Assembly: GCA_902558895.1 (NCBI GenBank)
Contig: CACEFS010000015.1
Span: 1 to 33,705, forward strand
Source of the DNA: an uncultured Prochlorococcus sp.
GTDB lineage: Bacteria; Cyanobacteriota; Cyanobacteriia; PCC-6307; Cyanobiaceae
Direction of reading: 5' to 3'
Length of the DNA: 33,705 nucleotides
Position numbers and translations under genes: made by a program. A model generated the notes under the pieces. It had not been told where the DNA came from, did no database searches, and saw nothing but the letters and a program-made list of their open reading frames with translations. Shown here in pieces: positions 1 to 33,705 of the stretch (position 1 is the stretch's first letter; every line of letters starts with the position of its first letter).

Positions 1-1444
<1,444 letters not shown>

Positions 1445-1475
1445 CTACCACCTAATGGGTAGATTCGTTAAATGG

Positions 1476-1491
1476 GTTCGGCCACCCGCAC
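1476..1491 (+). promoter_or_regulatory. K-box element upstream of groESL
   Basis: GTTCGG-CCAC-CCGCAC matches the cyanobacterial K-box consensus GTTCGG-NNAN-CCGNAC at every fixed base. The K-box is known from light- and heat-responsive groE promoters of cyanobacteria. It lies 120 bases before the groES start, in the 220-base gap shared with the divergent atpD. I found no CIRCE element (TTAGCACTC inverted repeat) in this gap. Confidence 0.75.
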
Positions 1492-1610
1492 AGTTTTAGT
1501 ATGGTTTAATTGCCGCTTAGCAGATTATGTTTATTGATGATACGGATAGAGAATCTCTCTTTCCAATTTTTATGGCGCAAAGCGTCTCAATCATGATACT
1601 CCATTAATTT

Positions 1611-1922
1611 ATGGCAGCTGTTTCACTTACAGTCTCTACAGTAAAACCACTGGGAGATAGAATATTTATTAAAGTTTCCGCATCTGAGGAAAAAACTGCT
1701 GGGGGCATTCTTTTGCCTGATTCAGCAAAAGAAAAACCACAGGTTGGAGAAGTTGCTCAGGTTGGTCCTGGCAAACTTAATGAAGACGGTTCTCGACAAA
1801 CTCCAGAAGTGAGTATTGGCGATAAAGTTTTGTACAGCAAATATGCTGGGACAGACATTAAATTGGGAGGAGATGAATATGTCTTGCTCTCAGAAAAGGA
1901 TATTTTAGCTGTAGTAAGCTGA
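1611..1922 (+). CDS. groS: Co-chaperonin GroES (Cpn10)
   Basis: 103 residues, the normal GroES length. It forms the heptameric lid of the GroEL folding chamber. The N-terminal segment [12 protein letters not shown] and the mobile loop [19 protein letters not shown] are typical, as is the ending [13 protein letters not shown]. The ATG at 1611 is followed by a short N-terminal extension ([10 protein letters not shown]) that is common in marine cyanobacteria. It is followed after 51 bases by groEL, so both form one operon, expected to be driven from the promoter behind the K-box at 1476. Confidence 0.98.
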
Positions 1923-1946
1923 AATATTTGTTTCAAAAATTATTAA

Positions 1947-3611
<1,665 letters not shown>

Positions 3612-3640
3612 CTAAACAATACTTTTTAATAAATTTTTTA

Positions 3641-3671
3641 AAAGGGATCATTAAAAATGGTCCCTTTTTTT
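3641..3671. terminator. Rho-independent terminator between convergent groEL and secG
   Basis: AAAGGGATCAT and ATGGTCCCTTT pair over 11 positions (one T-G wobble) around a TAAAA loop, followed by a run of T on the plus strand. On the minus strand the preceding A-run also gives a U tract, so it may serve both groEL and secG. Confidence 0.85.
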
Positions 3672-3677
3672 CAACTT

Positions 3678-3905
3678 TTATGAAATCCAACCAGCACTAA
3701 GAATAATTGCGAGAGACAAAAATATCACTAAAAAAGTCCAAGTTATTTTGTTTAGAGAGGATTCTGCACTACTTGCACTGTTGAACATAGAGCTTCCACT
3801 TGCTGCTATTCCTCCCATTCCATCACCTTTGGGACTATGAAGTAAAACTAAAAGAATGAGAAGAACCCCAGAAAGTACCCAAATCCAACTAATAATTTGA
3901 ATCAT
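3678..3905 (-). CDS. secG: Preprotein translocase subunit SecG
   Basis: 75 residues. Small membrane subunit of the SecYEG channel. Two hydrophobic segments (about residues 5-22 and 54-72) flank the family signature around LLHSPKGDGMGG and a Ser/Ala-rich stretch SSMFNSASSAESSLNK, which matches the SecG pattern (LLQ.gKG.GlgGafGg). It lies 22 bases downstream of gpmI on the same strand, a neighbour pair conserved in marine picocyanobacteria, and is probably co-transcribed with it. Confidence 0.93.
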   Translation of the reverse strand: MIQIISWIWVLSGVLLILLVLLHSPKGDGMGGIAASGSSMFNSASSAESSLNKITWTFLVIFLSLAIILSAGWIS

Positions 3906-3927
3906 TGCTTAAAAATTTTTATTAACT

Positions 3928-5550
3928 TTAAACATGTTGAACGACTTTATTATAACCCTTTAATTCAATTTCTTGAATAAGCGATTTGCCTGTCATTTCT
4001 CTTGGTATTGGAAGATTTAATAATTGCAATAAAGTTGGAGCAATGTCTGCTAACCCAGCGTTTTCTCTTAAATTAATTTCATTTCCCATGTTTGGTATTT
4101 TTCTTTTTTCACCTTCAATCAAAATTAATGGAACTTTATTTATTGTGTGTGCTGTCCATGGTTCTCCTTCAGATCCTTTCATTAGCTCAGCGTTACCATG
4201 ATCAGCAGTGATAACAATGCTTCCGCCCATTTCTCCAGTAGCATTAACTATTTGACCTAAACATTTATCAACTTTTTCTATAGCTTTAATTGTTGCATCC
4301 ATGTTGCCTGTATGACCAACCATATCAGGATTTGCAAAATTGATGACAACAAAAGCATAATTCCCGCTTTTAATTGCTTTGGAGCAACTAGTAGTTAATT
4401 CCTCCGCAGACATTTCGGGTTCCATATCATAAGTTGCGACTCTTGGAGATGGAATCAAATGTCTCTCTTCTCCAGGTAAAGGAATTTCAACTCCTCCATT
4501 GAAAAAGTATGTTACGTGAGGATATTTTTCAGTTTCCGCTGTTCTGTATTGTTTCAGTCCGTTTTCAGAGACTATTTGGCCTATAAAATTATTGAGTGAT
4601 TCAGGAGGAAATGCAACTTTAACGGGAAAATTAGGATCATATTGAGTAAAAGTAACAAAATCTAGAATTGGATAATTTTTTCTCTCAAAGTCTGAGAATT
4701 CCTTGACAGAAAGTGATTTGACTATTTGTCTTGCTCTGTCTGGACGAAAATTAAAGCAAATCAAACTATCCCCATCTTTCAGATAGTTTTCAGACATTCG
4801 TATGGGCTCTATAAATTCATCGGTTATGTTCTTTGCATAACTTTTTTCTATGTAATCCTTGGGAGAAATATTTGTTATTTGAATATCTGGATCAGTCAAA
4901 TTAGAATATGCTTTTTCTGTTCTATCCCACAAATGATTTCTATCCATTATCCAGTATCTTCCACATATGGAAGCTATTTCGCCAAGGTTAAATTTTTTTA
5001 TACATGATTCTATTTGATTTAGATATTTCGTGGCACTTTTTGCAGGAGTGTCTCTTCCATCAGTAATAATATGGATTGCAACTTTTTTAAGTTTATTATC
5101 AGATGCCCATTTTATTAAACCTAATAAATGATCGATATGACTATGAACTCCTCCATCTGAACATAATCCCGTGATATGCAAAGTAGAATTATTTTTCTTT
5201 AATGAATCAGCCACCTCTTTTAACTCATTTACCAAGCTTAATTGATTGTTTTTTACGATATTTGAAATCCTTACAAGTTCTTGTTGTATTATTCTTCCCG
5301 AACCAATGGTAAGGTGGCCTACCTCTGAATTGCCCATTTGACCATCTGGGAGGCCTACATCAGATCCACTAGCACTTATTAGGGTATGTGGGTAAGCATC
5401 CCACAATGAGTCCATGATTGGTGTACTGGCACTTTTTATAGCATTACCTGATTTTTCTTTTCGATATCCCCAACCATCTAGTATTGCAAGCACTACAGGA
5501 CTCTGAGGAACACTTAACCTTTTTATATTTTTGCTGCTAATGTTTGACAT
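3928..5550 (-). CDS. gpmI: 2,3-bisphosphoglycerate-independent phosphoglycerate mutase
   Basis: 540 residues, the usual length. Interconverts 3- and 2-phosphoglycerate in glycolysis and carbon-fixation metabolism, with two Mn ions and a phosphoserine intermediate. Seen in order: [10 protein letters not shown] (residues 20-29), [10 protein letters not shown] with the catalytic Ser near 75, [12 protein letters not shown], the phosphatase-fold segment [16 protein letters not shown], and the metal-binding TADHGNAE. Upstream it is divergent from pyrR over a 137-base gap; downstream it runs into secG. Confidence 0.97.
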
Positions 5551-5687
5551 TTTTAGATCAAATTCATTTTTAACTGATCCAATCTTAAATCTAGCTTCAA
5601 ACGTTACTCTTTAACAATTTATATTTAATATAGTTAGCTTTTGCTAATTTATGAAAAAATTAGATTAATTTTATTTCTTGATAAATC

Positions 5688-6224
5688 ATGTCCAAGAAGA
5701 CAAAAAAGATCGTAATACTTACTGAAGTTGAGCTTAGAAAAACTATTTCTCGTTTAACTTGCGAAATTATTGAAAAAGTAAAAAAACTGGATAACCTTCT
5801 ATTGGTTGGTGTCCCGACTAGAGGAATTGAGCTGACCGAAGTGCTAGAAAAGGAATTATTCTCTAGAACAGGTGAAAGAGTTAGAAAAGGAACAATTGAT
5901 CCAACTTTTTATAGAGATGACCAAAATAGAGTTGGAACTCGCCTAATGCAAGCTGCAGATATTCCAACTCCTATTGAGAAACAAGAAATTCTTCTAATAG
6001 ATGATGTAATTTACACAGGTAGAACAATCAGAGCTGCAATGGATGCTTTGTATTCATGGGGCAGACCTCAAAGAGTGATGTTGTTAGTAATGGTAGATAG
6101 AGGTCATAGAGAATTACCAATTCAACCAGATTTTTGTGGTAAAAAAGTGCCAACTAGTAAAATTGAAAGTATTAGTTTACGTTTAAATAATATTGATAAT
6201 GAAGAGGGAGTTTTTCTTGAATAG
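5688..6224 (+). CDS. pyrR: Bifunctional pyrimidine regulator / uracil phosphoribosyltransferase PyrR
   Basis: 178 residues, normal for PyrR. Type I phosphoribosyltransferase fold: the PRPP loop LLIDDVIYTGRTIRAAMDAL (about residues 103-122), PTRGIELTEVL near residue 43, and VDRGHRELPIQPDFCGKKV near 145, all typical of PyrR. In Bacillus PyrR binds pyr mRNA; in cyanobacteria the regulatory role is unproven and no pyr genes are next to it, so the uracil phosphoribosyltransferase (salvage) activity is the safer expectation. It is convergent with the following Hsp70-like gene, 7 bases between stops. Confidence 0.93.
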   Translation: MSKKTKKIVILTEVELRKTISRLTCEIIEKVKKLDNLLLVGVPTRGIELTEVLEKELFSRTGERVRKGTIDPTFYRDDQNRVGTRLMQAADIPTPIEKQEILLIDDVIYTGRTIRAAMDALYSWGRPQRVMLLVMVDRGHRELPIQPDFCGKKVPTSKIESISLRLNNIDNEEGVFLE

Positions 6225-6231
6225 CTATCTT

Positions 6232-7800
6232 TCAGAAGATGTTTCCTAAATTATATTCTCCAAAAAATTCATCCTTAATATCAAAACACCTAACTAATAA
6301 ATCAGCATTTTTCGTAATTTTAAAAAAAAGTTTTAAGGTGTCTTCTCCAATATTAGATTTATTTTTTAATACTATTTTAAGTGGTTTTTTGTCCCATTTT
6401 ATAATTTCTTCTTCACTTTGAATCTCTGCTAACTTTGGTAATCCATTTTCGAAAATAACATCATATGATCTTTCTTTTTGTGTATCTCCAATTATTATTT
6501 CGAATATTTTCTGATTCTTTTGACTGGCTTGAAGGATTAGTTTAAAGGGGGTTTCTGTTGGCCATGTTTGACCTTTGCAAAAAATAGGATGCCAAAAGTG
6601 TTTTTGTTCTCTTTTATTGAATAATCTTATAGATAATCCTTTGTTTAATATATCTTTAATTTTTACCCCTGGGGTCATTGCTAAAGCTCCCAAAGCTATT
6701 GATTTAATAGGAGGTGGAGACTTTATTTGAATTTTTGAAATCTTTTTTGTTATCCATTCTTTAATCAAGGGTATTTGAGTTCCTCCACCTACCAAAACAA
6801 TTGCATTTAGGTCGTCAACTGTACAAAATTTACCTCTTGCTTGATTTAATAAATCTTTGAGTAAAGAGTTAAGGTGATTAAGAAGATTATTTTCAATGAG
6901 TATTTTCTCAAATATTTCTTTACTTAGATAAAATTCACTTTCTTTATTTTGTTCAGTAAATAATTTTATTGGATATTTAATATCATGTTCTATTACGGAT
7001 GAGCTTAGTTTGCATTTTATTTCTTCTGCCCTTAAAAGATTATTAAGATAATTGTTACCTGGAATGAAATAATCAACTATCCATTGATCAATATCTTTCC
7101 CACCAATTTTTGAGCCTGTTTTTCCAATTATTTCAGCACACCTTATTTTTTGTTTTGAAATTGAGCTTACATCATTACCTTTAAATTTTAATAGTTCGGC
7201 TATTGGACTAGATTTTCCTTCTCCTCCTTCTATTTTGACTATATTCATATCGACTGTACTTCCTCCAATGTCCAATGTCATAATTTTTGAGCCAAATGGT
7301 ACATTTATTCCTAAACTTGCCGCAGTAGGTTCATCAACAAGGGCTATTTCATCTACAGATATTTCCTCGCAAAGGTTAACTAACCATTCTCTGTAACCCT
7401 TATATGTATCAATTGGAGCAGTTAGAACAAGTCTTTTGATCACATACTTTTGCGGAATATTTTCCCACAAAATTTGAAAAAATTTTTCGCCACATTCATT
7501 AGGGTTTAAAATATGTTTTTGGTTAATTTTTTCAAATGAATTTCCAATTAATCTTTTAAAGTTCGAATGAAAAAATAAATCAGAATTTGAGATATCCCTC
7601 ATCTTTAGAGCGCTAATGCCAATTTTAGCAATCTTTGAAGGATCTTCGAACCAAACTGCTGTAGGAATAACTCCTGGAGATGATGTAATATTTGGTATTT
7701 CAACTAAAACAGAATTTATATCTTTTTGATCTTGAAAAGCTACAACAGTATTAGTGTTCCCTAGATCAATAGCAAGTGTTCCAGATAAACTTTCTTCCAT
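6232..7800 (-). CDS. Hsp70/DnaK-like actin-fold ATPase, short form
   Basis: 522 residues against about 630 for DnaK. The N-terminal nucleotide-binding domain is clear: LAIDLGNTNTVVAFQD (about residues 9-24), the DEPTAASLGI segment near residue 157, MTLDIGGSTVDMNIV and the adenosine-motif VLVGGGTQIPLIKEW near 337. After residue about 390 only some 130 residues remain, with little similarity that I recognise to the DnaK substrate domain and no helical lid of normal size. It is therefore a divergent chaperone-like protein, of a class that often sits as a second Hsp70 in picocyanobacteria. Client and partner are unknown. It is divergent from rpoZ. Confidence 0.85.
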   Translation of the reverse strand: MEESLSGTLAIDLGNTNTVVAFQDQKDINSVLVEIPNITSSPGVIPTAVWFEDPSKIAKIGISALKMRDISNSDLFFHSNFKRLIGNSFEKINQKHILNPNECGEKFFQILWENIPQKYVIKRLVLTAPIDTYKGYREWLVNLCEEISVDEIALVDEPTAASLGINVPFGSKIMTLDIGGSTVDMNIVKIEGGEGKSSPIAELLKFKGNDVSSISKQKIRCAEIIGKTGSKIGGKDIDQWIVDYFIPGNNYLNNLLRAEEIKCKLSSSVIEHDIKYPIKLFTEQNKESEFYLSKEIFEKILIENNLLNHLNSLLKDLLNQARGKFCTVDDLNAIVLVGGGTQIPLIKEWITKKISKIQIKSPPPIKSIALGALAMTPGVKIKDILNKGLSIRLFNKREQKHFWHPIFCKGQTWPTETPFKLILQASQKNQKIFEIIIGDTQKERSYDVIFENGLPKLAEIQSEEEIIKWDKKPLKIVLKNKSNIGEDTLKLFFKITKNADLLVRCFDIKDEFFGEYNLGNIF

Positions 7801-7898
7801 ATGAAATTATTTGAATCAATTAAGTTCTTTTTGTAATTTTTGTTTTGAAACGGTCGAATAAACTGTAGAGTATATTTTATAGTAAATATTTTTTTTTA

Positions 7899-8135
7899 AT
7901 GAACATATCTAATAATTCAGGAATTGATTCTAATGATCTTGCAAAGAGAGGTGAAAGCTTAATAAGAAAATCAACCAATAGATATTTAACTACAGTGAAA
8001 ATTGCTTTCAGAGCTAAACAAAGACGTTTTGATGATTTTGATGGCTTATTGGAGGAGTCAACTATTAAACCCGTTCAAAGGTCAATTATTGAACTAAGTG
8101 ATGAACAAGATCAACCAGATTTACTTCCAGGCTAA
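7899..8135 (+). CDS. rpoZ: DNA-directed RNA polymerase omega subunit
   Basis: 78 residues. Small assembly factor of RNA polymerase. The sequence fits the short cyanobacterial omega: [20 protein letters not shown], then [15 protein letters not shown], an acidic C-terminus ending DQPDLLPG. The canonical omega motif for binding beta-prime (R-Y-x-x-V near the N-terminal helix) is present as [15 protein letters not shown]. It is followed after 2 bases by a DUF1818 gene, so the two are translationally linked. Confidence 0.9.
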
Positions 8136-8137
8136 TT

Positions 8138-8509
8138 TTGGTAAAAGACCAAAAAAGATGGAGACTACTTAGAGATTTTAAAAAAGGCAAATTTTGCTTT
8201 TTGATTGGGGTTGACAATTGGTCAATCGAGTTACAAAAAAATGAATTCTATTCACTTTACCTTCTACTCTTAAGAATTAATGAACAATTATTAGTTATAA
8301 AAGATCAACTAATGGATGAAGAATCTATTACTTTAGAATTAGAAAAACTTCCTTGGTATATAGAGTTAGAGGGGAAAAAGAATGAATGGAGTTTAAGGAT
8401 TGTTTTTGAAAGTCAAGACCAAACCAGATCGTTTGAAATGTATTGGCCGATACCAATAGCACAAAATTTATTTTATGAAATAAAAAACATGTGGGAATCA
8501 ATGGATTAA
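8138..8509 (+). CDS. DUF1818 family protein
   Basis: 123 residues, small and soluble, matching in length and layout the cyanobacterial DUF1818 family (hydrophobic-aromatic beta-rich protein: KRWRLLRDFKKGKFCFLIG, NWSIELQKNEFYSLYLLLLRI, LEKLPWYIELEGKKNEW, SFEMYWPIPIAQNLF). Function unknown. The only reasonable start is the TTG at 8138, two bases after the rpoZ stop; there is no ATG before residue 61, so re-initiation after rpoZ is the likely mode of expression. The pairing with rpoZ is common in this group. Confidence 0.8.
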   Translation: MVKDQKRWRLLRDFKKGKFCFLIGVDNWSIELQKNEFYSLYLLLLRINEQLLVIKDQLMDEESITLELEKLPWYIELEGKKNEWSLRIVFESQDQTRSFEMYWPIPIAQNLFYEIKNMWESMD

Positions 8510-8821
8510 AAGATAAATAAAATTGGAAATTTTAGAAAATATTTCCCCCTCCAAAAAAAAATTTTTCACAACTTTTCCACAGTATTTTTTTAAAAAATAT
8601 CTGATGATCTAAAGCATGTGGAAAACTTCTGATTTTATATAAATCTTTATATTTAAGAAGGATTTAATTTTACAAAATTACTTTCCATGACTACCCTATT
8701 TATGACTGAATTCTCATTATTCTAGAACCTGAGACTATCTATTGATGATGCTTGTTGACGATTTAGTTATTTTGTAGAAAACTACATCTTGTAAATTTAA
8801 ATTCCAAAAAGTTTTTTCAAT
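8510..8821. other. 312-base gap with three DnaA-box-like nonamers
   Basis: No ORF that I can support. Between 8562 and 8625 it contains TTTTTCACA (8562-8570), a perfect cyanobacterial-type DnaA box TTTTCCACA (8573-8581) and the same nonamer inverted, TGTGGAAAA (8617-8625), set in an A/T-run-rich stretch. The rest (8640-8820) shows no convincing hairpin and holds the promoter region of the DUF2811 gene. Confidence 0.5.
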
Positions 8822-9073
8822 ATGCAAGAGTTAAATTACGACAAAAATTCAAAAGTATTAAATCATAAAGATGAAGTTATAAGTTTCAAATGTGAACTTC
8901 AAGAAAATCTTCAAAAAGCTATGAAAGAATTTGTTGAAGAGCATCCTAACTGGGATCAATACAGGATACTACAAGCTGCTATTGCAGGATTTTTGATGCA
9001 AAAAGGATTTCAAAATAGGGATTTAACGAGACTATATATTGGCAATATGTTTTCAATGAATTTTAAGGATTAA
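8822..9073 (+). CDS. DUF2811 family small protein
   Basis: 83 residues. The central signature, an Asp/Glu-rich helix followed by EEHPNWDQYRILQAAIAGF and LMQKGFQNRDLTRLYIGNMF, fits the cyanobacterial DUF2811 family (pattern HPxWDQxRxxQAAxxxFLMQxG). Family members are small soluble helical proteins of unknown function. The ATG at 8822 is the first in frame. It is convergent with the EVE gene, 7 bases between stops. Confidence 0.85.
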   Translation: MQELNYDKNSKVLNHKDEVISFKCELQENLQKAMKEFVEEHPNWDQYRILQAAIAGFLMQKGFQNRDLTRLYIGNMFSMNFKD

Positions 9074-9080
9074 AAATTTT

Positions 9081-9539
9081 TTATATTTTTTCTAGTAGTA
9101 TTTTTGCAACGTCATTTCTGACAGGTAATATAGACAACCTGTTTCCTTTCTTTACTACTAATAACTCATCCTCATTAAATAAAATCTTTAATTCAGGCAA
9201 ACTTAAAATCTTATCTGACTTAGATTTATATTCTACTTTTACACAATCCCATTTCGGATTATCAGGTTTCGATTTTGGATCAAAATATTTTGAATCTTTA
9301 TCAAATTGAGTAGGATCAACAATATTTAGATCTATAACCTCCATAAGTCCCACAATACCTGGGGGTTTACAATTCGAATGATAAAAAAAAACCATATCTC
9401 CTTTATTCATTCTTCTCATAAAATTTCGAGCCTGATAATTTCTTATTCCGTCCCATAAAGTTACACCGTCATTTTTTAAAGTATCTATGCTGTAGGCATC
9501 TGGTTCACTTTTCATTAGCCAGTAGTTAATTTCAGTCAT
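9081..9539 (-). CDS. EVE (PUA-like) domain protein
   Basis: 152 residues. N-terminus YWLMKSEPDAYSIDTL, then LWDGIRNYQARNFMRRMNKGDMVFFYHS and GIVGLMEVIDL are diagnostic for the EVE domain of the PUA superfamily (thymocyte nuclear protein 1 type), which binds modified bases (5-methyl- or 5-hydroxymethylcytosine, or modified RNA) in other organisms. In cyanobacteria it is a core gene of unknown target. The length is that of a stand-alone EVE domain. No restriction gene is nearby, so a role in restriction is not supported by context here. Confidence 0.93.
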   Translation of the reverse strand: MTEINYWLMKSEPDAYSIDTLKNDGVTLWDGIRNYQARNFMRRMNKGDMVFFYHSNCKPPGIVGLMEVIDLNIVDPTQFDKDSKYFDPKSKPDNPKWDCVKVEYKSKSDKILSLPELKILFNEDELLVVKKGNRLSILPVRNDVAKILLEKI

Positions 9540-9563
9540 ATCAATCAGTTTAAGGAAATTGGG

Positions 9564-9585
9564 TTTGCTAGAATTTTGCTAGAAT
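9564..9585 (+). repeat. Tandem 11-base repeat TTTGCTAGAAT x2
   Basis: TTTGCTAGAAT occurs twice with no spacer. It lies 25 bases upstream of the EVE gene start, in its promoter zone, so it may be an operator; the spacing of one helical turn puts both copies on the same DNA face. Confidence 0.6.
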
Positions 9586-9776
9586 AAGTTTTGTTACTTT
9601 CGCCTAATTTCTCAGCAAAAATAAAGCTCTTTTAATTTTATCTAAAATAATTAATCGAAGAAAGTTTAGGAAATATATATAGTTACAGATCGCTTGAGAC
9701 AGACTTTTTTATTTATTTGATGCCAAATTAAGAAATCTAGTTATTGCAATGCTTTTTAAGGAATAGGGTAGTTGTT

Positions 9777-9809
9777 TATTCTAGCAGTATTGATTAAATA
9801 TTCTAGCAG
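9777..9809 (-). repeat. Two copies of TATTCTAGCAG, 22 bases apart
   Basis: TATTCTAGCAG at 9777-9787 and 9799-9809. This is the reverse complement of the core in the 9564 pair (GCTAGAAT). The period is 22 bases, two helical turns. It lies downstream of the Cys-rich gene (9872-10099, minus strand). Confidence 0.6.
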
Positions 9810-9871
9810 GCATAATAAAACCTAGTCATAGAGTAAGTTTAATGCTCTCTAAACAACCACGCACCCAAAGC

Positions 9872-10099
9872 TTAAGCTGCTTCTGGAGCGAATATTCTGC
9901 TGTTCTCTCTCCAGTATCTACACCCCTTAATTAGATGGTCTCCTTGTGGAATAAGCTTTTGATGAAAGGGACAAGTAAGGATGGTGACACAAGAACTTGT
10001 CGTGCTGTACCTGAAGTGATTGCAAGTAATACATATCTTCCGTCGTTTTCTTGCTAATATTTCGTCCTCTAGATAATCCCATTCCTGCCAATCCTCCAT
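9872..10099 (-). CDS. Cys/His-rich small protein, probably SOS-controlled
   Basis: 75 residues from the ATG at 10097-10099. A TTG five codons further upstream would also be open, but it lies inside the LexA-like box, so ATG is preferred. Seen: C23-x2-C26-x-H28 (ICITCNHF), C37, C43-P-F-H46 and C60, a pattern fit for a zinc or iron-sulfur site; an acidic N-terminus (WQEWDYLEDEIL) precedes a basic ARKRRK stretch. I recognise the type as a conserved cyanobacterial protein of unknown function but cannot name it. A DNA-repair or damage-response role is inferred only from the LexA-like site 9 bases upstream of the ATG. Confidence 0.75.
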   Translation of the reverse strand: MEDWQEWDYLEDEILARKRRKICITCNHFRYSTTSSCVTILTCPFHQKLIPQGDHLIKGCRYWRENSRIFAPEAA

Positions 10100-10107
10100 A
10101 GTAATAT

Positions 10108-10121
10108 AGTACAAGTGTACT
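10108..10121 (-). promoter_or_regulatory. LexA (SOS) box candidate
   Basis: AGTACAAGTGTACT is an inverted repeat (AGTACA/TGTACT with AG between) and fits every position of the cyanobacterial LexA consensus RGTAC-N3-D-GTWC-B. It lies 9 bases before the ATG of the Cys-rich gene, where bound repressor would block transcription. Confidence 0.65.
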
Positions 10122-10290
10122 AATATTTATAGCAATTAAATTAGCTATTGGTCAACAATCAGTTTTTGATGGGGCTATGGGGGTAAGTCCTTATTGAGAG
10201 GTATATATTGTTCCCTCAGACATTTTTGTCATTTTTTATAAACCGACTAATTTATTTAATAGGGTTTGGATGCGGGCTTTGAATATTGGT

Positions 10291-13200
10291 TTATAAAGAC
10301 TGTAAATCCAAGCTAATGATCAAATCATCAAAGTCATCATTGTTCTTGTCATCTTTTACTCCTATCGTTCCATCTCCATTACTCTTAAAGAATAGATCTC
10401 CATCTGAGTTTGCTTCATCAAAGGCAAAATAAACTTCTCCTGTTAATTCATCTTCCATAAAGGGCGCAAATAAATCTATGCCATCTGTTGCTTCAAAAGT
10501 ATCAGTTAGATCATCTCCATTATTTAAGGCTAGTTCAAAATAAATATTATTCTCATCCAATGCCGCCTCTTCATATCCAATTGATCCGGGATTGATAAGT
10601 TCTCCAGTAATTGGATCTTTTACAGCACCATCAAGATTTTCAATGATATAAATTCCAAAGTTTAAGCTCTTATCACTATCACTTGAGAAGTTTACATCCA
10701 GTTTTACATCATTAAAATCAAGATCACTTACATTTAATAAAGGTTCTGACTCTGTGCCACCAACAATTGATTCGTTTATAAAGGGACGTATAGATTCTTT
10801 AAGCTTTCTACTTAGAAGTCCGCTTTCTTCAAGCTTTAATAAAGTATTTACATCTATATCAACAAAGTCATCACTATCCAGATTGCGGTAAATTCCTTTT
10901 GCAGTTTTTGAGGCATTTATCTCATCCCAGTCCATGATATCTATGGAGAAATCATCAGATCTCTTAGCTTCTTTAATCTGGACTCTTGACCAGTCAATAT
11001 CATCCTTCAGCTGATCACTCATAGATGCATAGTCAACATCATCCCAATCAACTGCTCTATAAATATTTTTTACATATTTAGATTCATTCACTTCATCCCA
11101 GTCAACAATATCTATCGAGAAATCATCGGCTCTTTTTGCTTCTTTCATCTGCACCTGTGACCAATCCAAATCTTCCTTTAACTCATCACTCATAGATGCA
11201 TAATCGACATCATCCCAGTCAACTGTTCTGTAAATACTCTTTGCATATTTGGATTCATTAACTTCCTCCCAGTCAACAGCATCTATGGTGAAATCATCTG
11301 ATCTGGTAGCTTTTCTAAAGACGACCTTATCCCAGGCAAGATCATATTTTGCCAATAGATTCAGCTCACCGTAATTAACTTCTTCCCAGTCAAATCTCCT
11401 GTAGAACTTTTCATCAAGAGTTGAGAAATCTATGAGATTTATATTTGATACTGATCCGGGATCAAATCTTCTTATATTTTGATCGGTCAAATCAATTCTG
11501 GTAGCAATATCAAAGGCATCTGTGGTTACTGATTCTTCTGTACCATTACCATCGATATAGGAAATATGAGCTCTTATCTGCTTGCCTTCATCTTCCGGTG
11601 TAAGGAAATAACTTGCGGGATTATTTAAGATTTCAGATGGTACATAATCTAAATCTGTAGACCCTTGCTGATTTCTTATCTCCCAGTTTTCTCCATCAGT
11701 AGAGACTTCCCATTGATATGAATATTCATGTGTAAATCCTTCATAATTATCAGGATCACTGACTCCAGAGAGATCTACATCTATTATTTCTCCAGGAATG
11801 AAATCTCCTGTTAATAAGGGGGTTCCTGTTGGATCTTGATTGACGAAAGGTATTTTTATTTCTGCGATGCCTTTGGGGATAAAACCATTATGACCGAATA
11901 TATTTGGCTGATCATCCCAGGTACCATCTATATATCCTCCTAAGTATGCGACATTTTCCCCTGTTCCACCGTTTGGAGATAATTGGCCGCCCAAATATCT
12001 ATCATCATGCCAATTTGTAAAATTGGTATTTTCCTGACTTGTCCATTCCCAATTACCTTCACTTTCTATATCGTTAAGCCCAATCCAATATGGAATTTCA
12101 TTTGAATAAGTTTCTTTAGTTATATCATCATGCATACCGTTAATATTAAAACTGCTTATTAAAAATTCATTCTCCTCAGCGTCATTAATAGTTACTAGAT
12201 GACCACCTAATTTATTTGCATTGGCTTCTGCCTCTTCCCATGTTGGTCCTTCTACAATTACATATGCAGAGTCCCCTCGGCGGATGAATGGGGTTTCGGA
12301 TATGCCAAAGGCTGCATGATCATCTGTTGAATACCCCCATTTCCCATCTGTACCTTCACTAGGGTGATTAGTATAAATATCAGCGTAGTCTCTCGTATTA
12401 TTATCACGGCTAGATGGGTTTAAGGGACCATTATCAAACCAATTTTCATAACTTACTGATTCTCCACTAATCCATTCCCACTGCCCTTCTTCATTTGAGT
12501 CATGATATCCAATTAATAACCTTTCTTGATTTAATGGTTTATAAATATCAAAGATAAATTCATTCTCATCAGCATCATTAATAGTTACTAAATGCCCACC
12601 TAATTTATTTGCATTGGCTTCTGCCTCAGTCCAACTAGGACCATCAACAATTGTATAAATACTATTCCCTCGTATAACTGGTTCAGGAATCTCTTTTGGT
12701 ATTTTTATTTCTGCAATTCCTAATGGTGAATTTAGATGGTTTGGTGGATGATCATTCCATTGACCAGCTTTCGATTCATTTAGATCATTAACTTGGAATT
12801 CAACATAACTTGGTCCAATACTACTTCTATCTCCCGAATCACGATTAGGACCTGAGGTAGGTCTCCAATTTCTATAGTTAGAATTTTCACCACTACTCCA
12901 TTCGTAAATATTATCTTCCTCTGCATCATTTAATCCAATCCAATATGTGTACCAGTTTGTTTGATTAGGAAAGTTATCAACTAGCCATTGATTCTCCTCT
13001 GCATCATTAATAGTTACTAAATGACCACCTAATTTATTTGCATTGGCTTCTGCTTCTTCCCATGTAGGTCCTTCTACAATTACATATGCAGAATCCCCTC
13101 TTTGTATGAAGGGGGTTTCGGATATTCCATTAATTGAATTAAAACGATTTTCAAGATTATTGTTCCCGAAGTCATTCCATTGGGGGGAATGCCATCCAAG

Positions 13201-14736
13201 ATGAACATAATTTTCACTTGAACTACCATTTGGTTCACTCCAAGTTTCTCCCCATCTACTACCTTGTCCCCAATTTGTATATAAGTTAGGTTCTCCACTA
13301 CTCCATTCCCAAACACCTTCATCCTCTCTATCAGTTAATCCAATCCAATATAAATCTAGAGATTTTTCCTCTCTTGAAGGTAAAATAGTCGATGTGATAT
13401 CAAATGTTTCATGCAACCAATCATTCTCTTCCTCATTATTAATAGTTACTAAGTGCCCACCTAATTTATTTGCATTAGCTTCTGCCTCAGTCCAACTAGG
13501 ACCATCAACAATTGTATAAATACTATTCCCTCGTATAAATGTTTCAGGAATCTCTTTAGGGACTAATAAATATTTATTTAGAAATGAGTATTTTTCATCT
13601 ATAGCTAAACCAGATAGATAAATTGCATCATTATTTATTTCTAAGGAGTAAGACGTCTCATTGTTCTCTGAGCTTAAAAGTTTTGACCAATTTTTGTTTC
13701 CATTTGAATCGTATTTACTTATAAATATATCTTCACTTCCATTATTAATTTGATCATCTAAATTTCCATCTGTAGATCCACTAACAAAAATATAACCCTC
13801 TTCATTTATGGTCAAACCTCTAGCATCAATATTTGCATCACTATTTATTTCTTGTATCCAGCTTTGCTCTCCATCTTTTTCATATTTAGCGATGAATTGA
13901 CTTCCATCTTGGTCTAAGACTCCAATTGAATATATAGAATCATTTTCATCAATTTCTAAATTTATAACATTATTACCTGTTAATCTTGTCCATTGTCTTG
14001 CTCCCTCAGAATTAACTTTTGAAATAAAACCTCTTCTTCTGTTATTAATTTGATCATCTACATTCCCCTCTGTATATCCTGCAAAATAAATATTATCCTC
14101 AGAGTCTATAGCCACAGAAGAAGCATCTCCTTTTTGGCTTCCGTTCAGGAATTTAAGCCATTGTTTATCTCCATTAGAATCATATTTAGTAATAAAGGCA
14201 TCATGTACTGTATTTAATTCTTCATTATCAATATCACCACCTAGAACTCCCGTTAAATATATAAAACCATCACTATCAATGGCTAAATCATTTCCATATT
14301 CATAAGGACTTGTAGTGCCAAGCAATCGTGTCCATTCATTATCACCAGATGAATTTAATTTTGAGAGAAAAACATCTCTATTTCCAAAATTAGCTTGATC
14401 ATCAAGATTACTTTGGGTGCCGCCTGTTATATAAATATTATTTTCATTATCAATTATTAGTCCACCAGAGAAATCTTCTTCCGAACCACCCACTAATTCT
14501 ACCCACTCTTTATTTCCATCTCTATCAAATTTAATTATGTAAGCCTCATAATCATCTACATTCTGATTGTCTAAATTAGTTCTAGTAGTTCCAGAAAGGA
14601 AAATTTCTCCAGTATTGCTAAGTGCTATATTTTCATGACCTCTATCTGAATCAGATCTAATCTCCTTAGACCATTCAAGAACTGGGGAAATTTGTTCTGA
14701 ATAAGATGTTCCTCCATAATCTGTATAGTGAGGCAT
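10291..14736 (-). CDS. Giant mosaic extracellular protein: propeller + 4 C-type lectin domains + 57-aa repeats
   Basis: 1481 residues, no N-terminal signal peptide and no membrane segment. Domains in order: residues about 20-390, seven SBBP-like beta-propeller repeats (units such as GFIYLTGVLGG and NIYFAGYTEGN with FITKYDSNGDKQW); about 397-535, 544-674, 686-810 and 818-957, four C-type lectin-like domains (W-x-E-A-E-A-N-A-N-K-L-G-G-H-L-V-T-I at each start, YWIGL in the first, second and fourth); about 965-1085, an Ig-like segment with SDPDNYEGFTHEYSYQWEVS; about 1115-1300, the DW repeats; about 1310-1481, an acidic Asp/Asn-rich end finishing DDLIISLDLQSL. This architecture is known from cyanobacterial surface or adhesion proteins exported by type I secretion through an uncleaved C-terminal signal; that route is inferred, as no ABC exporter or RTX nonapeptide is in view. 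The ligand is unknown. Confidence 0.85.
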   Translation of the reverse strand: MPHYTDYGGTSYSEQISPVLEWSKEIRSDSDRGHENIALSNTGEIFLSGTTRTNLDNQNVDDYEAYIIKFDRDGNKEWVELVGGSEEDFSGGLIIDNENNIYITGGTQSNLDDQANFGNRDVFLSKLNSSGDNEWTRLLGTTSPYEYGNDLAIDSDGFIYLTGVLGGDIDNEELNTVHDAFITKYDSNGDKQWLKFLNGSQKGDASSVAIDSEDNIYFAGYTEGNVDDQINNRRRGFISKVNSEGARQWTRLTGNNVINLEIDENDSIYSIGVLDQDGSQFIAKYEKDGEQSWIQEINSDANIDARGLTINEEGYIFVSGSTDGNLDDQINNGSEDIFISKYDSNGNKNWSKLLSSENNETSYSLEINNDAIYLSGLAIDEKYSFLNKYLLVPKEIPETFIRGNSIYTIVDGPSWTEAEANANKLGGHLVTINNEEENDWLHETFDITSTILPSREEKSLDLYWIGLTDREDEGVWEWSSGEPNLYTNWGQGSRWGETWSEPNGSSSENYVHLGWHSPQWNDFGNNNLENRFNSINGISETPFIQRGDSAYVIVEGPTWEEAEANANKLGGHLVTINDAEENQWLVDNFPNQTNWYTYWIGLNDAEEDNIYEWSSGENSNYRNWRPTSGPNRDSGDRSSIGPSYVEFQVNDLNESKAGQWNDHPPNHLNSPLGIAEIKIPKEIPEPVIRGNSIYTIVDGPSWTEAEANANKLGGHLVTINDADENEFIFDIYKPLNQERLLIGYHDSNEEGQWEWISGESVSYENWFDNGPLNPSSRDNNTRDYADIYTNHPSEGTDGKWGYSTDDHAAFGISETPFIRRGDSAYVIVEGPTWEEAEANANKLGGHLVTINDAEENEFLISSFNINGMHDDITKETYSNEIPYWIGLNDIESEGNWEWTSQENTNFTNWHDDRYLGGQLSPNGGTGENVAYLGGYIDGTWDDQPNIFGHNGFIPKGIAEIKIPFVNQDPTGTPLLTGDFIPGEIIDVDLSGVSDPDNYEGFTHEYSYQWEVSTDGENWEIRNQQGSTDLDYVPSEILNNPASYFLTPEDEGKQIRAHISYIDGNGTEESVTTDAFDIATRIDLTDQNIRRFDPGSVSNINLIDFSTLDEKFYRRFDWEEVNYGELNLLAKYDLAWDKVVFRKATRSDDFTIDAVDWEEVNESKYAKSIYRTVDWDDVDYASMSDELKEDLDWSQVQMKEAKRADDFSIDIVDWDEVNESKYVKNIYRAVDWDDVDYASMSDQLKDDIDWSRVQIKEAKRSDDFSIDIMDWDEINASKTAKGIYRNLDSDDFVDIDVNTLLKLEESGLLSRKLKESIRPFINESIVGGTESEPLLNVSDLDFNDVKLDVNFSSDSDKSLNFGIYIIENLDGAVKDPITGELINPGSIGYEEAALDENNIYFELALNNGDDLTDTFEATDGIDLFAPFMEDELTGEVYFAFDEANSDGDLFFKSNGDGTIGVKDDKNNDDFDDLIISLDLQSL
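10870..11395 (-). repeat. 57-codon DW repeats inside the giant protein
   Basis: Units begin at 11277, 11106 and 10935, exactly 171 bases apart. Each starts V/M-D-W-x-E-V/I-N-x-S-K and ends R-x-D-D-F-S-I-D. The third unit breaks off after about 20 residues, and a shortened related unit (FDWEEVNYGELN) precedes the first. Every unit holds a paired WDDVDYASMSD element. Confidence 0.85.
11865..13545 (-). repeat. Four C-type lectin domains in A-B-A-B order
   Basis: Domain starts near 13545 and 12680 share GNSIYTIVDGPSWTEAEAN; those near 13105 and 12285 share GDSAYVIVEGPTWEEAEAN. The nucleotide sequence is nearly identical within each pair over about 100 bases, so a two-domain block was duplicated or homogenised. 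The distal parts of the four domains differ strongly in sequence and length. Confidence 0.8.
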
Positions 14737-14908
14737 TGGAATAAAAGGTTAACTGATTTAAACCAAGGATGAACGGTTTAACAAAGAATACTACTTGAAA
14801 ACTTTTATTCTTGAATAGAGCAAAGTATACAAAACGATTAATCTTTAATTATTTGAAATTTAAAATATCCAAAAAATAATTATTAATTCGCCTTAATTAA
14901 TTCATATT

Positions 14909-15067
14909 TTATTTTCTAAGTTTCAATTCATTTCTCATGTACATACTTTTTTGATGAGTGTGTGTTGGAGTGTTTTTTTGGGGTTTATTTTGAGTGTTGT
15001 TTGTACCTCCAATTTTTAAAGAGGTAATTCTTTTTCTTAATTTGTTTTTGAATTGATTGATTTTCAT
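14909..15067 (-). CDS. Small basic protein, 52 residues
   Basis: Read from the ATG at 15065-15067; starts MKINQFKNKLRKRITSLKIG and continues with a hydrophilic Asn/Gln/Thr/His-rich middle (TPTHTHQKS) to a basic end NELKLRK. Strongly cationic, no membrane segment, no cysteine. Function unknown and I cannot name a family. It sits 14 bases downstream of another small gene on the same strand, so the two may be co-transcribed. Confidence 0.5.
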   Translation of the reverse strand: MKINQFKNKLRKRITSLKIGGTNNTQNKPQKNTPTHTHQKSMYMRNELKLRK

Positions 15068-15081
15068 CGGCTTGTTATTAA

Positions 15082-15255
15082 TCATTTAACAATCCATTCA
15101 CTCATTAACAATCTTGCTTTATCAGGATCATTGAATGCCAAATAATACTTAACTCTGTCATGAGCTGATTCAGCTATTTCACCTTTAGACCAGAAACGAA
15201 TGCGCTGAGTATGCTGACAGTTCTCTCTGGTAATTTCTTTAGGTTCTTTGTTCAT
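15082..15255 (-). CDS. Small conserved-type hypothetical protein, 57 residues
   Basis: Read from the ATG at 15253-15255. Contains ENCQHTQRIRFWSKGEIAES and an amphipathic helix KYYLAFNDPDKARLLMSEW, normal globular composition with aromatic residues, unlike random AT-rich sequence. Soluble, one Cys. Function unknown; the family looks specific to picocyanobacteria. It is divergent from the high-light-inducible remnants at 15281. Confidence 0.65.
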   Translation of the reverse strand: MNKEPKEITRENCQHTQRIRFWSKGEIAESAHDRVKYYLAFNDPDKARLLMSEWIVK

Positions 15256-15280
15256 TTTGAATAAATAAAAGTGGATTAAA

Positions 15281-15352
15281 TGTATTTGGGTTTTGGTGAT
15301 CTTGGTGGGAACATATTTAACAACCGGTCAACTTATCCCTGGTGTTTATTAA
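15281..15352 (+). pseudogene. C-terminal remnant of a high-light-inducible (Hli) protein gene
   Basis: The frame encodes WVLVILVGTYLTTGQLIPGVY and a stop; the ending LVGTYLTTGQ.IPG is the diagnostic C-terminus of cyanobacterial Hli (one-helix LHC-like, photoprotective thylakoid) proteins. No start codon or chlorophyll-binding N-terminal half (E..NGR.AM) precedes it, and a stop lies at 15266. It is a 5'-truncated copy. Its stop overlaps the ATG of the next Hli copy (TAATG). Confidence 0.65.
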
Positions 15353-15494
15353 TGGAAAATAAAAATCAATCAAGAAATATTGACCCTAAAAAATAAGAGC
15401 TGAGAATTTAAATGGAAATTTTGCTCTTGTTGGTTTAATTGCTCTTGTTGGAGCATACATAACAACTGGTCAAATTGTACCTGGAATCATTTAA
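15352..15494 (+). pseudogene. hli: High-light-inducible protein gene interrupted by a -1 frameshift in an A run
   Basis: From the ATG at 15352 the frame gives MENKNQSRNIDPKK and stops at 15394-15396. One base over, the sequence continues AENLNGNFALVGLIALVGAY-ITTGQIVPGII to a stop at 15494, a standard Hli helix and C-terminus. Adding one A to the A6 run at 15388-15393 restores a 47-residue protein. In a full-length Hli the pigment motif reads E-x-x-N-G-R-x-A-M; here the Arg is Asn and Met is Leu, which argues for some real decay. Sequencing error or slippage remain possible. Confidence 0.7.
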
Positions 15495-15647
15495 TTTTTT
15501 CAACGAATGTTTCCTTTGAGCCAGCTAGTAGTGATACAGGCATGCTTTTTGCTGAAGAAATTTATGAGTTTTAGTTATAAGTTTTACATTAAAGGTTCGA
15601 ATGGAATTGTTTGTAAAAAATAAATTCTTTAACTCTTTTTAGAGAGC

Positions 15648-15830
15648 TTATTGTTGCTGTTGATCTTGTATCTTCTTTAGTTTTTCGTATTCAACATGCA
15701 GAACACCTAGACGCCAAGCATCTTTGAATCCTTTTACACCTCCCATTAATAGCTTTGCATCCGCAGGTGAATGTGACTTCATGTTCAAGAAATCTTTTTG
15801 CCAAGATTTATCATTCCATTTATTAGTCAT
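15648..15830 (-). CDS. Small hypothetical protein, 60 residues
   Basis: MTNKWNDKSWQKDFLNMKSH then SPADAKLLMGGVKGFKDAWRL and a C-terminal coiled-coil-like stretch YEKLKKIQDQQQQ. Soluble, basic, tryptophan-rich for its size. No family recognised. Its ATG follows directly on the TGA of a 31-codon upstream ORF (TGAATG), which suggests coupling. Confidence 0.55.
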   Translation of the reverse strand: MTNKWNDKSWQKDFLNMKSHSPADAKLLMGGVKGFKDAWRLGVLHVEYEKLKKIQDQQQQ

Positions 15831-15926
15831 TCAATTTATTCCTTTAGTAATGCCAAAATAACCAAAATAATCCACAGCCATAAATAATACCCTGGTTACT
15901 ATTACAGGCAATATTATTTTTTTCAT
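15831..15926 (-). CDS. Putative 31-residue membrane peptide
   Basis: MKKIILPVIVTRVLFMAVDY followed by FGYFGITKGIN. It has one hydrophobic helix with a positive N-terminus. The stop TGA is immediately followed by the ATG of the 60-residue gene, the main reason to accept it. Function unknown; it could be a leader peptide. Confidence 0.4.
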   Translation of the reverse strand: MKKIILPVIVTRVLFMAVDYFGYFGITKGIN

Positions 15927-16236
15927 TTAACTAAAAATCTACCCATATCATTCATGAAAAACCAAATTGCGATTGAAAGATTTAATAATACTGTGATAGA
16001 AATTGATATTATAAAAATTTTTTACCAACTCCTGATTGATTTGCATCTTTACCGGCAACTGAAATCGACTCAAGTTTCATATCAAAAAGGTGCTAACTGC
16101 AGATTATTCTATATCGACTGTCAATTGATTATTTCTCCTAATATCAACTTAATATAAGTAATTATCAAATTAAATTTATGCTTCAATGTTTCAGTTCTCA
16201 TTTTTACAAATTTATTATTCAGAAACTTAAGTGATA

Positions 16237-16428
16237 ATGGGTGGTCTAGCTCATGTTCCAATATTAATTTTCATAGTAAATTTTGTTAAAGGTAAGTTTG
16301 AATCTATAGCAGCAAAAGTAGTTGAAGTTAAATCGGAAGAGCCAAAGGTAAAAGTAGTTGAAGTTGAGAAAGAGGAACTAAAAGCGGAAGAGTTAAAAGA
16401 GAGTGAAGTTACAGAAGAAGCAGAATAA
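16237..16428 (+). CDS. Small membrane-anchored protein with a Glu/Lys-rich tail
   Basis: 63 residues from the ATG at 16237 (a GTG two codons upstream is the alternative). A short hydrophobic helix (GGLAHVPILIFIVNFVKG, residues 2-19) is followed by a charged tail in which VVEVKSEEPKVK and VVEVEKEELK form an imperfect duplication, ending in an acidic cluster. Such a layout suggests a membrane-tethered coil or spacer. Proteins of this shape are frequent in Prochlorococcus, with no known function. No operon partner is obvious. Confidence 0.6.
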   Translation: MGGLAHVPILIFIVNFVKGKFESIAAKVVEVKSEEPKVKVVEVEKEELKAEELKESEVTEEAE

Positions 16429-16587
16429 CGGTAAGTAAAAATTAAAAAGAGGATTGTCTATTCTCTAATGTAGATCCACATTCAATTACTAGCTTTTTGC
16501 TATGCAAGTAGTAAGCGTTTCATAAAAAAACAGCTAATGAAAATAGATTTTATTTAGGATATAAAAACATGATTTAGGGAGGATTAA

Positions 16588-16965
16588 ATGTCTATCATCA
16601 CCGACAATTCAGTTTTTGTACATATTTGCAGCGGTTTAGAATCCAAAAATAAAATAACTTTAGGTTTATTGGTTGCTCTTACTGCAGAAAAAAACGATCA
16701 TAAAGTAATACTTTTTCTAGCAGGAGACGGAGTACAAATATTAAATTGCAAAAAAGCTGGTGAAATAGTTGGTCAAGGTACTGGAGATTTATACGGACAT
16801 CTTCAAAATTTAAAGAATTCAAAAATTACCATATATGTCTCAGGAATGTCTGCTAAATCTAGGGGCTACGATGAGAAGCTTCTAGATGGATATACTGCAG
16901 AGTTTGTTATGCCAGATGTTCTAGTTGAAGAATCAATTAAAGCGGATAGCGTACTTTGCTATTAA
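16588..16965 (+). CDS. DsrE/DsrF-like family protein
   Basis: 125 residues, preceded by a strong ribosome-binding site (AGGGAGG, 6 bases before ATG). The Rossmann-like DsrE layout is visible: VFVHICSGLESKNKITLGLLV at the N-terminus, HKVILFLAGDGVQIL in the second strand, and KITIYVSGMSAKSRGYDEKLL near residues 82-102. The family carries relay or scaffold proteins for sulfur transfer and uncharacterised enzymes. The cysteine of canonical DsrE/TusD sulfur relay in the third strand is replaced by Ser-Gly-Met-Ser, so sulfur transfer is doubtful. The gene stands alone. Confidence 0.8.
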   Translation: MSIITDNSVFVHICSGLESKNKITLGLLVALTAEKNDHKVILFLAGDGVQILNCKKAGEIVGQGTGDLYGHLQNLKNSKITIYVSGMSAKSRGYDEKLLDGYTAEFVMPDVLVEESIKADSVLCY

Positions 16966-17033
16966 AAAAGGAGTTAATTGATTATTATTGTAGTTTGACT
17001 GAAAATTAAAAATAATTGATTCAAGGTTCAAAT

Positions 17034-17462
17034 TTATCCCTCAGCGGGAATTAAAATTGGAACATCTTTTGCTCCTATTGCTGCAAACCAAACTATTGCA
17101 TTATCAGTTTTTGCATTACCCATTGTGTGTTTTGGTGTCTTTGGACCAACTATAAAAGTATCACCTGCTGTATAGATAAGATCTTCCATCCCTTGTCTTT
17201 TGACAACTATCGTACCTTGTTCAACATTGCCTAATAATGGAATTGGATGAGAGTGGAGAGGAACTATCCCTCCTTCAGCCAACTCGACTCTTTGTAATCT
17301 TATTTCTGCTTTTCCTTGTGGGTATTTAAGAGCATCTCCATCCATAGTCTGAGAACCTACAAAGACTTCTTGTACATCAACGGGAGATTCTGCAGCTACA
17401 GAAATATTAGGGTTGATAAGCATTAATGCAAAAACAAATGCTATTAATAAATTTTTCATCAT
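17034..17462 (-). CDS. Exported single-domain cupin protein
   Basis: 142 residues. The N-terminus MMKNLLIAFVFALMLINPNI with VSVAAES-like cleavage region is a Sec signal peptide, so the protein is periplasmic. Cupin motif 1 (GGIVPLHSHPIPLLGNVEQG) supplies two His and a Glu, and motif 2 (GPKTPKHTMGN) a third His, enough for a metal site. Substrate unknown; small exported cupins can be isomerases, dioxygenases or binding proteins. ATG-ATG at the start leaves one residue of doubt. Monocistronic. Confidence 0.85.
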   Translation of the reverse strand: MMKNLLIAFVFALMLINPNISVAAESPVDVQEVFVGSQTMDGDALKYPQGKAEIRLQRVELAEGGIVPLHSHPIPLLGNVEQGTIVVKRQGMEDLIYTAGDTFIVGPKTPKHTMGNAKTDNAIVWFAAIGAKDVPILIPAEG

Positions 17463-17643
17463 GAATTTGAATTTATAGAAAATTATTTAGACTTCTAATA
17501 TTTATTTTTTTCATTTTTGACAGTACTTGATTTGACTTTTCAAGTGATTTAATCTAGAACCATTTTTAAATTTTTTATAAAGGTATTGAATTTTTATAAA
17601 GTATTAGTGCAGACACTGATCAAAAACATTCTCATGAAATTTA

Positions 17644-18360
17644 TTAATTTAATTCTTTCATCAATAAATTCCAACAAATTGATGATGCATCCTTATGGAA
17701 GGATTCTCTTCCCTCGCACATAAAACCATGATCAGCTCCTTTAACTTCGATATAAATAAATCTCTCTTCTAAAGGATCTAGTTTTTTTAATCTTTTTTTA
17801 ATTTCTAATCTATCTTGTAAGGGAATTAAATCATCTGAAGATCCACAAATGAAATTTAATTTTCCAGAAACTTTTTCAAGCAAGTCTATAGGAGCAAAAT
17901 TAGTATCGGTTCTTGGTACTGTGACCCCAGCTCCATAAAAACAAAATGTACTTTCTATTCCTTTTAACGAAGAAGCTATAAGTGCTGCATGACCCCCAAA
18001 ACAAAATCCAATAATTGAGATTTTCTTTTTTGGATATTTTTCTTGAACCCAATTTATGGCTGCAGAAACGTCTTCAATAATATGTTTTAAAGTGGTTAAA
18101 TTTTTATGGTACCTTCCTAATTTCAATTCTTTTTCGCTATATCCCAAATCTAATTTTGGAGCTGTTCTTCCGTAAAGAGGTAATGCTAATACAGGTACGT
18201 TTTGTGAGGCTAATTTTTCAGAAAAACTTCTTATCCAGTGATTTATCCCAAACACCTCTGGTAAAACTATAGATATATATTTACAGTCACTACCCGAATC
18301 TACCCACCAAGATCTAAGAGGTAAATCTCCACTATAAACTGTTGTCCATTGACCTTTCAT
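17644..18360 (-). CDS. Dienelactone hydrolase family alpha/beta hydrolase
   Basis: 238 residues, standard family size. The nucleophile elbow is GFCFGGHAA, with Cys in the Ser position exactly as in dienelactone hydrolase; the acid is in CGSSDDLIP and the catalytic His in ADHGFMCEGRESFH, giving the Cys-Asp-His triad. Soluble, no signal peptide. In cyanobacteria the true substrate of this family is not known; ester or lactone hydrolysis is the safe call. The gene is divergent from 18673 across a 312-base gap. Confidence 0.88.
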   Translation of the reverse strand: MKGQWTTVYSGDLPLRSWWVDSGSDCKYISIVLPEVFGINHWIRSFSEKLASQNVPVLALPLYGRTAPKLDLGYSEKELKLGRYHKNLTTLKHIIEDVSAAINWVQEKYPKKKISIIGFCFGGHAALIASSLKGIESTFCFYGAGVTVPRTDTNFAPIDLLEKVSGKLNFICGSSDDLIPLQDRLEIKKRLKKLDPLEERFIYIEVKGADHGFMCEGRESFHKDASSICWNLLMKELN

Positions 18361-18672
18361 TAGTGATTAAATAAAAAGGTTTTGTCAGAAAAAAGAGGGT
18401 TATGTTCCTCTTAGTTTAGATTGATTGTAAATGTAAAATTTCATTATTTAATTTTATAAATTAAATCTTAAATTAAGTAGAGAAACTTATATGGGAGTTG
18501 TTTATGTATAAGTTATATAAATCAAATTAAGTAGTCTTTTTTACCAAATAAATGAAACTGTTGCTAAATACATATATTTGTCCTTGAAAAGCCTCTAAAA
18601 AATACTTTTTCTTGAAATAAAGATTGACAAGACATTCATTAAAAAAACTTTTATAAATCATTAACTTCTTTT
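18361..18672. other. 312-base gap with one hairpin, no gene seen
   Basis: Contains AAGAGG-8-CCTCTT at 18393-18412, which on the minus strand is followed by a U run and could end minus-strand transcripts ahead of the hydrolase gene. The remainder is A/T-rich with frequent stops in all frames. Confidence 0.4.
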
Positions 18673-18987
18673 ATGAATATGTTTCTAACCAACAAGACTC
18701 GTTTAAAAATTAAGGATATTGTAAAGAGGATTTCATTAGATGAACCCGTAGCATTGGAAGAAAGAATTTATGTAGAAAAGCTTGCAAAACATAATTCAAC
18801 TATATGGACATGGCTTAAGAAAGCTAATAGCTTGAGGAGATATGGCAAGCAAAAATCAGATGGAATAAATGGACTCATCCAGAATCTAGGCCTTGATGGC
18901 TTAGATTCTGAAAATCATTTTGATCCCAAAAATGATGATCTTGCTGATTGGTTTAGTGGATCTCCTGATTGGGTGAGGAGGAGCTAG
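18673..18987 (+). CDS. Conserved-type hypothetical protein, 104 residues
   Basis: Helical, basic N-terminal half (TRLKIKDIVKRISLDEPVAL, then WTWLKKANSLRRYGKQ) and an acidic Asp/Asn-rich C-terminal third with a Trp motif (LADWFSGSPDWVRRS). No membrane segment and no cysteine. Proteins of this length and ending occur widely in Prochlorococcus and marine Synechococcus, as far as I recognise, with no assigned function. ATG at 18673 is used; a second ATG two codons on is equally good. Confidence 0.7.
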   Translation: MNMFLTNKTRLKIKDIVKRISLDEPVALEERIYVEKLAKHNSTIWTWLKKANSLRRYGKQKSDGINGLIQNLGLDGLDSENHFDPKNDDLADWFSGSPDWVRRS

Positions 18988-19014
18988 TTACCCTTACTAT
19001 AAAATGGATTCATA

Positions 19015-19185
19015 CTAATAATGAAAAAAGGGAACTTCTTCAACTTGTCTTGGAGCATAATCACAAATACCGAATTGCATACATTCCATTTGAGCATCAG
19101 TTAGTTTTCTCTCAATTGATAACGAATAAATCAAACTACCAAATAAATGTTGAATTTTATTTTTAATTAGATTTCCGTAAGTCAT
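19015..19185 (-). CDS. Small hypothetical protein, 56 residues
   Basis: Begins MTYGNLIKNKIQHLFGSLIY, continues SLSIERKLTDAQMECMQFGI and ends with DYAPRQVEEVPFFHY. An AGAAGG ribosome-binding site lies 7 bases before the ATG at 19183-19185. Composition (Cys, Met, Phe, Pro, charged helix) is protein-like, whereas the plus-strand frame across the same bases is low-complexity and starts inside the preceding gene. Function unknown. Confidence 0.6.
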   Translation of the reverse strand: MTYGNLIKNKIQHLFGSLIYSLSIERKLTDAQMECMQFGICDYAPRQVEEVPFFHY

Positions 19186-19372
19186 AATTAACCTTCTTTT
19201 TAGAAATTATTTAGTATGAGTTATACACAAGAATCAAGAGTTGTAATACCTAAAATATAAATTATAAATTAATCAGTTTTAAATATTTCACTATATTCAC
19301 AATCAGTATTTTTGCTCTAGGAAATTTCAATAACCACCCCTATTTTGGACCCACTGATTGAGGGATAACTAC

Positions 19373-19495
19373 ATGAGTACGTTTAAAACGAAATACTTTA
19401 AAGACACAAAAAAGATCAAAAACACTCTTTGGTTGGATAAATTAATTAATCAACTTGAAAAAAATCAAAGGGAGTTTGATCATGAATACATTTAG
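19373..19495 (+). CDS. 40-residue basic protein, MST..WLD.LIN family
   Basis: MSTFKTKYFKDTKKIKNTLW followed by LDKLINQLEKNQREFDHEYI. Very basic N-terminal half and an amphipathic helical C-terminal half. A paralogue with the same start and the same WLDxLIN core lies at 20280-20396, which supports translation of both. Its last codons overlap the start of the CX3C gene (19482) in another frame, so the two are probably translated in a coupled way. Function unknown. Confidence 0.6.
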   Translation: MSTFKTKYFKDTKKIKNTLWLDKLINQLEKNQREFDHEYI

Positions 19496-19646
19496 AAATA
19501 AACAATTCAAAAATGAATTAGATCCCAAGTATGCCTTTTATGATTGTATTCGTAGTTGCGAAATTAAGAGTAATACTGAAAAGTCTCTAGAAAAATGCGT
19601 CGAAAATTGTGAACCTAGATTATTACCAGAGAATCTCGATGGCTAA
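19482..19646 (+). CDS. Twin CX3C small protein, 54 residues
   Basis: Start at the ATG 19482, which has an AGGGAG ribosome-binding site at the right distance; a TTG upstream is less likely. C22-x3-C26-x12-C39-x3-C43 within a helical segment (YDCIRSCEIKSNTEKSLEKC). This is the spacing of a disulfide-linked helical hairpin like mitochondrial small Tim proteins and CX3C relatives, here without a signal peptide. Metal binding by four Cys is the alternative. I do not recognise a named bacterial family. Confidence 0.65.
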   Translation: MNTFRNKQFKNELDPKYAFYDCIRSCEIKSNTEKSLEKCVENCEPRLLPENLDG

Positions 19647-19723
19647 AAATAGGAATTTAAACTCTATTCAATACCTATTTTGACCTTTGAGAGTTTTTAT
19701 ATAGATTTAAGGAGGGTAATCTT

Positions 19724-19900
19724 ATGACGAATCTCGCAATTCAGCTACTACTTCTAATTGTAGTTTTAGTTAATTTTAGAGCGATCCTTACCGCTAAAAT
19801 TTATTCACAATCAGTAAAAGAAATTAAATGTAAGAGATTATTTTGTAGTGAATCTATAAGTACCCATATTGTGTTTCTTGATAAATTACTTCCAAACTAA
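19724..19900 (+). CDS. Small membrane protein, 58 residues
   Basis: A strong AAGGAGGG ribosome-binding site lies 7 bases before the ATG. One long hydrophobic helix (MTNLAIQLLLLIVVLVNFRA) is followed by a hydrophilic part with KEIKCKRLFC, a possible Cys pair C38/C43, and a weakly hydrophobic end. Type of single-pass membrane protein common in these islands; function unknown. Confidence 0.6.
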   Translation: MTNLAIQLLLLIVVLVNFRAILTAKIYSQSVKEIKCKRLFCSESISTHIVFLDKLLPN

Positions 19901-19948
19901 AAGATCTCAAACTAGAGATCTAGTATTAAAAGTTAGAGTCCACCAAAA

Positions 19949-20056
19949 CTAAAAATAAGGTGTATATGGTACTTCTGTTTTTAATGAATCTCCGTAGTAA
20001 CTTTCAGCTGACTTTACTAAGATCCAATAAATGAAATTTAGAAATGATTTTTCCAT
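19949..20056 (-). CDS. 35-residue protein MEKSFLNFIYW, paralogue of 31031-31150
   Basis: MEKSFLNFIYWILVKSAESY then YGDSLKTEVPYTPYF. An aromatic amphipathic helix precedes a short polar tail. A second copy at 31031-31150 aligns end to end over 30 residues (EK.LLNF.YW.L..S.ES.YG.S...EVP), with many silent or conservative changes, which is good evidence that it is a translated gene family. Function unknown. Confidence 0.6.
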   Translation of the reverse strand: MEKSFLNFIYWILVKSAESYYGDSLKTEVPYTPYF

Positions 20057-20177
20057 AGGAATATCTATACTCTTTCCTAATTCAAATCAGAATTTAAAAT
20101 AAAAACATCGTAGAAAATACTTAACTGAAGAGATTTAGATTTTCTTAGTTAATTTGTGTTGGTTAGGTTTGTATGAA

Positions 20178-20267
20178 ATGCTACTAAAGCTTGTCTTATC
20201 AATTGATTTAGCAATATGCTTATTGATTCCTGTAAGTCCAAAAGATATATTAAATGGACAATCTTAA
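20178..20267 (+). CDS. Putative 29-residue hydrophobic peptide
   Basis: MLLKLVLSIDLAICLLIPVS then PKDILNGQS; one membrane-length helix. A TTG three codons upstream is an alternative start and no clear ribosome-binding site is seen. It lies 12 bases before the MST paralogue. Weak support. Confidence 0.3.
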   Translation: MLLKLVLSIDLAICLLIPVSPKDILNGQS

Positions 20268-20279
20268 TAAAAGAAATTT

Positions 20280-20396
20280 ATGAGTACTCAAAAAAGTCAA
20301 AGCCATAAAAGACAAGAACAAAATAATACAGAATGGTTAGATGAATTAATCAATTAAATTGAAAATATGAAAAATAAAATATCTAATACTTTTTAA
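20280..20396 (+). pseudogene. MST..WLD.LIN paralogue with an in-frame TAA
   Basis: Reads MSTQKSQSHKRQEQNNTEWL then DELIN and TAA at 20355-20357, followed in the same frame by IENMKNKISNTF and a second TAA at 20394-20396. The intact copy at 19373 has Gln (CAA) at the matching codon (LDKLINQLEKN against LDELIN*IENM), so a single C-to-T change explains the early stop. The full frame would be 38 residues, close to the 40 of the intact copy. It could be a truncated functional peptide. Confidence 0.6.
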
Positions 20397-20454
20397 CTTA
20401 TTACTTTTTCTATCATTTATTCCGTTATTAAATATTTTTAATACTTTTGTAATT

Positions 20455-20468
20455 AAGCCAGCTGGCTT
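20455..20468. promoter_or_regulatory. Perfect palindrome AAGCCAGCTGGCTT before gdmH
   Basis: A 14-base perfect inverted repeat, GC-rich against its surroundings, 138 bases upstream of the gdmH start. It is followed by TTT on the plus strand. It may be an operator for a dimeric regulator or a small hairpin (AAGCC-AGCT-GGCTT) ending an upstream transcript. Confidence 0.45.
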
Positions 20469-20605
20469 TTTAATAGACTTATGTATTTTATTTTTGCAAA
20501 TAGTTATTTAACAATGTTTAAATGAGAATCTTTTAAAGCAAGTTTATGGTTCATTTTTATTTTTATTGACAATATTGAAATAAGTGTAAAAAGAATTTTT
20601 AATTT

Positions 20606-21796
20606 GTGACTACTGAATCATCTAAAAATCAAAACTTTATAAGAAAGCATCCGAGCGAAGGAATGGATGCTTTAGAAAAAGAATCAAAATTACCTCTTAA
20701 AGGGTGGGAAAAGGAGGTTGCCCGAGCAAAGGAATATGGTTTAGAAGGAGCAAAAAGTATTGTCGATAGAAATATATCTACATTTTCAAGAGGAGAATTA
20801 CCCCATTTTGCAGGTATCAATACTTTCATGAAAGCTCCATATGTTGAAAATGTAAATGAAGTGGGAAGTTATGATGTTGCGATCGTTGGAGTTCCTCATG
20901 ATTCTGGAACTACTTATAGACCAGGGACAAGATTCGGACCTCAAGGAATTAGAAAAATTTCTGCTCTCTATACTCCTTACAATTACGAAATGGGAGTGGA
21001 TCTTAGAGAGCAGATATCTATTTGTGATGTAGGAGATATTTTTACAATTCCAGCTAATAATGAAAAAAGTTTTGATCAAATTTCAAAGGGGGTTGCTCAT
21101 ATTTTTGCTAGTGGTGCATTTCCAATTATCTTAGGTGGAGATCATTCTATAGGTTTTCCCACAGTTAGAGGAGTTTGTCGCCACTTAGGAGATAAAAAAG
21201 TAGGGATCATTCACTTTGATAGACATGTAGATACTCAAGAAACAGATTTAGATGAAAGAATGCATACCTGTCCATGGTTTCATGCAACTAATATGAAAAA
21301 TGCACCTGCAAAAAATCTTGTTCAATTAGGAATTGGAGGTTGGCAAGTACCAAGAGAAGGAGTGAAAATTTGCAGGGAACGAAGTACAAATGTTTTAACA
21401 GTTACTGATATCTGTGAAATGGGATTAAAAGAGGCCGCTGATTTTGCGATTGAAAAAGCTACGGATGGAACTGACTGTGTATATATTTCTTTTGATATTG
21501 ATTGTATTGATGCTGGATTTGTCCCTGGAACTGGTTGGCCTGAACCTGGGGGTTTATTACCTCGAGAGGCATTAAAACTTTTGGAGTACATTATCAGAAA
21601 AGTGAATGTATGTGGAATAGAGCTTGTTGAGGTTTCGCCTCCATATGATGTAAGCGATATGACAGCTCTATTAGCTACTAGAGTTATTTGTGATTCAATT
21701 GCACATCTTGTAGTAAGTGGTCAGCTCCCAAGACAATCTAAACCAGAATGGATTTCAGATAAATGTAATATGTCAGTTGATCAAAAATGGAGATAG
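20606..21796 (+). CDS. gdmH: Nickel-dependent guanidine hydrolase (GdmH type, ureohydrolase family)
   Basis: 396 residues, longer than agmatinase because of a roughly 75-residue N-terminal extension. Arginase-fold metal ligands are seen: GGDHS (D179/H180), DRHVD (D205, H207, D209) and SFDIDCID (D297, D299). The Arg in DRHVDTQ (agmatinase and arginase have DAH) and PGTGWPEPGG after the last metal motif are, to my knowledge, features of the GdmH group and not of agmatinases. Established for Synechocystis Sll1077: hydrolysis of guanidine to urea and ammonia with Ni, needing HypA and HypB. Here hypA starts 6 bases after its stop, which supports the same enzyme. Start is GTG. Agmatinase is the alternative reading; context argues against it. 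Confidence 0.87.
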   Translation: MTTESSKNQNFIRKHPSEGMDALEKESKLPLKGWEKEVARAKEYGLEGAKSIVDRNISTFSRGELPHFAGINTFMKAPYVENVNEVGSYDVAIVGVPHDSGTTYRPGTRFGPQGIRKISALYTPYNYEMGVDLREQISICDVGDIFTIPANNEKSFDQISKGVAHIFASGAFPIILGGDHSIGFPTVRGVCRHLGDKKVGIIHFDRHVDTQETDLDERMHTCPWFHATNMKNAPAKNLVQLGIGGWQVPREGVKICRERSTNVLTVTDICEMGLKEAADFAIEKATDGTDCVYISFDIDCIDAGFVPGTGWPEPGGLLPREALKLLEYIIRKVNVCGIELVEVSPPYDVSDMTALLATRVICDSIAHLVVSGQLPRQSKPEWISDKCNMSVDQKWR

Positions 21797-21802
21797 ATTT
21801 TC

Positions 21803-22159
21803 GTGCATGAAGTAGATATGACAAAATGCCTTATTCTTTCGATGGAAGAATGGGCAAAGAAAAAAAATAAAAAAAAAATAGTTATTGAAAAGATTAATCT
21901 TAAAATTGGGGAATTTACTTGCGTGGAACCAATATCATTAATAAATACTTTTAATGCGGCAGTCTTGGGTTCTTGGTTAGATTCCTCTCAGATTACTATT
22001 GAGACAATACCCTTTGAAGGGAAATGCTCTAAATGCAATAGATTATATTTTCCAAAGAAAGAGAATGGATATAAATCCCCATGTTGCAATTTTAATTTAG
22101 AGGAAATTATTAGTGGGAGGGAATTAAAAATCGCATCTATTGATTTTCAAGAAAAGTAG
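21803..22159 (+). CDS. hypA: Nickel chaperone HypA (guanidine hydrolase maturation)
   Basis: 118 residues. GTG start, giving the required N-terminus Met-His-Glu, whose His2 is the nickel ligand in HypA; so this start is certain. KIGEFTCVEPISLINTFNAA matches the family core (lxiGelsgVepeaLrfaf). The zinc site is odd: C75-S-K-C78 is normal, but the second pair is S92-P93-C94-C95 where the family has C-P-x-C. No hydrogenase gene is in the window and none is expected in Prochlorococcus, so the target is taken to be the hydrolase just upstream. Confidence 0.92.
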   Translation: MHEVDMTKCLILSMEEWAKKKNKKKIVIEKINLKIGEFTCVEPISLINTFNAAVLGSWLDSSQITIETIPFEGKCSKCNRLYFPKKENGYKSPCCNFNLEEIISGRELKIASIDFQEK

Positions 22160-22199
22160 AAATTTAGTATCTAGAATAAAAGCGTATTTTCAAATATAA

Positions 22200-22883
22200 A
22201 TGCATTTACCAATTTCAGACAAAATTGAATTAAATATTCTTCATCAAAATAGTCATCAAGCAGAGAAAAATAAAATTAAGTTCAATAATTATAATTTACT
22301 TTGCTTGAACATAATGAGCAGTCCAGGTGCAGGAAAAACGAGATTACTTGAAATAACTTTAGAAGATCTTTCAAAAAAATTTTATAGTGCTGTTTTAGAG
22401 GGTGATATGACCACTAATCTTGATGCGGCAAGATTAGAAAAATTAAATATTCCAGTAGTACCAATTACGACTGGAAGAGCATGCCATCTCGATGCAAATA
22501 TGGTTAGTGGAGGTTTGAAATTACTAGAAAAAAAAATAAATCCTGATTCACTAGATATTTTGTTAGTGGAAAATGTAGGAAATTTAGTGTGTCCTGCAGA
22601 ATTTGAGATTGGAGAACATTTTAAAGTTGCACTTTTAAGTATTACCGAAGGTGAGGATAAACCTTTAAAATATCCAATAATGTTCAGAGAAGCAGATTTA
22701 ATTTTGATAACTAAAGTTGATTTGTTACCCCATTTGAATTTTGATATTAACGAATTAAAATCGAACATAGCTTCAACTAATCCGAAGGCAGATGTTATAG
22801 AAATTTCTTCGATAACCAAGTCTGGATTTGATTTATGGCAAGATTGGATTAGTAAAAAGATTCTGAAATTTAAAAATATTTAA
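22200..22883 (+). CDS. hypB: GTPase HypB, nickel insertion
   Basis: 227 residues. GTP-binding motifs: P-loop MSSPGAGKTRLLE near residue 40, EGDMTTNLDAARL near 63, ENVGNLVCPAEFEIGE near 122 and TKVD near 173 as the G4 motif. GRACHLDANMV carries the Cys-His pair of the G-domain metal site. The N-terminus has only scattered His (LHQNSHQAEKN), not the His-rich nickel-storage stretch of some HypB. It works with HypA to load nickel, here presumably into GdmH. After the stop comes a 112-base gap with two small hairpins before the transporter genes. Confidence 0.94.
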   Translation: MHLPISDKIELNILHQNSHQAEKNKIKFNNYNLLCLNIMSSPGAGKTRLLEITLEDLSKKFYSAVLEGDMTTNLDAARLEKLNIPVVPITTGRACHLDANMVSGGLKLLEKKINPDSLDILLVENVGNLVCPAEFEIGEHFKVALLSITEGEDKPLKYPIMFREADLILITKVDLLPHLNFDINELKSNIASTNPKADVIEISSITKSGFDLWQDWISKKILKFKNI

Positions 22884-22923
22884 TACTTATTTTAGTATTG
22901 ATTAATTAAGAGTAATCTCTTAA
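22882..22923 (+). promoter_or_regulatory. Two small hairpins between hypB and the transporter genes
   Basis: AATACT-6-AGTATT (22882-22899) and TTAAGAG-TAAT-CTCTTAA (22906-22923) stand one after the other. Neither has a following T run, so a full terminator is unlikely; they may protect mRNA ends at a processing site. A TAATAT at 22978 could be a -10 element for the binding-protein gene. Confidence 0.35.
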
Positions 22924-22995
22924 AAGTATCAGTCATTACAACTTTAGATTTGCTTTTTCTTGAGTATTGATAGTACGTAATATTTTTTTTAAAAA

Positions 22996-23994
22996 ATGTT
23001 TAAAAAATTGAGAGTTTTTGTTGCCTCTTTGCTGGCTTTAATATTAGCGATTTCATTAAGTACACTATCAAGTCCTGCAGCTCCAAAAGGTGAACCAATC
23101 ACTTTGGGATACAGTAACTGGGCAGGATGGTGGCCTTGGGCGATAGCTGTTGATCAAAAAATGTTTGAAAAAAATGGAGTTAATGTTCAGATGAAATGGT
23201 TTGATGGATATGTTCAATCCATGGAAACTTTTGCTGCTGGTAAGATTGATGGAAATTCGCAGACTCTTAATGATACTATTTCATTCTTACCAGGAGAGAA
23301 TGGAGGGGAAGTAGTTGTTTTAGTTAATGATAATTCTGCAGGGAATGACCAAATAATTGCAGATAAATCAATTAAAAGTGTTGCTGATTTGAAAGGTAAA
23401 ACAGTAGCAGTAGAAGAAGGTGTTGTGGATGATTTTTTACTTGTTTTAGCTCTGAATGATGTTGGATTAACTCGAGATGATGTAATTATTAAGGGACTTC
23501 CAACTGATCAGGCTGCAACTGCATTCGCAGCAGGAAAAGTTGATGCAGTTGGTGCATTCCCTCCATTTACAGGAACTGCAATGAAGAGGCCTGGAGCAAG
23601 AGTTATCGCTAGTTCAAAAGATTATCCTGGTGCAATCCCTGATTTATTAGCTGTAAGCGGAGATTTGATTTCTGAAAGACCAGATGATGTTCAAAAAATT
23701 GTTAAAACATGGTGGGATATAAGAGAATTCATGGAAAAAAATCCAAGAAAATCTGAAAAGATCATGGCAAAGCGAGCTGGGATCCCAACACGCGAATACA
23801 AACAATATAAAGGTGGAACTAGGTTCTTTTCTTTGGAAGAAAATTTAGAAGCTTTTAGTGATGGGTTTGGTATGAAACATATGCCTTATGCAGCGAAACA
23901 AATGGCAGACTTTATGGTAAAGGTAGGATTTATTCCTGAAAAACCAGATATGAGTAAATTATTTGACTCTTCTTTCGTTAAAAACATCAGTTAA
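22996..23994 (+). CDS. ABC transporter substrate-binding protein (NMT1/SsuA-like), probable guanidine importer
   Basis: 332 residues. A Sec signal peptide is visible: MFKKLRVFVASLLALILAIS followed by a Ser-rich stretch and SPA-APKG as likely cleavage site. The mature N-terminus ITLGYSNWAGWWPWAIAVDQ is typical of the NMT1/THI5-like class that binds nitrate, taurine, sulfonates and related solutes. Trp-rich, which would suit a planar cation by cation-pi contacts. By position it corresponds to Synechocystis sll1080 in the guanidine locus; substrate therefore inferred as guanidine or a derivative. The stronger expression expected for binding proteins fits the hairpin just downstream. Confidence 0.88.
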   Translation: MFKKLRVFVASLLALILAISLSTLSSPAAPKGEPITLGYSNWAGWWPWAIAVDQKMFEKNGVNVQMKWFDGYVQSMETFAAGKIDGNSQTLNDTISFLPGENGGEVVVLVNDNSAGNDQIIADKSIKSVADLKGKTVAVEEGVVDDFLLVLALNDVGLTRDDVIIKGLPTDQAATAFAAGKVDAVGAFPPFTGTAMKRPGARVIASSKDYPGAIPDLLAVSGDLISERPDDVQKIVKTWWDIREFMEKNPRKSEKIMAKRAGIPTREYKQYKGGTRFFSLEENLEAFSDGFGMKHMPYAAKQMADFMVKVGFIPEKPDMSKLFDSSFVKNIS

Positions 23995-24010
23995 TTAATA
24001 CAAAATTAAA

Positions 24011-24829
24011 ATGGTCAGTTCGAATTTAATCAAGAGGGATAAATATTTTTTATCCCTCTTTTCATTTGGTAGTGAACCGAAAAAATTAATTAAAATATTT
24101 CTTCAAATAGCCTCACTTTTGCTTCCCCTTTTAATTTGGACATTAGTTTGTCAATTAAAACTTGTAAGTGAAATGTTTTTACCATCACCGTTAGCGGTCT
24201 TTTATTCTCTTTTGGATATGGCTGAGAGTGGAATATTATTTGAAGATATTTTTGCAAGTACTGGTAGGGTATTTGCTGGTTTTATAATTGCAACAATTTT
24301 TTCAATTCCATTAGGAATTTTAATGGGTTCTTTCCCTTCTTTTTGTGCGTTATGTGAACCATTAATTGCGATGCTTAGGTATATGCCTGCCGCTGCTTTT
24401 TCTCCTTTGCTTATTATTTATTTAGGAATAGAAGAGGCTCCAAAAATCGCATTAATTTTCATTGGTACTGTTTATTTTAATGTTTTGATGGTTATGGATT
24501 CAGTAAAATTTGTGCCCAAAGAACTCATTGAAACAACACTTACTTTAGGAGGTAATACAAAAGATTTATTGATCAGAGTAATAGCCAGATACTCATTGCC
24601 AAGTATTATTGATACTTTAAGAATTAATATCGCAACTTCATGGAATTTAGTAATTGTTGCAGAGTTAATTGCAGCGGAAGTTGGTTTAGGTAAAAGGATT
24701 CAACTGGCTCAAAGATTTTTTCGCACAGATCAAATATTTGCAGAATTAATAGTTCTTGGATTAATAGGATTTGCTTTGGATATGAGTTTTAGATTGTTAC
24801 TTAGACGTACATGTAAATGGGCTGTTTAA
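24011..24829 (+). CDS. ABC transporter permease, probable guanidine importer
   Basis: 272 residues, SsuC/TauC-like with about six membrane helices (for example LLPLLIWTLVCQLKL near residue 37 and FAGFIIATIFSIPLGILMG near 89). The cytoplasmic EAA loop is TLTLGGNTKDLLIRVIARYS near residue 176 followed by LPSIIDTLRI. ATG at 24011 is the only in-frame ATG before the first helix. Codons 8-17 form a perfect 12-base-pair hairpin (24032-24060), an unusual load on the start of a coding sequence. The stop is directly followed by the ATG of the ATPase (TAAATG). Confidence 0.9.
   Translation: MVSSNLIKRDKYFLSLFSFGSEPKKLIKIFLQIASLLLPLLIWTLVCQLKLVSEMFLPSPLAVFYSLLDMAESGILFEDIFASTGRVFAGFIIATIFSIPLGILMGSFPSFCALCEPLIAMLRYMPAAAFSPLLIIYLGIEEAPKIALIFIGTVYFNVLMVMDSVKFVPKELIETTLTLGGNTKDLLIRVIARYSLPSIIDTLRINIATSWNLVIVAELIAAEVGLGKRIQLAQRFFRTDQIFAELIVLGLIGFALDMSFRLLLRRTCKWAV
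24032..24062 (+). terminator. Terminator-like hairpin inside the first codons of the permease gene
   Basis: AAGAGGGATAAA pairs perfectly with TTTATCCCTCTT around a 5-base loop (TATTT), followed by two more T. It starts 38 bases after the stop of the binding-protein gene. The likely role is partial termination or a 3' end stabiliser that keeps binding-protein mRNA above permease mRNA. Confidence 0.65.
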
Positions 24830-25591
24830 ATGAAATTAGATGTTAATAATATTTCAAAATATTTTGGGGAAGGTTCAAATAGAAAAAAGGCAATTGAGGG
24901 AATAAGCTTTTCAATAAGTTCTGGTGAATTTAAAACTCTTGTTGGGAGCTCTGGATCAGGTAAAAGTACTATATTGAGGATTATTGCTGGGCTTGAGAGT
25001 CCATCGAAAGGGAACGTAAAAGTAGATGGAAAAATAGTTAGTGGACCGGGATTGGATAGAGGAATGGTTTTTCAGAAATATAGTCTTTTCCCTTGGCTCA
25101 CAGCATCTGAGAATATTGCATTTGGAATGAATTTAAATTCTTATAAGTTGAAAGAAATAAAATATAGGACATCTTATTTATTAGAAGTAGTAGGTCTTCA
25201 GGATTCGGGAAATAAGTATCCAAAAGAATTATCTGGAGGAATGCAACAAAGGATTGCAATTGCAAGAGCTTTAGCGACTAACCCTAAAATTCTACTTTTA
25301 GATGAACCTTTTGGAGCCTTGGACTTACAGATAAGAGAATCTATGCAGAAATTTCTCTATGAATTATGGAAAAAAACTTCATTAACAGTTTTACTTATAA
25401 CCCATGATATTGAAGAAGCATTAGCGCTCTCTCAGCAAATATGTATTTTGGCGCCTAATCCTGGAAGAATCATAAAAGAAGTTAAGGTAGATCTACAAAA
25501 AGGAGATTTAGATAAATTGAAACTTGATTCGGATTTTGCAAAATTAAGATATGAGTTATCTGATTTTTTAAGATGCCTCCAAAAAAAATAA
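24830..25591 (+). CDS. ABC transporter ATP-binding protein, probable guanidine importer
   Basis: 253 residues, the normal size for SsuB/TauB-type ATPases. Walker A GSSGSGKST, Q-loop VFQKYSLFPWLTA, signature LSGGMQQRIAIARAL, Walker B ILLLDEPFGALD and H-loop LLITHDIEEAL are all intact, so the protein should be active. The start abuts the permease stop, and 3 bases separate its stop from the Rieske gene, so all four genes from the binding protein on are probably one transcript. Confidence 0.94.
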   Translation: MKLDVNNISKYFGEGSNRKKAIEGISFSISSGEFKTLVGSSGSGKSTILRIIAGLESPSKGNVKVDGKIVSGPGLDRGMVFQKYSLFPWLTASENIAFGMNLNSYKLKEIKYRTSYLLEVVGLQDSGNKYPKELSGGMQQRIAIARALATNPKILLLDEPFGALDLQIRESMQKFLYELWKKTSLTVLLITHDIEEALALSQQICILAPNPGRIIKEVKVDLQKGDLDKLKLDSDFAKLRYELSDFLRCLQKK

Positions 25592-25594
25592 ATA

Positions 25595-26617
25595 ATGTCA
25601 ACTAGTTTTTTGCCTACTTGGCTTTATAAAGACAAAAAAATTTTTGAACTTGAATTAGATAACTATTCAAAAAATTATTGGCACCCATTCATTTTTATAG
25701 GAGAAATCAAACCTGGCGAAATATTGGAAAAAAAATTCTTTAATCAATCATTATTAATCTCGCGTTCAGAAAATAATTTAATAACTGTTTTTAAAAATAG
25801 ATGCCCTCATCGTGGGTCAAAATTGTGTTTGCCAAAAACAAAATTTAATCCTTCAAAAAATATTTTTTGTCCCTACCATGGCTGGACTTTTGATAGTTTT
25901 GGCAAACTTAAAACCTTGCCATTAAAGTACGATTTTGAAACAAAAATAGAAAAAAAGGATTATTTTTTAGAAAAAGTTAACTCTTTAATAAATGGACCTT
26001 TAATTTGGATTAATTTCAGCAAAAAACCAATATCTATAGATGATCAAATTGAGCTTGTTGGAAGAAAATGTAATGATCAATGGGATATGAAGTACAGCAT
26101 TTTTTCTGAGTTTTCTGACACCTTAAATTGCAATTGGAAAATTGCCCATGATAATACACTGGATGATTATCATGTAGCAATAGCTCATAAAGATACCCTA
26201 CATAAAGAACAAGGTCCAATTAAAAATTACAGTTATTTCTTCAGTGAATTTTGTAATCTTCTTGTTACCCCTCTTAATAGTGAAGGAAATCTATATACCT
26301 TTGGATTACTCCCATGGAACCATCTAATAATTTGGCCTGGTAAAGGGCTTGTTTTAATAAATTATCTTCCCAAAAATATTGATCAGTGTATTATTGAAAT
26401 TAAATTAGCCTCTGCTTCTTTATGTGAATATGATTTAGAAAATTGGAAAAGAAGTATATTAGAATTTCTTGGAGAAGATAAAGTTATTGTCGAATCAGTT
26501 CATAAGTCTTATCTGGAAAATTTTAAACTTGGTCCGCCTAATAGACTTGAACAAAGGATTATACACTGGCAAAATATTTATAAAGATTTTCTAAATGCAT
26601 CGCGCATTTCTTTCTAA
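25595..26617 (+). CDS. Rieske non-haem iron oxygenase, alpha-subunit type
   Basis: 340 residues. Rieske [2Fe-2S] ligands C70-P-H72 and C92-P-Y-H95 (spacer of 19 residues, longer than the usual 15-17). Mononuclear iron site: NWKIAHDNTLDDYHVAIAH with H193 and H198 and acidic D190/D191 before them, the layout of glycine-betaine and carnitine oxygenases (N-W-K-x-x-x-E-N-x-x-E-x-Y-H). The end has the family features VIVESVHKSYLEN and EQRIIHWQNIY. No ferredoxin or reductase partner lies next to it; a general cell ferredoxin would have to serve. Sitting 3 bases behind the importer ATPase, it most likely acts on the imported compound, for example by oxidative dealkylation or cleavage of a substituted guanidine. 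The substrate is inference. Confidence 0.85.
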   Translation: MSTSFLPTWLYKDKKIFELELDNYSKNYWHPFIFIGEIKPGEILEKKFFNQSLLISRSENNLITVFKNRCPHRGSKLCLPKTKFNPSKNIFCPYHGWTFDSFGKLKTLPLKYDFETKIEKKDYFLEKVNSLINGPLIWINFSKKPISIDDQIELVGRKCNDQWDMKYSIFSEFSDTLNCNWKIAHDNTLDDYHVAIAHKDTLHKEQGPIKNYSYFFSEFCNLLVTPLNSEGNLYTFGLLPWNHLIIWPGKGLVLINYLPKNIDQCIIEIKLASASLCEYDLENWKRSILEFLGEDKVIVESVHKSYLENFKLGPPNRLEQRIIHWQNIYKDFLNASRISF

Positions 26618-26731
26618 CATAATTTCTATTTATTGCTCTGATATTATGAATTAGATTTTTAATTTGCTAGGGGGTTAACTATATCTTTAATAGCCTTTAT
26701 TGATAATGTAGTTAAGTACAAAAAGTTGATT

Positions 26732-27049
26732 ATGAAAAATTTTATACTAATAATAGTCTCTTTATCTTTCCTATCTTCTTGCAGAAATGACAAAGATTTT
26801 TTTCTCACTGAGGAGAATGCTTTGTTAAGTTGCGGAGGTAAATCTCGTATCATCGAAAATGATAAAGAAGAGATAATAAATACTGAAGTTAAGGATTTAA
26901 GAGATGGAATTGGTAAATACGTTGAATTTACAGTTGTTGAGACAGATAAAAAAGGAGGAAAATATAGGATTATTAATTGTTTCCCAAGTGAAGAGCCACA
27001 AGATTCAATAATAAAAGTTGTTAAAACAAATTATAAATTAAGTAATTAA
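26732..27049 (+). CDS. Small lipoprotein
   Basis: 105 residues from the ATG at 26732 (a TTG two codons earlier is the alternative). Signal peptide MKNFILIIVSLSFLSSCRND with a clean lipobox L-S-S-C, so Cys17 should be lipidated. The mature part is a small charged domain with further Cys in LLSCGGKSRII and YRIINCFPSEE that may form a disulfide. No family recognised. It lies 114 bases after the Rieske gene and may or may not belong to the guanidine cluster. Confidence 0.7.
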   Translation: MKNFILIIVSLSFLSSCRNDKDFFLTEENALLSCGGKSRIIENDKEEIINTEVKDLRDGIGKYVEFTVVETDKKGGKYRIINCFPSEEPQDSIIKVVKTNYKLSN

Positions 27050-27075
27050 CTGTTATTTAAATAACTAGTTTGCTT

Positions 27076-27930
27076 TTAATCTGAGATTTTTGATGATTTG
27101 ATAATTTCCCATGCTTCTGATGCAGTGTCTGCATATTGGAAAAGATTTAAATGTTTATCTTCAATCAATCCAAGATCAGCTAGATAATCAAAGTTAATTA
27201 ACTTATTCCAATACTGCTTACCAAAAAGTATGATTGGGATTTTAGTTTTCATTCCTGTTTGACAGAGTGTCAATAGTTCAAATAATTCATCGAGTGTTCC
27301 AAAACCTCCAGGAAAAAATACGGCAGCTACTGATCGCATAACAAAATGGATCTTTCTTAATGCAAAATAATTAAATTTAAAGCAAAGACCGGGAGTTATA
27401 AAAGCATTTGGTATTTGTTCATTAGGGAGACTGATATTTAACCCTATAGACTTACAATTTGCTTCAAAAGCACCTCTATTAGCAGCTTCCATAATTCCTG
27501 GCCCCCCACCTGTAACAATCACATGAGAATTACAGTTTTTATTTTGATTATTAATTGAAGCAAGTTTAGAAAGCTCCCTTGCAGATTGATAGTAATTACT
27601 CATTAGAAGCAAATTTTCTAATCTATTTAAATTTCGTTTTAGAAGTATTGATGTATGATTTTTTTTAATTAATTCTTTTATATTTTCTATTCTCTTTTTT
27701 GTATTTGATTCTTCTTTAATGCTTGCGCCTCCAAAAATAATTATGGTTGAAAGAATTTTATTTTCTTCAAGGATTAAATCTGGTTTAGTAATTTCAAGAA
27801 GCATTCTAACTCCACGCATTTCATTTCGGCTTAGTAGGCCAATATCTTCGTGAGCCAATTTATAAGTATCAGAATTAATAATTAAATTCAGGTTTTTTAA
27901 ATTATTATTAGGGGATATATGTTTTTTCAT
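27076..27930 (-). CDS. LOG family protein (TIGR00730-like)
   Basis: 284 residues. The Rossmann-type motifs GGGPGIMEAANRGAFEA (about residue 141) and PGGFGTLDELFELLTLCQTG (about 208) are the two signatures of LOG/lysine-decarboxylase-like proteins, which hydrolyse cytokinin or purine nucleoside 5'-monophosphates to the base and ribose 5-phosphate. Catalytic Arg and Glu of the second motif (FGTLDE) are kept; IIFGGASIKEES near residue 64 is the nucleotide-side loop. The longer N-terminus than in plant LOG fits the larger bacterial subgroup. The start is 1 base after the stop of the cupin-like gene, so both form an operon. Confidence 0.9.
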   Translation of the reverse strand: MKKHISPNNNLKNLNLIINSDTYKLAHEDIGLLSRNEMRGVRMLLEITKPDLILEENKILSTIIIFGGASIKEESNTKKRIENIKELIKKNHTSILLKRNLNRLENLLLMSNYYQSARELSKLASINNQNKNCNSHVIVTGGGPGIMEAANRGAFEANCKSIGLNISLPNEQIPNAFITPGLCFKFNYFALRKIHFVMRSVAAVFFPGGFGTLDELFELLTLCQTGMKTKIPIILFGKQYWNKLINFDYLADLGLIEDKHLNLFQYADTASEAWEIIKSSKISD

Positions 27931-27931
27931 T

Positions 27932-28450
27932 TCAAATAGGAGTTTTAATTTTTCTTTCTAGAGGATTAAAATTGACTCTTTTGATTTTGTTATTTTCGTA
28001 AATCCAATAAACAGGGGGACTTTTTCTTGCCTTAATTAAATTAATTTTGTCTAATTTTTGAGGGATAAATTCTTTAGAAGGATCAAAAAATTTATCTCTT
28101 TTGGGTTGGTTTAAAGCAATACTACCTTCTTTCCCTGAGATAGATCTGTGATAAGTTCCTATAGGAATTTCTAATGCTCCCATAGATCTATTTAAATAAA
28201 TCACATGATGTGGTTCATCCCAGAAAGGATTTATTAAAACAAATTTCCTTTCTCCGATGATAACTAAATTGTGGTCAATTTGATGATAGTGAACGTAATA
28301 TTGCTCATCTTTTAAATCATCTGGAGGAGATATAGCTTCCCCAGAATGTATCACAACATCAGAACCATTAGAAGTAACTATGCCTGCATCGAAGAATGTT
28401 ACTTTTGGAGTTTCTCTAAAAACATTTATTGGGAAGAATCTTAATTCCAT
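27932..28450 (-). CDS. Cupin-like hypothetical protein
   Basis: 172 residues. A cupin-type barrel is suggested by YYVHYHQIDHNLVIIGERKF (His pair, then a Gly turn as in cupin motif 1) and by ALEIPIGTYHRSISGKEGSI (motif 2 with one His). No signal peptide or membrane segment. The C-terminal 40 residues are basic (KLDKINLIKARKSPPVYWIY). Function unknown. It is the upstream partner of the LOG gene with 1 base between. Confidence 0.65.
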   Translation of the reverse strand: MELRFFPINVFRETPKVTFFDAGIVTSNGSDVVIHSGEAISPPDDLKDEQYYVHYHQIDHNLVIIGERKFVLINPFWDEPHHVIYLNRSMGALEIPIGTYHRSISGKEGSIALNQPKRDKFFDPSKEFIPQKLDKINLIKARKSPPVYWIYENNKIKRVNFNPLERKIKTPI

Positions 28451-28530
28451 AGTGGTAACTCCCTTTTAGAAAATTTATAAATACTAATAAAAATTTTATT
28501 TTCTTTTGAAAAACAGTTATTTTATTATTT

Positions 28531-28677
28531 TTAATTGCAACATACCAAGCAATCTTCTTGATTTGGATAATCTATACATTCTTTATTTAAAGTTTCTTTT
28601 AAGAAATCTACTTTCTTAACATAATCAAGATCTTTTAATTCTTTGTTTGGAACCGTGAACTGAGTTTGTAGTTTCAT
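28531..28677 (-). CDS. CP12-like Cys-pair peptide, 48 residues
   Basis: Starts MKLQTQFTVPNKELKDLDYV, has an AGGAG ribosome-binding site and ends KECIDYPNQEDCLVCCN. C34-x8-C43 with the inner YP and D before the second Cys resembles the C-terminal Cys pair of CP12, the redox linker of GAPDH and phosphoribulokinase, but the AWD motif and the YD end are missing. A relative with the same ending lies at 28865-29031. I read it as a small redox-sensitive peptide family of unknown partner. Confidence 0.65.
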   Translation of the reverse strand: MKLQTQFTVPNKELKDLDYVKKVDFLKETLNKECIDYPNQEDCLVCCN

Positions 28678-28692
28678 TTTCTATTCTCCTTA

Positions 28693-28794
28693 TTAATACT
28701 GTTTTTTGAATCCATTCCAAGTTTGAGAAAACCTTAATCCCAAATAAGAAATTAAAATTGTCCAAAATAAAATTTCTATACATAAATTAGTCAT
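28693..28794 (-). CDS. 33-residue membrane peptide
   Basis: MTNLCIEILFWTILISYLGL then RFSQTWNGFKKQY; a single membrane helix and an aromatic-basic tail. AAAGGAGG lies 8 bases before the ATG at 28792-28794, one of the best ribosome-binding sites in the window. It is 15 bases upstream of the CP12-like peptide on the same strand. Function unknown. Confidence 0.6.
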   Translation of the reverse strand: MTNLCIEILFWTILISYLGLRFSQTWNGFKKQY

Positions 28795-28864
28795 CCGCTC
28801 GGCCTCCTTTCTATCTGATTATTCTTTAGTACGGGTATTAAGTAAAAATCAAGCGTAAGAATAC

Positions 28865-29031
28865 CTAAAAGTTAAAGTTTAAATCACAAAAAATCAAGCA
28901 ATGGTTGTTACTCGGATGTTCTGCACATTCGTTTTTCCAATAAGCTTCAATTTCTTTTGGATTATTGTCATATGAGAGATTTTTTCATCCAAATTAATTT
29001 CTTGGATAGTAAATGTGTCATTTAGTGCCAT
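28865..29031 (-). pseudogene. Second CP12-like Cys-pair peptide, frameshifted in an A run
   Basis: From the ATG at 29029-29031 (AGGGG upstream) the frame starts MALNDTFTIQEINLDEK and then drifts into an unrelated 45-residue ending with a stop at 28894. One base over, the reading continues SYDNNPKEIEAYWKNECAEH and PSNNHCLIFCD, plainly related to the end of the 28531 peptide (C-x8-C). Adding one A to the A6 run at 28980-28985 restores a 55-residue protein. Decay, sequencing error or slippage can each explain it. Confidence 0.65.
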
Positions 29032-29268
29032 AAGAGTTACCCCTTAACTATAACTACGTTCTAATTCATTTGAACGGTAAATTTCAAGTTGTATTTGTGA
29101 GGTAAGAGAAATAAAATTGTACGGATTAAGGATCAAAAAAAATCTCAAATTATAAATGATTGCAAGGAAAATATCTTCAAAAAAATTTATTCTAACTTTA
29201 AAAAAATTTGTATAAATTTTGCTTAGCGATTATATTCTATTAATACTTTCTCAGGTCTGCCAGATCTA

Positions 29269-29394
29269 TCATTCATCTAATCTATTTGCATATTCTCTTA
29301 AAATCTCAGCCATCTTTTGAGGTGGAATTTCTTGTTGATATTCTCTACATAAATCAAAAAATTTATCTAAGAAATCTTTCATTGAAGAGGACAT
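29269..29394 (-). CDS. 41-residue helical acidic protein
   Basis: MSSSMKDFLDKFFDLCREYQ then QEIPPQKMAEILREYANRLDE. Two amphipathic helices joined by a Pro-Pro turn, soluble. The second ATG (codon 5) is an alternative start; no strong ribosome-binding site. It follows the last of three overlapping membrane micro-genes by 5 bases and may be part of the same transcript. Function unknown. Confidence 0.55.
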   Translation of the reverse strand: MSSSMKDFLDKFFDLCREYQQEIPPQKMAEILREYANRLDE

Positions 29395-29399
29395 AAAAA

Positions 29400-29495
29400 T
29401 TAGCGTTTCATTTTAAAAGTAAAGTATGCAAACCCACCAAGCAATAAAAGACTCACAACCCCATAAGTAATCGCTATGCCGTACATGTAAGTCAT
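29400..29495 (-). CDS. 31-residue membrane peptide, third in ATGA-coupled chain
   Basis: MTYMYGIAITYGVVSLLLLG then GFAYFTFKMKR. A single membrane helix with a basic C-terminus, like small photosystem or cytochrome subunits in build, though none is matched. Its ATG overlaps the TGA of the preceding gene (ATGA at 29492-29495), the basis for accepting it. Confidence 0.6.
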   Translation of the reverse strand: MTYMYGIAITYGVVSLLLLGGFAYFTFKMKR

Positions 29496-29632
29496 TTATT
29501 TATAAAGACATAAGCAGAATATAAATAAACTAAGAAAACTCCAATAGCTATTGAACTTCCATAAATAAGAAAGTTCCAAAATCTATATAATTTAGGTTTT
29601 TTAAATTCTTTTTCTTCTTCTCTAGTAATCAT
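29492..29632 (-). CDS. 46-residue membrane protein, second in ATGA-coupled chain
   Basis: MITREEEKEFKKPKLYRFWN is a charged N-terminus; FLIYGSSIAIGVFLVYLYSA is the membrane helix and the end is YVFINK. Overlaps both neighbours by 4 bases (ATGA). Orientation is predicted with the charged N-terminus in the cytoplasm. The layout recalls small subunits of membrane complexes; no family named. Confidence 0.6.
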   Translation of the reverse strand: MITREEEKEFKKPKLYRFWNFLIYGSSIAIGVFLVYLYSAYVFINK

Positions 29633-29745
29633 TTATTTTCTTTTTCTTTTCTGGCAGCATTACCTTTTGCCCTTAATACCAAAGTTATCGTAAGGGCAGC
29701 GCTTAATATCACAGCATCAATTAATAGGTGCGGGGAAATATTCAT
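29629..29745 (-). CDS. 38-residue membrane protein, first in ATGA-coupled chain
   Basis: MNISPHLLIDAVILSAALTI continues TLVLRAKGNAARKEKENK: one membrane helix and a strongly basic tail. The TGA overlaps the ATG of the next gene (29629-29632). No clear ribosome-binding site upstream. Function unknown. Confidence 0.6.
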   Translation of the reverse strand: MNISPHLLIDAVILSAALTITLVLRAKGNAARKEKENK

Positions 29746-29804
29746 CAGCTGAAAAGAGAAAAAAGAAGAGTCATTATCTTTTCATCAATAAATCTATTAA
29801 TCAT

Positions 29805-29828
29805 TAAAAAAGAGGGGTTTATCCCTCT
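29805..29828 (-). terminator. Rho-independent terminator, minus strand
   Basis: AGAGGG-6-CCCTCT followed on the minus strand by a run of six U. It lies about 70 bases downstream of the gene 29898-30053. A second perfect hairpin, GACTGT-CAATC-ACAGTC (29840-29856), precedes it. Confidence 0.75.
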
Positions 29829-29897
29829 AAGTTTAGATCGACTGTCAATCACAGTCTATTTTAGCTTTTTAGCTTCTCTAAAAAAAGAGTATTTTAT

Positions 29898-30053
29898 TTA
29901 GCCAGAGCAAGAGAAGGCACTTGCAAGAATATTTTTCAAAATTGGTGCTTGACCCAAGGCATATAAAAAGAAAGTTGATGATGCGAGAGTAATAGCTATT
30001 TTAGAAGCCCTGTTAACTTTCAAATTTGAGACTTTTGCAAATGCAGAGTTCAT
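29898..30053 (-). CDS. 51-residue membrane protein
   Basis: MNSAFAKVSNLKVNRASKIA (basic N-terminus), then a hydrophobic helix ITLASSTFFLYALGQAPILK and a short end NILASAFSCSG. Followed by two hairpins, one a good terminator, which shows that it is a transcribed single unit. Function unknown. Confidence 0.6.
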   Translation of the reverse strand: MNSAFAKVSNLKVNRASKIAITLASSTFFLYALGQAPILKNILASAFSCSG

Positions 30054-30129
30054 TTGTTCTTTAATTTATTGATTCTATAATAGCTGCAAAAATTAAATAT
30101 TCAGCATCAATATTTACCAAAGAATAATT

Positions 30130-30333
30130 TTATTGCTCCTTTTTCTCAGCTTGCATTTTTATTAGCTCAAATTCTTTTTTAGAAACTATTCTGATTTTGT
30201 ATGCTGGATATCTTGTCTTCCACCATTTATTGATCGAAATCGCTACTCCTTCTAAATTTTGGGTACAAATATTGACCCATAGAGTTTTAGTTTCAACTTC
30301 TTTGTAAAATTCCCAACTTGTAGGTGAAGCCAT
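30130..30333 (-). CDS. Hypothetical protein, 67 residues
   Basis: Start at ATG 30331-30333 (MASPTSWEFYKEVETKTLWV); a TTG four codons upstream is less likely. Contains NICTQNLEGVAISINKWWKT, RYPAYKIRIVSKKEFELIK and a basic-acidic end. Alternating strands and a Trp-rich helix suggest a small soluble alpha/beta protein. No membrane segment. Function unknown, family probably restricted to picocyanobacteria. Confidence 0.65.
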   Translation of the reverse strand: MASPTSWEFYKEVETKTLWVNICTQNLEGVAISINKWWKTRYPAYKIRIVSKKEFELIKMQAEKKEQ

Positions 30334-30345
30334 TAAAAATCGCAA

Positions 30346-30659
30346 ATGAAAAAATTCAATAAATTATGGGAAATGGTCCATAAGCTAAAACTTTTGTATT
30401 TTAAATGAGAAGATTTAGTTGAAGATATAGAGTGATCATTAAGTGGTAATAAAAAACTTTAAACAAAAGATTTACATCACGTTCGCCTTCTAGGAAAGTA
30501 TTACTTTAATTTTATAACGAGTTTCAATTAAAAAATATCTCCGCAAAGAAGGGGCCAAAAATTGACCCCTCTTGGTGAAACTCTTCCAAAGAAACACCAT
30601 TAAAATCTTACTCTGAAAGTTGCAAAGTTAAACAAATTAACAAAATCAAGATTAACAAT
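30346..30659. other. 314-base gap with one long hairpin
   Basis: No gene seen. At 30546-30573, AAGAAGGGGCCAA and TTGACCCCTCTT pair over 11 base pairs with one bulge and one mismatch around AAA. It lies downstream of the minus-strand gene 30660-30869 and may mark its 3' end, although no U run follows. Confidence 0.45.
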
Positions 30660-30869
30660 TTAAGCGGCCTTGTTAAAAGGGTTAATATTCCTTAAAAAGT
30701 TATTACTTTTGCGTGTACTCATTTTTCTATATCTTTGATTTATCTCCAGGATATACTTTCTAGCTTTCTTATCACTTTCAATTTTCTTTTTTCGTAGACG
30801 TAAAGCTTTTAAATCTTCTATTGACATGAGGCCATCATCGTTGTTGGAATTTAAATGATCAAATTGCAT
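30660..30869 (-). CDS. Hypothetical basic protein, 69 residues
   Basis: Begins MQFDHLNSNNDDGLMSIEDL, followed by a long strongly basic helix (KALRLRKKKIESDKKARKYI, then LEINQRYRKMSTRKSNNFLR) and ends NPFNKAA. A coiled coil or nucleic-acid-binding helix is possible from composition alone. No membrane segment. Function unknown. Confidence 0.6.
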   Translation of the reverse strand: MQFDHLNSNNDDGLMSIEDLKALRLRKKKIESDKKARKYILEINQRYRKMSTRKSNNFLRNINPFNKAA

Positions 30870-31030
30870 CAGTTTAAGAAATTAAGTATCTCTTTTAATT
30901 GCAAGATTAACAACCTCATCTTTATTTGCAATAGAGATAATTAACCAACCCAACTTAAATAAGTTATTTAAATGTCAAGATAGCTATGAATTAAAATATT
31001 AAAAACTTCAAATTAAAAAACTTTCTGAAA

Positions 31031-31150
31031 TCAAAAGGTATTTTTGATTGAATTAGATGGAACTTCTACAGATATAAATGATTCCCCATAATGAGATTCG
31101 GTTGATCTTATTAGTAACCAGTAAAAGAAATTTAATAAAGCTTTTTCCAA
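31031..31150 (-). CDS. 39-residue paralogue of the 19949 peptide, TTG start
   Basis: LEKALLNFFYWLLIRSTESH then YGESFISVEVPSNSIKNTF. It matches the 35-residue peptide at 19949-20056 along its first 30 residues. A stop lies three codons upstream of the TTG at 31148-31150 and no ATG precedes, so either TTG is used or the start codon was lost (ATG to TTG). Function unknown. Confidence 0.5.
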   Translation of the reverse strand: MEKALLNFFYWLLIRSTESHYGESFISVEVPSNSIKNTF

Positions 31151-31295
31151 GAGGATTTAGTAACTAATTAAAAAAAACTCATAATTTTTGTAATTAAAAT
31201 ATACAAAATAATTTTATTAAGCAATCAAGATATTTATCTCATCAATCATAGATTCATATTAATTAAGGAAAATTTTTATTCTCAGACTTTAGGCA

Positions 31296-31334
31296 GCGGA
31301 CTAAATCCTCGTGGAGTATTGGACTTTAGCCCGC
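31296..31334 (+). ncRNA. Possible structured RNA / hairpin
   Basis: GCGGACTAAA pairs with TTTAGCCCGC (9 of 10 positions) around a 19-base loop that holds its own TCC-TCGT-GGA hairpin. It is markedly GC-rich against the surrounding sequence and no gene overlaps it. A terminator is a weaker reading, as the following T run is broken. Confidence 0.4.
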
Positions 31335-31441
31335 TTAATTTTAGCAAAAGAAAAATTGCACTTCAAGGGGATCGATTAGTTGATTCTGAATAATCTTTAA
31401 TTGGTTAATTGATCAAGAGTATCTGAACATATGTTGGAGTA

Positions 31442-31654
31442 ATGTATTGTATAGCTATGCTACAAAATTCAGTAATATCAAAGGATTCAGTATTTCTGCT
31501 CATTGATATATTCATTCTTAAAATAATATTATTATTGATGCCTAAAGAAGGTTTAATTTTGAAAAAAATAATTAAATTTTTTAAACTACTTAAGAGAAGA
31601 GTCGATATTCTCAATGCAGAGGCTGAACTAAAATATATATTGGAAAATAAATAA
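31442..31654 (+). CDS. Putative membrane protein, 70 residues
   Basis: MYCIAMLQNSVISKDSVFLL, a hydrophobic helix (LIDIFILKIILLLM), then a basic stretch KKIIKFFKLLKRRVDILNAE and an acidic end. GGAG lies 3 bases before the ATG, close. The stop overlaps the ATG of the next small gene (TAATG), which favours this strand over the antiparallel open frame. Function unknown. Confidence 0.45.
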   Translation: MYCIAMLQNSVISKDSVFLLIDIFILKIILLLMPKEGLILKKIIKFFKLLKRRVDILNAEAELKYILENK

Positions 31655-31800
31655 TGGGATTCCCACATTGCCCTATTTGTGTAGTTCTAGCATTTGTTTC
31701 AGTTTTTATCGGAATTACTCGTAGTTATATGTTCTATATTCTTTTTAGGAAGTTTGTGAGAGTAGAATCTAATTTTAAATTGAAGTTTAGTTTCTATTAA
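31654..31800 (+). CDS. Putative 48-residue membrane protein with CPxC
   Basis: MGFPHCPICVVLAFVSVFIG followed by ITRSYMFYILFRKFVRVESN and a basic tail. His-Cys-Pro-Ile-Cys at residues 5-9 is a possible metal or redox site next to the membrane helix. Its ATG overlaps the stop of the gene before (TAATG). No family recognised. Confidence 0.45.
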   Translation: MGFPHCPICVVLAFVSVFIGITRSYMFYILFRKFVRVESNFKLKFSFY

Positions 31801-31803
31801 TTG

Positions 31804-31832
31804 TTGACATCTAAGTATTAATACTTTATAAA
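31804..31832 (+). promoter_or_regulatory. Consensus sigma-70-type promoter
   Basis: TTGACA (31804-31809), a 17-base spacer and TATAAA (31827-31832): the strongest promoter match in the window. Transcription would start near 31840, giving a leader of about 97 bases before the peptide gene at 31937. Confidence 0.7.
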
Positions 31833-31839
31833 TAGATTG

Positions 31840-31936
31840 TAGTGAGTGCTACAAAATCGTCCGATCTACCATCTGATAGACCGCAGTACGACTCAAGCCA
31901 TAGGACGGGGACTTGAGCAAGTTTAGGAGCTGCATC
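31840..31936 (+). promoter_or_regulatory. Structured 5' leader or small RNA
   Basis: Higher in GC than its neighbours. Complementary segments: CGTCC (31858) with GGACG (31903), TCTA (31865) with TAGA (31877), CTCAAG (31892-31897) with CTTGAG (31912-31917), and GCAG (31883) with CTGC (31930) beside the AGGAG ribosome-binding site. It could be a cis-regulatory leader; a 24-codon GTG frame (31842) also crosses it. Confidence 0.5.
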
Positions 31937-32038
31937 ATGGTAAACATGTATTTCAATGGAGAGTCATTCGTATATTGTAGAAAACAGGAAGAAAAGGCGA
32001 TAAAGCTTACTTATAGAGGTTCTATTTACTTTAAATAA
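31937..32038 (+). CDS. 33-residue DUF4278-like peptide
   Basis: MVNMYFNGESFVYCRKQEEK then AIKLTYRGSIYFK. The ending KLTYRGxxY is the core of the cyanobacterial DUF4278 domain. AGGAG lies 8 bases before the ATG, and a consensus promoter with a folded leader lies upstream, so this tiny gene seems well expressed. Function unknown. Confidence 0.65.
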   Translation: MVNMYFNGESFVYCRKQEEKAIKLTYRGSIYFK

Positions 32039-32230
32039 GATTTCTTATTTCTTTTTAAAAAAAGTTTAGGCATTTATTGAAGTTTTTGCACTAAGTATTT
32101 ATTAATACGTTATAAGAAAAACTTATTATGAAGATATTTTTTACCTATTTAAAAATTCATATATTCGTATATTTAGTAACGAGAAATTAATTATAAAAAA
32201 ACTAATTTGTTATTAGATTTTTAAAAGGTT

Positions 32231-32287
32231 ATGCAACCTATTTCTGAAGAACTTTATAAAAAAATAGTTGAGAGTTCTAAAAAATGA
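32231..32287 (+). CDS. Putative 18-residue peptide, coupled to 32284
   Basis: MQPISEELYKKIVESSKK; charged and helical. Its TGA overlaps the ATG of the next micro-gene (ATGA). It is very short and could be a leader peptide; low confidence. Confidence 0.3.
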   Translation: MQPISEELYKKIVESSKK

Positions 32288-32358
32288 GTAAGTTACTAAT
32301 TGCTTTATTAGCTTTAGATATAGGTGTTAGTCTGTCTAAAGTTTTTGTTTTTAACTGA
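32284..32358 (+). CDS. Putative 24-residue membrane peptide
   Basis: MSKLLIALLALDIGVSLSKV then FVFN; one hydrophobic helix after a single Lys. Coupled by ATGA to the 18-codon frame before it. Low confidence. Confidence 0.3.
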   Translation: MSKLLIALLALDIGVSLSKVFVFN

Positions 32359-32435
32359 AAATCAAAATACCAAGCAGAAAAGAAGAAAATGTTTTCTAAA
32401 AAAAATAGTTATATAGTATTATTTAATAGATGTGT

Positions 32436-32525
32436 TTATTTTATAAAATAAATAATTAAACCAACAAAGGAGCTACCAACGAGAAGTAAGACCATTAACA
32501 GGGCAATTAACTTCGCTAGTCCCAT
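32436..32525 (-). CDS. 29-residue membrane peptide overlapping the NTF2-like gene
   Basis: MGLAKLIALLMVLLLVGSSF then VGLIIYFIK: a clean single membrane helix with a Lys at each end. The start lies 10 bases inside the end of the NTF2-like gene on the same strand, a coupling arrangement. Function unknown. Confidence 0.5.
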   Translation of the reverse strand: MGLAKLIALLMVLLLVGSSFVGLIIYFIK

Positions 32526-32902
32526 AAAGTTAAATTCGAATTGCCGGTAGATCTTTGCATCCAGTGAATTTTCCAAACATTATTTAATTTTTTAAAAATT
32601 GACGTAACTGTTGGCAAATCGTCATTAGGTACCCCTTTGTAAGTGAATTTTGAACCAAGTGTAAAAATGCACATGACTATATTTTCGCTTAAAAATTCGA
32701 ATCGGTGAATTTTTGTTATTTCTGCTTTTTCTTGTACTATATCACCAGTAATCATTTGTTCGAATCCTTTTGCATCTATAGGATTACCGCTCGGTCTTAT
32801 GAATAAAAAATTTGGAGTCCCATTGTTAACAAAAAATGAAGCCATTTTTTTGGGATTAGCAAACTCATCTAATAATGAAATTATTGTTTCTTTATCATTC
32901 AT
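32516..32902 (-). CDS. NTF2-like (SnoaL/DUF4440-type) protein
   Basis: 128 residues. N-terminal helix MNDKETIISLLDEFANPKKM, then a cone-shaped alpha+beta layout with IDAKGFEQMITGDIVQ and the final strands TSIFKKLNNVWKIHWMQRST, the usual V-W-K-I-x-x-x-H end of NTF2-like domains. Soluble, no signal. The superfamily covers isomerases, hydrolases and binding proteins; no catalytic residue can be assigned. A short membrane peptide overlaps its end. Confidence 0.75.
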   Translation of the reverse strand: MNDKETIISLLDEFANPKKMASFFVNNGTPNFLFIRPSGNPIDAKGFEQMITGDIVQEKAEITKIHRFEFLSENIVMCIFTLGSKFTYKGVPNDDLPTVTSIFKKLNNVWKIHWMQRSTGNSNLTLWD

Positions 32903-33013
32903 AAAAAATAAGGAGAGTAACTCTTATAGTTTAATTATACTTTTTTAAATGTACAAATCGTAATGGGGATAATTTAAGAAAAATTCGTTAGAATCAAATT
33001 TTTAATATAAATT

Positions 33014-33136
33014 ATGATCAATTCATTGAATAAATTATTGCCCGTTGGAAAAAAGGTCAAAAAATATTTGCCTTTCTTTATTGGATTTAAATTACTTACA
33101 TTTACTGGCTTTCTTACTTATTTAATGAATCGCTAA
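33014..33136 (+). CDS. Putative 40-residue membrane protein
   Basis: MINSLNKLLPVGKKVKKYLP (amphipathic basic N-terminus), then FFIGFKLLTFTGFLTYLMNR as a membrane helix. Protein-like composition and a clear stop; no strong ribosome-binding site. It lies 43 bases before the next gene. Function unknown. Confidence 0.5.
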   Translation: MINSLNKLLPVGKKVKKYLPFFIGFKLLTFTGFLTYLMNR

Positions 33137-33179
33137 TTAATAAAACCTCAATAATAAATTTTAAATAAACTAAGATCTA

Positions 33180-33374
33180 GTGGATAAAAAAGAACGAATT
33201 AAAAGATTTAAGTCTATGTCAAGTATGCAAAGACGAGAATTGATATTAAAGAAGATGAAGGAGAGAGGTATAGAGGTAGGAAGTGGAATTCCTAATAAAA
33301 AATACGATAGCAAAGAGGTTTATGAATTAATTCATATTGCGAATTGCTTCCCAGAATTAAGAGAGAAAAAATAA
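33180..33374 (+). CDS. Hypothetical basic protein, 64 residues, GTG start
   Basis: MDKKERIKRFKSMSSMQRRE continues LILKKMKERGIEVGSGIPNK, KYDSKEVYELIHIANCFPEL and REKK. Helical, basic, soluble. The C-terminal part (YELIHIANCFPELRE) is distinctive. GTG is the most upstream start in frame; the first in-frame ATG is 12 codons later. Opposite-strand frame is a shadow. Function unknown. Confidence 0.6.
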   Translation: MDKKERIKRFKSMSSMQRRELILKKMKERGIEVGSGIPNKKYDSKEVYELIHIANCFPELREKK

Positions 33375-33705
33375 AAAATATTTTGGTTACTTTATTTAAG
33401 TTAATTATTTTTATTTTAGTTACCTCATTGCAGTAATAATTAATCAGCCTATCAATCCGAGATTCATAAATACGGCTCTTTAATGGAAAGGGAATATATA
33501 AATAAACCCAAGATACAAGATAAAACAATTAATGGCTACCACTAGAAGAAAAGATTAAATTGGTTTAAAATATCTTTTGGAGAAATATATTCAAATATTC
33601 TTTAAAAATCATTTATTTTGCTTGGTATCGCTGATATTAAATATTGCTGAAATTTATACTCTTGAAAAAACTAAAAAAGAATTGATACTTTTACTTTTCA
33701 AAAAA
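33375..33705. other. 331-base right edge, no gene supported
   Basis: A/T-rich with many stops. One candidate was looked at: ATG at 33532 gives MATTRRKD and stops, and only an added A would extend it (RLNWFKISFGEIYSNIL). That is too short to accept. No hairpin terminator seen. Confidence 0.3.

Follow-up and report, generated by a model that had tools for sequence, protein, structure and literature searches.

Guanidine riboswitches are widespread, yet only a small number of enzymes are known to generate free guanidine (PMC11018352). Doré 2023 reported a guanidinase cluster (Pro-eCAG_004 / Syn-eCAG_001) in picocyanobacteria; in most Synechococcus/Cyanobium genomes that carry it, a putative Rieske Fe-S gene (CK_00002251) follows downstream, and in the Synechococcus reference genomes a guanidine riboswitch lies ahead of the cluster (PMC10119275). 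The conclusion drawn in the relevant sections of that study goes only as far as iron serving as a cofactor in the system, and the Fe-S protein is suggested there as a possible explanation for the lack of the cluster in picocyanobacteria from low-iron areas (PMC10119275). Among the matches listed from open-licence PubMed Central papers, we found no function for the Rieske gene. The comammox guanidinase, in the assays described, makes no urea from methylguanidine, arginine, creatine, guanidinobutyrate or guanidinopropionate and some from agmatine, in agreement with earlier work on the cyanobacterial guanidinase (PMC11410670), so that most substituted guanidines would need an extra step. A second, unrelated route, the guanidine carboxylase pathway, consists of a carboxylase, a two-subunit carboxyguanidine hydrolase and an allophanate hydrolase (PMC12508155).

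Here we analyse a stretch of 33,705 nucleotides (the window) from an uncultured Prochlorococcus sp. (contig CACEFS010000015.1; source genome 1.15 Mb, 70.5% complete), in which a Rieske oxygenase gene closes such a cluster, and compare it with loci from related genomes.

Results

The window holds a complete guanidinase cluster ending in an oxygenase gene

Seven plus-strand genes stand in a row in the window (Table 1), and Pfam, NCBIfam and PDB matches show that the guanidinase set, consisting of the guanidinase, its nickel chaperones and an ABC importer, is complete. GdmH matches the PDB entries 7esr/7oi1 ('Probable agmatinase 2') with 754 bits over query residues 15–396, and we take these entries to be the Synechocystis guanidinase Sll1077/GdmH. 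The oxygenase ORF begins three bases past the stop of the importer ATPase gene, as the initial annotation had it.

Table 1. Genes and sequence elements of the cluster, numbered from the first base of the window
Feature	Position	Strand	Basis or remark
gdmH, guanidine hydrolase (guanidinase)	20606..21796	+	arginase family Pfam, 267 bits
hypA-like nickel chaperone	21803..22159	+	Pfam HypA 78 bits; NCBIfam hypA 72.7, under cut-off 88.1
hypB-like nickel GTPase	22200..22883	+	NCBIfam TIGR00073 275 bits, cut-off 121
NtcA-box-like GTAN8TAC	22926..22939	+	70 bp upstream of binding-protein gene
Importer substrate-binding protein (SBP)	22996..23994	+	NCBIfam SsuA_fam 271 bits, cut-off 163.5
Importer permease	24011..24829	+	Pfam BPD_transp_1 67.8 bits
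Importer ATPase	24830..25591	+	Pfam ABC_tran 116.6 bits
Rieske non-haem iron oxygenase	25595..26617	+	340 aa, ATG start; Pfam, alignment, AlphaFold2 model
Rieske [2Fe-2S] motif C70-x-H72-x19-C92-x2-H95	25802..25879	+	sequence; kept in 35-row alignment
Clade signature C-N-W-K-x-A-H-D-N-T-L-D190-D191-Y-H193-x4-H198	26129..26188	+	kept in alignment
E294-D295	26474..26479	+	D295 = third ligand of mononuclear iron; invariant, aligns with CntA D323

Several other elements of the window were recorded. Two small ORFs without a Pfam match (26726–27049 on the plus strand, 107 aa and lipoprotein-like by eye; 27932–28450 on the minus strand, 172 aa) are retained next to the cluster in several Prochlorococcus loci. 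Outside the guanidine cluster lies a glutamine-II riboswitch (31855–31917, plus strand, 58.4 bits), immediately preceded by a further NtcA-box-like GTAN8TAC (31839–31852), and a 1481-aa ORF on the minus strand (10291–14736) contains repeated stretches that by eye resemble C-type lectin domains.

The oxygenase is intact and has an atypical bridging position

The gene had been annotated as a complete Rieske oxygenase with ligands C70/H72/C92/H95 and H193/H198, and this is borne out: the ORF is intact, both Pfam domains are matched above their cut-offs (Rieske PF00355, 55.5 bits against 20.3; Ring_hydroxyl_A, 34.0 against 24.9), and in an alignment of 35 rows C70, H72, C92, H193 and H198 are invariant and H95 is nearly so. 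A third iron ligand, D295, was absent from that annotation and is likewise invariant in the 35 rows; the 2-His-1-carboxylate site formed by H193, H198 and D295 aligns with H208, H213 and D323 of CntA (CntA residue numbers here use a +20 offset of the PDB chain, by our own count). The AlphaFold2 model (pLDDT 87.7) has the oxygenase fold. Its closest solved structure is CntA (Z 32.0, rmsd 2.4 over 325 residues by VIA-align), followed by the stachydrine demethylase Stc2 (Z 30.3; Foldseek gives the same ranking), and both are oxygenases that break C–N bonds of quaternary amines. Two other assignments were rejected. The nearest NCBIfam profile is that of the glycine betaine monooxygenase GbcA (NF058607), which the protein matches with 85.6 bits against a cut-off of 670. 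A chlorophyll-breakdown or CAO/PaO-type oxygenase does not fit the ranking of CntA and then Stc2 at the top in both Foldseek and VIA-align; no pigment-oxygenase chain is among the structure matches listed, which by itself proves nothing.

Within Prochlorococcus-type loci (n = 55 including the window, with rows covering under 95% of the gene left out) the median dN/dS of the oxygenase gene is 0.204, indicating purifying selection, and none of these near-full-length rows has an internal stop. The other six cluster genes have dN/dS values of 0.04–0.10, two to five times lower, and the oxygenase is only 33–40% identical over its full length to copies elsewhere in the family, compared with 78–87% for GdmH. 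The oxygenase is thus constrained but fast-changing.

The 19-residue spacer of the Rieske motif, previously proposed to mark a distinct subgroup, is not a sharp character: in 211 extracted rows, which are not de-duplicated and include four outgroup oxygenases, its length is 19 in 146, 18 in 51, 20 in 3 and another value in 4, with 7 unmatched. In the aligned sequences the clade is better recognised by a conserved Asp at position −2 from the first iron-binding His (D191 in the window). Among 148 distinct rows, 107 have Asp-Asp at the bridging position and the residue after it, and all of these come from the window's family or from named records with a Prochlorococcus/Synechococcus/Cyanobium-type cluster. 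Another 36, from genomes outside the family, have Cys-Asp, with Cys at the usual bridging position and Asp next to it. The five rows without the motif are the four outgroup oxygenases, which have a bridging Glu, and locus L221, which fails to continue into Tyr-His. The bridging Asp/Glu expected three residues ahead of the first His is present in the window as D190, and D191 is kept in out-of-family relatives where D190 is Cys. Because the CntA residue at the position of this second Asp sits beside the iron (PMC10952381), the Asp could, by analogy, hold a guanidinium group or substitute for the electron bridge.

The oxygenase gene is linked to gdmH within the family and travels with the importer

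We surveyed 300 genomes of the window's family, scoring the oxygenase at E ≤ 1e-30 and gdmH at E ≤ 1e-100. The oxygenase is present in 71 genomes, gdmH in 98 and both in 69 (Fisher p 1.2e-41). The initial annotation had staked its proposal on linkage to gdmH in related genomes, and this linkage held: in 64 of the 69 genomes with both genes the oxygenase follows gdmH on the same strand at a distance of 2.3–5.9 kb. The remaining five have the two genes on different contigs (three genomes) or separated by 163 kb in G186 and by 145 kb in G273. In the latter two (loci L038 and L039) SBP, permease, ATPase and oxygenase are intact as a unit far from gdmH, and G186 carries its gdmH-hypA-hypB run at a separate place, so that the oxygenase moved with the importer. 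The proposed single module therefore survives in part: the oxygenase belongs with guanidine catabolism, but in split clusters (G186, G273 and genus g214, see below) it stays with the importer and not with GdmH. It is also dispensable, as 29 of the 98 family genomes with gdmH are without it; the reverse, an oxygenase without gdmH, occurs in two genomes (G153, 81% complete; G263, 89%). At genus level it was found in 60 of 266 genomes, with an internal stop in none of the 60 matches.

A pattern scan of contigs, which used Asp-Asp-type patterns only and is blind to Cys-Asp relatives, gave 79 cyanobacterial record titles among the best 80 of 117 relatives, and the closest named relatives of the window's gene, among the matches listed, are Prochlorococcus. 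One contig assigned to an Acidiferrobacteraceae MAG (L137, PBSU01000039.1) carries a full Synechococcus-like gdmH-oxygenase cluster with gdmH 84% identical, and is probably mis-binned. The gene contexts described here and below come from 20 + 8 + 4 + 33 + 7 stretches plus loci L107–L137, a subset of all matches.

Outside the family the oxygenase mostly accompanies gdmH or a guanidine-carboxylase-type gene

With a profile built on 21 rows the clade was detected in 54 of the 388 class genomes surveyed, 37 of them outside the family, and the gene context was examined for all 37, some of which place the gene on short contigs. A gdmH orthologue is present in 28 of the 37 (4/4 + 24/33), not counting the gdmH-like matches of G862 and G877, which are 33%-identical paralogues. 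All six gdmH-less oxygenase genomes that are at least 90% complete (G851, G860, G823, G862, G877 and G945) carry a urea/guanidine-carboxylase gene (E ≤ 1e-250), a gene absent from the out-of-family genomes tested that have both oxygenase and gdmH (0/16; Fisher 1.3e-5 for 6/6 versus 0/16) and from those tested that are oxygenase-negative (0/11). In three further oxygenase genomes, 68–70% complete, neither gdmH nor the carboxylase was found.

At locus L206 the carboxylase matches the NCBIfam urea carboxylase TIGR02712 with 1853 bits (cut-off 1304), and UAAP1, UAAP2 and allophanate hydrolase all score above their NCBIfam cut-offs; we take UAAP1 and UAAP2 to be the two carboxyguanidine hydrolase subunits. 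At L206–L208, three of the six, oxygenase, UAAP1, UAAP2 and carboxylase follow one another on one strand with the importer and the allophanate hydrolase divergent alongside, and at L201 and L204 the oxygenase is found within the same 19 kb stretch as the carboxylase set. G945 has its oxygenase away from the carboxylase set, and the carboxylase match of G877 falls in two frames. The two carboxylase-linked groups do not fall together in the tree, f18 grouping with an f23 group (94/97) and f5 standing alone (100/99), with moderate support; if this tree is right, the partner of the oxygenase differed at least twice while the oxygenase was kept.

We rejected out-of-family co-occurrence with gdmH as proof in itself, since it is weak: 12 of 22 sampled genomes called oxygenase-negative by searches for the clade also carry gdmH (two copies with internal stops), and the association alone gives p 0.08. 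With gdmH this common in oxygenase-negative genomes, the argument outside the family rests on gene position, on the complementarity of gdmH and carboxylase, and on riboswitches. The oxygenase gene lies apart from both guanidine pathways in G704, G945, G865 and G896, and G603 has one importer beside gdmH and a second beside the oxygenase.

Further neighbours were seen at some of these loci. At L152 (7363–11906) a second importer of the same class and an isochorismatase-family hydrolase, whose best NCBIfam match is biuret amidohydrolase at a score far under the cut-off, accompany the oxygenase; the same genome also has a gdmH-importer cluster (L157). L201 and L204 have a permease, an ATPase and a binding protein (34% identical) similar to those of L152 near the oxygenase. 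A MetX-like alpha/beta hydrolase adjoins the oxygenase in two families (L193:3727-4725, L201:10359-11387 and L204:10402-11484; 67% identical, NF005757 in L201).

In one genus the importer-oxygenase unit has a guanidine-I riboswitch of its own

In genus g214 a guanidine-I riboswitch precedes a run of GS-like ligase, SBP, permease, ATPase and oxygenase in 11 of 11 loci scanned, and gdmH-hypA-hypB stand elsewhere behind their own riboswitch in all four loci examined (L230–L233). Another genome of this genus (L195) has the riboswitch, gdmH, hypA, hypB, SBP, permease, ATPase and oxygenase as a single run that is ligase-free. Elsewhere the riboswitch lies upstream of gdmH (8 of 10 family loci, two of the eight without the oxygenase), upstream of UAAP1 (carboxylase loci L201, L204 and L206–L208) or upstream of the importer-UAAP1-UAAP2-carboxylase run (L234 of G945); directly upstream of the oxygenase gene it was found in 0 of 6 carboxylase loci.

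A guanidine-I riboswitch in the window was rejected, as no match reaches the gathering score and none appears up to E 5 in 19800–20700. Nor was one found at the Prochlorococcus-type locus L057, at the split loci of G186 and G273 or at the second importer-oxygenase cluster of G603. The Prochlorococcus-type loci instead have the NtcA-box-like element GTAN8TAC about 70 bp ahead of the binding-protein gene in 48 of 48 hypB-SBP gaps (49/49 Prochlorococcus-type upstream regions versus 0/38 other Synechococcus/Cyanobium-type loci), and these counts represent one conserved site rather than 49 independent ones because the rows are close relatives. Its position makes it a possible promoter of the importer-oxygenase unit's own.

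Two neighbouring genes may bear on the product of the oxygenase

Many relatives have a GS-III/GMAS-like ligase between hypB and SBP (e.g. L055:6286-7647). An orthologue at least 73% identical is present in 57 of the 300 family genomes, 48 with the oxygenase and 9 without; among gdmH genomes it occurs in 47/69 with the oxygenase versus 9/29 lacking it (p 0.0015). It also stands in the oxygenase-free gdmH cluster of G702, and the window's genome and 22 other family genomes, some of them incomplete, have the oxygenase and lack the ligase. In the PDB the ligase matches glutamate-methylamine ligase 9qur best (392 bits) and next 7cql (334 bits), a GMAS-type ligase, with glutamine synthetases behind (275 bits). 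The FDGSS stretch of glutamine synthetases, which presumably holds their ammonium-site Asp, is replaced by FTGAALDG. The ligase points to an amine or ammonia acceptor. Since a methylamine-ligase-like gene is linked in so many relatives, we keep an amine substrate for the oxygenase under consideration.

The second neighbour is an HRI1-like protein with a D-x-R motif, present in 6 of 28 oxygenase-bearing versus 0 of 18 oxygenase-free genomes, one of the six away from the oxygenase, and absent from the window's genome (incomplete) and from nine other oxygenase-bearing family genomes tested. It adjoins the oxygenase in several families (L195:10771-11445; L201:8286-9134; L149 at about 8506–9213, a copy broken by a stop), and two of the proteins exceed the cut-off of Pfam PF16815. 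MgdL is modelled with its conserved residues inside a barrel, and its D49 and R51 are required for activity (PMC12508155); the HRI1-like protein is the only candidate for a lyase of this kind. Plasmid homologues of the HRI1-like protein were also sought, with one member as query, and gave no match.

Discussion

The oxygenase gene is bound to an importer, accompanies two unrelated guanidine routes and in one genus has its own guanidine riboswitch, and a role in guanidine metabolism is on these grounds quite likely. Because the guanidine-degradation genes that it accompanies are of two unrelated kinds, the oxygenase probably frees guanidine from larger nitrogen compounds imported as nutrients. 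The mechanism that best accounts for the loci is that a substituted guanidine is taken up and oxidised, which makes free guanidine available to GdmH or the guanidine carboxylase; to this mechanism we give a probability of roughly 60%. We infer substrate class, reaction and electron donor as follows. The oxygenase would be the catalytic subunit acting on an N-substituted guanidine delivered by the adjoining ABC importer. Using O2 and two electrons that photosynthetic ferredoxin probably supplies, since no reductase gene adjoins the oxygenase, it would hydroxylate the carbon adjacent to a guanidino nitrogen, and the resulting hemiaminal would break down to yield free guanidine and an aldehyde. 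GdmH, which receives its nickel through HypA and HypB, would then hydrolyse the guanidine, giving urea and ammonia; where relatives lack gdmH, the carboxylase, UAAP1/UAAP2 and allophanate hydrolase would take its place. Methylguanidine is the simplest candidate substrate and accounts for about half of the probability that we give to this mechanism.

Several observations speak against guanidine release. The oxygenase is missing from the 29 of 98 family gdmH genomes, and outside the family gdmH is as common without it as described above (12/22; p 0.08). Four genomes (G704, G945, G865, G896) hold it apart from both pathways, G603 holds it beside a second importer, and the three genomes of 68–70% completeness have neither pathway. 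Neither the window nor the second cluster of G603 has a guanidine-I riboswitch, 48 of the 71 family oxygenase genomes carry the ligase that most resembles methylamine ligases, and the sole MgdL-like candidate, the HRI1-like protein, is missing from the window's incomplete genome and nine family genomes with the oxygenase.

The alternative that survives best, though we consider it unlikely, is that the substrate is a methylated or quaternary amine, taken up through the same broad importer and split by the oxygenase in the manner of CntA and GbcA. The ligase, where present, would capture the amine product, and the oxygenase would belong to the guanidine regulon only through the joint switching-on of several organic-nitrogen routes. 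CntA and Stc2 as nearest structures and GbcA as nearest NCBIfam profile agree with this explanation, and the ligase, its chief support, hints at an amine product by its frequency among family oxygenase genomes and its association with the oxygenase among gdmH genomes. It is weakened by the loss of both the CntA aromatic residue and the Cys pair (T188, D191 and V194 in the window), by the ligase occurring in oxygenase-free gdmH genomes (nine in the family, and the G702 cluster) and the oxygenase occurring without the ligase in the window's genome and 22 others (some incomplete), and it leaves the carboxylase partnership in gdmH-less genomes unexplained. A substrate from within the pathway (free guanidine, urea or another product), oxidised for detoxification or in a side branch, would suit the loci and the one-genus riboswitch control that the oxygenase has in common with guanidine genes, but GdmH or the carboxylase already processes guanidine, so that consuming O2 and electrons for it would bring no evident gain, and the oxygenase stays by the importer far from gdmH at L038 and L039 and beside a second importer in G603; we regard this as improbable. 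An iron-sulphur accessory giving iron dependence or redox sensing rather than substrate catalysis would match the absence of the cluster from low-iron-area picocyanobacteria (PMC10119275), but both metal sites keep their ligands, which makes it the most far-fetched of these explanations.

Oxidative guanidine release may be taken further, to a proposal that we hold tentatively, at a little short of even odds: that the clade is dedicated to oxidative guanidine N-dealkylation, an independent second occurrence of the MgdH reaction, coupled to whichever guanidine pathway the genome has and under its own guanidine-I riboswitch in one genus, with an atypical site: relatives outside the picocyanobacteria have Cys in place of the bridging carboxylate, and the conserved Asp next to it would serve either as the electron path between subunits or as the holder of the guanidinium. 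If the oxygenase does release guanidine from substituted guanidines, abundant ocean phototrophs would gain an unlisted organic nitrogen pool whose use is tied to iron and oxygen, and the reaction would be one that we did not find for Rieske enzymes in open-licence PubMed Central papers, among the matches listed, carried out at an unusual bridging site.

The cluster of the window is the one described by Doré 2023, with speB2 (gdmH), hypA, hypB, the ABC importer and a downstream Rieske gene (PMC10119275). The linkage of gdmH and Rieske gene, which had been annotated as part of an unreported module, is therefore already published; an enzyme activity, the importer-oxygenase unit separate from gdmH and the carboxylase link are absent from the sections of that paper dealing with the cluster, and its main text makes no mention of a glutamine synthetase (PMC10119275). 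What is new here is the survey of co-occurrence and clustering, the split loci, the carboxylase link, the riboswitch of the importer-oxygenase unit and the conserved Asp. The sll1077-1082 operon of Synechocystis shares gdmH, hypA, hypB and the ABC importer with the window and, as described, has no Rieske gene (PMC10119275), so the oxygenase was rightly placed outside that set.

CntA (group Va; PDB 6y8j, 6y9c, 6zgp), which breaks C–N bonds, resembles the oxygenase in its fold and in both metal sites, whereas its pi-cation residue Y203 is replaced by T188 (invariant in 35 rows), its Cys206/Cys209 pair by D191/V194, no CntB-type reductase adjoins and identity is about 20%. Membership of the CntA group was rejected on these replacements of the aromatic residue and of the group V C-x-x-C, the latter found in some members only. 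The nearest known chemistry to the proposed reaction is that of MgdH, in a different fold. The MgdH/MgdL system of Vreelandella boliviensis also releases guanidine oxidatively and is encoded in an operon that has a guanidine riboswitch and includes an ABC importer, whereas MgdH is a 2-oxoglutarate dioxygenase (PMC12508155). The protein here is a Rieske oxygenase by Pfam, and a 2-oxoglutarate/Fe(II) dioxygenase of the MgdH type was rejected, so that the comparison with MgdH is a functional one.
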